Source of the DNA: Pseudoxanthomonas sp. F37
GTDB lineage: Bacteria > Pseudomonadota > Gammaproteobacteria > Xanthomonadales > Xanthomonadaceae
DNA: 64,000 nt
Direction: 5' to 3'
Assembly: GCF_022965755.1 (NCBI RefSeq)
Contig: NZ_CP095187.1
Span: 2,046,001-2,110,000 of the forward strand
The translations under genes were made by a program, and so were the position numbers. The number at the start of each line of letters is the position of its first letter. Position 1 is the first letter of the stretch. Positions 1 to 64,000 of the stretch are shown here, one piece after another. Under the pieces are notes generated by a model. The model did not search any database. It was not told the DNA's origin and was given only the letters and a program-made list of their open reading frames with translations.

Positions 1-838
1 CCAGCAGGCCCGGAACCTCAGCCTCCAAATGACTGATCAGAGAGCGAAGTCGCGGCAGCTCACGAAGGTCCTGGTGATAGCCGAGCCAGATGGTTCGTGC
101 AGGCGGTTCTTCTTGCACGCTGATACGTCGAAGACCAGGAAACCTATTGGCCAGAGCCAAGGGCAGGACGGCCATGCCGACCCCCTGCTGACATGCTCGC
201 GCCTGGATTTCCCGGCTATTGCTTCTGAAGACTATCTTCGCCTCCGGCACATGCTGGACCAGCCATCGCACATCGGGCAGATCCTCGAAGGCCGCATCCA
301 TCGTGATGAGACGAGGTTCCGGAAAGTCCCCGGACACAGCGCTGAAGAGGCCATAGTCGAGTTGCACGAAGCGCCGGGACACGATGTCGCCGCCTGTAAA
401 TGGGGTCAGTCGGAAGGCCAGATCCGCCTCACGCCGTGTCAGGTCATAGAGTCGACTGTCCGTCAGCAGCTCAACCTCGACCCCCGGATGAAGAAGGCAA
501 AAGGCGGCCGCCGCAGGGGCGATCACATGGGAGCCAAACCAGTCAGACGAGGTAATGCGCAGCAATCCCGTGATCGAATGCGGGTCACCCAGCAGATGAC
601 GCTGGAACGCCAGGGCTTGCGCCTCCATCGCCTCGGCTGCCGCCAGCACCCTGAGCCCTTCCTCCGTCAGTACCAGACCCCGATGGGAGCGCTGGAACAG
701 TCGCGTCTGCGTGGCCTGTTCCAGGGCCGTCACCCGCCGACCTGCGGTCGGCTGCGTGATGCCCAACTGGCGTGCAGCACCGCCTAACGAGCCTGTGCGC
801 GCGACCGCCAAGAAGATCTGAACATCGCTCCAGTCCAT
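1..838 (-). CDS. LysR-family transcriptional regulator, C-terminus cut by window edge
   Basis: Reading the minus strand from the ATG at 838 gives an open frame to the window edge (279 codons). It starts MDWSDVQIFLAVARTGSLGG, followed by a winged helix-turn-helix (AARQLGITQPTAGRRVTALE) in residues 1-60, typical of LysR-type regulators. An effector-binding domain follows. Full-length members have about 290-310 residues, so only about 20 are missing. The gene is divergent from the oxidoreductase at 939, the usual arrangement for a LysR regulator and its target. The start is supported by the LysR N-terminus beginning within a few residues of it. The ligand cannot be inferred. Confidence 0.85.
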   Translation of the reverse strand, partial: MDWSDVQIFLAVARTGSLGGAARQLGITQPTAGRRVTALEQATQTRLFQRSHRGLVLTEEGLRVLAAAEAMEAQALAFQRHLLGDPHSITGLLRITSSDWFGSHVIAPAAAAFCLLHPGVEVELLTDSRLYDLTRREADLAFRLTPFTGGDIVSRRFVQLDYGLFSAVSGDFPEPRLITMDAAFEDLPDVRWLVQHVPEAKIVFRSNSREIQARACQQGVGMAVLPLALANRFPGLRRISVQEEPPARTIWLGYHQDLRELPRLRSLISHLEAEVPGLL

Positions 839-865
839 GACTCATTCAAATTTGCATGTGCAGCA

Positions 866-876
866 TTAGATTCTAA
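866..876. promoter_or_regulatory. possible LysR operator in the divergent LysR/oxidoreductase intergenic region
   Basis: TTAGA-T-TCTAA is an 11-bp palindrome with a central T, in the 100-bp gap between the LysR start (838) and the oxidoreductase start (939). LysR proteins usually bind T-N11-A type palindromes between divergent genes. The site is short and only its position supports the call. Confidence 0.3.
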
Positions 877-938
877 GTCTACCCAAACAAAAATGCGCCA
901 GTACTCTCCCCTCTGTTCCTCAACTACGGATCACGCCA

Positions 939-1949
939 ATGAAAGCGCATTTCTCCCCCATCACGATGAAAGCCGCCCTGCTGGTCAATGGTGGCGAACC
1001 CTTGCAGCTCACCGATGTGCCCATTCCCGAGCTGAGCCCAGGCCACGTCAAGGTACGCGTGGCAGCCGCGGGCCTGAATCCGCTGGACACAAAGATTCGC
1101 GCGGGAAAGGCGTCACACGCGCAACACCCCCTGCCCGCGGTCCTGGGGATCGATCTGGCCGGCACGGTCGAGGCGATCGCCGAGGACGTGACCACCTTCG
1201 CCCTCGGCGACACCGTGTTTGGCATGACCGGAGGGGTGGGCGGGGTACAGGGCGCGCTGGCCCAGTTCGCCATCGTTGACGCCGCCCTTCTGGCAAACGC
1301 GCCCAGTTCCTTCTCGGCCCGCGAGGCCGCCGCAATCCCCCTGGTCTTCATCACCGCGTGGGAAGGGCTCGTCGACCGTGCGGGGGTGAAATCCGGGCAG
1401 CGTGTCTTGATACATGGCGGCGCGGGGGGTGTGGGACACGTGGCCGTCCAGATTGCCCACGCATTCGGTGCGCAAGTGTTCGCGACCGGCAATGACACCC
1501 AACGGGACTACATTGAAAGTCTGGGCGCGACCTTCATCGATTATCGCGCACAGGCGGTCGATGACTATGTGGCACAACACACCGGTGGCGAAGGTTTCGA
1601 CATCATCTTCGATACCGTCGGCGGCACGACGTTGGACGACTCCTTCCGGGCAGCGCGCCGCTACCACGGGCACGTGGTGAGTGCCTTGGGTTGGGGTACG
1701 CACTCTCTCGCCCCCCTCTCCTTTCGCGCGGCCACCTACTCCGGTGTATTCACTCTGCTTCCTCTCATAACGGGCCGTGACCGGGCTCATCATGGCTACA
1801 TCATGAAGCAGGCCGAGCGTCTGGCCAACGAGGGCAAACTCACTATTCGGCTTGATCCTCACGTGTTCGGCTTGAGCGCCGTCGAAGAGGCGTATCAGTT
1901 CCTCGAGTCGGGAGATGCCCAGGGAAAGGTGGTTGTAGACGTCCAGTAG
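939..1949 (+). CDS. MDR-superfamily (zeta-crystallin/quinone-oxidoreductase-like) NADPH-dependent oxidoreductase
   Basis: The 336-residue protein has an N-terminal GroES-like half (residues 10-130) and a Rossmann half with the nucleotide-binding stretch GGAGGVGHVAVQIA near residue 160. The cysteine cluster for the structural zinc of true alcohol dehydrogenases is absent, so a zinc-independent quinone reductase or enoyl reductase type is most likely. Two in-frame ATGs exist: 939, and 966 (MKAALLVNGG), which matches the usual family N-terminus better; neither has a clear ribosome-binding site. It is probably controlled by the divergent LysR gene. The substrate is unknown. Confidence 0.85.
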   Translation: MKAHFSPITMKAALLVNGGEPLQLTDVPIPELSPGHVKVRVAAAGLNPLDTKIRAGKASHAQHPLPAVLGIDLAGTVEAIAEDVTTFALGDTVFGMTGGVGGVQGALAQFAIVDAALLANAPSSFSAREAAAIPLVFITAWEGLVDRAGVKSGQRVLIHGGAGGVGHVAVQIAHAFGAQVFATGNDTQRDYIESLGATFIDYRAQAVDDYVAQHTGGEGFDIIFDTVGGTTLDDSFRAARRYHGHVVSALGWGTHSLAPLSFRAATYSGVFTLLPLITGRDRAHHGYIMKQAERLANEGKLTIRLDPHVFGLSAVEEAYQFLESGDAQGKVVVDVQ

Positions 1950-2053
1950 GCGACCCCAAAAAAGTGCAAGGCTTCGCGCAATCCACCTCGTAACAGATGC
2001 TGGCCGTGACCAACATGCTAGAGGCAGCCAGACCCAGCGGAGCTGGCGAGGCG

Positions 2054-2947
2054 CTAGTGATAGTTCCTGGACCGATACTGTCGCGGTGAAAGTCCGCAAT
2101 AGCGCCTGAAGGCAGTCGAGAAAGCCGCCGCATTGCCATAGCCAACGGCTAGGGCTATGTCGGCAATTGTCAGCGGACTATTGCGCAACAGGTCATAGGC
2201 AGTCTCCATGCGTAAACGGGTCAGGTAGCCAAACGGCGTCAACCCTGTCGCATTACGAAACGCTGCGCAAAAATGGTACCTGCTCATGTGCACAATGTCG
2301 GCGAGCTCCTGGAGGGTAACCTCCATGCCTTGGTGTTCGCGCATGTAGGCCAGAACCCTCTTGACCTGCCAGGCGGCGAGGCCGTGCTGGCGCTGAGTAG
2401 AGCGGGCACACAGGGTGGAGTGGGTCCGGAGCAACTCGAAGCACAGAAGATCCAACGCCTGCTCGACGTAAAGCTCGCCGTAAGGCCCCGGAGCGGCTGC
2501 CTCGTGGCGCAGAAGATCCATGATGGCGAACAGTCGCGGATTGTCGCCCTGCACCTGGTCCAACAATTCAAATGATCGACCTTCCGCCAACTGCTCCGCG
2601 AAGCCCAAGAGGCGGCCGTGTCCGAGGAAGACGTTGGACACGGTCTGACCTCCCGTGATCTCCCACGGGCCGTAGTGGCCTCGTGGCAAGATGGTGTAGG
2701 TGCCGCCGCGTATCGTAGCTTGGCTTCTGACGCCATCGATTCTGGAGGCGGACACCCCGCTGCCCCCATGGATCGCGGCAACGATATGCTGCTCCATCGG
2801 AGCCACGTCGACGGAGTAGGCTCCGTGTGTCCAGATTCCCGTGATCCGGGTCTGGCCCTGGAATACTCGCTCTGCGAGAGGCGGAGCCTGGCCGCCGGCT
2901 ATTCGGGTGACTTCCTCGTTGGTGTCAGCAAGCGCGCGCGTGCTCAT
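2054..2947 (-). CDS. AraC-family transcriptional regulator
   Basis: The 297-residue product has a variable N-terminal cupin-like sensing half and a C-terminal double helix-turn-helix of the AraC/XylS type, roughly residues 190-295. The second HTH contains IADIALAVGYGNAAAFSTAFRRYCGLSPRQYR, close to the family signature. The ATG at 2947 (MSTRALADTN) is preferred over the upstream TTG at 2962. The gene stands alone, convergent with the oxidoreductase at 939-1949, so its target is not evident. Its base composition is less GC-biased than the housekeeping genes further right. Confidence 0.85.
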   Translation of the reverse strand: MSTRALADTNEEVTRIAGGQAPPLAERVFQGQTRITGIWTHGAYSVDVAPMEQHIVAAIHGGSGVSASRIDGVRSQATIRGGTYTILPRGHYGPWEITGGQTVSNVFLGHGRLLGFAEQLAEGRSFELLDQVQGDNPRLFAIMDLLRHEAAAPGPYGELYVEQALDLLCFELLRTHSTLCARSTQRQHGLAAWQVKRVLAYMREHQGMEVTLQELADIVHMSRYHFCAAFRNATGLTPFGYLTRLRMETAYDLLRNSPLTIADIALAVGYGNAAAFSTAFRRYCGLSPRQYRSRNYH

Positions 2948-3331
2948 GGAGGTACCCGCCAATCCGGCACTTGGATGGTATGCCGCGCCCCCTCGCGTAC
3001 GTTGAGCCTCTTCCTCCGACGGTTACCTGTCAATACCCCATAAGCTTGATGGGAGTTGGCGGCGGGGCGCACTCAGGCGAATGGCCGCATGGGATCGCAT
3101 GCTGTCATGCCCCTACCCCGACGCTGTCCGCTTCCGGCCTATTCCATTGAAAACTCGTCCTTGGAGCGGGACCGCGACCTGGCCAGGTAGGACGTCCCAT
3201 CATCGCGACGACGTCCGCTTGATCGATGGGGCACAAGTAGGCTAGCTGCAGATGACCGATGCAATCGAGTTTCGCATCGGAACAGGCCGAAAGCATCCAG
3301 CATCGTGCCACACGAGGCCTGCAATGAAAGA
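2948..3331. other. intergenic region without a recognisable gene
   Basis: About 380 bases lie between the AraC start and the HxlR stop. Several short open frames cross it, but none has a ribosome-binding site or recognisable protein motif. The AraC promoter must lie here, but no convincing -35/-10 pair was found. Confidence 0.4.
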
Positions 3332-3676
3332 TCAGCCGCGGCCATTCATCCATTCGAAGATGGCAATGAACACCGGCCGAAGTCGGCGCGCTTCTTCGGT
3401 AATCCCGTACTCGACACGCGGAGGGACCTCGGGATAGATGGTGCGGTGAACCAGGCCATCCCTTTCCAGCTCTCGCAGCTGGACGGTCAGCATGTGCTGT
3501 GTCACGCCAGGGATCGCGCGCCTCAAGGCATTGAAGCGCTGCGTGCCTTGGCTGAGGACCCAAAGGATCTCGAGCTTCCACTTTCCGCCGAATATGGCTA
3601 TCGCGCCCCTGATGTTGTCATTGAGCTGGGCTACGTGATCATCGTTTGGGCACCCTTGGGTAGTATGGTCTGGCAT
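3332..3676 (-). CDS. HxlR-family transcriptional regulator
   Basis: The 114-residue protein has the single-domain winged-helix HxlR signature: the core FGGKWKLEILWVLSQGTQRF, then LRRAIPGVTQHMLTVQLRELERDGLVHR and PPRVEYGITEEARRLRPV. HxlR proteins are redox or electrophile-sensing repressors, some with a reactive cysteine; a Cys lies before the domain (QGCPNDD). The ATG at 3676 is chosen; an in-frame TTG at 3712 would add 12 residues. It is divergent from the azoreductase at 3794, a common HxlR/oxidoreductase pairing, so it likely represses that gene. Confidence 0.88.
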   Translation of the reverse strand: MPDHTTQGCPNDDHVAQLNDNIRGAIAIFGGKWKLEILWVLSQGTQRFNALRRAIPGVTQHMLTVQLRELERDGLVHRTIYPEVPPRVEYGITEEARRLRPVFIAIFEWMNGRG

Positions 3677-3793
3677 ACGTAGTCTGAGAAATGATCCTTC
3701 TTGTTGTAGCAACTATACGCCCTTAGCTTGATGCGCACGCTGCAGGAATTCCCACGAACGCAGCAGCACCCTCCCCCAAGCGAAGGCATGGTC

Positions 3794-4402
3794 ATGAATA
3801 TCCTCCACATTGATTCCAGTATCCAAGGCGAGCTGTCCGTCAGCCGCAAGATATCGAAAGCAGTCGTATCCCGACTTAAGGAAATTTCTCCTCAAAGCCC
3901 CGTGATCTATAGGGATCTCGCAACCGATCCCCTGCCCCAGATCTCTCCGCAGGTCATTGCGGCCACGCACGCTGTCGATGGCGCAACGCATGCAGCGTCG
4001 GAGGCGAGCGCGCTGACCGAAGCGCTGGACCAAGTGCTTGGTGCGGACGTCATCGTGATTGGAGCGCCCATGTACAACTTCAGCATTCCGACGCAACTGA
4101 AGACCTGGTTGGATGCCATTGCCGTGCCCGGCAAGACCTTCTCTTACGGTCCCGAGGGTGTGCGCGGGCTACTTGGCGAAAAGCGGGTGGTCGTGGCGTC
4201 CGCAAGGGGTGGCTTCTACGGCCCGGATTCTCCCGCCGCTTCGGCCGAGCATCATGAAACCTATCTCCGCGCGTTCTTCGGGTTCCTCGGGGTGACGCGG
4301 TTCGAAGTCATACGCGCTGAGGGAGTGCGCATCGCGCCAGAGATCGCAGAGCGGGCCATCGAGGCAGCGTTGACCCAGGCTATCCACCTGCAGGCTGCAT
4401 GA
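3794..4402 (+). CDS. azoR: FMN-dependent NADH:quinone/azo reductase
   Basis: The 202-residue flavodoxin-fold protein begins MNILHIDSSIQGELSVSRK, the phosphate-binding loop of FMN in AzoR, and contains GAPMYNFSIPTQLKTWLDA and SARGGFYGP, both conserved around the flavin. It reduces quinones and azo compounds in the cytosol as a detoxification enzyme. Start choice: AAGG at 3783-3786 lies 7 bases before the ATG at 3794; the ATG at 3788 is too close. The divergent HxlR gene is its probable regulator, with operators expected in 3677-3793. Confidence 0.93.
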   Translation: MNILHIDSSIQGELSVSRKISKAVVSRLKEISPQSPVIYRDLATDPLPQISPQVIAATHAVDGATHAASEASALTEALDQVLGADVIVIGAPMYNFSIPTQLKTWLDAIAVPGKTFSYGPEGVRGLLGEKRVVVASARGGFYGPDSPAASAEHHETYLRAFFGFLGVTRFEVIRAEGVRIAPEIAERAIEAALTQAIHLQAA

Positions 4403-4536
4403 TGACGCCGGGGGATTCGCGACACGGCGACATGGCCAGCATGGGTATTCAGTTGAGAGGTGTTTGGCTCTGAAGCCCTCTCGCACAGTGATCCGTTCGT
4501 CATGTGGCCTGCTCCCCTTGATGATCACTGATAAAG

Positions 4537-4719
4537 CCCGATATTGAAGGTCCAGGTCTGGGTACTCCGGACGCAGCAGGTCATGCAGGCGTCGATAGCC
4601 GAACCTGCGGCGGATCTGGGCCAGTGCGACGATCCGTGCCGACAGCGCCCGGATCGTCGCACTCGGTTCGGGCGGGTGGCGGCAGCTGCCGCGGGAGGGC
4701 CCCGCAAGGCGGCGGGCCG
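4537..4719 (-). pseudogene. remnant of an IS3-family transposase (OrfB-like)
   Basis: Minus-strand codons here encode ARRLAGPSRG, then ALSARIVALAQIRRRFGYRR and LHDLLRPEYP. This resembles the N-terminal part of IS3/IS407-group OrfB, where a Leu/Ala-rich segment precedes RPRFGYRRLHVLLRREG. The similarity stops after about 60 codons, with no DDE catalytic domain, no OrfA and no terminal inverted repeats, so it is a decayed fragment. It fills most of the 4403-4719 gap and marks the right edge of the accessory gene group. Confidence 0.6.
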
Positions 4720-5634
4720 TCACAGGCCGATGGCACGTGCTGCCTCAAGCAATTCCTGCTTGCGCCCTGCTTCCGGCCACCCTTCCACCGTCCGCAGCAG
4801 CTTGCCGTCCTTGAGGAAATAGAACGTTGGCGTGCCCCAGTTCTCCAATTGCGGCCATTGCGAGCGTGAGTAGGCGATCGTCATCACCGCATCGGGGTGT
4901 TCCGCGTTCCAGCGCTGGAGGACGTCGAGATTCAGGTCGCGATCCACGGGAGCGATCCAGCGGACATGGGCTTTGACAGGAGCGAGCGCCGGGTCCGATG
5001 CCAGCGATGAATATGCCGCGCGCGAGAAATGACAGAGCGGGTGCGAGATGGCGACGATCACGGGGCCTCGGGTGATGTCCTCCGCTACGCGCGTCACGGC
5101 GCCTGCCGTCGGCCCTATCGAGAGCACGCTGGCGGGAGCGGCGATCTGGCCTTGCACGGTATCGTGCACCGAGGGAACCGACGCCATCGTGGCCGCGGGA
5201 AATGCCTCCCGCAATGCACGGGCTTGCTGCCAGTGTCGGGAGGCGATGTAGGCGCCTGCCATCTCTTGCAATTGGGACGCACTCACCGCGCCCAGCTGAC
5301 TCAAGCGCTCGAAGTACGCCCGCATCTGGGCCAAATGATGCTCGTCCAGGCTGTAGAAGTGCGCCATGTTGGCCGCCCGGAATCCCAGCGCGGCATCCTG
5401 AGCAGAAAGCGTATGCAGCCGATCGGCGGACAGAGGCGGGAAAAGCGCGGCGTAGTGTGCGGTGATCATTGCGGCGCGGGCTTGCGTGCTGGCGCCTTTG
5501 GACCGGGCGTCCGCCTCGACCAGGCGGTCGTAGCGTGCACTCCAGTCCGACCCGGTGGCGTGCAAGGTGGGCGCGCTCACCAGAAGAACCGCACATGCCA
5601 GGATCGAGCCAAGGATGCGGGAGAGCCTGTGCAT
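4720..5634 (-). CDS. exported thioredoxin-fold protein with a degenerate active site
   Basis: The 304-residue product starts with a signal peptide (MHRLSRILGS, hydrophobic core to about residue 26). An alpha-helical middle part is followed by a C-terminal thioredoxin-like domain from about residue 190: a strand VIVAISHPLCHFSRAAY and the cis-Pro motif NWGTPTFYFLKDGK. The usual CxxC is reduced to a single Cys (CHFS, Cys201), so ordinary disulfide exchange is doubtful. The open frame extends upstream to 6078, but that part lies inside fdhD; the ATG at 5634 with its signal peptide is the credible start. The function is unknown. Confidence 0.75.
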   Translation of the reverse strand: MHRLSRILGSILACAVLLVSAPTLHATGSDWSARYDRLVEADARSKGASTQARAAMITAHYAALFPPLSADRLHTLSAQDAALGFRAANMAHFYSLDEHHLAQMRAYFERLSQLGAVSASQLQEMAGAYIASRHWQQARALREAFPAATMASVPSVHDTVQGQIAAPASVLSIGPTAGAVTRVAEDITRGPVIVAISHPLCHFSRAAYSSLASDPALAPVKAHVRWIAPVDRDLNLDVLQRWNAEHPDAVMTIAYSRSQWPQLENWGTPTFYFLKDGKLLRTVEGWPEAGRKQELLEAARAIGL

Positions 5635-5762
5635 GGCGGTTCCTTGTGCCGGAGAGACCGATGAGCAGTTCCGCGTGCAGATCTTGTTGAAGGCGGCAGC
5701 GCAGGTGCCCTGCTTCCCGCACGCGTACCGGTCATGGTCGCACGGCTGCGAGGGGTATAGCG

Positions 5763-6587
5763 TCAACCTGCCCCCAGCCGGTGAGCATGGCTGTAAACCA
5801 CATGTCGGCGTGCGCGCAGGAACCCCACCAGCGTCATTCCGCATCCCGCCGCCAGGTCCATCGCCAATGCCGTGGGCGCCGACATCGCCGCCAGCAGCGG
5901 GATGCCTGCCGTTGCGGCCTTGGCCACCATCTCGTAACTCGCGCGGCTGGTGACCAGGGCGAAGCCCGATGCCGGATCGAGGCCTTCGCGCAGCATCGCG
6001 CCGATCAGCTTGTCCAGTGCGTTGTGGCGCCCGACATCCTCGCGGACCAGGACCAGGGTGCCGTCCGCCCTCGCCCATGCCGCCGCGTGGATCGCGCCGG
6101 TGGCTGCATTCAAGGGCTGCCGCTGCTCGATCTGGCGCAGCGCCGTCTCCAGCGCAGCGGAGGCGATGACGCTCCCCTGCCCCACGGCCCCTGGCTGCCT
6201 GACCACGTCCTCCAGATGACGATGGCCGCAGATGCCGCAGCCACTGCGTCCCGGCAGCCAGCGTTGCGGCTCCACCGTGCGTGCAGGCAATGGGTCACGT
6301 GTGCGCAGATCCAACTGGATGCCCTCCAGCAACGCCTGAGCGGTCACCGAAACAAGATCGTCCGGCCCCAGCCCCAGTTCGCTCAGCGCGAAGCCGTGCG
6401 CGAAATCCACCAGGTCGCACGGCGACACCATCATCACCGCCAACGGCTCGCCGTTGCAGTGGATCGCCAGTGGAACCTCCTCGGCCAACCGGTCCCGGCG
6501 CACGGCCGGCACGCCACCGGCGACATCGATGACCTCGCGCCAGGCCACGCCGTCGACGCGATCAGCCGGCATGGGCGGCCGGATCAT
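5763..6587 (-). CDS. fdhD: formate dehydrogenase accessory sulfurtransferase FdhD
   Basis: The 274-residue protein carries the FdhD hallmarks: a CGICG motif (SGCGICGHRHLEDV), whose cysteines transfer sulfur from IscS to the molybdenum cofactor, and REDVGRHNALDKLIG near the C-terminal third. FdhD sulfurates the bis-MGD cofactor of formate-dehydrogenase-type enzymes in the cytoplasm. It overlaps the upstream ydeP gene by 26 bases, indicating one operon and coupled translation. No other formate dehydrogenase genes are in the window, so its client is most likely the neighbouring YdeP-type enzyme. Confidence 0.95.
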   Translation of the reverse strand: MIRPPMPADRVDGVAWREVIDVAGGVPAVRRDRLAEEVPLAIHCNGEPLAVMMVSPCDLVDFAHGFALSELGLGPDDLVSVTAQALLEGIQLDLRTRDPLPARTVEPQRWLPGRSGCGICGHRHLEDVVRQPGAVGQGSVIASAALETALRQIEQRQPLNAATGAIHAAAWARADGTLVLVREDVGRHNALDKLIGAMLREGLDPASGFALVTSRASYEMVAKAATAGIPLLAAMSAPTALAMDLAAGCGMTLVGFLRARRHVVYSHAHRLGAG

Positions 6588-8865
6588 CCAGCTTCCTCAC
6601 CGTTACCGGGATCGACTTGTAGGCCGGCGTGCCCGATTGCGGATCGTGGCTGTCCAATGGCACCAGCCGGTTGCCTTCGGGGTAGTACATCGCCGCCGAG
6701 CCGCGCGGCAGGTCGTATTCCACCGCGATGAAGCCCGCGAGCCGGCGCACGCCGGCAGTGCCGACGCGCGATTCCACTTCGATGCGGTCGCCCGATTGCA
6801 GGCCACGGGCCCGCATGTCGTCGCGGTTGAGGAACACCACGTCGCGCCGCCCGCTGACGCCCCGGTAGCGGTCGTCGAAGCCGTAGATGGTGGTGTTGTA
6901 CTGATCGTGCGAACGCACGGTGGTCAGCGTCAGCAACGCGTCCCCCGCGCCGACCGCGTCTTCGCCCAGCCCCGGCGCCACCAGGAAACGCGCCTTGCCC
7001 ATCGCGCCCCAGTCGCGCTCCGATGCGCCGATGTACAGCCGGAACCCGCCCGGCGTGCGCACGCGCCGGTTGAAATCCTTGAAGATGGGGAACACCGCTT
7101 CGATATCGTCGCGGATGCGGTCGTAATCGCCGACCAGGCCATCCCAGTCCACCCGGGTCTGCGGCAGCGTGGCCTTGGCGATGCCGGCGACGATGGCGGG
7201 TTCGGACAGAAGATGCTCCGAGGCCGGCGGCAGTCCGCCCTGCGAGGCGTGCACCATCGACATCGAATCCTCCACCGTCACCGACTGCAGGCCGCTGGCC
7301 TGCACATCGCGTTCGGTGCGGCCCAGGCACGGCAGCAGGAAGGCCTGTCTGGCGGGGATCAGGTGCGAGCGGTTCAGCTTGGTGGCGATATGCACGGCCA
7401 GGTCCAGGTTGCGCATCGCCGGGAGGGTGGTGTCCGGGTCCGGCATGGCCACGGCCAGGTTGCCGCCCATGCAGACGAGTGCGCGCGAACGCCCGTCGCG
7501 GATGGCGCGCACGGCTTCCACCGCATCGTGGCCATGGGTGAGCGGGAACTCGAAGCCGTAACGCCGCCTGATGGCATCCACCAGCGCCTGCGTGGGTTTT
7601 TCCGTGATGCCCACCGTGCGGTCGCCCTGCACGTTGGAGTGCCCGCGGATGGGCGCGATGCCGGCGCCGGGCTTGCCGATGTTCCCCCGCAGCAGCAACA
7701 GGTTGGCCATCTGCTGCACGTTCTGCGTGCCGCGGCGGTGCTGGGTCATGCCCATGCCGTAGCAGATGATCACCCGCTCGGCCCGCGCATACAGCCGCGC
7801 GGCCGCGTCGATGTCGTCGCGGGACAGGCCCGACTGCGCCACCACCTCGTCCCACGACGTGCGCGCCAGATCGTCGCGAAGCGCCTCCAGGCCTTCGGTG
7901 TGCGCGGCGATGAAGGCGTGGTCCAGCACGCCGGTGCCGCCGGCGGCCAGGTCCGCCGCGTCGGCCTCCAGCAGCCACTTCATCATGCCTTTCAGCAGCG
8001 CCAGGTCGCCGCCGATCTTCACCTGGTAATAGGTCTGCGCGATCGGCGTGGCGGTGTTGGTCAGCATCTCGCCCGGGTGCTGCGGCGAGGTGAAGCGCTG
8101 CAGCCCCCGTTCGCGCAGCGGATTCACCGCCACGATGGGCACGCCCCGCTTCGATACCTCGCGCAGCGTGGAGAGCATGCGCGGGTGGTTGGTGCCGGGA
8201 TTGTGGCCGAAGCTGAAAAGCGCATCGCACAGCGCGAAATCATCCAGCGTCACCGTGCCCTTGCCCACGCCGATGGACGCCGGCAGGCCCACGCTGGTGG
8301 CCTCGTGGCACAGGTTGGAACAGTCGGGAAAATTGTTGGTGCCGTATTCGCGCACCATCAGCTGGTACAGGAAGGCGGCCTCGTTGGAGGTGCGGCCGGA
8401 GGTGTAGAACTCGGCCATGTCCGGGTGCGGCAAGGCGCGCAGGGCCTGGCCGATGCGCGCGAAGGCGTCGTCCCAGCCGGTGGGGACGTAGCAGTCCGAC
8501 GCCGCGTCGTAGGCCATCGGATGCGTCAGGCGGCCCTCGTCCTCCAGCGCGTGGTCGCTCCATTGCCACAGTTCGGCCAGGGTGTGCCCGGCGAAGAACT
8601 CCGGCGTGGCGCGCTTGCCGGTGGCCTCCCACGACACCGCCTTGGCGCCGTTCTCGCAGAACTCGAACGACGAGGTGTGCTGCGGATCCGGCCACGCGCA
8701 GCCCGGGCAGTCGAAACCGGTGGGCTGGTTGACCCGTCGCAGGGCCGCGGTTTCGCGACCGACCGCCATCTGGCCTTTCACCGCGCGCGCGACCGCGGCC
8801 AAGGCGCCCCACCCTCCTGCCGCGCCGTCGTACGCTTCGATGCCGGGAACCTTGCGCTCGCTCAT
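6562..8865 (-). CDS. ydeP: FdhF/YdeP-family molybdopterin (bis-MGD) oxidoreductase
   Basis: The 767-residue product aligns by eye along its length with the YdeP family: N-terminal YDGAAGGWGA, GFDCPGCAWPDP, EFYTSGRTSNEAAFLYQLMV, SNLCHEATSVGLPASIGVGK, CYGMGMTQHRRGTQNVQQ, TVRSHDQYNTTIYGFDDRYRG. These are molybdopterin-binding and dinucleotide-binding segments; family members are cytoplasmic and linked to acid or stress tolerance, with unsettled substrates. The ATG at 8865 (MSERKVPGIEAYDG) matches the start of known members; ATGs further upstream would add 7 or more residues. The 3' end overlaps fdhD, the expected maturation factor. Confidence 0.92.
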   Translation of the reverse strand: MSERKVPGIEAYDGAAGGWGALAAVARAVKGQMAVGRETAALRRVNQPTGFDCPGCAWPDPQHTSSFEFCENGAKAVSWEATGKRATPEFFAGHTLAELWQWSDHALEDEGRLTHPMAYDAASDCYVPTGWDDAFARIGQALRALPHPDMAEFYTSGRTSNEAAFLYQLMVREYGTNNFPDCSNLCHEATSVGLPASIGVGKGTVTLDDFALCDALFSFGHNPGTNHPRMLSTLREVSKRGVPIVAVNPLRERGLQRFTSPQHPGEMLTNTATPIAQTYYQVKIGGDLALLKGMMKWLLEADAADLAAGGTGVLDHAFIAAHTEGLEALRDDLARTSWDEVVAQSGLSRDDIDAAARLYARAERVIICYGMGMTQHRRGTQNVQQMANLLLLRGNIGKPGAGIAPIRGHSNVQGDRTVGITEKPTQALVDAIRRRYGFEFPLTHGHDAVEAVRAIRDGRSRALVCMGGNLAVAMPDPDTTLPAMRNLDLAVHIATKLNRSHLIPARQAFLLPCLGRTERDVQASGLQSVTVEDSMSMVHASQGGLPPASEHLLSEPAIVAGIAKATLPQTRVDWDGLVGDYDRIRDDIEAVFPIFKDFNRRVRTPGGFRLYIGASERDWGAMGKARFLVAPGLGEDAVGAGDALLTLTTVRSHDQYNTTIYGFDDRYRGVSGRRDVVFLNRDDMRARGLQSGDRIEVESRVGTAGVRRLAGFIAVEYDLPRGSAAMYYPEGNRLVPLDSHDPQSGTPAYKSIPVTVRKLDDPAAHAG

Positions 8866-9024
8866 CTTGGACACCGCCTGCTGCATGCCGGTCACGGGAC
8901 GCACGCAGGATAGCGCGTGCCGCACACGGTTGATGCGCGCGCGAACCGTGCGCGACGCGTGAACCGGATGCTCAGCCGGGGGTTGCTAGCATGGGTGGCG
9001 TCATCGAAGAACAGGATCCACGAC

Positions 9025-10284
9025 GTGCTGCGCATCATGCTTCCACTCACCGCCTTGCTGGCGAGCGTCGCCCTGCTGCTGGGCGGCAACGGACTGCTGG
9101 GCACGCTGCTGGCCGTGCGCAGCCAGGCGGAAGGCTGGGGCGAGCGCACCACGGGCCTGGTGATGTCGGGCTACTTCGTGGGCTTCTTCCTGGGCACGTT
9201 CACCGCGCCACCGCTGATCCGCCGGGTGGGCCACATCCGCGCATTCGCCTTCCATGCGGCGCTGGCGGCCGCGGCGGTCCTGGTCTACCCGCTGTGGGTG
9301 GAACCGGCAGGCTGGATGGCGCTGCGGGTGGTCACCGGCATGGCGCTGGTGGGGCTGTGCACGGTGATCGAGAGCTGGCTGAACGCGCAGGCCGCCCCGG
9401 CGCACCGCAGCCGCGTGTTCGCCGTCTACATGGTGGTGACGCTGCTCGCGCTGGCGGCGGGCCAGTTGATGCTGGACCTGCAGCCGCCGCGCAGTCCGGT
9501 GCTGTTCAGCGTGGTGGCCATCCTGTTCGCACTGGCCATCCTGCCGGTCAGCGCCACCCGGCTGTCGCCGCCTCCGCTGGCGGTGGCGCCGCGCGCGCAT
9601 GTGCTGCAGGTCTGTCGCGCGGCGCCCAGTGCGGCGGCCGCTGCGCTGCTGGCGGGCATGGCGCTGGGCGCCTTCTGGGGCATGGGAGCGGTATACGCCG
9701 CCTCGCTGGGGCTGGACCGCGCCGGCATCGGCAGTTTCATGGCCGCCACCATCCTGGGTGGGGCCGCCTTGCAGTGGCCGATCGGGCGGCTGTCCGACCG
9801 CGGCGATCGGCGCAGCACGCTGGCGGTCGTGGCCGCACTGGCCGCCGTCACCGCGCTGGTGGCGTTGCGTTTGGACAGCGCGATGCAGGGCGGTGCGCAT
9901 GGCCTGTTCTTCCTGTTCGGCGGCCTGGCCTTCGCGCTGTATCCGCTGGCGGTCGCGCACCTGCTGGACCGGCTGCCGCCCGGGCAGCTGCTGGCCGGAT
10001 GCAGTGCGCTGCTGCTGCTCAATGGCGTGGGCGCGGCGATCGGACCCGCCGCCGCCGGTGTGCTGATGCAGCACTGGGGCGCTTCGGCGCTGCCGGGCTT
10101 CTTCGCGGCCACGCTGGGCCTGTTGGCGCTGGTGGCGGCCGGCCGCCGTGTGCTGAAGGCGCACCGGCTGCTGCACCCGGCGCGCTTCCACCCGATGCTG
10201 CGCACCACGCCGGTGGCGCTGGAAATGCTGCCGGAGATTCCCGATGCTCCCCAGCGCGGGCGCGGGGAACCGGCGCGGAATTGA
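9025..10284 (+). CDS. MFS transporter, YcaD-like
   Basis: About 419 residues and 12 predicted membrane segments. Sequence marks include SGYFVGFFLGTFTAPPLIRRVGHIRAF (the MFS loop-2 region), VIESWLNAQAAPAHRSRVFAVYM, and QWPIGRLSDRGDRR (equivalent loop of the second half), all as in YcaD-type transporters. Start: the GTG at 9025 is preceded by AGGA 8 bases upstream and puts the first membrane helix right after the N-terminus; the ATG at 9037 is the alternative, and longer starts would overlap ydeP's 5' region. The substrate is unknown. The C-terminal 45 residues are hydrophilic. Confidence 0.85.
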   Translation: MLRIMLPLTALLASVALLLGGNGLLGTLLAVRSQAEGWGERTTGLVMSGYFVGFFLGTFTAPPLIRRVGHIRAFAFHAALAAAAVLVYPLWVEPAGWMALRVVTGMALVGLCTVIESWLNAQAAPAHRSRVFAVYMVVTLLALAAGQLMLDLQPPRSPVLFSVVAILFALAILPVSATRLSPPPLAVAPRAHVLQVCRAAPSAAAAALLAGMALGAFWGMGAVYAASLGLDRAGIGSFMAATILGGAALQWPIGRLSDRGDRRSTLAVVAALAAVTALVALRLDSAMQGGAHGLFFLFGGLAFALYPLAVAHLLDRLPPGQLLAGCSALLLLNGVGAAIGPAAAGVLMQHWGASALPGFFAATLGLLALVAAGRRVLKAHRLLHPARFHPMLRTTPVALEMLPEIPDAPQRGRGEPARN

Positions 10285-10294
10285 TCCCGATCAA
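10281..10294. promoter_or_regulatory. FNR/ANR-type operator upstream of hemN
   Basis: TTGATCCCGATCAA is a perfect match to the FNR/ANR consensus TTGAT-N4-ATCAA. It overlaps the stop codon of the MFS gene and its centre lies 42 bases before the hemN start codon. The oxygen-independent enzyme HemN is a classical FNR/Anr target, so anaerobic activation is very likely. Confidence 0.85.
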
Positions 10295-10329
10295 TGCGCC
10301 GGAGGGGGCCGCGCCCTAGCCTGTGCGGC

Positions 10330-11736
10330 ATGGGCAAAGTCTCCCCTTCCCCCCTGTTCGATGCGGACCTGCTGCGGCGCTACGACACGCCGGGCCCCCG
10401 CTACACGTCCTATCCGACCGCGCCGCAGTTCAGCGGGGACTTCGGTGCACAGCAACTGCGCGAACATGCGCGGGCCAGCAACCAGCAGGAACATGCGCGC
10501 CCGCTGTCGCTGTACGTGCACATCCCTTTCTGCACCAGCCCCTGCTTCTACTGTGGCTGCAACCGGGTGATCACACGCGATAAGGCGCGCGGCGAGATCT
10601 ACCTGGACTATCTGTACCGCGAGATCGCGCGGATGGCGCCGCTGTTCGACAGCGGCCGTCCGGTGGTGCAGCTGCATTTCGGCGGCGGCACGCCGAATTT
10701 CCTTACCCCGGCCCAGATCGCGGACTGCGTGGCCGAGCTGCGCAGCCAGTTCAGCTTCGCCCCGCGCGAGGCGATGGATTTTTCCATCGAGCTGGACCCG
10801 CGCTTCGTCAGCCCCGACGACATCGGCGAACTCGCGAAGGTGGGCTTCAACCGGGCCAGCCTGGGCGTGCAGGATTTCGACCCGAAGGTGCAGAAGGCGG
10901 TCAACCGCGAGCAGAGCGTGGAGGACACGCTGGCCATCGTGGCCGCGTGCCGCGAGCACGGCATGCGGTCGGTCAACATCGATCTGATCTACGGCCTGCC
11001 CAGGCAGACCCGCGCGGGCTTCGAGCGCACGCTGGACATCGTGGTGCAGGCCCGCCCGGACCGCATCGCCGTGTACAGCTACGCGCACCTGCCGCAGCTG
11101 TTCAAGCCCCAGCAACGCATCGCGCTGGAAGACCTGCCCAGCGCGGAGGACAAGCTGGCGCTGCTGCAGTGCGCGATCGAGCGGCTGGGCGCGGCCGGCT
11201 ACGTGTACATCGGCATGGACCATTTCGCGCTGCCGGACGACGAGCTGGCGCGCGCGCAGGCACGCGGCGACCTGCACCGCAACTTCATGGGCTACACCAC
11301 CCACGCCGACAGCGACCTGATCGGCTTCGGCGTGAGCGCCATCAGCCACATCGGCGACAGCTTCAGCCAGAACCCGCGCGACATCGCCAGCTGGGAACGC
11401 GCCATCGACGACGGCCGCCTGCCGGTCTGGCGCGGGATGCCGCTGGACCGCGACGACGTGCTGCGCGCGGAGGTCATCCAGGAACTGATGTGCCACGGGC
11501 GGCTGGATTACGCCCGCGTGGGACGGCGCTACGGCATCGACTTCGCGGACTACTTCGCCGACGCCCTGCCCCGCCTGCAGGCGCTGGCCGACGACGGTCT
11601 GCTGACCTTCACGCGGGTGGGTTTCCAGGCCACGGCCAAGGGGCGCCTGCTGCTGCGCGTGATCGCGATGTGCTTCGACCGCTACCTGCCGGCCGCGCCC
11701 GCCGCCGACGCGCCCCGGTTCTCCCGCACGGTCTGA
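10330..11736 (+). CDS. hemN: oxygen-independent coproporphyrinogen III oxidase (radical SAM)
   Basis: The 468-residue enzyme converts coproporphyrinogen III to protoporphyrinogen IX without oxygen. The radical-SAM cluster ligands are visible as Cys68-x3-Cys72-x2-Cys75 in PFCTSPCFYCGCNRV, followed by LHFGGGTPNFL and SLGVQDFDPKVQKAVNREQ, both typical of HemN rather than the shorter HemW. The ATG at 10330 (MGKVSPSPLF) is chosen from the family N-terminus. There is no Shine-Dalgarno sequence before it, and the FNR box at 10281-10294 predicts transcription starting at or next to the start codon. Confidence 0.95.
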   Translation: MGKVSPSPLFDADLLRRYDTPGPRYTSYPTAPQFSGDFGAQQLREHARASNQQEHARPLSLYVHIPFCTSPCFYCGCNRVITRDKARGEIYLDYLYREIARMAPLFDSGRPVVQLHFGGGTPNFLTPAQIADCVAELRSQFSFAPREAMDFSIELDPRFVSPDDIGELAKVGFNRASLGVQDFDPKVQKAVNREQSVEDTLAIVAACREHGMRSVNIDLIYGLPRQTRAGFERTLDIVVQARPDRIAVYSYAHLPQLFKPQQRIALEDLPSAEDKLALLQCAIERLGAAGYVYIGMDHFALPDDELARAQARGDLHRNFMGYTTHADSDLIGFGVSAISHIGDSFSQNPRDIASWERAIDDGRLPVWRGMPLDRDDVLRAEVIQELMCHGRLDYARVGRRYGIDFADYFADALPRLQALADDGLLTFTRVGFQATAKGRLLLRVIAMCFDRYLPAAPAADAPRFSRTV

Positions 11737-11754
11737 TCCGGGCGCGGGCGACGC

Positions 11755-12198
11755 TCAGCGGCAGGCGTCGTGGACGCGGTCGTCCAGGCGACGGCTGGTG
11801 GCGAAGTCCCGTCGCAACCCCAGCCGCGCGTGCGCCCTGTCGCGGGCCTGCCGCGCGCGTTCGCAGGCGGCGGGGTCGCGATACAGCGAGATCACCGCGC
11901 CCTGCGCCGACGCGCTGCGGCGTGGCCTGCTTGCCGCGCGCCGGTTGCCGGTGGCGTGCGGGGTCGCCGCCGTCCGGGGCGCGATGGGGTGCGCGTCCGT
12001 CTGCGCCTGTGTCGCGGCCGGATATTCGCGCCTCCATTCGGTGTGCTGCGTGGCCGGGCATGGGCTGGCCTGGTAGTGCGCCTGGCCTGCGAGGTCGCGG
12101 CACTTGTAGACGGGATCGCTACCCCAGGTGGACGAGCCCAGTGCGATCAGCAGGCCGGCCAGCAGCAGGCGTCCTGCAGGTGTGCGGGAGCGGGACAT
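11755..12198 (-). CDS. small exported protein with a DUF4124-like N-terminal part
   Basis: The 147-residue protein begins with a signal sequence (MSRSRTPAGRLLLAGLLIAL) followed by DPVYKCRDLAGQAHYQASPC, the pattern of DUF4124 proteins (YKC...G...YQ..PC), whose two cysteines probably form a disulfide. The C-terminal half is basic and Arg/Ala-rich with no known motif. The ATG at 12198 is chosen because the signal peptide begins there. It is convergent with hemN. The function of DUF4124 is unknown. Confidence 0.7.
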   Translation of the reverse strand: MSRSRTPAGRLLLAGLLIALGSSTWGSDPVYKCRDLAGQAHYQASPCPATQHTEWRREYPAATQAQTDAHPIAPRTAATPHATGNRRAASRPRRSASAQGAVISLYRDPAACERARQARDRAHARLGLRRDFATSRRLDDRVHDACR

Positions 12199-12356
12199 GG
12201 CGGGTTCCTCTCGGACGGGCGCGCAGGATCGCGCGCGTCCCACCGCGAGTGGCATCGGCGCACTGCGCATTCCGGCATCGGATTTCTCCGCGCGTTCACC
12301 GCGCCATCACCCCCTGCCATGCGAGAACCCTGCCATTCCCTTGCAGGAGTGGCGCC

Positions 12357-12731
12357 ATGGCCATCGCTTATCTTTACCTCAACGCGGCGATCTACCTGCT
12401 GCTGGCCGCGTGGTGCACCCTGGCGCCCGCGCGCACCGCCGCGGCCGTGGGCTACGCATCGCTCACGCGCTCCGGCCAGACCGAATACCTGACCCTCTAC
12501 GGCGGCCTGCAGCTGGGCCTGGCCTTCCTGTTCGCGTGGTTCGCCTGGACCCAGCAGATGCGCACGGGCCTGGTGCTGGCGATGGCGCTCTACCTGCCCA
12601 TCGTGCTGTACCGCAGCGTCGCCCTGCTCCGCTGGTGGCCGGTGGAGCCCATCACGCTCGCCCTGGCGGTGACCGAGTGGCTGATGCTGGCGGCGGCCCT
12701 TTGGTTGTGGTGGCAGGGCCGGCCCGCCTGA
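12357..12731 (+). CDS. small four-helix membrane protein
   Basis: The 124-residue product has four predicted membrane segments (YLYLNAAIYLLLAAWCTLAP, LGLAFLFAWFAW, TGLVLAMALYLPIVLYR and EWLMLAAALWLWWQ). AGGAG at 12345-12349 gives a well-spaced ribosome-binding site for the ATG at 12357. The layout is like small DUF-type inner-membrane proteins of proteobacteria; no function can be named. It is convergent with the outer-membrane gene ending at 12751. Confidence 0.75.
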   Translation: MAIAYLYLNAAIYLLLAAWCTLAPARTAAAVGYASLTRSGQTEYLTLYGGLQLGLAFLFAWFAWTQQMRTGLVLAMALYLPIVLYRSVALLRWWPVEPITLALAVTEWLMLAAALWLWWQGRPA

Positions 12732-12750
12732 TCCGGCGGGGCGCGCACGC

Positions 12751-14253
12751 TCAGAAGTTGATCGGAACGCGCGCGGTGAGCGTCAGGTCCGGCGTATCGC
12801 GGGTGACGCCCACGCCCAGAGCGACATTCAACGACATGCGGTCGCTGAAGCGGTACGTGCCGCCCAGCAGCAGCGTGCCCAGCGTGGTGCGCACCGCACC
12901 GGCGACTTCCCGCCCGTCCTGCTTGGTCTTGCCGACGATGCTCTGGTCGTAACCGATGCTGATGGCGGCCTTCTCGTTCAACGCCAGGCCCATGCCCAGG
13001 TTGAAGCCGATGATGTCGCCGGCCTTGATGTCGCCCAGGAACTCGGTCTGCCCGCCCAGCACCCGGCGCGAGACGTTGCTGCGCTTGAAGTTGTGCAGGT
13101 AGCTGAAGCTGCCGAAGAACACCACCGGGTCGGAGGGATAGAGCCAGGTCAGGCCGGGCTGCAGTGCATTGAAGCCGCTGCCTGTCGGCAGGTCCAGCGG
13201 CAGGCCGGTACCGGTGGTGTTGGCCACGCAGCGGGTCACGCAATCGGTGGTCACGTCGAACAGGTCCTGTCCTGTCCTGCTCTTGTAACGCAGCCAGGCG
13301 ATGTAGAACGGCTTGTCCGGGCCGCCGCGGTTGAGCTGGTAGCGGCCGGTCACCTCCACGTCGCCCATGCCGCTGCCGCGCGCGTTGAACACGCGGTCCT
13401 GCGCCGAGCCGGTGAAGATCTCGCGGCTGACGGTGTCGCTGTGGATGTAGACGTACGGCAGCTTGGCTTCCACCTCCATGCGCCGGCTCACGCCATAGCG
13501 GCCGGTCAGCGTGGCCACGGCCGTGGTGGTCTTGACCTGGCGCACGTCGATCAGGCCGATCAGGATGGCCGGGATGATGGTGTAGCCCACCAGCGCGACG
13601 CGGTCGTTGGCCGAGTAGCCGTACTGCAGGGCCGGCTCCAGCACCAGCTTGTTCTTGGGCGTCAGTACGCCGGGCTGGTCGAAGATCTGCGCCACTTCCG
13701 GCGGACGCGTGTCGCTCTCGGGCGCTTGCCCCACGCGCTGCGGCGCCTGCGTGCCCTCCGCCTGCCGCTGCGCAGGCGCACCGGCCTGCGCGACCTGCGC
13801 GCCTTGGGGAGCGGATGCCACCGGTGCGACGGCGGCGGACGCCGGTTGCGGTGCGGGACCGACCACGATGTAGGTAGGCTCGGGCGTGGGCGCGGGCGTG
13901 TCGCGGAAGGTCGGCCCCTGGTTCAGCGACGGCACGATGACCGGTGCGGGCGCACCGCGTGCGCGCGCATTGGCCAGGATCTCCTCGTTCAACGCATTCT
14001 GCAGGCTGAAGATCTGCTGCTCCTGCGCCAGCATCGCCTCGCGCATCTGCTGCAGGCGCTGGGTCTGTTCGTTGAGTTGGCGCTGCAGCGCGTCCAGGCG
14101 CGCGTCGGCGGTGATCTCGTACGGCTGCAGGGGGATCGGCGGTACGGGGGGAGCGGGATCGACCGGCGCCTGCGCCCTGGCCTGTCCGGCCTGCACGCTC
14201 AGGCCCACGGCAAGCGCCAGCGGTGCCACTTCGATCAGAGACGTCCCTTTCAT
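12751..14253 (-). CDS. FapF-like outer-membrane beta-barrel with N-terminal coiled coil
   Basis: The 500-residue product has a signal peptide (residues 1-28), a coiled-coil segment at about 48-97 (DARLDALQRQLNEQTQRLQQ onward, Gln/Leu heptads), a long Pro/Ala/Gln linker (100-185), and a beta-barrel from about 200 ending in the terminal Phe of outer-membrane proteins (ARVPINF). The order coiled coil, linker, barrel is that of FapF, the export pore of Fap amyloid fibrils; the barrel also resembles phenol-degradation (MetA) type transporters. It is the last gene of the five-gene minus-strand operon with a C39 peptidase two genes upstream. The FapF assignment rests on architecture and context, not on a database search. 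Confidence 0.7.
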   Translation of the reverse strand: MKGTSLIEVAPLALAVGLSVQAGQARAQAPVDPAPPVPPIPLQPYEITADARLDALQRQLNEQTQRLQQMREAMLAQEQQIFSLQNALNEEILANARARGAPAPVIVPSLNQGPTFRDTPAPTPEPTYIVVGPAPQPASAAVAPVASAPQGAQVAQAGAPAQRQAEGTQAPQRVGQAPESDTRPPEVAQIFDQPGVLTPKNKLVLEPALQYGYSANDRVALVGYTIIPAILIGLIDVRQVKTTTAVATLTGRYGVSRRMEVEAKLPYVYIHSDTVSREIFTGSAQDRVFNARGSGMGDVEVTGRYQLNRGGPDKPFYIAWLRYKSRTGQDLFDVTTDCVTRCVANTTGTGLPLDLPTGSGFNALQPGLTWLYPSDPVVFFGSFSYLHNFKRSNVSRRVLGGQTEFLGDIKAGDIIGFNLGMGLALNEKAAISIGYDQSIVGKTKQDGREVAGAVRTTLGTLLLGGTYRFSDRMSLNVALGVGVTRDTPDLTLTARVPINF

Positions 14254-14292
14254 GGTGTTCCCCTTCGTGTACGTGGAGGACGGCGTGCGCGA

Positions 14293-14796
14293 TCAGGGGC
14301 CGCCCGGCGTGCGGATCAGCGCATCCGTCAGTGCGCCATTGGCATTGAGGTTCTGGTAGGCGCCCAGCGTGTCCGTGCCCACCTCGATGCGGGTGAGCGT
14401 GCGGATGTCCTGGTCGTCCAGGGTGTTCTGGATGACCAGCCCGCCGGCGCCCTGGGCCGGATCGAAGCGGTTGCCCTCGCCGATCTGCACCACCATGCCG
14501 CGGTTGAAGTCGGCCAGGGCCTGTGCCTGTTCGGGCGTGATGCGCGCCACGTCGGGAATCCGCACGGCGATGCGCGCGGTCAGTTCGCCATTGAGGAAGA
14601 CCACGCGCTCGATGCCGAAGGACAGCATCATGCCCGAGGGCATCTGGAAGCCGCCGCGCATCTGCGCCAGACGCGCCGGATCCACCGGCCGCCATTCGGC
14701 GCCCAGTTCGCCGCCCTGCCCGCGCGCGCCGGAAGGAACCAGCAGTACCGCCAGCAGCAGCGCCAGGCGCAGGCCCGGGTGTGCTCTTGCGTCCAT
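14293..14796 (-). CDS. small secreted protein of the Fap-like operon (FapE-like position)
   Basis: The 167-residue protein has a signal peptide (MDARAHPGLRLALLLAVLLV, cleavage near ARG-QG). Its C-terminal half contains GGLVIQNTLDDQDIRTLTRI and VGTDTLGAYQNLNANGALTD. The VIQN-type strand resembles segments in the 140-residue and 508-residue proteins encoded upstream. Its start is one base from the C39 peptidase stop, so it is translated with it. By order it sits where FapE lies in fap operons (between FapD and FapF). No cysteine-x-cysteine motif of Pseudomonas Fap subunits is present. Confidence 0.6.
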   Translation of the reverse strand: MDARAHPGLRLALLLAVLLVPSGARGQGGELGAEWRPVDPARLAQMRGGFQMPSGMMLSFGIERVVFLNGELTARIAVRIPDVARITPEQAQALADFNRGMVVQIGEGNRFDPAQGAGGLVIQNTLDDQDIRTLTRIEVGTDTLGAYQNLNANGALTDALIRTPGGP

Positions 14797-14797
14797 G

Positions 14798-15502
14798 TCA
14801 GATATCTCCAGGGCCGCGCCGGGGCACGGTGACGTTGCGCAGGCCATCGCGCTGGATTCCCATGTCGAGCGGCGCCGGGGGAGCGGTCTGCCAGTCGCGG
14901 GCCTGGTTGAAGCGGGCGCGTTGGCGCTGGTTGTGCACCACGAACATCACCCGGTTGTCCCACAGCGCCTCGAAGCGCGAGCGCGGCATCGCACGCGTGC
15001 CGCGCGCCGGATCGCCCAGCAGCACGCGGCCTTCGCGCAGCCCCTTCACCACGACGAAGTGGCGGTAGCCGCGGTCGTTGAGCAGCACGATGGCCGGGAC
15101 GTTCTCCTGCTGCAGCTTGTCCAGCGGCAGCTCGAAGCCGTCGGCCTCGTAGCCTTTCGATCGCAGGTAGCGGCGCATGTCCAGCAGCGAGAAGCCTTCC
15201 TTGCGGATGCGCGCCTGGTCGCCGTTGTTGTACATCTGCACGAACACGTCCACTTCGCTGACCGGATGTCCGTACTGGTGGGTCAGCAGCGTGGCCGTGG
15301 CCGCCGAGCCGCAGCTGAAGTCGTACTGCTGCGGCAGCGTGGTCTTGAAACGTGCTTCCTTCAGGCTGGTCAGGCGCACGTTGTAGGCGCCGCCGGGGAC
15401 GCGCACGTCGCTGGTGGCGGCCGACGCGCCGCCCAGTCCGGCGAACGCGCAGGCCAATGCCGCGTAGGCAGGCCATCGCCAGGAGCGGACGCGGCGTTTC
15501 AT
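14798..15502 (-). CDS. C39-type cysteine peptidase (FapD-like)
   Basis: The 234-residue protein begins with a signal or membrane-anchor segment (residues 10-30), followed by a papain-like C39 domain: QQYDFSCGSAATATLLTHQY with nucleophile Cys64 and oxyanion Gln59, YRHFVVVKG with His148, and LLGDPARG with Asp164. C39 domains cleave double-glycine leaders in peptide export; in fap operons the equivalent gene, fapD, encodes a periplasmic C39 protease needed for fibril export. The start ATG at 15502 overlaps the stop of the upstream gene (ATGA), so they are coupled. It is not fused to an ABC transporter, which argues against bacteriocin export. Confidence 0.82.
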   Translation of the reverse strand: MKRRVRSWRWPAYAALACAFAGLGGASAATSDVRVPGGAYNVRLTSLKEARFKTTLPQQYDFSCGSAATATLLTHQYGHPVSEVDVFVQMYNNGDQARIRKEGFSLLDMRRYLRSKGYEADGFELPLDKLQQENVPAIVLLNDRGYRHFVVVKGLREGRVLLGDPARGTRAMPRSRFEALWDNRVMFVVHNQRQRARFNQARDWQTAPPAPLDMGIQRDGLRNVTVPRRGPGDI

Positions 15503-15921
15503 TGCGGGCCGCCGGCGAAGTCGACGGTCACGATCATCGCGTTCTGGATCAGCACGTTGCTGCCGGAATTCTGGATGACCGTGTTGATGCCGCTGGCGTT
15601 GGTGAACGCGCCATCGGCGATGCTGTTGCTGCCGCTGGTGATGTGGTGCGCCGTGTTGTCGTCCACCGAACCATCGACATCGATGAGGTTCTCGGTCTGG
15701 CTGCTGTCGCCGCCCCGCAGGCTGGACAGCCGGTCCACCGCGATGGCGTGGCCCAGTTCGCTGACCGCCACCACGGGAACCTCCGGAACCGGGGTTTCGA
15801 AGAAGGGAACGGGCGTCCCTCCGGCGCCGGCAGGGGGGCCGTCTGCGGCCGAAGCGCCGAACGCCAGGACAAGCAGTCCCCAGGTTGCCATGCGCAACCC
15901 GGCCTGTTGGTGCGTATGCAT
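15499..15921 (-). CDS. small secreted protein with Fap-like Gln/Asn motif
   Basis: The 140-residue product has a signal peptide (MHTHQQAGLRMATWGLLVLA, cleavage near ASA-AD), a Pro/Val-rich linker, and a C-terminal region SGINTVIQNSGSNVLIQNAM ending VTVDFAGGPQ. The IQNSGSN-IQN repeat is like the last 30 residues of the 508-residue protein encoded upstream (VAAQNSGMASLIQQ). GGGAG 7 bases before the ATG at 15921 supports the start. It may be a minor or nucleating fibril subunit. The two hairpins at 15961-16029 separate it from the putative major subunit gene. Confidence 0.6.
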   Translation of the reverse strand: MHTHQQAGLRMATWGLLVLAFGASAADGPPAGAGGTPVPFFETPVPEVPVVAVSELGHAIAVDRLSSLRGGDSSQTENLIDVDGSVDDNTAHHITSGSNSIADGAFTNASGINTVIQNSGSNVLIQNAMIVTVDFAGGPQ

Positions 15922-15960
15922 GGTCAGTCTCCCTTGCCATGCGTCCACCGCGCGGCCTCG

Positions 15961-15988
15961 AGGCGCCCCGCCGCGAAGCGGGGCGCCT
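15961..15988. other. strong hairpin in the operon leader of the export genes
   Basis: An 11-bp perfect stem (AGGCGCCCCGC pairing with GCGGGGCGCCT) has a 6-base loop and no T-tract on either strand. It lies 40 bases upstream of the small-subunit gene start (15921) and downstream of the putative amyloid gene. Confidence 0.6.
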
Positions 15989-16002
15989 GGCGTCCGCACG
16001 GA

Positions 16003-16029
16003 GCGTCCCGGCCCTGCTGGCCGGGACGC
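16003..16029. other. strong hairpin directly after the putative amyloid gene
   Basis: An 11-bp perfect stem (GCGTCCCGGCC pairing with GGCCGGGACGC) has a 5-base loop and begins 12 bases after the stop codon of the 508-residue protein gene. There is no T-tract, so it is more likely an mRNA 3' stabiliser or partial attenuator than a simple terminator. Confidence 0.6.
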
Positions 16030-16040
16030 CTGCGGATCGC

Positions 16041-17567
16041 TTATGGGCCTACGGTCAGGTTGGCTTGGACGGTGATGCCCTGCTGGATCAGCGAGGCCAT
16101 GCCGCTGTTCTGCGCGGCCACCATGATGCCGGCCGCCGACTGCCCGACGCTCGTCATGTTGTTGGACATGTCGAACGCGCCCGCATCCACCGCGACGGAA
16201 CCGCCGGCACCGCCGGCACCGCCGGTCGCGCCGTTGCCCACGCCACCGTTGCCGTCACCGCCGTTGCCGTCGCCGCCGTTGCCGACGCCGCCCGCACCAC
16301 CGGTCGCACCCACCGCGCCGCTGGCGCCGTTGCCGGCCGTGGCGTCGCCATTGCTGGCGCTGGACGAGGCGCCGCCGTTGGTGGCATCGCCGTTGCTGGC
16401 ATCGCCGCCATCGCCGCCGTTGCCTGCGGTCGCCGTCACGCTGCCGCCGGCCCCGCCCCAGCCACTGCCCGCACCACCGGTCGCGGTGGCATCGCCACCC
16501 GTGCCGGAGCCTGCGCCGCCGGTGCCGGAGCCGTCGCCGCCGGTACCCGTGCCGTCGCCGGAGGTACCCGCACCCGCGGTCGCCGTGCTGGCGCCACCGG
16601 TGGCGGTGGCATCGCCCGAGGTCCCGGCGCCGCCGGTTGCCGTGCCGTCGCCGCTGGTGCCGTCGCCATTGCCGCGCTCGCGCACGTTGCCGCTGCCCGC
16701 ACCGGCGTCGCCGCCGGAGGCACCGGCGATGGAACCGGTGTGGCCGCTCATGCTGCCGGCATCGCCGCCGGAGGCACCACTGGCGCCGCCGCCGTCGCCG
16801 CCCCAGCCGCCGGCATCGCCGCCGCGGCCACGACCGTCGCCGGCCGTCGCGTTGCCGTCGGCGCCCCATCCCTGGCCGTCGCCGCCATTGGCGCCGCCGG
16901 TGTCGTTGGCGTTGCCGCCGCGTCCGCCGTTGCCGGCCGTCGCATCGCCGATGGTGGCGCTGCCGTTGGACGAGTCGCCCGCGGTCGCGCTGCCGTTGTT
17001 GGCATCACCGCCACTGCCGCCGCTGCCACCGTTGCCGCCATCACCGCCGTCGCCGCCATAGCCGGTGCCGCCGGCCGCGCTTCCGCCGTATCCCTTGCCG
17101 CCGTAGCCGGCGCCGCCCTTGCCACCGCTGCCGCCATTGGCGTCGCCCCAGTTCTGCGCGACGTTGCCTATGTCGTGCACGGTGACGCCCGACACCGAGC
17201 CCATGAGCTTGGTTTCGGCGACCGCCTTGCTGTGGTTGAAGGAGTTGGAGAAGGTGGACGTGGCCGTGCTGCCGTTGTTGGCGGCGGTCGAGCCGAACCC
17301 TTCCGCATTGGCGCGTCCCCGGTTGTCGCGGTTGTCGCCGTCGTGGGAGCTGTTGTCGCTGTGATCGGAATTGTCGGAGTTGTCCGAGTTGTCGCTGTTG
17401 TCGCTGTTGTCCGTGTTGGTGCTGTTGTTGCTCATGTCCACAGCGAGATTGACCAGGATGTCGTCACCCAGTCCGCTCTCGTTGTTGGTCTGTTGCGCGA
17501 GTGCCTGTCCCGTCGTACCGAGTGCCAGCAGTACCGCCGATGCGATCAGTGTCTTGCGAATGCACAT
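16041..17567 (-). CDS. secreted Gly/Asn/Ser-rich repeat protein, putative major amyloid subunit
   Basis: The 508-residue product has a signal peptide (cleavage near ALA-QQ, residue 24), then DDILVNLAVDMSNN, a tandem DNS repeat block (about residues 52-72), and a conserved-looking segment with SVSGVTVHDIGNVAQNW at about 124-140. A 320-residue Gly/Asp/Ala/Thr/Asn low-complexity region (141-462) follows. The C-terminal segment FDMSNNMTSVGQSAAGIMVA and AQNSGMASLIQQGITVQANL resembles amyloid repeat motifs of Fap and curli proteins (alternating hydrophobic and Gln/Asn). It has no cysteine after the signal peptide. AAGGAG 7 bases before the ATG is a strong ribosome-binding site, consistent with high expression. 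It is the first gene of the operon. The amyloid role is inferred. Confidence 0.65.
   Translation of the reverse strand: MCIRKTLIASAVLLALGTTGQALAQQTNNESGLGDDILVNLAVDMSNNSTNTDNSDNSDNSDNSDNSDHSDNSSHDGDNRDNRGRANAEGFGSTAANNGSTATSTFSNSFNHSKAVAETKLMGSVSGVTVHDIGNVAQNWGDANGGSGGKGGAGYGGKGYGGSAAGGTGYGGDGGDGGNGGSGGSGGDANNGSATAGDSSNGSATIGDATAGNGGRGGNANDTGGANGGDGQGWGADGNATAGDGRGRGGDAGGWGGDGGGASGASGGDAGSMSGHTGSIAGASGGDAGAGSGNVRERGNGDGTSGDGTATGGAGTSGDATATGGASTATAGAGTSGDGTGTGGDGSGTGGAGSGTGGDATATGGAGSGWGGAGGSVTATAGNGGDGGDASNGDATNGGASSSASNGDATAGNGASGAVGATGGAGGVGNGGDGNGGDGNGGVGNGATGGAGGAGGSVAVDAGAFDMSNNMTSVGQSAAGIMVAAQNSGMASLIQQGITVQANLTVGP
17340..17425. repeat. 9-bp tandem repeat encoding Asp-Asn-Ser units
   Basis: About eight imperfect copies of a 9-base unit (on the plus strand GTTGTCGCT, GTTGTCCGA, GTTGTCGGA and similar) lie inside the putative amyloid gene and encode the DNS-DNS-DNS run. 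The unit is a multiple of three, so copy-number change alters protein length without shifting frame. Confidence 0.8.
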
Positions 17568-17739
17568 GTTGATTCTCCTTGTGGTCGATCCGGAGCCCAG
17601 GGGAAGCCCCTAAAGAGCGACGCGGGTCACGTTTGCACGGGAATCGTTAGGCCTGCCCGCCTCTGGCGTTAAATTTCCGTTCGGGCACGCGCCGCTCGTC
17701 CGCAGGCGGACCGGGGCTGTCATCAGCGCGTTGGAGGTG

Positions 17740-17755
17740 GCCGGACGCGTCCGGC
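17740..17755. promoter_or_regulatory. 16-bp perfect palindrome upstream of the Fap-like operon
   Basis: GCCGGACG followed by its reverse complement CGTCCGGC lies between the crcB stop (17771) and the Fap-like operon start (17567), about 175 bases upstream of that start. It could be an operator or a loopless terminator element of crcB. Only the symmetry is seen; no protein can be assigned. Confidence 0.35.
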
Positions 17756-17770
17756 GTGGACGTTTGGCCG

Positions 17771-18184
17771 CTACCAGGTGGAGCCGCGCAGCAGGCCGGC
17801 CAGGCGTGCGCCCAGCCAGACCAGCGCCAGGCCGCCCACCAGGGTGACGGCCAGGTACGCCGGTACCAGGCCCTGCCGGTCGCTGCGCGCGAACAGCAGG
17901 CATTCCACCATCAGGGCGGAGTACGTGGTCAGTGCGCCCAGCACGCCCACCATCAGGAACGCGCGCCAGTACAGCGCCGATGGGCCGCGCGATTCCAGCC
18001 AGATCGCCAGGAAGCCGGCCGCGAACGAACCGATCATGTTCACGGCGAACGTGCCCCAGGGAAACCCGCTGCCGAGGTGCCGCATCAGCACCCCGCCCAG
18101 CCAGAAGCGCGCGGCCGCGCCCAGCGCGCCACCGGCCATCACCAGCCCCAGCTGTTGCCACCACATCCAGGCCTGTACCGGCAT
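17771..18184 (-). CDS. crcB: fluoride ion channel CrcB (Fluc)
   Basis: The 137-residue, four-helix membrane protein has the Fluc motifs GGALGAAARFWLGG, GTFAVNMIGSFAAGF and GVLGALTTYSALMVE. CrcB dimers export fluoride across the inner membrane. The ATG at 18184 (MPVQAWMWWQQLG) is chosen; an in-frame upstream extension would run into rarA. The gene is 19 bases downstream of rarA on the same strand. No fluoride riboswitch was recognised in this short gap. Confidence 0.93.
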   Translation of the reverse strand: MPVQAWMWWQQLGLVMAGGALGAAARFWLGGVLMRHLGSGFPWGTFAVNMIGSFAAGFLAIWLESRGPSALYWRAFLMVGVLGALTTYSALMVECLLFARSDRQGLVPAYLAVTLVGGLALVWLGARLAGLLRGSTW

Positions 18185-18203
18185 GCGTCGCGCTCCTGTC
18201 CGC

Positions 18204-19571
18204 TCAGTCTTCGCGCCCGGGCGTGCGGCGCGCCCGCTGGCGGGCTTCACGCAGGCGGTCGAGTTTTTCCTTCAGCTTGATCTCCAGCCCGCGTTCGACC
18301 GGCCGGTAGTACACGCGCTCGCCCATCGCGTCCGGGAACGCGGTCTGGTCCAGCGCGATGCCGCCCTCGGCATCGTGGTCGTACTGGTAGCCGGTGCCGT
18401 AGCCCAGCGACTTCATCAGCTTGGTTGGCGCGTTGCGCAGGTGCATGGGCACTTCCTGCGTGCCGTGCTCGCGCACGTCGGCCTTGGCTGCATTGAAGGC
18501 CATGTAGCCGGCATTGGACTTGGCGGTGCTGGCCAGGTAGATCACCAGCTGCGCCAGGGCCAGGTCGCCTTCCGGACTGCCGAGGCGCTCGTAGGTATCC
18601 CAGGCATCGATGGCCATCTGCAGGGCGCGCGGGTCGGCCAGGCCGATGTCCTCCACGGCCATGCGCGTCATCCGTCGCGCCAGGTAGGAAGGGTCGCAGC
18701 CGCCATCCAGCATGCGCGCAAGCCAGTACACCGCGCCATCGGGATTGGAGCTGCGCACCGACTTGTGGAGCGCGGAGATCTGGTCGTAGAACTGCTCGCC
18801 GCCCTTGTCGAAGCGGCGCGTGCGGTCGGCCAGCACCTGCACCAGCGTCTGCGGCGTGATGCGCCCGCCTTCGTCGGCCGCCAGTTCGGCGGCGATCTCC
18901 AGCAGGGTGAGCGCGCGCCGCACGTCGCCGTCCGCCGCGGTGGCGATCTCCAGCAGCGCGGCTTCCTCGACCTGCAGGCCCAATGCGCCCAGCCCGTGCT
19001 CGGCATCGTCCAGCGCGGCCTGCAATGCATGGCGGATGTCGTCGGGCGAGACGGCTTCCATCACGTGCACGCGGCAGCGCGACAGCAGGGCGGAATTCAG
19101 TTCGAACGAGGGGTTCTCGGTGGTCGCGCCGACGAAGATGATGGTGCCGCGTTCGATGTGCGGCAGGAACGCGTCCTGCTGCGCCTTGTTGAAGCGGTGC
19201 ACCTCGTCCACGAACAACACCGTGCGCCGCCCGCTGGCGAAGCGCTGTGCGGCTTCGGCCAGCACCTGCCGCACCTCCGGCAGCCCGGACAGCACGGCGG
19301 AGATCGCCTTGAACTCGGCGTCGGCATAGCGCGCCAGCAGCAGCGACAGCGTGGTCTTGCCGCAGCCGGGCGGGCCCCACAGGATCATGGAGTGGACGCG
19401 GCCGCTCTCGACGGCGCGGCGCAGCGCACTGCCCGGCGCCAGCAGCCGGCGCTGGCCCACCATGTCGTCCAGCGTGCACGGGCGCATCCGTTCGGCGAGC
19501 GGGCGCAGCGTCTGGTTGTCGACGCTCAACAGGTCGGTGGACGGTTCCAGGGGCGTTTTCGATCGGGCCAC
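18204..19571 (-). CDS. rarA: replication-associated recombination AAA+ ATPase RarA (MgsA)
   Basis: The 455-residue ATPase contains AERMRPCTLDDMVGQ, the Walker A WGPPGCGKTT (residues 65-74), Walker B VLFVDEVHRF, sensor 1 IIFVGATTENPSFELNSALL and the C-terminal tetramerisation domain. RarA acts at stalled replication forks. The start is GTG at 19571 (VARSKTPLEPSTDLLS), matching the expected N-terminus. No Shine-Dalgarno sequence precedes it, but a TACAAT -10 element (minus strand, 19577-19582) lies 5 bases upstream, suggesting a leaderless transcript. It is followed closely by crcB. Confidence 0.95.
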   Translation of the reverse strand: MARSKTPLEPSTDLLSVDNQTLRPLAERMRPCTLDDMVGQRRLLAPGSALRRAVESGRVHSMILWGPPGCGKTTLSLLLARYADAEFKAISAVLSGLPEVRQVLAEAAQRFASGRRTVLFVDEVHRFNKAQQDAFLPHIERGTIIFVGATTENPSFELNSALLSRCRVHVMEAVSPDDIRHALQAALDDAEHGLGALGLQVEEAALLEIATAADGDVRRALTLLEIAAELAADEGGRITPQTLVQVLADRTRRFDKGGEQFYDQISALHKSVRSSNPDGAVYWLARMLDGGCDPSYLARRMTRMAVEDIGLADPRALQMAIDAWDTYERLGSPEGDLALAQLVIYLASTAKSNAGYMAFNAAKADVREHGTQEVPMHLRNAPTKLMKSLGYGTGYQYDHDAEGGIALDQTAFPDAMGERVYYRPVERGLEIKLKEKLDRLREARQRARRTPGRED

Positions 19572-19576
19572 GCCCC

Positions 19577-19582
19577 ATTGTA
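19577..19582 (-). promoter_or_regulatory. -10 element of rarA, placing the transcript start at its GTG
   Basis: On the minus strand TACAAT is followed by GGGGC and the GTG start codon of rarA. A transcript starting at the usual distance would begin at the start codon itself. No good -35 hexamer is visible. Confidence 0.5.
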
Positions 19583-19609
19583 GCGGGGTCGGCCCGGTCC
19601 GGCGGGCGC

Positions 19610-19615
19610 TAGAAT
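19610..19615 (+). promoter_or_regulatory. probable -10 element of dmeF
   Basis: TAGAAT lies 29 bases upstream of the dmeF start, back to back with the rarA -10 in the 73-bp divergent gap. The -35 is not clear. Confidence 0.4.
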
Positions 19616-19644
19616 CGCCGCACTTACGCTGCCCTCCCCGCGCC

Positions 19645-20613
19645 ATGAGCCATCACGAAACGCTGCACGCCTTCCAGCATCCCCACGACTTCCTCGGGCA
19701 CGACCATGAGAGGAACGCGCGGCGTACCTGGACCGTGGTCGGCCTGACGTCGGCGATGATGGTCCTGGAGATCGTTGCGGGCTGGTGGACCGGTTCGATG
19801 GCGCTGCTCGCCGATGGCTGGCACATGGCCACCCACGCCGGTGCGCTGTCCATCGCCGGGCTGGCCTACTGGTTCGCGCATCGGCATCGCGGCAACCGCC
19901 GCTTCAGCTTCGGCACCGGCAAGGTCGGGGACCTGGCGGGGTTCTCCAGCGCGCTGATCCTGATGATGGTGGCGCTGGGCATCGGGGTGGAGTCGGTGCT
20001 GCGCCTGGCATCGCCGGTCCGGATCGCATTCGACGAAGCGATCGCCGTGGCGGTGGTCGGTCTGGCGGTGAACCTGATCAGTGCCTGGCTGCTGGGCCAT
20101 GACCATGCGCATCACGGACATGGGCATCACGACCACGGGCACGGGCACGGGCACGATGGTCACGGCCACCATCACGACGGGCACGTGCACGCCGACCACA
20201 ACCTGCGCTCGGCCTACCTGCACGTGCTTGCGGATGCGCTGACCTCCGTGCTTGCGGTCGTGGCGCTCCTGCTTGGCCGCAGCCTGGGTTGGGTCTGGAT
20301 GGATCCGCTGATGGGCCTGGTGGGCGCCGTGGTGATCGCTCGCTGGTCGATCGGTCTGATGCGCGACACGGGCGCCGTGCTACTGGATGCTTCGGCGCCG
20401 CAAAGTCTGGAACACGCGATCCGCGAACGGCTGGAACACGACGGCGACGCCATCGCCGACCTGCACCTGTGGCGCGTGGGCCCGGGCCATCACGCCGCCA
20501 TCATCTCGCTGGTCACCCACCAGCCCAGGCCGCTGGCGGACTATCGCCAGCGGCTCCGGGACCTGGGTTCGCTCAATCACGTCAGCATCGAGGTGCAGAC
20601 GTGCACGCACTGA
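19645..20613 (+). CDS. dmeF: CDF-family divalent metal (Co/Ni) efflux transporter DmeF
   Basis: The 322-residue cation diffusion facilitator has six membrane segments. Metal-site residues are in ADGWHMATH (about 57-64) and HVLAD (193-197). A long His-rich cytosolic loop (about 152-186, HDHAHHGHGHHDHGHGHGH and onward) lies between the fourth and fifth helices. FSFGTGKVGDLAGF and DEAIAVAVVGLAVNLISAWL are characteristic of the DmeF subgroup, which exports Co2+ and Ni2+ by proton exchange. It is divergent from rarA. No metal-sensor regulator gene lies beside it. Confidence 0.88.
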   Translation: MSHHETLHAFQHPHDFLGHDHERNARRTWTVVGLTSAMMVLEIVAGWWTGSMALLADGWHMATHAGALSIAGLAYWFAHRHRGNRRFSFGTGKVGDLAGFSSALILMMVALGIGVESVLRLASPVRIAFDEAIAVAVVGLAVNLISAWLLGHDHAHHGHGHHDHGHGHGHDGHGHHHDGHVHADHNLRSAYLHVLADALTSVLAVVALLLGRSLGWVWMDPLMGLVGAVVIARWSIGLMRDTGAVLLDASAPQSLEHAIRERLEHDGDAIADLHLWRVGPGHHAAIISLVTHQPRPLADYRQRLRDLGSLNHVSIEVQTCTH

Positions 20614-20630
20614 GGTGAACCGGGGGTGGC

Positions 20631-21254
20631 TTACGGGCCGCCGACCACGTCCACGCCCTTCGCCGGCGCGTACTTGAACGTGCCCGCCGCAAAGGCAGGG
20701 TTCCGCTTCCAGCCGGAGAAGCGGATCTCGGTGCGCTGACCCACCGCATCCTTCACTTCCATGCTGACCAGCGTGCCGTTGGCGAACGCCAGCCGGGCGG
20801 TCTGGAAACTGGCCTCGCCTTCGTTCTTCGGCGTGAGGGTCAGCCACTGCATGCCGCCCTGCCCGGCCGCCTCGGTCACCTTGAACTGCTGGTCGAGCCT
20901 GCCCGGATCGATCAGCGCCGCCAACGGGCTGTTCTCTTCTTCGATGCCCTGCTCGCGCACGGTCGCCTGTTGCAGGTCGGGGTCGTACACCCACACCTGC
21001 TTGCCGTCGGCGACGATCAGCTGCTCGTACGGCTTGTTGTACTCCCAGCGGAACAGGCGTGGCGCGGACAGCGCCACGCGGCCGTTCGACGTTTCCTTGA
21101 GCTTGCCGCCGCCGTCGTAGACCTTCTGGGTGAACTGGCCGTCCAGGCCTTTCAGGCCGGTCGTGAAGGTCTTCAGTTCATCGCGCGCGCCGGCGAGCGC
21201 GGTGGTCGCGAACAGGGCGGTGGCGAGGAGCGTGTAGCGTGCGGTGCGGAGCAT
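20631..21254 (-). CDS. lolA: outer-membrane lipoprotein carrier protein LolA
   Basis: The 207-residue periplasmic protein has a signal peptide cleaved near ALA-GA. Typical segments include LDGQFTQKVYDGGGKLKETS, GRVALSAPRLFRWEY and PYEQLIVADGKQVWVYDPDL. LolA carries lipoproteins from the LolCDE complex to LolB in the outer membrane. It lies downstream of ftsK on the same strand, the usual order, and a single REP-like element lies in the gap between them. Confidence 0.95.
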   Translation of the reverse strand: MLRTARYTLLATALFATTALAGARDELKTFTTGLKGLDGQFTQKVYDGGGKLKETSNGRVALSAPRLFRWEYNKPYEQLIVADGKQVWVYDPDLQQATVREQGIEEENSPLAALIDPGRLDQQFKVTEAAGQGGMQWLTLTPKNEGEASFQTARLAFANGTLVSMEVKDAVGQRTEIRFSGWKRNPAFAAGTFKYAPAKGVDVVGGP

Positions 21255-21374
21255 GGTGCGTTCCGGGTTGGGGGACGTGGTGCGGAGTGTGGCCGACCGA
21301 AACTGAACAGGGCCATCTTTCTGGGTGGGCGCGTCTTATGGGCGGGGTGCTTCTGCGCGGGGGCCGAGGGAAAA

Positions 21375-21401
21375 GCATCGCGCCCATGGGGCGCTCCTAC
21401 A
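21375..21401. repeat. single REP-like palindromic element between ftsK and lolA
   Basis: The 27-base unit reads TGTAGGAGCGCCCC then ATGGGCGCGATGC on the minus strand and folds by GCGCCC pairing with GGGCGC. It differs from the arms at 50070-50145 at two positions that compensate each other in the stem. This type of REP unit is dispersed in Xanthomonadaceae genomes. Confidence 0.75.
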
Positions 21402-21450
21402 GGTGTGGACCCGGCCCATTGCACCCTTCCTGCAGGCGATGGTCCCGGGA

Positions 21451-23814
<2,364 letters not shown>

Positions 23815-24042
23815 CTTTGGACCAGACCTTAGGAAATTTCTGTTAGTGATTGATAGTAAACGAATCGTCCGCGCCGCAACAGCTGTCCCTTCGCTTCCTG
23901 GAACAGCCCGCATAGCAAAAACGCCGCGCGGTCGCGCAGCGTCTTCGATCGGTCCCGGCGTGGCCCCGGCTGCATCGCCGCATTCCAGCAGCGTGCCTTG
24001 ATTCGCCGGATACGCCCCGCCACTCTATGTGCCTGCGGATGA

Positions 24043-25044
<1,002 letters not shown>

Positions 25045-25068
25045 GCCGGGCCACGACGCCTTCCACGG

Positions 25069-25956
25069 ATGGACACGCTGCTGATCAAACAGTGCCTGTT
25101 CCACGGGAGCTGGCTGGTCGTGCCGTTCATGGCCTGGCTGGGGTGGCGGCTGCGCGAGCGCCGTGGCCGCTGGCTGATCGCCCTGCTGTTGGCCGGTTGC
25201 CTGCTTTTCGGGTGGGCGCGCTTCGTCGAGCCCCAACGCATCCGGGTGCAGGAAACGGTGCTGACGGGCACCGGCGCACAGGCACGGCTGGTGCTGGTCA
25301 GCGACATCCATCTGGGCGTCTACAAGGGCAGCGCCTACCTGCAACGACTGGTGGACCGCATCAACACGTTGCAGGCCGACGGCGTGGTGATCGCCGGCGA
25401 CTTCACCTACGGAGCCGACGGGCAGTCGCTGCAACGCCTGTTCGCGCCGCTCGCGGCGCTGCGCCTGCCCACGTACGCGGTGCTGGGCAACCATGACCAG
25501 CAGGCGCCCGGCCCCGACATCGATGCGGAGCTGCGTGGCGCGCTGGCCACGCACGGCGTGCAGGTCGTCGAAGGGCGCACGGTGGCCCTGGGCGGCTTCA
25601 GCGTTGCCGGGTTGGGCGACCGCTGGGCGGGCAAGGACGATCCGGGCTTCCTTGCGGCTCGTCAGGCCCCTGGCCCCATCCTCGTGCTGGCGCACAATCC
25701 GGACAGTGCCATCGCGCTGGACCCTGCCCGCGTGGCCCTGGTCCTGGCAGGCCACACGCACGGCGGACAGATCCGCATTCCCTGGCTGTACCGGCGCGTG
25801 ATTCCCAGCCAGTACGGCTTCGATCGGGGCGAGCAGTTCCTGCGCACACCGCGCGGCCGCGTCCGCGTGTACACCACGGTCGGCACGGGGGAGATCGGTC
25901 TGCCGATGCGTCTGTTCAATCCACCGACCATCGACGTGCTGGACCTGCGCCCTTAG
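25069..25956 (+). CDS. membrane-anchored calcineurin-like metallophosphoesterase
   Basis: The 295-residue protein has two N-terminal membrane segments (about 10-22 and 35-50) and a metallophosphoesterase domain: LVLVSDIHLGVYKG (DxH), GVVIAGDFTYG (GD), YAVLGNHDQQAPG (GNHD), VLAHNPD and LVLAGHTHGGQIRIPWLY (GHTH). This layout matches the YkoQ/YaeI group of membrane phosphoesterases, some acting on lipid-A or UDP-lipid substrates. It starts 24 bases after trxB and lies 11 bases before the next gene, so it is probably co-transcribed. The substrate is not known. Confidence 0.88.
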   Translation: MDTLLIKQCLFHGSWLVVPFMAWLGWRLRERRGRWLIALLLAGCLLFGWARFVEPQRIRVQETVLTGTGAQARLVLVSDIHLGVYKGSAYLQRLVDRINTLQADGVVIAGDFTYGADGQSLQRLFAPLAALRLPTYAVLGNHDQQAPGPDIDAELRGALATHGVQVVEGRTVALGGFSVAGLGDRWAGKDDPGFLAARQAPGPILVLAHNPDSAIALDPARVALVLAGHTHGGQIRIPWLYRRVIPSQYGFDRGEQFLRTPRGRVRVYTTVGTGEIGLPMRLFNPPTIDVLDLRP

Positions 25957-25967
25957 CATCGCCCACG

Positions 25968-27101
25968 ATGTACCGCACCCGCTTCCTTCCGTCCCTGGCC
26001 GAGGTGTCCGCGCGCGACTGGGACGCCCTGCACGATGGGCGCAATCCCTTCGTGGCCCACGCCTTCCTGCGCGGCCTCGAGTCGCAGGGATGCCTGCGCC
26101 GGGACTGGGGCTGGACGCCGCATCACCCGACGCTGTGGCAGGGAAACGCGCTGGTTGCCGCCGCCCCGGGCTACCTGAAGGACAATTCGCACGGCGAATT
26201 CGTCTTCGACCATGCCTGGGCGCACGCCTTCGCCCGGCATGGGCTGGACTACTATCCCAAATGGCTCTGTGCCGTGCCCTACTCGCCGGTCACCGGGCCG
26301 CGCCTGCTGGCGCAGGACGCCGCGCACCGCAAGGCACTGCTGGCGGCGGTGCGCGATGAGGTGCTGCGCCTGGGATTGTCGTCCGCGCACGTCAACTTCC
26401 ATGCGGAAGACGAGGACGATGCGTTCGCTTCGGACTGGCTGCCGCGGATCGACGTGCAGTACCACTGGCGGAATCCGGGGCACTGGCGCGACTTCGACGG
26501 CTTCCTGGCCGATTTCGACCACAAGCACCGCAAGAACATCCGCCAGGAGCGCGCGAAGGTCCAGCGGGCCGGCGTCGTCGTCCGCACGGTGCACGGCGAC
26601 GAAGCGACCGCGGCCGACCTGGAGGCCATGTTCGGCTTCTACCTGCGCACGTTCCAGGACTACGGCAATTCGCCTGCGCTGACGCTGGCGTTCCTGCACC
26701 ATCTGGCGCAGACGATGCCGCGGCAGTTGGTGATGTTCCTGGCCGACCACCAGGGCCGCACCGTCGCGGGGGCGCTGTGCCTGCGCGGGCGGGACACGTT
26801 GTACGGCCGCTACTGGGGGGCCGAGGCATCCCTGCCGGGACTGCATTTCGAGACCTGCTATTACCAGGGCATCGACTATTGTCTTCGCGAGGGTCTGGCC
26901 CGGTTCGAGCCCGGGGCACAGGGCGAGCACAAGATCGCACGCGGCTTCCTGCCGGCCTGGGTACGCTCGCGGCACTGGATCGCCGACCCGGCGTTCGCCG
27001 GCGCACTGGCGCACTGGTGCGACGAGGAAGGCCAGGCGGTACGCCGGTATGCGCGTACGCTGCAGTCGCACTCGCCGTTCAAACAGCAGGACCGTGCCTG
27101 A
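25968..27101 (+). CDS. FemAB/GNAT-like acyltransferase-fold protein (DUF482/PF04339 type)
   Basis: The 377-residue protein shows features of the GNAT-fold DUF482 family: NPFVAHAFLRGLESQGC, FVFDHAWAHAFARHGLDYYPK, DFDHKHRKNIRQERAKVQRA, RDTLYGRYWGAEASLPGLHF and GAQGEHKIARGFLPAWVRS. It is annotated elsewhere as a peptidoglycan-biosynthesis or N-acyltransferase protein, though no activity is established. It lies between the metallophosphoesterase and aat on the same strand, likely in one operon. The ATG at 25968 is the first credible start. Confidence 0.85.
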   Translation: MYRTRFLPSLAEVSARDWDALHDGRNPFVAHAFLRGLESQGCLRRDWGWTPHHPTLWQGNALVAAAPGYLKDNSHGEFVFDHAWAHAFARHGLDYYPKWLCAVPYSPVTGPRLLAQDAAHRKALLAAVRDEVLRLGLSSAHVNFHAEDEDDAFASDWLPRIDVQYHWRNPGHWRDFDGFLADFDHKHRKNIRQERAKVQRAGVVVRTVHGDEATAADLEAMFGFYLRTFQDYGNSPALTLAFLHHLAQTMPRQLVMFLADHQGRTVAGALCLRGRDTLYGRYWGAEASLPGLHFETCYYQGIDYCLREGLARFEPGAQGEHKIARGFLPAWVRSRHWIADPAFAGALAHWCDEEGQAVRRYARTLQSHSPFKQQDRA

Positions 27102-27129
27102 GCGCGCGTCCCGAGCCCAGGATCACCCG

Positions 27130-27876
27130 ATGCGCCAGCGACCGTTCGTCCTGTCCTCCGAGCCCCACGCGCCCTTCCCGCCGGCGGACAGCGCCATGCA
27201 GGAGCCCGACGGCCTGCTCGCGATCGGCGGCGATCTGTCCCTGCCGCGCCTGTTGAATGCCTATCGCCACGGGATCTTCCCGTGGTTTTCGCCCGGCCAG
27301 CCGCCGCTGTGGTGGTCGCCCGATCCGCGCATGGTGTTCGCCACCGACAAGGTATGGCTGTCTTCCCGCTTCCGGCGCACCCTCCGGCACAGCCCATGGG
27401 AGATCCGGGCGGACACCGCGTTCGAGCAGGTGATCACCGCCTGCGCCAGGGCGCCGCGGCCCCGCCAGCACGGCACCTGGATCACCTCGGGCATGCGCCA
27501 GGCCTACATCGACCTGCATCGTCACGGGCACGCCCATTCGGTCGAAGTGTTCGAGGGCGGGGACCTGGTGGGGGGCATCTACGGCGTGGCGGTCGGGCGC
27601 ATGTTCTTCGGCGAGAGCATGTTCAGCGGCCGGTCGGGCGGCTCCAAGGTCGCGCTGGCCGCGCTGGCTGCCCGGCTGCACGCCTGGGGCTGGCCCCTGA
27701 TCGATGCCCAGGTGGAAAACGATCATCTGCTCTCCCTGGGGGCCGTCCGGATGCCGCGAAGCCGCTTCCTGGCAGAGGTGGCACGCCTGGTGGACCTGCC
27801 GGCGCCGGCAGGCCCGTGGACCCTGCGGTTCGGACGCATGCCGGCGGCCGAACTGGCGCAACCATCGGTGCCATAA
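27130..27876 (+). CDS. aat: leucyl/phenylalanyl-tRNA--protein transferase
   Basis: The 248-residue enzyme attaches Leu or Phe to proteins with N-terminal Arg or Lys, making N-degrons for ClpS/ClpAP. Family motifs include [74 protein letters not shown] and [21 protein letters not shown]. The ATG at 27130 gives the expected start (MRQRPFVLS). The adaptor gene clpS and clpA lie 1-4 kb downstream, so three steps of this pathway are clustered. Confidence 0.96.
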
Positions 27877-27884
27877 CGGAATTT

Positions 27885-27913
27885 TTGCACCTGGGCCGCG
27901 CGGGGCGTACAAT
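27885..27913 (+). promoter_or_regulatory. sigma-70 promoter of infA
   Basis: TTGCAC (27885-27890) and TACAAT (27908-27913) are 17 bases apart, an excellent vegetative promoter starting about nine bases after the aat stop codon. It predicts a leader of roughly 40 bases before infA. Confidence 0.75.
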
Positions 27914-27962
27914 ACCGGGCTTCATGGCACCCGCCATCCCTCGCGGCACAGCACAGGCTTAC

Positions 27963-28181
27963 ATGTCGAAAGACGACTCCATTGAATTCGAAGGCACCGT
28001 CGCCGAGACGCTGCCCAACACCATGTTCCGGGTCAAGCTGGAGAACGGGCACGAGATCATCGCCCACATTTCCGGCCGCATGCGCAAGAACTACATCCGC
28101 ATCCTGACCGGCGACAAGGTGAAGGTCGAAATGACCCCCTACGACCTCACCAAGGGTCGTATCACCTATCGCATGAAATAG
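27963..28181 (+). CDS. infA: translation initiation factor IF-1
   Basis: The 72-residue OB-fold protein is [20 protein letters not shown] followed by [20 protein letters not shown] and ending KGRITYRMK, essentially the universal IF-1 sequence. It binds the ribosomal A site with IF-2 and IF-3. It has its own strong promoter at 27885 and a terminator hairpin at 28203-28232, so it is expressed as a single gene. The size is the usual 72 residues. Confidence 0.98.
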
Positions 28182-28202
28182 GCTTCTTCAAGCGACCGAT
28201 CG

Positions 28203-28232
28203 GAAGGCGGCCATGGGCCGCTTTCTTTGTTT
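28203..28232 (+). terminator. rho-independent terminator of infA
   Basis: The stem GCGGCC-ATG-GGCCGC (28207-28221) is followed by TTTCTTTGTTT. It starts 25 bases after the infA stop. Confidence 0.8.
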
Positions 28233-28246
28233 GGGCGCTCGGCCAT

Positions 28247-28264
28247 CAATGACCTTCGTCATTG
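28247..28264. promoter_or_regulatory. inverted repeat upstream of a small exported-protein gene
   Basis: CAATGAC-CTTC-GTCATTG is a 7-bp inverted repeat about 100 bases upstream of the ATG at 28362. Spacing and size fit a dimeric repressor or activator site, but no regulator is suggested. Confidence 0.3.
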
Positions 28265-28361
28265 GGCCGGTGGTCATGGCGACTTTGGGCAGGCTCATGT
28301 CGCAAGCGTGATCCCTAGGATGGACACCGGCCGATACGGGCTGCCTCCATCCAAGACTGCC

Positions 28362-28727
28362 ATGAAACCTCGCCATCTCTCCATGACCGCCCTGCTGGCT
28401 CTGGGCCTCTCTCCCTTCTTCGCCGTGGCCGGCGAACCCGTCGCCGATTGTGTCGAACTGGGAAGCGGCCAAGAGATCATCCGTGCCGGCGGCGGCAGCC
28501 AGATCTTCCTCCGCGACGGACAATCGCATTACCGCCTCGGTTTCGCCCGCAGCTGCGATTCGGTGGCGATGACCCCGACCATCCAGATCAGCGCCGACGG
28601 CCAGGCCGACCGGCTGTGCCCCGCCGGCACCAAGGTGCGCACGAAAACCTCGACCTGCGACGTCAGCGTCGTCGAAACGATTTCCGCCGAAGAGTTCGCC
28701 AAGCGCAAGCAACGCGCGCGGCGTTGA
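28362..28727 (+). CDS. small exported protein resembling DUF6491
   Basis: The 121-residue protein has a signal peptide (MKPRHLSMTALLALGLSPFF, cleavage near VAG-EP). The mature part has four cysteines in the order DCVELG, ARSCDSV, DRLCPAG and TSTCDVS, with IFLRDGQSHYRLGFARSC between them, a pattern like DUF6491 proteins common in Xanthomonadaceae. The cysteines probably form two disulfides in the periplasm. The function is unknown. The ATG at 28362 is chosen because the signal peptide begins there. It is convergent with clpA, with a shared terminator between. Confidence 0.7.
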   Translation: MKPRHLSMTALLALGLSPFFAVAGEPVADCVELGSGQEIIRAGGGSQIFLRDGQSHYRLGFARSCDSVAMTPTIQISADGQADRLCPAGTKVRTKTSTCDVSVVETISAEEFAKRKQRARR

Positions 28728-28756
28728 AGCGGGGATCGGTCCGCTGGAACCGATAC

Positions 28757-28790
28757 TGAAAAGGCGGCCCGCGGGCCGCCTTTTCTTCTT
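28757..28790. terminator. bidirectional rho-independent terminator between the DUF6491-like gene and clpA
   Basis: The stem AAAAGGCGGCCC pairs with GGGCCGCCTTTT around a GC turn (28759-28784). The plus strand continues TTCTTCTT and the minus strand also has a T-run at its exit, so it serves both convergent genes. Confidence 0.85.
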
Positions 28791-28815
28791 GCCTGCAATC
28801 GATCCCGGCAGTGAC

Positions 28816-31095
<2,280 letters not shown>

Positions 31096-31250
31096 GGTTG
31101 CCTCCGGGGCCTATGCCGACAATATGCGGCCGGGCGGGCGGTTTTCCATCAGCCTACCGGATTTCAGTGTTCAGGGATCGTTACCTTGCGTCCTGCGGTG
31201 GCGCCCCCACACCGTTCAAGCCGGTCCGGCCTGCCCCGTGCCGGCATCCC

Positions 31251-31571
31251 TCAGGACTTCTCCATCGTGCACAGCAAGGGATGCTGGTTCATACGGGAAA
31301 ACTCGTTGACCTGGGCCACCTTGGACTCGGCCACTTCGCGGGTGTACACCCCGCACACCCCGCGACCGCGCGTATGCACGTGCAGCATCACCTGGGTGGC
31401 CTTCTCCAGGTCCATGGCGAAGAACTGCTGCAGCACGGTCACCACGAAATCCATCGGAGTGTAATCGTCGTTGAGCAGGAGCACCTGGTAGAGGGGCGGC
31501 GGCGCGACCTCGGGCCGGCTGGTCTCCACCATCAGGCCGTGGTCGCGTTCGTTTTCGTTCTTGCGGGGCAT
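31251..31571 (-). CDS. clpS: ATP-dependent Clp protease adaptor ClpS
   Basis: The 106-residue N-recognin has an unstructured N-terminus ([20 protein letters not shown]) and the conserved binding domain [20 protein letters not shown], then [20 protein letters not shown]. It delivers proteins with Leu, Phe, Trp or Tyr N-termini to ClpA. The ATG at 31571 gives the normal length. There is no Shine-Dalgarno sequence; instead a perfect TATAAT lies 6 bases upstream of the ATG on the minus strand, suggesting a leaderless transcript. clpA follows 155 bases downstream. Confidence 0.96.
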
Positions 31572-31577
31572 GTGCCG

Positions 31578-31583
31578 ATTATA
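31578..31583 (-). promoter_or_regulatory. -10 element of clpS, placing the transcript start at its ATG
   Basis: On the minus strand a consensus TATAAT is followed by CGGCAC and then the clpS start codon. The expected transcription start coincides with the A of ATG. The -35 is not recognisable. Confidence 0.6.
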
Positions 31584-31663
31584 GGCGCTGGCCGCCATCG
31601 CCCGCATGGACGCCATGCGTGACCCCGGCCACAATGCGTCATTCAACCCACCCCGAGCCGACC

Positions 31664-32149
31664 ATGACCCCGACGCTGTCCCGCCTGCCCGTTACCGCCC
31701 TGCTGTGCACCGCCGCCGCCATCGCGGCGCCCGCCGCCGCCGCCGATGCGTCGGTCGAGGCCCGGCTGAAGGCACGCGGCATCCAGTACGAGATCGATGC
31801 CGACGGCGACTACAAGGCCACCTATTCGTACGACAAGGAAAACCGTACCCAGCTGGTGTTCGTGTCGGGCGGCACCGAGCAGATCAGCGGCCTGAGCATC
31901 CGCGAAGTGTTCTCGCCCGCCGGCCGCATTGCGGCCGACGGCATCGACGGCAAGCAGGCGCTGGCGCTGCTGGCGGACAGCCGTACGAAGAAGCTGGGCA
32001 GCTGGGAGATCGCCGGCGACGTGCTGTACTTCGTCATCAAGCTGCCCGACAGCGTGGATGCGGCGGCGCTGGAAGCGGCGATGGACATCGCGGCCGAGAC
32101 GGCCGACAACCAGGAGATCGAACTCTCCGGCGACCAGGACGACCTGTAA
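31664..32149 (+). CDS. exported conserved protein, possibly YbjN-like
   Basis: The 161-residue product has a signal peptide ([20 protein letters not shown], cleavage near AAA-AD) and a mature alpha/beta domain with the segments [39 protein letters not shown] and [17 protein letters not shown]. The pattern resembles YbjN/type-III-chaperone-like folds, but this is weak. It is divergent from clpS, and its stop codon is immediately followed by the GTG start of the NUDIX gene, so the two are co-translated. The function is unknown. Confidence 0.65.
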
Positions 32150-32611
32150 GTGAGCTATCGCGAGGGCCGGTTCTGGCAGCCTGACGTCACCGTGGCCACC
32201 GTGGTGGTCCGCGACGGCCGGCTGCTGATGGTGGAAGAGCACGCTCAGGGCCGGCTGGTGTTCAACCAGCCGGCCGGCCACCTGGAACCGGATGAGAGCC
32301 TGCTGGACGCCGCCCGTCGCGAAACCCTCGAGGAGACCGGCTGGGAGGTGGCGCCCACCGCCTTCATCGGTGCCTACCAGTGGAAGGCCGAGACCGGGCG
32401 CCATTACCTGCGCTTCGCCTTCTCCGCCGATCCCGTGCGGCACCTGCCGGAACGTCCGCTGGACGACGGCATCGTCCGGGCCGTGTGGCTGACGCCGGCG
32501 GAGCTGCAGGCGCAGGCCGACCGCCATCGCAGCCCGCTGGTATGGCGGGTCGTACAGGACTACCTGGCCGGCCGCCGCTCGCCGCTGTCCACGCTGCAGC
32601 ACATCGCATGA
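32150..32611 (+). CDS. nudJ: NUDIX hydrolase, NudJ-like
   Basis: The 153-residue protein contains the NUDIX box [24 protein letters not shown] in its expected place after [26 protein letters not shown] at the N-terminus and the [10 protein letters not shown] segment match NudJ-type phosphatases, which act on nucleoside di- and triphosphates and thiamine pyrimidine pyrophosphates. The start is a GTG directly abutting the TAA of the previous gene. The stop overlaps the mnmA ATG (ATGA). The nudJ-mnmA-hflD order is typical of gammaproteobacteria. Confidence 0.88.
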
Positions 32612-33726
32612 GCGCTCCGCGGGTCATCGTGGGGGTGTCCGGTGGCGTGGATTCGTCCGTCGCCGCGCTGCGCCTGGTGCAGCAGGGCGAGGCCGTGGCC
32701 GGGCTCTTCATGCAGAACTGGGCCGACGACGGCACCGGCGAGTGCCGTGCCGAGGACGACCGCCGCGACGCCGTGGCGGTCTGCGGCCGGCTGGGCATCC
32801 CGTTCCATTTCCGCGACTTCTCGGCCGAGTACTGGCAGGGCGTGTTCGAACATTTCCTGGCCGAATACGCCGCCGGCCGCACCCCGAACCCGGACGTGCT
32901 GTGCAACCGGGAAGTGAAGTTCAAGCATTTCCTGGATGCCGCCCGCGAGCTGGGGGCCGAGAAGATCGCCACCGGCCACTACGCGCGCGTGGACGAAACG
33001 GGCGGTCGCTGGCGGTTGCTGCGCGGCGTGGACCGCGGCAAGGACCAGAGCTATTTCCTCCACCAGTTGGGCCAGGCCCAGCTGTCGGCCACGCTGTTCC
33101 CCATTGGCGAACTGCAGAAGCCGGACCTGCGCCGGATCGCGCGCGAGGCGGGGTTGCCCACGCACGACAAGAAGGATTCCACCGGCATCTGCTTCATCGG
33201 CGAGCGCGATTTCCGCGAATTCCTCGGGCGCTACCTGCCCGCGCGTCGCGGCGAGATGCGCGACCCGCACGGCCAGGTGGTCGGCGAGCACCCGGGCGTG
33301 TTCTATTTCACCCTGGGCCAGCGCGAAGGCCTGCAGATCGGTGGGGTGCGTGGCCGTGCGCAGGCGCCGTGGTATGTCGTGGGCAAGGACGTGGCCCACA
33401 ATGTGCTGTACGTGGACCAGGACACGCACAGCCCCTACCTGATGTCCACGCGGCTGTGGACGGAAGCGGCGCACTGGGTCTCGGGCAGTCCGCCCGCCGG
33501 CCGCTTCACCTGCACCGCGCAGACGCGCTATCGCCAGCCGGACGAGCCCTGCCAGGTACAGGTACGGGAGGATGGGAGCGTCATGGTCGAGTTCACCACG
33601 CCGCAGCGTGCCGTCACGCCGGGGCAGTCGCTGGTGCTGTATGACGGCGACCAATGCCTGGGCGGCGCGGTCATCGCGCGTACCGATGCCCCTCTGGAAA
33701 CCAGATTCGCGGAGCAAGCAGCTTGA
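32608..33726 (+). CDS. mnmA: tRNA-specific 2-thiouridylase MnmA
   Basis: The 372-residue enzyme thiolates U34 of tRNA Lys, Glu and Gln. It shows the PP-loop [12 protein letters not shown] (8-20), MQNWADD, the catalytic cysteines in [15 protein letters not shown] and [12 protein letters not shown], and the tRNA-binding region [11 protein letters not shown]. The ATG at 32608 overlaps the stop codon of the NUDIX gene. The stop codon in turn overlaps the TTG start of hflD, so three genes form a tightly coupled unit. Confidence 0.96.
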
Positions 33727-34334
33727 GCAACCGATATTCCGACCGTGTGCTGGCCCTGGCCGGGCTGGCGCAGGCACTCCACCAGGTGCGACGCATCGCC
33801 GAGACCGGTCAATCCGAATCCTCGGCCGTGCAGGCGTCGCTGGAGAGCGTGTTCCGCATCGAAGCCGCCACGCCGCTGGCGGTGTACGGCCGCCTGGGCG
33901 ACATCGCCCCCGGGCTGCGGGTCCTGCGCGGCTACCTGGCAAAAGAAGCGCGGGATGACGGCCTGCCCCGCCTGGCGATGGCGGTGTTGCAGCTGGAGCG
34001 GCGATTCGTGCGCGAAGAAGACACCGTGCACGCCGTCACCCGCGGCCTGGCCGAGATCGCGCCGCGCGCCGAGCAGCACGGCAGCACGCATCCGGACGTG
34101 CTGTCGGCGCTCGGCGGCCTGTATGCCGACACCATCAGCCACCTGCGTCCGCGCGTGATGGTCCAGGGCAACCCGCACTACCTCGGCCAGCCGGGGGTGG
34201 TGGCGGAGATCCGTGCGATCCTGCTGGCCGCCGTGCGCTCGGCCGTGCTCTGGCGCCAACTGGGCGGCAGCATGTGGGACTTCGTCTTCAGTCGCCGGCA
34301 GATGCTGGAAGCGGTGGACGACTGGCTGTCCTGA
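33723..34334 (+). CDS. hflD: high-frequency lysogenisation protein HflD homologue
   Basis: The 203-residue helical protein starts at a TTG that overlaps the mnmA stop (TTGA), with GGAG about 9 bases upstream. Family segments are [38 protein letters not shown] and [20 protein letters not shown]. HflD in E. coli binds phage lambda CII at the membrane; its general role is unclear. Position directly after mnmA is conserved in gammaproteobacteria. The unusual TTG start is supported by the overlap and ribosome-binding site. Confidence 0.88.
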
Positions 34335-34356
34335 CGCAGCCGCCACCGCCCCAAAG

Positions 34357-34384
34357 AAAAAGGCCCGGCATGGCCGGGCCTTTT
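34357..34384. terminator. bidirectional terminator between hflD and acnB
   Basis: GGCCCGGC-ATG-GCCGGGCC (34362-34380) is flanked by AAAAA on the left and TTTT on the right, so it can end transcription of both convergent genes. Confidence 0.85.
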
Positions 34385-34400
34385 CGTTGCCTGCGGGCGA

Positions 34401-36992
34401 TCAGGCGGCGACCGTCCTGGCCACGTCCTGGTATTCCTCGATCTGGTCGAAGTTCATGTAGCGGTAGATCTCGGTGCCCTTCTCGTTGATCACGCCGATG
34501 TCGGCCATGTACTCGGCCTTGGTCGGGATCCTGCCCAGGCGCGAGCAGATCGCCGCCAGTTCCGCCGAACCCAGGAACACGTTGGAGTTGCGGCCCAGCC
34601 GGTTGGGGAAGTTGCGGGTCGAGGTGGAGAACACCGTGGCGCCTTCGCGCACCTGCGCCTGGTTGCCCATGCACAGCGAGCAACCGGGCATTTCCATGCG
34701 CGCACCGGCGGTGCCGAAGGTGCCGTAGTGGCCTTCCTTGGTCAGTTCGGACGCATCCATCTTGGTCGGCGGCGCGACCCACAGCCGGGTCGGGATGTCG
34801 CGCTTGCCTTCCAGCAGCTTGGCCGCGGCGCGGAAGTGGCCGATGTTGGTCATGCACGAACCGATGAACACTTCATCGATCGGGGTGCCGGCGACATCGG
34901 ACAGCGTCTTCACGTCGTCCGGGTCGTTCGGGCAGGCCAGCAGCGGCTCGTGCACCTGGGCCAGGTCGATCTCGATGACGGCGGCGTACTCGGCGTCGGC
35001 ATCCGGCTCGAGCAGCTGCGGGTCGGCCAGCCACTCTTCCATCTTCTTGATGCGACGTGCCAGCGAACGCGCGTCGGCATAGCCTTCGGCGATCATCCAC
35101 TTCAGCAGCGTGATGTTGCTGGTGAGGTACTCGATGATCGGTTCCTTGTTCAGGCGCACCGTGCAGCCGGCGGCCGAACGCTCGGCCGAGGCGTCGGACA
35201 GCTCGAACGCCTGCTCCACCTTCAGGTCCGGCAGGCCTTCGATTTCGAGGATGCGGCCGGAGAAGATGTTCTTCTTGCCCTGCTTGGCGACCGTCAGCAG
35301 GCCCGCCTTGATCGCATAGTACGGGATGGCGTTGACCAGGTCGCGCAGGGTGACGCCGGGCTGCATTTCACCCTTGAAGCGCACCAGCACCGATTCCGGC
35401 ATGTCCAGCGGCATCACGCCGGTGGCCGCGGCGAACGCCACCAGGCCCGAGCCGGCCGGGAACGAGATGCCCACCGGGAAGCGCGTATGCGAGTCGCCGC
35501 CGGTGCCCACGGTGTCGGGGAGCAGCATGCGGTTGAGCCAGCTGTGGATCACGCCATCGCCCGGACGCAGCGAGATGCCGCCGCGGGTGGAAATGAATTC
35601 CGGCAACGTGTGGTGCGTCTTCACGTCGACCGGCTTCGGGTAGGCCGCGGTGTGGCAGAACGACTGCATCACCAGGTCCGCCGAGAAGCCCAGGCAGGCC
35701 AGGTCCTTCAGCTCGTCGCGGGTCATCGGGCCGGTGGTGTCCTGCGACCCCACCGAGGTCATCTTCGGCTCGCAGTAGGTGCCCGGGCGCACGCCCTGGC
35801 CTTCCGGCAGCCCGCACGCGCGGCCGACCATCTTCTGCGCCAGCGAGTAGCCCTTGCCGCTGTCGGCCGGCTGCTGCGGCTGGCGGAACAGGTCCGTCGC
35901 CGGCAGCTTCAGCGCTTCGCGGGCCTTCGCCGTCAGGCCGCGGCCGATGATCAGCGGGATGCGGCCACCGGCGCGCACTTCGTCGAACAGCACGTCGGAC
36001 TTGACCTGGAACTCGGCGATCACCTGCCCGTCCTTCAGCGCCTTGCCCTCGTAAGGACGCAGTTCGACCACGTCGCCGTGGTTCATCTGCGACACGTCGA
36101 GTTCGATCGGCAGCGCGCCGGCATCCTCCATGGTGTTGTAGAAGATCGGGGCGATCTTGGAACCCAGGCAGACCCCGCCGTAGCGCTTGTTCGGAATGAA
36201 CGGGATGTCCTGGCCGGTGAACCACAGCACGCTGTTGGTCGCCGACTTGCGCGAGGAACCGGTACCCACCACGTCACCGACATAGGCGACCAGGTGGCCC
36301 TTCTCCTTCAACGAGAGGATTTCCTGGACGGGACCGCGCTTGCCGTCTTCTTCCGGCACGAACGGCGCGTCGGGGCGCTTGTTCTTCAGCATCGCCAGCG
36401 CGTGCAGCGGGATATCCGGGCGCGTGGTCGCATCCGGCGCGGGCGACAGGTCGTCGGTGTTGGTCTCGCCCGGCACCTTGAACACGGTGATGGTGAGCGA
36501 CTGCGGCACTTCCGGCTTGCTGGTGAACCATTCGGCGTCCGCCCAGCTCCGCAGCACGGCCTGGGCATGGGCGTTGCCCTTCTCGGCCTTCTCCTGCACG
36601 TCGTGGAAGCTGTCGAACATCAGCAGTGTGTGCTTCAGTCCTTCGGCCGCGGCGGCGCCCAGTTCGGCGTTGTCCAGCAGCTCGATCAGCGGATGGATGT
36701 TGTAGCCGCCCAGCATGGTGCCCAGCAGTTCGGTGGCGCGCTGCGGGGTGATCAGCGGCGTCTTCTCGGTGCCGAAGGCCACGGCGGCCAGGTAGGACGC
36801 CTTGACCTTGGCGGCGTCGTCGACGCCGGCGGGCACGCGATGGGTGATCAGCTCGACCAGGAAGCCTTCTTCGCCTGCCGGCGGATTCTTCAGCAGTTCG
36901 ATGACCTCGGCCGTCTGTTGTGCCGACAGCGGCAGCGGCGGGATGCCCAGCGCGGCGCGCTCGGCTACGTGGTGGCGATAGGCTTCCAACAT
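34401..36992 (-). CDS. acnB: aconitate hydratase B
   Basis: The 863-residue bifunctional aconitase/2-methylisocitrate dehydratase begins [20 protein letters not shown] with the AcnB HEAT-like N-domain. Swivel and catalytic domains follow: [49 protein letters not shown] and the Fe-S ligands in [12 protein letters not shown] and [11 protein letters not shown]. It interconverts citrate and isocitrate in the TCA cycle. The open frame extends upstream to 37517, but that overlaps the toxin gene and lacks family features; the ATG at 36992 gives the normal AcnB length. Confidence 0.97.
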
Positions 36993-37045
36993 GGGTGGCT
37001 CCGGTCGTTCGGGGGTGCGGTGGAATGGGGAAACGGGGGTGAGGC

Positions 37046-37447
37046 TCATTCGTTCGCGGGCACGATCAGTTTCAGGCCCTTGAAGTAGTCGCGGTGGAAG
37101 GCGGTGTCGAAAGTGATCAGGCCATCGCACTGGAGCAGCGCGTGCGCGCCCACCAGGAAGTCGGCGATCGGCCGCGGCTGCCCGGAACGCTGCCGGTGCC
37201 GGCGCTGCATCTCGCCCGCGCGCACGGCGGATTTGGCCTCGACGGGATTGAAATGGACGCCCATTTCTTCGATGGCGGCCAAGGCGTCCGCACCGTTGCG
37301 CAGGGAAGCGCACAGCTGCGCCAGCGCGGCATCGCAGACGACCACGCGCCCGCTGCCCAGGCTCTGTCGCAGCCCGGCCTCGACGGCGTCCGCGCGCGGA
37401 CCGTCGGTCAGCAGCTCGATCAGCACGGGGGCATCGACGGCGATCAT
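37046..37447 (-). CDS. PIN-domain toxin (VapC-like)
   Basis: The 133-residue protein has the PIN acidic sites: [13 protein letters not shown] (first Asp), a central Glu in the VEAKSAV region, [12 protein letters not shown] (third acidic) and [16 protein letters not shown] toxins are Mg-dependent ribonucleases, usually acting on tRNA or rRNA. Its ATG overlaps the stop of the AbrB-type antitoxin gene (ATGA), the standard coupling of toxin to antitoxin. It is inserted between acnB and acnA. Vap subtype naming would need a search. Confidence 0.88.
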
Positions 37448-37650
37448 TCGCCGGCGGCGCCCTTGGCCGCGTCTGCATCGAGGGCGAACTTGCCGCGCAC
37501 GCGCGAGATCGCGTCATCGACGCTCTTCCGCAACACGATGCGGCTACCCTCCAGTTCGACCTTCAGCACGCTGCCCTTGGTCAGTCCCAGAGCATCGCGC
37601 ACGGCCTTGGGCAGGGTGATCTGTCCTCGTTCTGCAACGGTGGCTTCCAT
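37444..37650 (-). CDS. AbrB/MazE-type antitoxin (VapB-like)
   Basis: The 68-residue protein contains the swapped-hairpin AbrB DNA-binding domain [20 protein letters not shown] and [20 protein letters not shown]. The C-terminal tail ([20 protein letters not shown]) would occupy the toxin's active site. The ATG at 37650 is chosen over longer frames because the AbrB fold begins there. A -10 element and a symmetric operator (37666-37690) lie just upstream, as expected for an autorepressing antitoxin. Confidence 0.88.
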
Positions 37651-37665
37651 CGGTGGGCCTCTTGA

Positions 37666-37690
37666 GTATGGAAGAATTATACATACTTCC
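37666..37690 (-). promoter_or_regulatory. promoter and probable autoregulatory operator of the toxin-antitoxin pair
   Basis: GTATGGAAG-AATTATA-CATACTTCC: the pentamers GTATG/CATAC and GGAAG/CTTCC are mirrored around the centre. The centre holds the minus-strand -10 TATAAT (37676-37681). An antitoxin bound here would block polymerase. Confidence 0.6.
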
Positions 37691-37878
37691 TTTGGCATAC
37701 CCCAGCGCAGAAGATCCTCCCGCTACCCCGGTTACCGCCGGTCCCGCCTCCGGCTTTGGTCGGGTCACCCCGGTCTCAGTCTTGGCGGATAATCCGGGCA
37801 AGCCTCGACAAGACGCACAGGAACCCAAGCTTATGCTGCTCCTGCGCCCCTTCCCCCACCGCTACAGGAGCCTCCGTG

Positions 37879-40644
<2,766 letters not shown>

Positions 40645-40662
40645 CGCGGGAGAACGGGTGTC

Positions 40663-40687
40663 CCGCCCGCCGACGCACGGCGGGCGG
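40663..40687. terminator. GC-rich hairpin after acnA
   Basis: A 10-bp perfect stem (CCGCCCGCCG with CGGCGGGCGG) and a 5-base loop start 18 bases after the acnA stop. There is no T-run, so it is either a weak terminator or an mRNA 3' end stabiliser. Confidence 0.4.
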
Positions 40688-40803
40688 TGGCGTCCATCGC
40701 CCCGGTCGCCGGCGGCGGATGCGCGTGCATGTTGCCGGTTCCGTCGCCCGGCCGCGTTGTGCAGAGCGAAGACCGACGTACCGGAGGTCATGGGGGAACC
40801 GTC

Positions 40804-41280
40804 ATGGACACGTGGAGCCGCAGTGCGATCCTTCTTCCCGCCTGTCTCTGCCTGGTGCTGGCCGCCACCTCGGCAGCGGTGGCACCGCCGGATGCGGAGC
40901 AGGCCCGGCACATCGCCGACCAGTTCGTCGCGGGCAAACAGGCGCAAGGCGGCAACCCGCAGGAGAGTTACGAGACGGGCGATGTGGTGGCGGCGGACCT
41001 GGATGGGGATGGGCAGCACGAGATCGTGGTGCTGTGGACCCTGCTGGGCCCCACTTACTGGAGCCACGGCGTGGCGGTACTGGCACGACAGGGTGCGCGC
41101 TATGTGCCCTCGGGGGAAGCGCAGGAAGCGCTGGGCAGCGTGGAAGGCATGAGCGTCAGCGGGGGCGTGATCCAACTGCAGACCAAGTGGCCGGGCCCGA
41201 ACGATCCCCGTTGCTGCCCCAGCATCGCCAGGACACTGCGCTACCGGTGGTCGCCGGGGAAGCTCACGCCGGTCAGATGA
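40804..41280 (+). CDS. exported protein with a DxDGDG calcium-loop-like motif
   Basis: The 158-residue product has a signal peptide ([20 protein letters not shown], cleavage near AAV-AP). A mature domain contains [20 protein letters not shown], the pattern of FG-GAP/VCBS-like repeats where Asp residues bind calcium. A CC pair occurs near the C-terminus ([11 protein letters not shown]). The ATG at 40804 is chosen for the signal peptide. Its TGA directly abuts the stop codon of the convergent lipoprotein gene. The function is unknown. Confidence 0.7.
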
Positions 41281-41721
41281 TCAAGGCGCCCCGTTCCAGC
41301 GCGCATGATGGACGCGCCACTGGCCGTCTTCCGTTCGCCACGCGGTCGTGACCCGGTAGGCACGTGCCCGATCCGGGAGCAGGCGCCCGCTGCCCGCGGT
41401 CAGCACCACATCGAACGCGATGGTCGCATTGTCGCCCTGCACCCGCACGTCCAGTGGCCCGGTGGTCACGCCCAGGTGCGGGTCGGCCAGCATGCGCACC
41501 CGCAGGAGATTGTGCAGCGCCGCACGATCCATCCCGGACTCGCCGGTGAAGTCAGGACTGACGCCTTCCATGAAGTCGCCGGCCTGCCCGGCTTCCACCG
41601 CTGCCTGCATCTGGCCGAACCGCTCCCGCAGCCTCTGCTCCGGCGCGACCGGTGCGCACGCCGCCAAGCCCAGCAGCAATGCCAGCGCGGCGGCCCGCAT
41701 CTTCTTTTCCGTGCTCGCCAT
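41281..41721 (-). CDS. putative lipoprotein, NTF2-like
   Basis: The 146-residue protein has a lipoprotein signal ending in the lipobox LAAC (GLAACAPVAPEQRL), with Cys as the likely lipidated residue. The rest contains FGQMQAAVEAGQAGDFMEGV and a C-terminal VTTAWRTEDGQWRVHHARWN, typical of NTF2/SnoaL-fold proteins and Xanthomonadaceae lipoproteins of unknown role. GAAGG before the ATG at 41721 supports the start; the ATG at 41700 would also keep the signal. It is divergent from rpfB. Confidence 0.7.
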   Translation of the reverse strand: MASTEKKMRAAALALLLGLAACAPVAPEQRLRERFGQMQAAVEAGQAGDFMEGVSPDFTGESGMDRAALHNLLRVRMLADPHLGVTTGPLDVRVQGDNATIAFDVVLTAGSGRLLPDRARAYRVTTAWRTEDGQWRVHHARWNGAP

Positions 41722-41836
41722 CGAAACCTTCGCCTTTTCCATCCGGAACGGTATGCTCCCGACAGGCGCCAGGCACGAGCGCCGGCCCACAGTACGCCGC
41801 AACGCAGCCCGAAGACCCTGGGGAGGGAGCAGAACG

Positions 41837-43516
41837 ATGAGTCAGGAACGTCCGTGGTTCAAGAGTTACCCGCAAGGCGTGCCCCACGAAGTGGACCTGG
41901 AGCAGTACCGCTCCATCGTGTCCGTCTTCGATGAGGCGATCAGCAAGTACCGCGACCGCCCCGCGTTCCGCAACTTCGGCAAGACCCTGACCTACGGCGA
42001 GATTGACACGCTCAGCCGCCAGTTCGCGGCGTACCTGCTCGGCGAGCTGAAGCTCAAGAAGGGCGACCGTGTCGCCATCATGATGCCCAACTGCCTGCAG
42101 TACCCCATCGCCATCTTCGGCGTGCTGCGTGCGGGCCTGACGGTGGTCAACGTCAACCCCATGTACACGCCGCGCGAGCTGAAGCACCAGCTGGTGGATT
42201 CCGGCGCCAGCGTGCTGCTGGTGGTGGACAACTTCGGCAAGACCGCGCAGGAGGCACTCGCCGGCACCCAGGTCAGGCAGGTCGTCACCACGGCGCTGGG
42301 CGATCTGGTGGGTTTCCCCAAGGGAGCCATCGTCAACTTCGTACTGAAGTACGTGAAGAAGATGGTGCCCGACTACGACATCCCGGGCGCGGTGCGCTTC
42401 AAGGACACGCTGACGCTGGGCCAGTTGCATGCCCTGCCCGACGTCGACATCGATTCCGGCGACATCGCCTTCCTGCAGTACACCGGCGGCACTACCGGCG
42501 TGGCCAAGGGCGCGATGCTCACGCACCGCAACCTGGTGGCCAACATGCAGCAGGCCGGCGTGTGGGTCGGCACCGGCCTGGACTACGGCAACGAAGTGAT
42601 CATCACCGCCTTGCCGCTGTACCACATCTTCGCCCTGACGGCGAACTGCCTGGTCTTCATGAAACTGGGCGGCCTGAACCACCTGATCACCAATCCACGC
42701 GACATGCCCGGCTTCGTCAAGGAGCTGAAGGGCACGCGCTTCACCGCCATCACCGGCGTCAACACGCTGTTCAACGGGCTGCTCAACACGCCCGGCTTCG
42801 ATGAGGTGGATTTCTCCAACCTCAAGATGACCCTGGGCGGCGGCATGGCCGTGCAGCGTGCGGTGGCCGAGAAGTGGAAGAAGGTCACCGGGGTGACCCT
42901 CGTGGAGGCCTACGGCCTGACCGAGACCTCGCCCGCGGCCTGCATCAATCCGATGAACCTGCACGACTACAACGGCGCGATCGGCCTGCCAGTGCCGTCC
43001 ACCGATGCGTGCCTGAAGGACGACGACGGCAACATCGTGGCGCTCGGCGAAGTGGGCGAACTGTGCATCAAGGGCCCGCAGGTCATGAAGGGTTACTGGC
43101 AGCGTCCCGAGGAGACGGCCAAGGTCATGGACGCCGAAGGCTGGCTGCACACCGGCGACATGGCGAAGATGGACGAGAATGGGTTCTTCTACATCGTCGA
43201 CCGCAAGAAGGACATGATCCTGGTGTCCGGGTTCAACGTGTACCCGAACGAGGTGGAGGACGTGATCGCCGGCCTGGACGGCGTGCTGGAAGTGGCGGCG
43301 GTCGGCGTGCCGGACGAGAAGTCGGGCGAAGCGGTGAAGGTCTTCATCGTGAAGAAGGACCCCTCGCTCACCGTCGAGCAGATCAAGGCGTACTGCCGCG
43401 ACAACCTCACCGGCTACAAGCAGCCCCGCTACGTGGAATTCCGCACCGAACTGCCGAAGACCAACGTGGGCAAGATCCTGCGCAAGGAACTGCGCGAGCC
43501 CGCCAAGGCCGGCTGA
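41837..43516 (+). CDS. rpfB: RpfB, fatty acyl-CoA ligase of the DSF cluster
   Basis: The 559-residue AMP-forming ligase has the P-loop YTGGTTGVAKG (residues 215-225), the YGLTETSPA motif, GWLHTGDMAKMDENGFFYIVDR and a C-terminal lysine in LPKTNVGKILRKELR. RpfB of Xanthomonas is a FadD-type ligase that activates free fatty acids and takes part in DSF signal turnover. GGAGGGAG before the ATG at 41837 is a strong ribosome-binding site. It is followed by a terminator, so rpfF has its own promoter. It would be called fadD if it were outside the rpf context. Confidence 0.94.
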   Translation: MSQERPWFKSYPQGVPHEVDLEQYRSIVSVFDEAISKYRDRPAFRNFGKTLTYGEIDTLSRQFAAYLLGELKLKKGDRVAIMMPNCLQYPIAIFGVLRAGLTVVNVNPMYTPRELKHQLVDSGASVLLVVDNFGKTAQEALAGTQVRQVVTTALGDLVGFPKGAIVNFVLKYVKKMVPDYDIPGAVRFKDTLTLGQLHALPDVDIDSGDIAFLQYTGGTTGVAKGAMLTHRNLVANMQQAGVWVGTGLDYGNEVIITALPLYHIFALTANCLVFMKLGGLNHLITNPRDMPGFVKELKGTRFTAITGVNTLFNGLLNTPGFDEVDFSNLKMTLGGGMAVQRAVAEKWKKVTGVTLVEAYGLTETSPAACINPMNLHDYNGAIGLPVPSTDACLKDDDGNIVALGEVGELCIKGPQVMKGYWQRPEETAKVMDAEGWLHTGDMAKMDENGFFYIVDRKKDMILVSGFNVYPNEVEDVIAGLDGVLEVAAVGVPDEKSGEAVKVFIVKKDPSLTVEQIKAYCRDNLTGYKQPRYVEFRTELPKTNVGKILRKELREPAKAG

Positions 43517-43536
43517 CCCCTGTTCAGCCTCGCCAG

Positions 43537-43567
43537 AAAGGCCGGCCCTGTGCCGGCCTTTTTCTTT
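43537..43567 (+). terminator. rho-independent terminator after rpfB
   Basis: AAAGGCCGGC (43537-43546) pairs with GCCGGCCTTT (43552-43561) across a 5-base loop and is followed by TTCTTTT. It separates rpfB from rpfF. Confidence 0.88.
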
Positions 43568-43601
43568 TGGTTCAGGACTTTAGGGGCTGAATCTAGACGT
43601 C

Positions 43602-43730
43602 CGTCACAAATATCGAGACCGGTGCCTCCCCGGCGCGGGCATCTTGCTGCAAGCACGCCCGTGCACTGGATTTTAATTATTCGTTCAGGTGTAGGATCGG
43701 CGCGTGATGCCACGTGCGTCACATAAATCC
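43602..43730 (+). promoter_or_regulatory. rpfF upstream region with two copies of a CGTCACAWAWWTC motif
   Basis: CGTCACAAATATCG (43602-43615) and CGTCACATAAATCC (43717-43730) lie upstream of rpfF; a third copy occurs upstream of rpfG at 48367. An AT-rich stretch TTTTAATTAT (43671-43680) and an inverted repeat GCACG-CC-CGTGC (43653-43664) lie between them. TCACA is half of a CRP/Clp site, and Clp belongs to this regulatory network, but no full Clp palindrome is present. Confidence 0.4.
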
Positions 43731-43783
43731 GTCACCCGCTTTCCCCTGCCGCGCGGGCAAGAAACCCCTCCAAGGAGCTCTCC

Positions 43784-44650
43784 ATGAACAACGTCGAAAA
43801 ACTGCAGCGCACCCGTTCCTTCCCGACCATCCGCGTGGAGTCCGAACCCAGCGGTGATGCGCACTGGATGTACATGCACTCCGACGCCGCCCCGGGCGTG
43901 CGTCCATGCTTCCGCAGCCAGATGCTCGATGACGTGCTGAGCTTCATGAACTCGATCACCCTGCGCGAATCCCAGCGTCAGCCGGGCAAGCTGCGCCATC
44001 TGGTCGTGGCGTCCGATGCCAACGCCTTCAACCTCGGCGGCGACCTCGAACTGTTCTCGCAGCTGATCCGCGAGAACAACCGCGACCGCCTGCTCAGCTA
44101 TGCGCGACGCTGCATCGACGGGGTGCATCATCTCAACACCGGCCTCGGCGGCGACGTGCGCACCATTGCCCTGATCCAGGGCGACGCGCTGGGCGGCGGC
44201 CTGGAAATCGCGCTGTCCTGCCATACCATCGTGGCCGAAGAAGGCGTGGACATGGGCCTGCCGGAAGTGCTGTTCGGCCTGTTCCCGGGCATGGGCGCCT
44301 ACTCCTTCCTGTGCAAGCGCGTTTCGCCCCAGGTCGCCGAGCGGATCATCCTGGACGGCAACATCTACACCAGCGACGAGCTGTACAAGCTGGGCGTGGT
44401 GGATGTGCTGGTGCCGAAGGGCCAGGGTGCCGCCGCGGTGCAGTCGATCATCGACAAGCAGCGCCGTTCGCCCCACGCGCACCTGGCGCTGAATGCCTGC
44501 CGCAACCTGGCGCAGCCGGTCGGCTACGACGAACTGATGGGCATCACGGAAGTCTGGGTGGACACGGCCCTGACGCTGGGCGACAAGTCATTGAAGATGA
44601 TGGAGCGCATCGTTCGCGCCCAGGAAAAGCGATCCATCCGCGCTGCCTGA
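43784..44650 (+). CDS. rpfF: RpfF, DSF synthase (crotonase superfamily)
   Basis: The 288-residue protein is the bifunctional thioesterase/dehydratase that makes cis-2-unsaturated fatty-acid signals (DSF). The two catalytic glutamates of Xanthomonas RpfF fall at exactly the same numbers here: Glu141 (GDALGGGLEIALSCH) and Glu161 (MGLPEVLFGLFPGMGAYSFL). AAGGAG 7 bases before the ATG gives the start. It is convergent with rpfC, as in all rpf clusters, and has its own upstream region after the rpfB terminator. Confidence 0.97.
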   Translation: MNNVEKLQRTRSFPTIRVESEPSGDAHWMYMHSDAAPGVRPCFRSQMLDDVLSFMNSITLRESQRQPGKLRHLVVASDANAFNLGGDLELFSQLIRENNRDRLLSYARRCIDGVHHLNTGLGGDVRTIALIQGDALGGGLEIALSCHTIVAEEGVDMGLPEVLFGLFPGMGAYSFLCKRVSPQVAERIILDGNIYTSDELYKLGVVDVLVPKGQGAAAVQSIIDKQRRSPHAHLALNACRNLAQPVGYDELMGITEVWVDTALTLGDKSLKMMERIVRAQEKRSIRAA

Positions 44651-44760
44651 CCGGCACCCGCACGTCTGCCGCAAGTACAGGGGACCACAGGGGCATCAGG
44701 GGTTGGAGCGCGCGCATGCGCCTTCAAGGGCGAGTCCGGGACACCGTACTCGCCACGGGC

Positions 44761-44774
44761 CCGGCTTTTGCCGG
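44761..44774. terminator. possible hairpin between convergent rpfF and rpfC
   Basis: CCGGC-TTTT-GCCGG lies in the 185-bp gap between the two stop codons; an additional stem GGCGAGT/ACTCGCC is at 44729-44754. No T-tract follows, so termination here is uncertain. Confidence 0.3.
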
Positions 44775-44835
44775 TGGCAACGGACGCATCCGCCGCCTCG
44801 CGCGGTCGCCGCCCGCATGACGGAACCACGCACGG

Positions 44836-47028
44836 TCAGGACGAGGAGCCTTCGCCGCCCTTCTCCGCCGCACCGCGTACCCGCTGCCGCGCATCGAGCG
44901 CCGCGCGGCCATGGCTCAGGTGGGAGTTGAGCGCGGCCAGGCGGTGACGCCATTCGCGCGAGATCTGCCAGTCGGCCAGGGCCATCATCTCGCCGGCGGC
45001 CGCCGCCAGCTTCACCAGGCCCAGATTGCTGGCCACGCCTTTCAATGCATGCGCATGTTCGCGCAGGTGTTCGCCGTCGCCCCGCTCCATCGCATGGGCC
45101 ATGGCGCCGATGCAGCCATCGGCGTCGTTGAGGCACTGTTCGATGAATTCCCGCTCGAACGCCTCCCCCATGCCCAGTGCGGTGAGTTCGTCCAGCACGC
45201 TGACGTCGAGCACGCCGTCGGACACCTCCGGCCGCGCGGGCGTGGCCGAAACCGCCGTCGCGGCCACGCGCCCCGACGTGGCGACATCGGCCAGCGCATC
45301 CAGCAGCCGGGTCGCCACCACCGGCTTGGCGAGGAACGCGCGCGCGCCGGCCTGCTCGCACCGCTGGATCGCCTCGGGGGTGACGTCGGCGCTCAGGATC
45401 AGCACCGGCGTGCGGCTGCCGCTGCCGGCCTCCATCACGCGCAACTGCTTGAGCAGGTCCAGGCCGCTCAACCCGGGCATGTGCAGGTCGCAGATGACCG
45501 CGTCGTAGGACGAGGATTCCAGCGCATCCAGCACTTCCTCGCCACCGTTCACGCAGGTGATGCGGTGCCCCGCCTTCTGCAACAGGCGCTGCACGACCAT
45601 GCGGTTGGCCTCGTGGTCGTCTGCCACCAGGATCTGCATGCTGCGCACCCGCGCGCGGTGGCGCAGGAACGGGTCCGAGAAGGCGATGATGTTCTCGGCG
45701 CTGCCCGTCTCCGGCGCTTCCTGCAGCCATTCGGCGTGGCCCTGCACGGCGGGCACGATGACGCGCTCGGGCACCACGTCGAAAGGCAGTTCCACCCAGA
45801 AGCAGCTGCCGCGATGCTCGTTGCTCTCGAATCCGATGGTGCCGCCCATCGCTTCGGTGAGACCTTTGGCGATGGTCGTCCCCAGCCCGGTGCCGCCATA
45901 GCGGCGCGACAAGCTGCCGTCGGCCTGCTCGAACGCCTCGAACAGGCGCTCGCGCAACGCTACGGGGATGCCGATCCCGGTGTCGGTGACCGTGAAGCGC
46001 AGGCGCAGATGCTGGCCGTCCACCAGGGTGGGCGCCACGGTCAGGTGCACCTCGCCCTCGTCGGTGAACTTGACCGCATTGCCTGCCAGGTTCAGCAGGA
46101 CCTGGCGCAGGTGGCCGGCGTCGCCGCGCAGTTTGGCCGGAATGGCGTCATCCACCCGCCCTTCGTAGCGCACCTGCTTGCCGCGCGCCTGCGGCATCAG
46201 GATCAGGCCGATGCTCTCCACCAGTTCGCGCGGGGAGAACTCGACGACGTTCAGCTTGACCTTGCCCGCCTCGATCGCGGAAATGTCCAGCACGTCCTCC
46301 ACCAGTCCCAGCAAGGTGCGCGTGGACGCCTGGATGGTGGACAGGCATTCGCGCTGCTCGGTGTCCAGGCGGGTGGTGGCCAGCAGTTCCGACATGCCGG
46401 CCAGGCCGTTCAGGGGCGTGCGGAACTCGTGGCTCATGTTGGCCAGGAAACGGCTCTTGGCCTCGTTGGCGCGGCGCGCCTCGTCGGTGGCGCGGGTCAG
46501 GTCGCGCAGCAGGCCCGACAGGTACATGGGCACGGCGATCAGGCCCAGCACCAGGCCGACGCCCAGGGTGGCGTTGGCGCGCCAGTAGTCGTTCATCCAC
46601 ACCACGGCGGCGAATGCCGTGCTGGCCATGGTGACCGCGACCACCAGATAGCGGTTGCCATAGCGCAGACCGTTGCCCACGGTGATCCACATCAGCACCA
46701 CATAGGCCCACGACAGCGGCTCGCCCATGCCGTTCATCGCCGCGGCCAGCAGGCCATAGTCGGCGATCATGCCCAGCCCGCGGCGCACGTGCGACTTGCC
46801 CGGCTGCAGCAGCAGCCAGGTGATGATGCCCAGGCCGTTGACCAGGCCCGAGACGATGATGGTCAGGACGATGGAATATTCGTCGGCCGGCAGCGCCGCG
46901 CGCGAGGACGGCAGCAGGGCGTAGACCAGGATGATGGAAATCAGCGCGACGCGGATCAGCGCCTGGCCGTGTTCGCTGTCGCCGCGATGCTGAAGGCGGG
47001 ATTTGACCCAGGTGAGGACGTTGGACAT
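44836..47028 (-). CDS. rpfC: RpfC, hybrid sensor kinase for DSF
   Basis: The 730-residue protein has five hydrophobic segments (about 25-170), a histidine kinase with phosphorylated His200 (FLANMSHEFRTPLNG), an ATPase domain with NAVKF, DTGIGIP and GGTGLGTTIAKGL, a receiver with Asp514 (YDAVICDLHMPG) and a C-terminal HPt with His660 (EHAHALKGVASNLG). These sites sit two to three positions from those of X. campestris RpfC. The short periplasmic N-terminus senses DSF, and RpfC also restrains RpfF. It is three bases downstream of rpfG in one operon; no rpfH lies between. Confidence 0.97.
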   Translation of the reverse strand: MSNVLTWVKSRLQHRGDSEHGQALIRVALISIILVYALLPSSRAALPADEYSIVLTIIVSGLVNGLGIITWLLLQPGKSHVRRGLGMIADYGLLAAAMNGMGEPLSWAYVVLMWITVGNGLRYGNRYLVVAVTMASTAFAAVVWMNDYWRANATLGVGLVLGLIAVPMYLSGLLRDLTRATDEARRANEAKSRFLANMSHEFRTPLNGLAGMSELLATTRLDTEQRECLSTIQASTRTLLGLVEDVLDISAIEAGKVKLNVVEFSPRELVESIGLILMPQARGKQVRYEGRVDDAIPAKLRGDAGHLRQVLLNLAGNAVKFTDEGEVHLTVAPTLVDGQHLRLRFTVTDTGIGIPVALRERLFEAFEQADGSLSRRYGGTGLGTTIAKGLTEAMGGTIGFESNEHRGSCFWVELPFDVVPERVIVPAVQGHAEWLQEAPETGSAENIIAFSDPFLRHRARVRSMQILVADDHEANRMVVQRLLQKAGHRITCVNGGEEVLDALESSSYDAVICDLHMPGLSGLDLLKQLRVMEAGSGSRTPVLILSADVTPEAIQRCEQAGARAFLAKPVVATRLLDALADVATSGRVAATAVSATPARPEVSDGVLDVSVLDELTALGMGEAFEREFIEQCLNDADGCIGAMAHAMERGDGEHLREHAHALKGVASNLGLVKLAAAAGEMMALADWQISREWRHRLAALNSHLSHGRAALDARQRVRGAAEKGGEGSSS

Positions 47029-47031
47029 GGC

Positions 47032-48171
47032 TCACTCCATCCCTGGACGGCTCTGCACCGTCGAGTAGCGTTCGCAGATGTCGTCCAGCCGCGCCCGCCC
47101 ACGGATCAGCGCGTCGACACATGCGGGGTCGAACAGGCGGCCGCGCTGGGCATACAGATAGGCCAGCGCCGCGTCCTTGTCCCACGCCTTCTTGTACGGA
47201 CGGGGCGAAATGAGGGCGTCGAACACGTCCGCCACCGCCACGATCCTGGCTTCCAACGGGATTTCCTCGCCCACCAGGCCATCGGGATAGCCGCTGCCGT
47301 CGTAGCGCTCGTGGTGCCGCAGCGCGATCACGGCGCCCGCCTGGATGAAACGGTTCTGGCTGCCGGACAGCAGCTGGTGCCCGATCTTCGGGTGGCGGCG
47401 CATGACATCGGTCTCGTCCGCGGTCAGCGGGCCGGCCTTCATCAGCACCGAATCGGGAATGGCGATCTTGCCCATGTCGTGCAGCGGCGCGGCCATCTCG
47501 ATGGTCCGCACTTCGTCCTCGGGCAGGCCCAGCTGCTCGGCGATCAACCCCGCCACGTGGGCCATGCGCTCCAGGTAGGCGCTGGTGCCGCTGTCACGGT
47601 ATTCGATGGCGCGGGCCAGGCGCGACAGGGTTTCGCGCTCGCGCTCCTCCACCTCGTGCATGCTGGACAGCAGGCGCTGCTCCAGCGACAGGGCGCGCTG
47701 CTTGACGTTCTCGGACTGCTGGCGCAGCTGGAGCAGATTGCGGCAGCGGGCACGCAGCTCGCGGGGACGCACCGGCTTGACCAGGAAATCGATGACGCCC
47801 GCCTCGAGCGCGGCCTGGCGGACAGGCTCGTCGCCGACCACGGTGATCAGGATGATGGCGATGTCGCGGTGCATGGGCAGCCGGCGGAAGCGGCGCGCGA
47901 ACTCCAGCCCGTCCATGCCCGGCATGCGGTAGTCCAGCAGCAGCAGATCGGTGCGGTTCTTCTCGCACCACTCCAGAGCGGCCTGCGGATCGCCGAAATC
48001 GTGAACGGCCAGCTCGGACGCGATGTCCTCGATGACATGGCGCAGCATGGTACGCGCGGACGTCTGATCGTCGACGATGACGATGTTCAATGCGTGCCCC
48101 ACCCCTTGTGGCCACATGACGTGGCTGTCGGGCAAGGATACTCCGGCGGTGGCGACGCTCGCATCCAGCAT
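47032..48171 (-). CDS. rpfG: RpfG, response regulator with HD-GYP c-di-GMP phosphodiesterase domain
   Basis: The 379-residue protein has a receiver domain with phosphoacceptor Asp80 (DLLLLDYRMPGMDG) and an HD-GYP domain with His231-Asp232 (APLHDMGKIAIPD) and GYP at 294-296 (HHERYDGSGYPDGL). It degrades c-di-GMP on phosphorelay from RpfC. The ATG at 48171 puts the phosphoacceptor at residue 80, as in Xanthomonas RpfG; the frame is open to 48402, but that extension has no homologous look. It heads the rpfG-rpfC operon. Confidence 0.96.
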   Translation of the reverse strand: MLDASVATAGVSLPDSHVMWPQGVGHALNIVIVDDQTSARTMLRHVIEDIASELAVHDFGDPQAALEWCEKNRTDLLLLDYRMPGMDGLEFARRFRRLPMHRDIAIILITVVGDEPVRQAALEAGVIDFLVKPVRPRELRARCRNLLQLRQQSENVKQRALSLEQRLLSSMHEVEERERETLSRLARAIEYRDSGTSAYLERMAHVAGLIAEQLGLPEDEVRTIEMAAPLHDMGKIAIPDSVLMKAGPLTADETDVMRRHPKIGHQLLSGSQNRFIQAGAVIALRHHERYDGSGYPDGLVGEEIPLEARIVAVADVFDALISPRPYKKAWDKDAALAYLYAQRGRLFDPACVDALIRGRARLDDICERYSTVQSRPGME

Positions 48172-48518
48172 GGTGGCAGTCCTGTTCGGCGGCACGGCCC
48201 CGGGCAGGGGCCGACATCCACGAAGGGAACCGATGCTGATCGCGGGGCCCCCTCCCCTGATCTCTATCGGCGCGGGCGGCGAAGAATTGACCGACCTGCG
48301 TGGAATTCCACGCAGGAAGCGTGCCAGCCGCCTCCAGGGTGTTTCAGGGCTTTGCACTTCGATATTCGTCACATATTTCGGCATGTCCGGTGCCGTGTCC
48401 ACCCCGGAGACGCTGCCGGGGGGCAGGGTCCCGGCCAGTGTGGTCCCTCCGCGTCATGCCGTCATGTGCCCATTCTGCCCCGTAGCGTCACTCTTTTGAC
48501 GCTCGCGGTAGCCTGGGG
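48172..48518. promoter_or_regulatory. rpfG upstream region containing a 22-bp perfect palindrome
   Basis: This 347-base gap lies between the lysS stop and the rpfG start and has no gene. It contains a perfect 22-bp palindrome at 48295-48316 (CCTGCGTGGAA and its reverse complement), a CGTCACATATTTCG motif at 48367-48380, and, close to the lysS stop, an imperfect terminator-like hairpin AGCGTCA-CTCTTT-TGACGCT (48484-48503). The palindrome lies 124 bases upstream of the chosen rpfG start. Confidence 0.6.
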
Positions 48519-50039
<1,521 letters not shown>

Positions 50040-50069
50040 GGCGGTCGCGGGAACTCGAGGAATGGGGAA

Positions 50070-50145
50070 TGTAGGAGCGGCCCATGGCCGCGATGCTTTG
50101 ACGCGTCAGCCTGGAGGAGCATCGCGGCCATGGGCCGCTCCTACA
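50070..50145. repeat. inverted pair of REP units between prfB and lysS
   Basis: Two 27-base arms (50070-50096 and 50119-50145) are perfect reverse complements and start TGTAGGAGCGGCCCATGG. They enclose a 22-base spacer containing a GACGCGTC palindrome. Each arm can also fold on itself by GCGGCC/GGCCGC. The same unit occurs singly at 21375-21401. Confidence 0.85.
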
Positions 50146-50163
50146 GGCTCACGCGTCGCCCGG

Positions 50164-51289
50164 TCAGGCGTCGATGCGTTTGGCGCCGGCTTCCAGGCCG
50201 GATTTCAGGCTGGCCTCGACGAACTCGTCCAGGTCGCCGTCCAGCACCTTCTGGGTGTCCGAGCGCTCCACGCCCGTGCGCAGGTCCTTGATGCGGCTCT
50301 GGTCCAGCACGTAGTTGCGGATCTGGCTGCCCCAGCCGATGTCGGACTTGGTGGCTTCCACCGCGTCGCGCTCGGCGTTGCGCTTCTGGATCTCCAGCTC
50401 GTACAGCTTGGCGGCCAGCATCTTCATGGCGTTGTCGCGGTTCTGGTGCTGGCTGCGGCCGGTCTGGCAGGCGACGACAATGCCGGTGGGCACGTGGGTG
50501 ATGCGCACCGCCGACTCGGTCTTGTTGACGTGCTGGCCGCCGGCGCCGGACGAGCGGTACACGTCGGTCTTCAGGTCGGCCGGGTTGATCTCGATGTCGA
50601 TGTTGTCGTCGACTTCAGGCGAGACGAACACCGAGGTGAAGCTGGTATGGCGGCGGTTGTCCGAATCGAACGGCGACTTGCGCACCAGGCGGTGCACGCC
50701 GGTCTCGGTCTTCAGCCAGCCGTAGGCGAAGTCGCCCTCCACGCGCAGCGTGGCGGACTTGATGCCGGCCACGTCGCCGCCGCTGGCTTCCATCAGCTCG
50801 GTCTTCCAGCCGCGCGATTCGCACCAGCGCAGGTACATGCGCAACAGGATTTCCGCCCAGTCCTGCGCCTCGGTGCCACCGGCGCCGGCCTGGATGTCGA
50901 CGAACGCGTTGGCGCTGTCCATCTTGCCGGAGAACATGCGCTGGAACTCCAGCTTGTCCACGTGCGCGGCATAGCGTTCGACATCGGCCACCACGGCCTG
51001 CGCGGTGTCCTCGTCGTTCTCCATTTCCGCCAGTTCCAGCAGTTCGCCAGCGCCGCCCAGGCCTTGCTCGATGTCGCTGATGCCGTTGACCGTCTTGTCC
51101 AGCAGGGAGCGTTCACGGCCCAGCTGCTGCGCGTATTCGGCGTTGTTCCAGATGTCCGGGCTTTCCAGCTCGCGGTTCACTTCTTCCAGGCGTTCGCGCT
51201 TGGCATCGTAGTCAAAGATACCCCCGGAGCGAGGCCAGCCTGTCCTGCAGGTCGGCGATGCGCTGGCGGATGGGATTGAGCTCGATCAT
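50164..51289 (-). CDS. prfB: peptide chain release factor 2, expressed by programmed +1 frameshift
   Basis: Translation starts at the ATG at 51289 ([20 protein letters not shown]), reaches an in-frame TGA at 51212-51214 after 25 codons, shifts +1 at CTT-T, and continues ([16 protein letters not shown]) to the stop at 50164, giving 374 residues. The RF2 motifs [15 protein letters not shown], the GGQ loop [20 protein letters not shown] and [10 protein letters not shown] are present. RF2 reads TGA and TAA, so the frameshift is autoregulation: low RF2 favours the shift. It lies upstream of lysS. Confidence 0.96.
51211..51227 (-). promoter_or_regulatory. prfB programmed +1 frameshift signal
   Basis: On the minus strand the sequence reads CCGGGGGTATCTTTGAC: a Shine-Dalgarno-like GGGGG stretch three bases before CTT-TGA-C, the same arrangement as the E. 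coli RF2 site. The TGA is the sensor for RF2 level. Confidence 0.95.
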
Positions 51290-51383
51290 GGGGCTGTGAC
51301 GGGGGAAAGGAATCGGCCGGCAAGGATACCAGAGGCGTGCCGGTGCCCGTCCTGCCCCGGTATGGAACGGAAGTTGCATCGAC

Positions 51384-53333
51384 ATGCGCGCGCCCCTGCC
51401 CGAGAGCCGACCGCTCATGCCGCCCCCCTTCGCTGCCCGGATGTCGCCCTGCCTGCTGGGCCTGGCCCTGCTGCTGGGCCTGGCCTCCCCCTGGGCGCTG
51501 GGCACGGTTCCGGCGGGCACCGAGCGGGCCAGCCAGGTGGCGCGCTGCCTGAAGCTGCGCCGCGATGCGCCCCCCGTGGCGGCCGCGCTGGCCGAGTCGC
51601 TGTTGCGGGAGGCCGACCTGACCGTCGAGGACGAGCTGAAGGCGCTCAGTTGCCTGGGCATCGCCGCCGGCCTGTCCGGCGACCGCAAGCGTGCGCTGGA
51701 GGCCGGCGCCCGGATGGAACGCCTTGTCCTGGCGCACCCCGAACTGCCGGCCGCATTCCGTGCCCGTGCCCATTCGCAGGCGGGATCGGTCTTCCACGGC
51801 GCCGGCCAGATCCATCGCGCCGAAGCGGCCTACCTGCGCGTGCAGGACCTGGCCACGCGGTTGCCCGCCGATGAGGCCGCCCTGTTCCAGGCCACCACAC
51901 TCAGCAACATCGGATTGATCCACGCCGACTACCTGGACTCGCCCGACGTGGCCGATGGCTTCCACCGCAAAGCGGTGGCCATCGCGGCGTCCGTCGGGCT
52001 GGAAGATCCGGCGATCCTGCACAACCATGCGCTCAATCTGGTCCGGCTGGGCCGGACGGCCGAGGCCCTGGACGTCATCGACCAGGGCGAGGCCATGGCC
52101 ACCCGCAAGCAGGCGCTGGCCGTGGTGGAGCGCCTGCGCGCGGAGCGCGCGGGGGTGTGGATCACGCAGGGGCGCCTGGGGCCGGCGCAGCAGGTGCTCA
52201 CGTCCGTCATCCGGGCGCAGGAGGCGAGCGCGGACATGCCGGGCCTGGCCGGTTCGCTGGCCAAGCTGTCGAACCTGCAGCGCCTGGCGGGCGAACCCGC
52301 GGCCGCCCTGGCGACCGCGCGTCGGGCCTGGTCGAAAGTGGACGGTACGCCGCAGCCGCAGAAGCAACGCGAGGTGCTGCGCGCCTGGATGGCCGCGCAT
52401 GCGGCGCTTGGACAGGCCGACGGGGTGCTGGCGGTCGGCACGCGACTGCATGTGCTGGAAATGGAAGCGCTCAAGGAGCAACGGCTCGCATTGCTGGCCG
52501 AGCTGCAGGCACGCAGCGAGAACGCGGCCGCGCAGCGCGAGTTGCAGACCATGCGGCACCGGGCGCAGATCCAGGCCCTCAACGAGGACAAGGCCCGCCT
52601 GCTGCGCAGGGCCGGGGGCGCGGCGATGATCCTGCTGGTGATGGCCGGCGTGGGATTCGGCCTGCTGCAGCGGCGCAAGAACCGGCAGCTGCGCGCCGTC
52701 AGCGCCACCGATCCCCTCACCGGCCTGCGCAACCGCCGTGCGGCCGGTACCGCGCTGCAGGCGATGTCGGCGCAACGCGCGGCACCGGGCACCCGCCATG
52801 TGCTGTTCCTGATCGACATCGACCATTTCAAGCGGGTCAACGACGGATTCGGCCACCACGCCGGCGACGACGTGCTGGTGGATATCGCCGCTGCGCTGCG
52901 CACCCTGTGCCGGCCTGGCGACGTGATCGCACGCTGGGGCGGTGAGGAATTCCTGATGGCATGCCCCGATCTGAACGCGGCGCAGGCATGCACGGTCGCC
53001 GCGCGCCTGCACGAGCGGCTGGGCGGCACCCGCGAACCGGCGCCCGGCCGGGCCTGGGACCTCACCGTTTCGCTGGGCTTCGCGCCGTTCCCGTTCTTCG
53101 AGGAAGGCAGTGAAAGCTGGGAGTACGCCATCCGCCTGGCCGACCGTGCGCTGTACGCCGCCAAGGACCGTCGCAACGCGTGGGCCGGCCTGTGGGGCCG
53201 CACCCTGCCCGAAGGCGCCAGCGCGGCCGGGGTTCTGGAGGAACCGGAGAGCGCGGTGCGTGGCGGCAACATCGACCTGATGGCGAGTTACGCCATCGAA
53301 CGCCTGCCGAAAGCCGCAATGCAGGCGGCCTGA
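51384..53333 (+). CDS. membrane diguanylate cyclase with periplasmic TPR-like sensor region
   Basis: The 649-residue protein has a signal-type N-terminus (about 20-40), a long helical TPR-like region (about 50-400), a coiled-coil stretch, one membrane helix (about 409-430, AAMILLVMAGVGFGLLQ) and a GGDEF domain. The active site reads GGEEF (519-523), the active variant. RPGD (510-513), five residues before it, is an intact I-site for product inhibition. It makes c-di-GMP in response to an unknown periplasmic signal, opposing RpfG encoded 3 kb away. It is divergent from prfB. Confidence 0.9.
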   Translation: MRAPLPESRPLMPPPFAARMSPCLLGLALLLGLASPWALGTVPAGTERASQVARCLKLRRDAPPVAAALAESLLREADLTVEDELKALSCLGIAAGLSGDRKRALEAGARMERLVLAHPELPAAFRARAHSQAGSVFHGAGQIHRAEAAYLRVQDLATRLPADEAALFQATTLSNIGLIHADYLDSPDVADGFHRKAVAIAASVGLEDPAILHNHALNLVRLGRTAEALDVIDQGEAMATRKQALAVVERLRAERAGVWITQGRLGPAQQVLTSVIRAQEASADMPGLAGSLAKLSNLQRLAGEPAAALATARRAWSKVDGTPQPQKQREVLRAWMAAHAALGQADGVLAVGTRLHVLEMEALKEQRLALLAELQARSENAAAQRELQTMRHRAQIQALNEDKARLLRRAGGAAMILLVMAGVGFGLLQRRKNRQLRAVSATDPLTGLRNRRAAGTALQAMSAQRAAPGTRHVLFLIDIDHFKRVNDGFGHHAGDDVLVDIAAALRTLCRPGDVIARWGGEEFLMACPDLNAAQACTVAARLHERLGGTREPAPGRAWDLTVSLGFAPFPFFEEGSESWEYAIRLADRALYAAKDRRNAWAGLWGRTLPEGASAAGVLEEPESAVRGGNIDLMASYAIERLPKAAMQAA

Positions 53334-53336
53334 TAC

Positions 53337-54221
53337 CTAGCCCGGCTCGGCGCCGGTGCGCGTCCTCAGGTCCTGGCGGTAGCGCCGGCTGCAGGGCAGC
53401 ACGGTGCCGTCGCGCAGGTGCACGCGCGCGTCGCCGGAATCCAGCGGCTCGATGGAGGCCACGTGGTCGAGCGCCACCAGGTAGCTGCGATGGATGCGGG
53501 CGAAACGGCGCGGGTCCAGCCGCGACTGGATGCCTGCGATGGTGCTGCGCAAGGGATAGTCATGGCCGCGTACCCGCAGGTTGACGTAGTTGCCTGCCGC
53601 CTGCAGCCATTCGATGTCGTTGGCCGCGACCAGGAATTCGCGCCCCAGTTTGCGGATCAGGAAGCGTTCGGGCCGCTCCACCGGCTCCAGTGGAGGGCCT
53701 TCGTCCGGCTCCGCCAGCAGGCTGGCCTCGCCCTGCCAACGGCGCAGCAACAGGCGGTAGGCCTCCATCGTCAGCACGATGGAAGCGAAACTGCGGATGT
53801 CCTTCAGATATTCGTAGAGCAGTTCGCGCGGCCATGGCCCGAAGTCGTAGGTCATGCCCTGGGTCCGGTAGGCCAGCATCCGCAGGCCCACCATGCCCAC
53901 CACGTGCACGAGGCAGACGACGAGGCTGGCCCCGGCATAGCGGACGAGCTGGCGCCGCCAGTCGCCCCACTGGAACGGATAGCGCCGGGTGAACCAGGCC
54001 ATCGCCGGCAACACCACCAGCAGCCACATCACCGCGCTGCTGGTTTCCCAGACCGCGGGCTCCCAGGCCTGGATGGACGAATCGCCGCGTCGCAGTTCCA
54101 TCAGCGTGGTGATGCTGTTGGCGACGCAGTTGACCCCGGTCACCACGATCCAGAAGCCGGCCTCGATCACGCGTTTCCAGGGTTGGTAGCGTTCGTAGGA
54201 CAGCACGGCGCGTTCGCTCAT
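53337..54221 (-). CDS. rpfD: membrane-anchored LytTR-domain regulator, RpfD-like
   Basis: The 294-residue protein has four predicted membrane segments in residues 20-165 and a C-terminal LytTR DNA-binding domain from about 187 (FLIRKLGREFLVAANDIEWL, YPLRSTIAGIQSRLDPRRFA, RIHRSYLVALDHVASIEP). A membrane-bound LytTR protein in this stretch of the rpf region corresponds to RpfD of Xanthomonas; I infer the name from architecture and position. It lacks a receiver domain, so its input must be sensed by the membrane part. TAGAAT lies 6 bases before the ATG, suggesting a leaderless transcript. Confidence 0.78.
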   Translation of the reverse strand: MSERAVLSYERYQPWKRVIEAGFWIVVTGVNCVANSITTLMELRRGDSSIQAWEPAVWETSSAVMWLLVVLPAMAWFTRRYPFQWGDWRRQLVRYAGASLVVCLVHVVGMVGLRMLAYRTQGMTYDFGPWPRELLYEYLKDIRSFASIVLTMEAYRLLLRRWQGEASLLAEPDEGPPLEPVERPERFLIRKLGREFLVAANDIEWLQAAGNYVNLRVRGHDYPLRSTIAGIQSRLDPRRFARIHRSYLVALDHVASIEPLDSGDARVHLRDGTVLPCSRRYRQDLRTRTGAEPG

Positions 54222-54227
54222 GCGCGC

Positions 54228-54233
54228 ATTCTA
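54228..54233 (-). promoter_or_regulatory. -10 element of the rpfD-like gene, placing the transcript start at its ATG
   Basis: On the minus strand TAGAAT is followed by GCGCGC and the ATG, and no Shine-Dalgarno sequence is present between. The -35 is not evident. Confidence 0.5.
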
Positions 54234-54376
54234 GCGCCCGGCGCTCGTGCGCCCCCGGCGATTCGTCCCTGCGAGCCTGCGGTTGGGCCCCTGCCCGCCC
54301 CGACATGTCCCTTCGCGGTGGGACCGGGCGCGCGGACCCGCCACGCTGAGGCCTTCGCCGAGAACGAGGAGCTCCC

Positions 54377-55588
54377 ATGCAACGCCGCCATGATCTGGAC
54401 TGGGTCCGCGTCTGCGCCTTCGGGCTGCTGGTGCTGTACCACGTGGGCATGTACTACGTGACCTGGGACTGGCACGTGAAGAGCCCGGCGGCGAGCGATG
54501 CGCTGGAGCCCTTCATGCTGCTCAGTTCGCCCTGGCGGCTGGCCCTGCTGTTCCTGGTATCGGGGGCCGCCACCGCGTTCCTGCTGGAACGGGCACGACG
54601 CAGCCCCGATGCGGCCGGCCGCCGGCCGGGGTTCTTCGCCAGCCGCTCCTGGCGCCTGCTGGTGCCGCTCATCTTCGGCATGCTGGTGATCGTGCCGCCG
54701 CAGTCCTACTACGAGGTGGTCGAGCAGCTCCCGGGCGGCTACCACGACGGCTATCTGGCCTTCTACGGCCGCTACCTGACCGGCTACGACGGCTTCTGCG
54801 ATGCCGACGGTTGCCTCGACGTGCCGACATGGAACCACCTGTGGTTCGTGGCCTACCTGTGGTGCTACACCGGGGTGCTGTGGATCCTGGCGCGGGGCAT
54901 GCCGGCCGTGCTGGCCGCCGTGGGCGCCGCGCTGGAGCGGCCGTTGGCCGGCCTCGGCATCCTGGTCTGGCCGGCGCTGCTGCTGGGCCTGGCCCGTGTC
55001 CTGCTGGTCGGCCGCTTCGAACAGACCCACGCCCTGGTGGACGACTGGTACAACCATGCCCAGTACTTCAGCGTGTTCCTGCTGGGTTTCCTGATCGCGC
55101 GGAAGGAGGGCATCTGGCAGGCCATGGCGCGCGTGCGCTGGGCTGCGCTGGCGCTCTGGCTCGGCACCTGGGCGGGTCTGCTCGCCTACTTCATCCGCTT
55201 CGACGCTGCGCAGCCCCCGGAAGCGCTGAGGATGGCCATGCGGCTGGTGTGGGGCCTGGACCAGTGGTGCGCCATCGTCGCGGTGCTGGGCTTCGCGCGG
55301 CGCTGGAACCCCGGGGACAGCCGCGTGCTGCGTTATCTGGTACCCGCGGTGTTTCCGGTCTACATCCTCCACCAGACGGTCACCGTGGTGGTCGCCCACC
55401 ACCTCAAGCCCCTCTCGATCCCTCCGGTGGCGGAGGGCCTGCTGCTGGTCGCGATCACCTTCGCGGCATGTTTCGCCGGCTATGAAGTGATCCGTCGCGT
55501 CGGCCTGCTGCGCCCGCTGTTCGGTCTGAAGCGGCAGGCCGCCACGCATCCGCCGGCGCACGCCCAGCCGACCGCCACCGCCGGCTGA
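54377..55588 (+). CDS. acyltransferase family 3 (OpgC/OafA-like) membrane protein
   Basis: The 403-residue protein has about ten membrane helices and the acyltransferase-3 features: MQRRHDLDWVRVCAFGLLVL with a conserved Asp-Arg start and YHVG histidine, SGAATAFLLERARRS, and HLWFVAYLWCYTGVLW. These enzymes transfer acyl groups to exported glycans or membrane lipids. AGGAG at 54366-54370 gives a clear ribosome-binding site for the ATG at 54377. It is divergent from the RpfD-like gene and convergent with recJ. The substrate is unknown. Confidence 0.88.
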   Translation: MQRRHDLDWVRVCAFGLLVLYHVGMYYVTWDWHVKSPAASDALEPFMLLSSPWRLALLFLVSGAATAFLLERARRSPDAAGRRPGFFASRSWRLLVPLIFGMLVIVPPQSYYEVVEQLPGGYHDGYLAFYGRYLTGYDGFCDADGCLDVPTWNHLWFVAYLWCYTGVLWILARGMPAVLAAVGAALERPLAGLGILVWPALLLGLARVLLVGRFEQTHALVDDWYNHAQYFSVFLLGFLIARKEGIWQAMARVRWAALALWLGTWAGLLAYFIRFDAAQPPEALRMAMRLVWGLDQWCAIVAVLGFARRWNPGDSRVLRYLVPAVFPVYILHQTVTVVVAHHLKPLSIPPVAEGLLLVAITFAACFAGYEVIRRVGLLRPLFGLKRQAATHPPAHAQPTATAG

Positions 55589-55592
55589 CGCG

Positions 55593-57314
55593 TCACTCCA
55601 CCGCCTGCCAGTGACGGATCAACAACTGGATGCCACGGCGGTTCTGCCAGTCATCGGTTTCCAGCTGATAGGCCGCATGGATGCGGACCGGTGGCGGCTG
55701 GTCCTGCCAGCCATTGAAGTGGATCGCGTTCAGCAGCGGGGCATAGCCGGGCAGGCGCAGCGAGAATTTCAGATGCTTCTCGCCGATCACGCGCCAGTCC
55801 AGCACATCGAAGCACCCGTCGAACACCGGCTCGGGGAACCCCTGCCCCCAGGGTCCGGCGCTGCGCAATGCTTCGGCATGGGCGCGATCCAGTTCGCCGC
55901 CGCGGAGTTCGCCATCGCTCAGCAGCACTTCCTGCAACAACGCCTCGTCCAGCAGCTTCGATGCCTGCTGGTGGAAGGCGGCACGGAAGTCCGCCAGGGC
56001 GCTTTCGTCCAGCGACAGGCCCGCCGCCATCGCGTGGCCCCCGAAGCGCTGGATCAACCCCGGACGCGCGGCATCGATGGCGGCCAGCGCGTCGCGGATG
56101 TGGAAGCCGGGAATGGAGCGCGCCGAGCCGCGCAACAGCGTGCTGCCCGGCTCGGCGGGCGCGAATGCGATCACGGGACGATGCAGGCGCTCCTTGATCT
56201 TGGAGGCCACCAGCCCGACCACGCCGGGATGCCATTCGGCGTCGAACAGGCACGGTGCCAGCGGCAGCTCGGCGCCGGCATCGATGCGGCACAGCGCGGC
56301 CTGGGCCTGGTCCACCATCTGCTGCTGCACCCCGCGGCGTTCGGCGTTGATGCCGTCGAGCACGCGCGCCATCTCGTCCGCCTGGGTGGCGTCGTCGGTC
56401 AGCAGGCACGCGATTCCCAGCGCCATGTCCTCCAGCCGGCCCGCGGCATTCAGGCGCGGGGCGACGGCGAAGCCGATGTCCGCGGCCGTCAGCCGCGCCG
56501 GATCGCGCCCCGCCACGCGTACCAGCGCCTGCAGGCCCGCGCAGCCCTGGCCGGTGCGCAGGCGGCGCAGGCCTGCGCCGACGAGGGCGCGGTTGTTGGC
56601 GTCCAGCGGGACGAGGTCGGCCACCGTGCCCACGGCGACCAGATCCAGCAAGGACGAAAGGTCGGGTTCGGGGCCATCGAAAGCACCACGCTCCCGCAGC
56701 GCGCGCCGCAGCGCGAGCAGCACGTAGAACATCACCCCCACGCCCGCCAGCACCTTGCTGGGGAACGGGTCGCCGCGCAGGTTGGGATTGACGATGGCAT
56801 CGGCGGGCGGCAGCCCGTCGCCGGGAAGATGGTGATCCGTGACGAGGACCTGCCAGCCGCGCGCCTTGGCCGCCGCGATGCCCGCATGACAGGCGATCCC
56901 ATGATCCACGGTGACCAGCAACTCGGGTGCCAGTGCGTCCAGTTCCTCCACCAGCGAAGGCGACAGTCCGTAGCCGTGCACCATCCGGTTGGGCACCGCC
57001 GGGGTGACACGTCTGGCGCCCAACAGGCGCAGCCCACGCACGCCGACGGCGCACGCGGTGGCGCCGTCGCAGTCGAAATCGCCGACGATCACGATATGGC
57101 GGTGGGCGGCGATGGCATCGGCCAGCAGGCCGGTCGCAGCGTCCATGCCGCCCAGCAGGTCCGGCGGCAGCAGCTGCGCCAGTCGGGGCTGGGCCTGCTC
57201 GATCGAACAGGCGCCGCGGGCCTCGTAGACGCGTTGCAGCAGCACGGGCACATGGGCCGGCCATGTCCCCGCGGCGCCCGCCTCGCGTCGGCGGATCCGG
57301 GCCGCCGGTGTCAT
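55593..57314 (-). CDS. recJ: single-stranded-DNA-specific exonuclease RecJ
   Basis: The 573-residue DHH-family nuclease has motif I VIVGDFDCDGATACAVG, the TVDHG motif, DHH motif VLVTDHHLPGDGLPPADAIV, and the DHHA1 region RSIPGFHIRDALAAIDAARP and GGHAMAAGLSL. It degrades ssDNA 5' to 3' in recombination and mismatch repair. The ATG at 57314 overlaps the stop of the RpfE-like gene (ATGA); the frame stays open upstream, but those codons belong to the other gene. Length agrees with the family. Confidence 0.96.
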   Translation of the reverse strand: MTPAARIRRREAGAAGTWPAHVPVLLQRVYEARGACSIEQAQPRLAQLLPPDLLGGMDAATGLLADAIAAHRHIVIVGDFDCDGATACAVGVRGLRLLGARRVTPAVPNRMVHGYGLSPSLVEELDALAPELLVTVDHGIACHAGIAAAKARGWQVLVTDHHLPGDGLPPADAIVNPNLRGDPFPSKVLAGVGVMFYVLLALRRALRERGAFDGPEPDLSSLLDLVAVGTVADLVPLDANNRALVGAGLRRLRTGQGCAGLQALVRVAGRDPARLTAADIGFAVAPRLNAAGRLEDMALGIACLLTDDATQADEMARVLDGINAERRGVQQQMVDQAQAALCRIDAGAELPLAPCLFDAEWHPGVVGLVASKIKERLHRPVIAFAPAEPGSTLLRGSARSIPGFHIRDALAAIDAARPGLIQRFGGHAMAAGLSLDESALADFRAAFHQQASKLLDEALLQEVLLSDGELRGGELDRAHAEALRSAGPWGQGFPEPVFDGCFDVLDWRVIGEKHLKFSLRLPGYAPLLNAIHFNGWQDQPPPVRIHAAYQLETDDWQNRRGIQLLIRHWQAVE

Positions 57315-58264
57315 GCCGGCACGTGATCGGGCCGGCCGGCGTCCAGGCGCGGCAAGGGCCTGCGCCAGAAGCGCCAGCGCTGCTCGCGGCGCAGCGTGAA
57401 CAGGGCGCCGTCCTCGAAGTCGAGCGTGAGCGCATCCAGTTCGCCCTTCTTCAGGGCGTCCAACAGCGGATGCAGGGCGTCGCGGCCCAGCAGGTCGAGG
57501 TTGCGCAGATGGCGCAGATCGATCAGCGCGTCCACGCCGCCCTCGCCGCCGGCATGGCTGGCGTCCACGCCTGCCGCCTGTGCCAGCGCCTGCAGCAGGA
57601 CATCGTTGCCCTTCACCTGGCGGAAGCCGGTGCGGACGAAATCCGGTAGCGCGCCCGCGCCCCAGAACCACAGCGAATTGACCGGGGGTTTGCCCTGCGA
57701 CACCCGCTGCGCATTCCAGGGATGGTTGTGCAGCAACACCTGGGCCTCGCTGAGCAGGGCCCGCCAGCGGCGGCCGGCATCGCCATGCGGCAGGTGCGCG
57801 AACAGATCGTCGCCCAGCACGTCGTCCACCGGCGCGAACTCGGGAAGCTGCGCATCCAGCGGCAGGCGCAGGTACCAGCGCGCCGGCTGCGGCGCGTCCA
57901 GCAGCATGCCGGCGTCGCCGAACAAGGGCTTGAGCGCGGGCAGCAGGTGCGCGGCGTCCTCGGCCGCCAGGCCAAGCGATTCGCCGTGGGCAAGCATGCG
58001 CGCACCGGTCATGTCCGGCGACACCCGCACAGGGTCGGCGCGCAGCCAGCGGGCACCGGCCGCATCGCCCGCATCACGCTGGCGGGTCAGGGCCGCGATG
58101 GGCCAGTGGTCGGGCACCAGCTGGAACTGCCGCCGCAGCTGCGCGCGTTCGCCGGCATCGGCTTCGCCGCGGTCGCTGCGGCCGAGCGCCCTCGCCACGT
58201 CGTCGGGGAGCGCCTGCCCGACCAGGCGGGTGCGCGCGGGCAGCAGCAGCGTGGCCTGGGCCAT
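57311..58264 (-). CDS. rpfE: RpfE-like protein (annotated as phosphoglycerate-mutase-like in relatives)
   Basis: The 317-residue cytosolic protein begins MAQATLLLPARTRLVGQALP and contains SEAQVLLHNHPWNAQRVSQG, KPPVNSLWFWGAGALPDFVR and DALTLDFEDGALFTLRREQR. The NSLWFWGAG segment resembles phosphatase/phosphoglycerate-mutase-like proteins of the alkaline phosphatase fold. In Xanthomonas the gene between greA and recJ in the rpf region is rpfE, which mildly affects exopolysaccharide and exoenzymes; the name is given from position and recall. It starts four bases after greA and overlaps recJ. Biochemical function is not established. Confidence 0.72.
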   Translation of the reverse strand: MAQATLLLPARTRLVGQALPDDVARALGRSDRGEADAGERAQLRRQFQLVPDHWPIAALTRQRDAGDAAGARWLRADPVRVSPDMTGARMLAHGESLGLAAEDAAHLLPALKPLFGDAGMLLDAPQPARWYLRLPLDAQLPEFAPVDDVLGDDLFAHLPHGDAGRRWRALLSEAQVLLHNHPWNAQRVSQGKPPVNSLWFWGAGALPDFVRTGFRQVKGNDVLLQALAQAAGVDASHAGGEGGVDALIDLRHLRNLDLLGRDALHPLLDALKKGELDALTLDFEDGALFTLRREQRWRFWRRPLPRLDAGRPDHVPA

Positions 58265-58268
58265 CGAT

Positions 58269-58741
58269 TCAGTCGGCGTAGGAAACGCTGACGATTTCGT
58301 ACTCGCGCTGGCCGGCCGGCGCATCGATGGTGACCGAATCGCCTTCGTGCTTGCCGATCAGGGCGCGGGCCAGCGGCGAGGAGATCGCGATCAGGCCCAG
58401 CTTGATGTCTGCCTCCAGGTCGCCGACGATCTGGTAGCGCTTCTCTTCGTCCGTATCCACGTCGGCCAGCACCACCTTGGCGCCGAACACGATGCGCGAG
58501 CCGGCGTTGAGTTTGCTGACATCGATGATCTCCGAATGCGAGAGCTCGCTCTCCAGCTGCTTGATGCGGCCTTCGATGAAGCCCTGCTGTTCGCGCGCGG
58601 CGTGGTACTCGGCGTTCTCCTTGAGGTCGCCGTGCGCGCGCGCCTCGGCGATGGCGGTGATCACCTCCGGGCGCTTGACCGTCTTCAGAAGGTCCAGTTC
58701 CTGGCGCAGGCGCTGCGCGCCGTGCATGGTCAATGGGGCTC

Positions 58742-58745
<4 letters not shown>
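58269..58745 (-). CDS. greA: transcription elongation factor GreA
   Basis: The 158-residue factor has the N-terminal coiled coil ([20 protein letters not shown] through [20 protein letters not shown], with the acidic tip) and the C-terminal globular domain ([29 protein letters not shown]). It stimulates transcript cleavage in backtracked RNA polymerase. The start is GTG at 58745, overlapping the carB TGA by four bases (GTGA), and GGAG lies about nine bases upstream; this gives the normal length. It belongs to the carB-greA-rpfE-recJ unit. Confidence 0.96.
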
Positions 58746-61987
<3,242 letters not shown>

Positions 61988-62005
61988 GGGGGACTGCTTC
62001 CAGGG

Positions 62006-63898
62006 TTACGGGGCCGAGGCGGTCTTCGCGTCCGGCCCGATGTACTTGTCGAAGAACGCCAGCATCTTGGTGTAAAGGTTCACGTTGTTCTGCAGGTCGC
62101 GGAATCCGTGCGCTTCCTTCTTCTCCACGATCACCTCGTCCGGCTTCTTGCCGGCCTTGGCCAGCTGCGAGATCAGGAAATGCATGTTCTTGATCGGTAC
62201 ACGCACGTCCTTCTCGCCATGGACCAGCAGGATCGGCGCCTTGATGCGCTCCACCCCATAGGCGGGCGACTGCGCCATGCGCTCGGCGGCGGTCGGCGGG
62301 TAGACGTCCTTGAGGTAGTTCCGGCCGCTTTCGTGCTCCATGAAGTCCGCACTGCGCTGCGCATCGAGGTCGTAGACGCCCACGTAGCCGACCGTGCAGC
62401 GGTACAGGTCCGGCTCGCGCACCACGCTCATCAGCGCCGCGTAGCCGCCGTAGGAGGCGCCGTAGATGCAGACGCGATCCGGGTCGGCGATGCCCTGTGC
62501 GACCGCCCACTTCACCGAGTCGGTCAGGTCATCCTGCATGGTCGTACCCCACTTGCGGTAGCCCATGCCTTCGAACGCATTGCCGTAGCCACCCGACCCG
62601 CGATAGTTGATCTGCAGGACGGCATAGCCACGGTTGGCGAACAGCTGGACTTCGGGGTTGAAGCCCCACTCGTCGCGTGGGCCGTGCGGGCCGCCGTGCG
62701 GATTGATGATCAGCGGCAGGTTCTTGCCATCGCTGTTCTTCGGGATGGTGATGTAGCCATGCAGCGGCAGGCCATCCCGCGCCTTCACCACGATGGGCTT
62801 CATCGGCGACATTTCTTCGGGCTTGATCCAGTCCATGCTGGCCGCGAGGAACTTGGCCTTGCCCGTTTCCCGGTCGAACAGATACGCCTCGGAGGGCATC
62901 GTGTCGGCGAACACCCGCATGGCGAAGTAGCGCCCGTCCTGCGACGGACGAAGGAAGCGCACGGCCTTGCCGGGGAAGGCCTTCACCAGGCCCGCATAGA
63001 CCTTGGTTTCCGGATGTTCGGGCGCCACCCAGTCCCAGTAGGGGATGCCGTCCTCGTACCACACGCCGAGCAGGGTCTTCTCGTCGCTGCTCCACAGGTA
63101 GCCTGACGGGCTGACCGTGCCGTTGCTGGACAAGGGCGTTTCCGCGCGCGTATCCAGGTCCAGCAGGACGATGGTCTCCGGCTTGCCCTGCTCGCCCTTG
63201 GCCATGTAGACGCGCTTGTTCTCGGCGTCGAAGCCCAGCGGGAAATACGTGGCGCCATTGCGCTCGCTCTCGTGGACCAGCGTCCATTTGTCGCCGTCGC
63301 GGCGATAGGTCACGTTGCGTCCGTCATTCATCGCGCCGGCGACGAAGCGGACCTTGCGGTCGTGGTCCACCAGGAAGCTGCCCTGTTCCACCGGCGCCGA
63401 GGCGACCGTCGTGGTCCGGCCGTTGTTGATGTTCAGCTTGAACAGGAACGAGGTCTCAACCGAACGCTCCACCAGGATGGTGTCGGGGTCTTCCGGGGTG
63501 AGATCGACGACGCTGTAGTAGTTGCCGTTCGGGATGTCGATGCGGCCGGTGCCATCGATGTTGGACGCGTACAGGTCGCCCTTCGCGGTCTCGAAATCGA
63601 ACCGGCCGGTCTTGAACGTCACGAAGAACAGCAGGCGGTTGTTGTTGGCCCAGTAGACCTGACGGAAATGGCGGTTCTCGCCGTAGTCCCACTTGCCCAC
63701 CACGCCCTGGTCGGACACGCGCAGCACCGCGAGCACCGTACGGTCGGCCTGCGGCACGGTCACGGCCATGTGCTTGCCGTCAGGCGACACACTGATCGAA
63801 GTGAACTCCGGATCCTTGAAGAAATCCTGGATCGGCACCTCACGCGCAAAACCCTGCAACGGCAACAGGAAAAGCAACAACAACAGACGGACGATCAT
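62006..63898 (-). CDS. exported S9-family (prolyl oligopeptidase/acylaminoacyl) peptidase
   Basis: The 630-residue protein has a signal peptide (MIVRLLLLLFLLPLQGFARE), a beta-propeller-like N-domain with YASNIDG, WSSDEKTLL and similar blades (about 30-360), and an alpha/beta hydrolase domain. The catalytic triad is visible: Ser in GASYGGYAALM, Asp in HGEKDVRVP and His in KEAHGFRD. Such enzymes cleave short peptides in the periplasm. The ATG at 63898 is preceded by GGAAGG. It ends 18 bases before carB on the same strand. The region 63899-64000 holds no other gene. Confidence 0.92.
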   Translation of the reverse strand: MIVRLLLLLFLLPLQGFAREVPIQDFFKDPEFTSISVSPDGKHMAVTVPQADRTVLAVLRVSDQGVVGKWDYGENRHFRQVYWANNNRLLFFVTFKTGRFDFETAKGDLYASNIDGTGRIDIPNGNYYSVVDLTPEDPDTILVERSVETSFLFKLNINNGRTTTVASAPVEQGSFLVDHDRKVRFVAGAMNDGRNVTYRRDGDKWTLVHESERNGATYFPLGFDAENKRVYMAKGEQGKPETIVLLDLDTRAETPLSSNGTVSPSGYLWSSDEKTLLGVWYEDGIPYWDWVAPEHPETKVYAGLVKAFPGKAVRFLRPSQDGRYFAMRVFADTMPSEAYLFDRETGKAKFLAASMDWIKPEEMSPMKPIVVKARDGLPLHGYITIPKNSDGKNLPLIINPHGGPHGPRDEWGFNPEVQLFANRGYAVLQINYRGSGGYGNAFEGMGYRKWGTTMQDDLTDSVKWAVAQGIADPDRVCIYGASYGGYAALMSVVREPDLYRCTVGYVGVYDLDAQRSADFMEHESGRNYLKDVYPPTAAERMAQSPAYGVERIKAPILLVHGEKDVRVPIKNMHFLISQLAKAGKKPDEVIVEKKEAHGFRDLQNNVNLYTKMLAFFDKYIGPDAKTASAP

Positions 63899-64000
63899 TT
63901 TCACCTTCCACTCCTTGGGATAGGGCGGCATCCCCCGCCACCCGATGCGGACAATCGATGGCACGGAGCCATCCCCCTCACGATGACCGTGCCTGCTCCA

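Follow-up and report, generated by a model that had tools for sequence, protein, structure and literature searches.

A probable second type of Fap-like secretion operon with a low-complexity cargo in Pseudoxanthomonas sp. F37

Five adjoining open reading frames lie on the minus strand of a 64,000-nucleotide stretch of Pseudoxanthomonas sp. F37 DNA (contig NZ_CP095187.1; hereafter the window), here called A to E (Table 1). A first-pass annotation had recognized five adjacent genes at this place; all five ORFs are present in the ORF list of the window, and a search in relatives found the set again as a unit, so a chance run of ORFs is dismissed. Each of the five products has a signal-peptide-like N-terminus (read by eye). 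According to the ORF list and the Pfam and NCBIfam matches there is no ABC transporter gene within the five-gene set, nor does this operon contain fapA, and the five flanking genes checked encode CrcB, MgsA, LolA, a DUF4124 protein and a HemN-like protein. By computation, C, D and E are homologous to FapD, FapE and FapF, the gene set is conserved and its FapD belongs to a separate clade. The FapD-FapE-FapF correspondence had been claimed before, and both gene order and sequence (5o67, NCBIfam and hhalign matches) agree with it. The five genes almost certainly encode a FapDEF-type exporter. In the following, "type I" denotes classical Fap operons and "type II" denotes window-like operons with a different cargo.

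Table 1. Features of the five-gene operon (positions of the window)
Feature	Position	Strand	Basis
Gene A, putative major secreted subunit, 508 aa	16041..17567	-	ORF; relatives share C-terminal module
Low-complexity core of A, 43% Gly (residues ~142-455)	16203..17144	-	
Conserved C-terminal module of A, residues 457-508	16044..16199	-	Relatives; homology to B
Two long GC-rich hairpins directly 3' of the A stop codon	15960..16030	-	Folding
Gene B, small secreted partner, 140 aa	15499..15921	-	ORF; relatives
C39-type double-glycine leader of B: I60 (-12), L65 (-7), L68 (-4), R69 G70 G71 / D72	15706..15744	-	
Gene C, FapD-type C39 cysteine peptidase, 234 aa	14798..15502	-	NCBIfam and Pfam profiles, catalytic residues
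Gene D, FapE homolog, 167 aa	14293..14796	-	Location between C and E; hhalign
C39-type double-glycine leader of D: V38 (-12), L43 (-7), M46 (-4), R47 G48 G49 / F50	14647..14685	-	
Gene E, FapF-type outer-membrane barrel, 500 aa	12751..14253	-	5o67, NCBIfam FapF
Plug region of E, PPEVAQIFDQPGVLTP	13657..13704	-	Alignment of 11 example rows

In E, an N-terminal coiled-coil-like stretch and then a linker precede the barrel. Residues 180-499 match the solved FapF (PDB code: 5o67) with an E-value of 1.1e-28, which answers the earlier concern that the barrel might align with unrelated porins and not with FapF. The NCBIfam FapF profile matches at 7.1e-43, the score of 147 being below the equivalog cut-off of 700, and Pfam Phenol_MetA_deg reaches 21.2 bits, just under its cut-off of 22. 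The plug reads VLTP in six type II rows of the alignment, FF in two Pseudomonas rows and a single F in three other type I rows.

C is presumed to be periplasmic. It matches the NCBIfam profile C39_FapD (E 1.2e-39; score 136, below the equivalog cut-off of 330) and Pfam Peptidase_C39 (E 1.4e-20). The Cys-His-Asp residues that had been reported as intact are present, and Gln58, Cys64, His148 and Asp164 are conserved in 38/38 type II FapD proteins. In the FapD tree all type II sequences lie beyond one branch (support 100/98), and this clade spans several gammaproteobacterial families, which contradicts the proposal of a class limited to Xanthomonadaceae. Among the matches listed, reaching down to about E 1e-10, a close (type II) FapF was found in 57 of the 297 genomes of the family and a distant FapF in 78, and 20 loci of each kind were fetched. 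A distant, classical-type FapF occurs also in 15 of the 57 type II genomes, among the matches listed; the loci fetched from four of these 15 genomes are all of the classical type by FapE. In a further family (f12), 15 of the 16 genomes with a type II-like FapD score were fetched. In 42 type II loci the picking scripts identified 36 B and 31 A genes.

D is similar to type I FapE (hhalign probability 77%, E 2.4e-6); its AlphaFold model (33 relatives; pLDDT 44) is unusable. According to PMC6959990, the C39 leader consensus is L(-12)xxxE(-8)L(-7)xxxxGG with specificity from -4, and the cleft of known C39 peptidases is narrow and selects for Gly-Gly. We propose that the FapD homolog very likely cuts D at RGG/F, after G49. 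FapE was assigned in the related loci by its position between FapD and FapF and by a weak profile score, because a Pseudomonas-seeded type I FapE profile drifted into FapB. The leader (hydrophobic -12 and -7, Gly -2) was found in FapE of both types in 151/152 loci, which are related sequences and not independent events: 38/38 loci of type II, 34/34 of type I outside Pseudomonas and 79/80 of Pseudomonas, where shuffles would give 0.16, 0.28 and 0.78, respectively. The one miss, L151, is a short ORF without an N-terminus. Elsewhere the motif is found in 0/152 FapD, 2/152 FapF and 0/181 FapB/C-like ORFs. The 152 loci, which do not include that of the window, leave out 7 of the 159 loci with a FapD match: L043 (interrupted frames), L050 (FapE unpicked by the script, though it shows RGG/F), L095 (no FapE detected), L119 and L121 (FapD and FapF oppositely oriented) and L127 and L128 (other modules). 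L124 has FapF but no FapD within the fetched stretch.

The sites were picked without use of positions -12 and -4. In the type II, other type I and Pseudomonas leaders, -12 is hydrophobic (L, I, V, M or F) in 38/38, 34/34 and 79/79 (pooled 151/151) and -4 in 33/38, 33/34 and 79/79 (pooled 145/151), respectively, while -11, -9 and -6 almost never are; a hydrophobic residue is also found at -14 in 79/79 Pseudomonas and at -15 in 68% of the other type I FapE. The type II leaders have L(-7) and Gly-Gly in 38/38, rarely E(-8) (4/38), and end in RGG before F or Y in 38/38, as against mostly RGR or RGK in type I. Arg or Lys instead of Gly at -1 counts against C39 cleavage of type I FapE. The clean RGG motif of type II reveals the homologous site in type I and type II FapE alike. 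The FapD target was termed unclear in PMC5557850, with FapE favored, and the same source describes Fap proteins as being without canonical C39 sequences. In Pseudomonas sp. UK4 FapC secretion requires FapD catalysis, and the first ~70 residues of FapE gave no peptides (PMC5557850). Peptide size may be part of the reason why these FapE residues went unseen in Pseudomonas. The predicted FapE site brings the question of the FapD target within reach of N-terminal sequencing. A loose pattern picked out an ELSDxDFAxVSSG-like stretch in the middle of FapA in 73 ORFs, 66 of them from Pseudomonas and 7 from elsewhere; no FapD site is proposed there, since peptides from all along FapA were seen by mass spectrometry (PMC5557850).

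A leader of the same kind is present in B, a candidate minor subunit or nucleator. L...[RST]GG occurs in 31 of the 36 B relatives found (0.38 expected from shuffles), including 31/31 within the order of the window; the five without a clean Gly-Gly all lie outside that order. In these 31 leaders -12 is hydrophobic in 25, L(-7) is invariant, -4 is hydrophobic in 26 and Gly-Gly is found in all 31. Probably B is also cut by the FapD homolog. Among signal-peptide-like ORFs of type II loci, [LM]...[RST]GG is found in 68/156 in the operon region vs 0/74 outside, while it is not enriched in type I operons (3/597 vs 10/314); the 64-kb window alone (1/2 inside, 1/9 outside) gives no informative control.

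The C-termini of A and B are homologous (hhalign probability 93%, E 3.7e-8). A, which matched no Pfam family and has a lone Cys at residue 2, consists of a signal peptide, an Asn/Asp/Ser stretch, a short conserved region, the Gly-rich core and the C-terminal module. The core had been given as 320 residues and proved to be 314 residues long with 135 Gly. Core composition, tabulated for 20 loci (L039 and L094 being mispicked frames), differs in L122 and L126, from other families, where it is Asn/Ser-rich with 4% Gly. The AlphaFold model of A (20 relatives) has a mean pLDDT of 43 and no assigned secondary structure, and is unusable. Polyglycine-II periodicity gave a weak signal only: Gly pairs at spacing 3 are in mild excess (70 vs 57.5 expected), and spacings 5, 7 and 10 are high too. 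We consider it very probable that A is the exported major subunit.

The claim that the putative fiber subunit differs from FapC holds for the cargo. In hhalign comparisons against 250 type I repeat windows neither A (probability 0.05%) nor B (1.5%) matched the FapB/C repeats, and homology to these repeats is unsupported. The Cys motif, offered as the distinguishing difference, did not survive: it had been written as Cys-x-Cys, while PMC3684753 gives the Pseudomonas motif as Cys-x-x-Cys and reports it missing from FapC of some Pseudomonas. A crude pick, which left out 81 further type I loci where FapC was not picked, found it in 19/26 Pseudomonas FapC, 0/6 in the order of the window and 0/1 elsewhere. 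Since other Fap operons also miss the motif, its absence does not distinguish the operon of the window, and it was rejected as a type II hallmark. Of the earlier interpretation as a whole, the Fap-type machinery stands, while the Xanthomonadaceae limit and the Cys difference fall. It had overlooked the double-glycine leaders of B and D and the presence of a second, distant FapF in some of the same genomes.

The whole is best explained, with considerable confidence, by a second-type (type II) Fap-like secretion operon. It is unlikely to be an ordinary but strongly diverged fap operon in which A and B correspond to FapC and FapB, their repeats eroded past recognition, and form classical cross-beta fibers. 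The gene order is admittedly the same minus fapA, which known fap operons have also lost (PMC3792158), A and B have a common C-terminal module as FapC and FapB have common repeats, NASGINTVIQNSGSN of B looks by eye like a FapB repeat, and the B score to the repeats (13.2) exceeds 20 column shuffles (max 9.5). However, the profile probabilities are as low as given above, the A score (1.8) lies inside its controls (max 12.4), type II FapD forms a separate clade, and, among the matches listed, 15 of the 57 type II genomes also carry a distant FapF. A locus for peptide-bacteriocin or RiPP export, whose precursor peptides B and D would be cleaved at Gly-Gly, is highly improbable despite the double-glycine leaders and the C39 peptidase. 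The set includes neither an ABC transporter nor a maturase; C, B and D carry Sec-type signals (by eye), which would place the cut in the periplasm; E and D are FapF and FapE homologs; and C fits FapD far better than the bacteriocin-type (NHLP-type) ABC transporter peptidases (2.8e-12), in line with the earlier judgment that such export is less likely and against membership of the C39 domain in a bacteriocin family.

Cross-beta amyloid formation by A is proposed tentatively, at somewhat below even chances; like fiber formation, it rests on analogy because A and B have no match to the FapB/C repeats. It is rather doubtful, but possible, that A is no fiber but a Gly-rich protein of the surface or matrix, either soluble or like a gel (a polyglycine-II-like or a disordered state being examples), which FapF would export and B and D would only anchor. 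A consists mainly of low-complexity sequence, and no secondary structure was assigned in its model, although a model of such low confidence proves nothing; the core varies between Gly-rich and Asn/Ser-rich, and the Gly excess at spacing 3 agrees with this idea, but the spacing is not strictly periodic and relatives of the machinery export amyloid.

For the type II operon we infer cleavage, an order of events, export of A and fiber formation as follows. All of A to E would leave the cytoplasm by Sec. C would bind the C39-type leader in D and B, recognizing hydrophobic residues at -12, -7 and -4 and Gly-Gly at -2/-1, and would cut after Gly-Gly. Trimmed D, with the help of B, may prime or open E, and unfolded low-complexity A would then thread the barrel. 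Outside, B and D may organize A via the module common to A and B, giving a surface fiber or matrix. Cleavage of FapE and B by FapD would license export through FapF.

Compared to Fap (fapABCDEF) of Pseudomonas and other Pseudomonadota, the operon shows the same FapD-FapE-FapF order, intact C39 catalytic residues, a FapE leader at the same place and several Sec-signal proteins. It differs in having no fapA, in A and B being without recognizable FapB/C imperfect repeats, in a shorter FapE (FapE') with RGG at the leader end, in the VLTP plug (rows shown) and in the FapD clade. The Acinetobacter Fil "putative pilus" locus (NCBIfam FilB, FilC) likewise combines a C39 peptidase with a FapF-like barrel. 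The profile matches are 2.6e-34 for C to FilB and 1e-9 for E to FilC, but C and E both score better to FapD/FapF, and L230, with the top FilB score yet under the cut-off, has a cargo unlike A and B. PCAT1 and LahT, peptidase-containing ABC transporters, resemble C in fold and catalytic residues and have the leader pattern -12, -7, -4, GG, but their cut is coupled to an ABC transporter, which the five-gene set lacks, and the peptidase and substrates here have Sec-type signals.

Fap is viewed as evolutionarily fixed in PMC12822426, whose survey, as described there, required FapB/C repeats, so operons with another cargo would go uncounted; type II operons qualify this view. There is about an even chance that FapD-FapF is a general, cargo-swappable secretion route, in which Sec-exported proteins have a second, C39-type leader after the signal peptide and a cut by periplasmic FapD licenses passage through FapF. 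Classical Fap would then be one branch (leader in FapE) and type II another (leader in FapE' and B, low-complexity cargo), besides more branches in which other FapD-FapF pairs serve small cargos of a very different kind, with leaders such as LSDADMDGVTAG. Cargo tolerance is relevant to the engineered export of low-complexity proteins.

Scans detected neither a sigma-70 promoter nor a T-run terminator, and the hairpins after A are without a T-run. Their region has an MFE of -81.3 in the window (z -4.6 vs single-base shuffles); of 14 folded relatives, 12 have z <= -2.4, and L041 and L047 have -1.6 and -1.4. The hairpins may possibly act as a 3' stabilizer or attenuator that lets A exceed B-E.

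The five adjacent minus-strand genes (A to E) that the first-pass annotation had described as a Fap-type amyloid export operon are present as ORFs as it described them (see the table). E is a FapF-type barrel, as had been proposed: its residues 180-499 match the solved barrel of Pseudomonas FapF (E 1.1e-28). C, read in the same annotation as FapD, indeed has NCBIfam FapD as its top match (1.2e-39), followed by Acinetobacter FilB (2.6e-34) and ahead of the NHLP bacteriocin transporters (2.8e-12). The scores of C against NCBIfam FapD and of E against NCBIfam FapF (7.1e-43) lie under the curated equivalog cut-offs, thus C and E are relatives of these models, outside their membership. The catalytic set of C (Gln58, Cys64, His148 and Asp164) is intact, as claimed for Cys-His-Asp, and is conserved in 38/38 FapD of operons resembling that of the window (type II, as opposed to the classical fap operons, type I). 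D matches no Pfam or NCBIfam model; hhalign nevertheless aligns its family with that of type I FapE (probability 77%, E 2.4e-6), which agrees with its assignment by position. The predicted structures of D and A were of unusable quality. The closest source-named proteins to D and B are from Pseudoxanthomonas, including P. mexicana (~84-86% identity), so the host is assigned to Pseudoxanthomonas. The genome of the window has a single match each for FapF and FapD, and the flanking genes tested (n=5) are of ordinary families. Seven FilB/FapD-like C39 peptidase genes were found in one other genome (G505), which suggests repeated duplication of such modules there.

Features of the operon and its neighbourhood in the window
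Feature	Strand	Position	Description
A	minus	within 12751-17567	508 aa, Gly-rich
B	minus	within 12751-17567	140 aa
B leader	minus	I60...RGG71/D72	aligned site
C	minus	within 12751-17567	234 aa, C39
D	minus	within 12751-17567	167 aa
D leader	minus	V38...RGG49/F50	aligned site
E	minus	within 12751-17567	500 aa, barrel
Upstream flanking genes			CrcB, MgsA, LolA; ordinary families
Downstream flanking genes			DUF4124 protein, HemN-like radical SAM protein; ordinary families

The core of A in the window is 43% Gly, and across 16 type II A proteins from the window's order whose frames were correctly picked, Gly makes up 18-31% of the whole protein; A of two loci from other families (L122 and L126) has 24% Asn, about 20% Ser and 4% Gly. 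The constant part of A is a C-terminal module (AQNSGxxSLIQQxxTVQANL-like), and the C-terminal end of B is homologous to it (hhalign 93%, E 3.7e-8). Homology to the FapB/C repeats was not recognisable by hhalign in either A (0.05%) or B (1.5%). A published survey (PMC12822426) required homologues of the FapB/C repeats close to other genes of the fap set, and by that criterion the operon of the window is outside Fap, whereas its export part is predicted to work like that of a Fap operon.

With E as query, matches were found in 122/297 genomes of the family. Among the matches listed (to about E 1e-10), close (type II) ones occur in 57 genomes and distant ones in 78, with 15 genomes having both kinds; in 2 genomes the match is marginal only. 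FapD', FapE' and FapF' were each present in 20/20 close loci fetched, with A and B observed in every one of them, while 20/20 distant loci fetched have FapD near FapF, and the 11/11 displayed (L059-L064, L066-L070) have classical fap genes upstream with GNIGVNVAAGVGN-type repeats. The class had been thought possibly particular to Xanthomonadaceae; this does not hold, since type II loci occur in other gammaproteobacterial families. FapD', FapE' and FapF' were found in 15/15 fetched loci of a second family of the same order (f12) and in five loci of further families (L120, L122, L123, L125, L126); FapD', B and FapE' of type II kind also occur in three loci, L246-L248, that belong to other families of the class. 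In a maximum-likelihood tree of 86 FapD, 39/39 type II rows, together with L119 and L121 (with FapE' present and FapF on the opposite strand), stand behind one branch with support 100/98; another branch (98/92) unites the 42 type I rows. These two supported groups suggest that the split is older than the families, although transfer between families may have occurred.

Some loci depart from the usual arrangement. The FapD-FapF distance is about 6 kb in L112 and L118, and in L119, L121 and L248 FapF is nearby on the strand opposite to FapD. In L043 the matches to type II FapD and FapF are both split in two by interrupted frames, which may be sequencing error, its genome (G292) being rated 57% complete. 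Type II loci L122, L123 and L125 have an additional small secreted coiled-coil-like gene between FapE' and FapF', perhaps a separate periplasmic partner.

According to PMC5557850, FapC secretion in Pseudomonas sp. UK4 needs FapD and its catalytic Cys, and N-terminal peptides were missing for FapE alone among the Fap proteins; the authors favour FapE as the FapD target but call the target unclear, and state that canonical C39 sequences are absent from Fap proteins. A 2025 review (PMC12822426) gives the view that FapD processes FapF and the N-terminus of FapE. Within the accessible portions of open-licence literature since 2018 on FapD and FapE (PMC6173795, PMC6173800, PMC7764130, PMC11787515, PMC11942204, PMC9268375, PMC11367570, PMC12822426, PMC8300730, PMC10903470, PMC12392863) we found no named FapD cleavage site. 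PMC3792158 counts Stenotrophomonas maltophilia among fap carriers and PMC6173800 places fapD-fapF pairs in five further phyla; no open-licence paper was found on FapF together with Xanthomonadaceae.

In FapE, whose gene lies between those of FapD and FapF, a single short segment is conserved, close to the N-terminus. The pattern [LM]...[RSTNQ]G[GRK][FYW] occurs there in 38/38 type II, 34/34 non-Pseudomonas type I and 79/80 Pseudomonas loci (0.16, 0.28 and 0.78 expected from shuffles, respectively), the one miss being a truncated ORF, and elsewhere in 0/152 FapD, 2/152 FapF and 0/181 FapB/C-like ORFs; these leader counts come from related sequences. In type II the leader is always RGG, with Phe (31) or Tyr (7) as the next residue, while type I has RGR/RGK in 25/34 non-Pseudomonas loci (the remainder SGK, TGK, NGR or QGK) and RGR in 79/79 Pseudomonas. 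Counted back from the predicted cut, -12 is core hydrophobic in 38/38 type II, 34/34 other type I and 79/79 Pseudomonas (151/151 pooled), and -4 in 33/38, 33/34 and 79/79 (145/151 pooled), the site having been picked independently of both positions. Hydrophobic residues hardly ever occur at -11, -9 or -6 and seldom at -13, but they stand at -14 in 79/79 Pseudomonas and at -15 in 68% of the other type I loci. Position -8 is Glu in 77/79 Pseudomonas, 21/34 other type I and 4/38 type II. The C39 substrate consensus, as stated in PMC6959990, is L(-12)xxxE(-8)L(-7)xxxxG(-2)G(-1), with specificity from -4. From known C39 peptidases, Gly would be expected at -1 of the substrate, whereas type I FapE has Arg/Lys, which would need an altered FapD pocket.

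A leader of the form L...[RST]GG is also present in 31/36 B found (0.38 expected), in 31/31 from the window's order and 0/5 from elsewhere; in L246 and L247, outside that order, a B-type leader is visible by eye. Among signal-peptide-like ORFs, [LM]...[RST]GG occurs in 68/156 inside the operon region vs 0/74 outside in type II loci, in 3/597 vs 10/314 in type I loci, and in 1/2 vs 1/9 in the window alone.

FapD-FapF pairs outside both classes adjoin genes for small proteins that have a signal peptide and also a second, C39-like leader, such as LSDADMDGVTAG (L234) and LTEAQMDQVSAG (L245). A loose pattern, drawn up after seeing such sequences, gave 15 hits, some weak (L240), among 90 signal-peptide-like ORFs in 9/19 of these loci, which have no outside ORF set of their own. 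The same pattern hit 16/156 ORFs inside operons vs 0/74 outside in type II loci, and 0/597 vs 1/314 in type I loci. These second leaders make a general Sec-plus-C39-leader route through FapF barrels a live hypothesis. The small Sec-signal cargos beside FapD-FapF in L234, L245, L238, L127 and L230 are unrelated, with leaders such as LSDADMDGVTAG, LTEAQMDQVSAG or ALNDTGLEQATGQ directly behind the signal peptide. An ELSDxDFAxVSSG-like stretch of FapA (L129-L208 and type I loci; 73 ORFs by loose pattern), around residue 70-120, resembles a C39 leader as well.

We propose that the products of A to E would all be exported by Sec, and that FapD would dock the leaders of FapE' and B and cut after Gly-Gly. 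Trimmed FapE', with B, would activate the FapF homologue, through which unfolded A would leave, to be organised via its own C-terminal module, perhaps into fibres. In the plug region of FapF, type I has F or FF, whereas type II has VLTP (11 rows shown).

Long GC-rich hairpins, varying in sequence between relatives, immediately follow the stop codon of A (z -4.6 in the window, and -2.4 or lower in 12/14 relatives with two weaker, vs single-base shuffles), and may allow excess production of A. Some 50-60 bases upstream of the start of A (17619-17630), TGAC-N4-GTCG lies in a CRP/Clp-like near-palindrome (TGTGACxCGCGTCGCT), which could be a Clp (CRP-type) site; the motif is conserved in L044, L045 and L046, the nearest relatives, and approximately so in L049.
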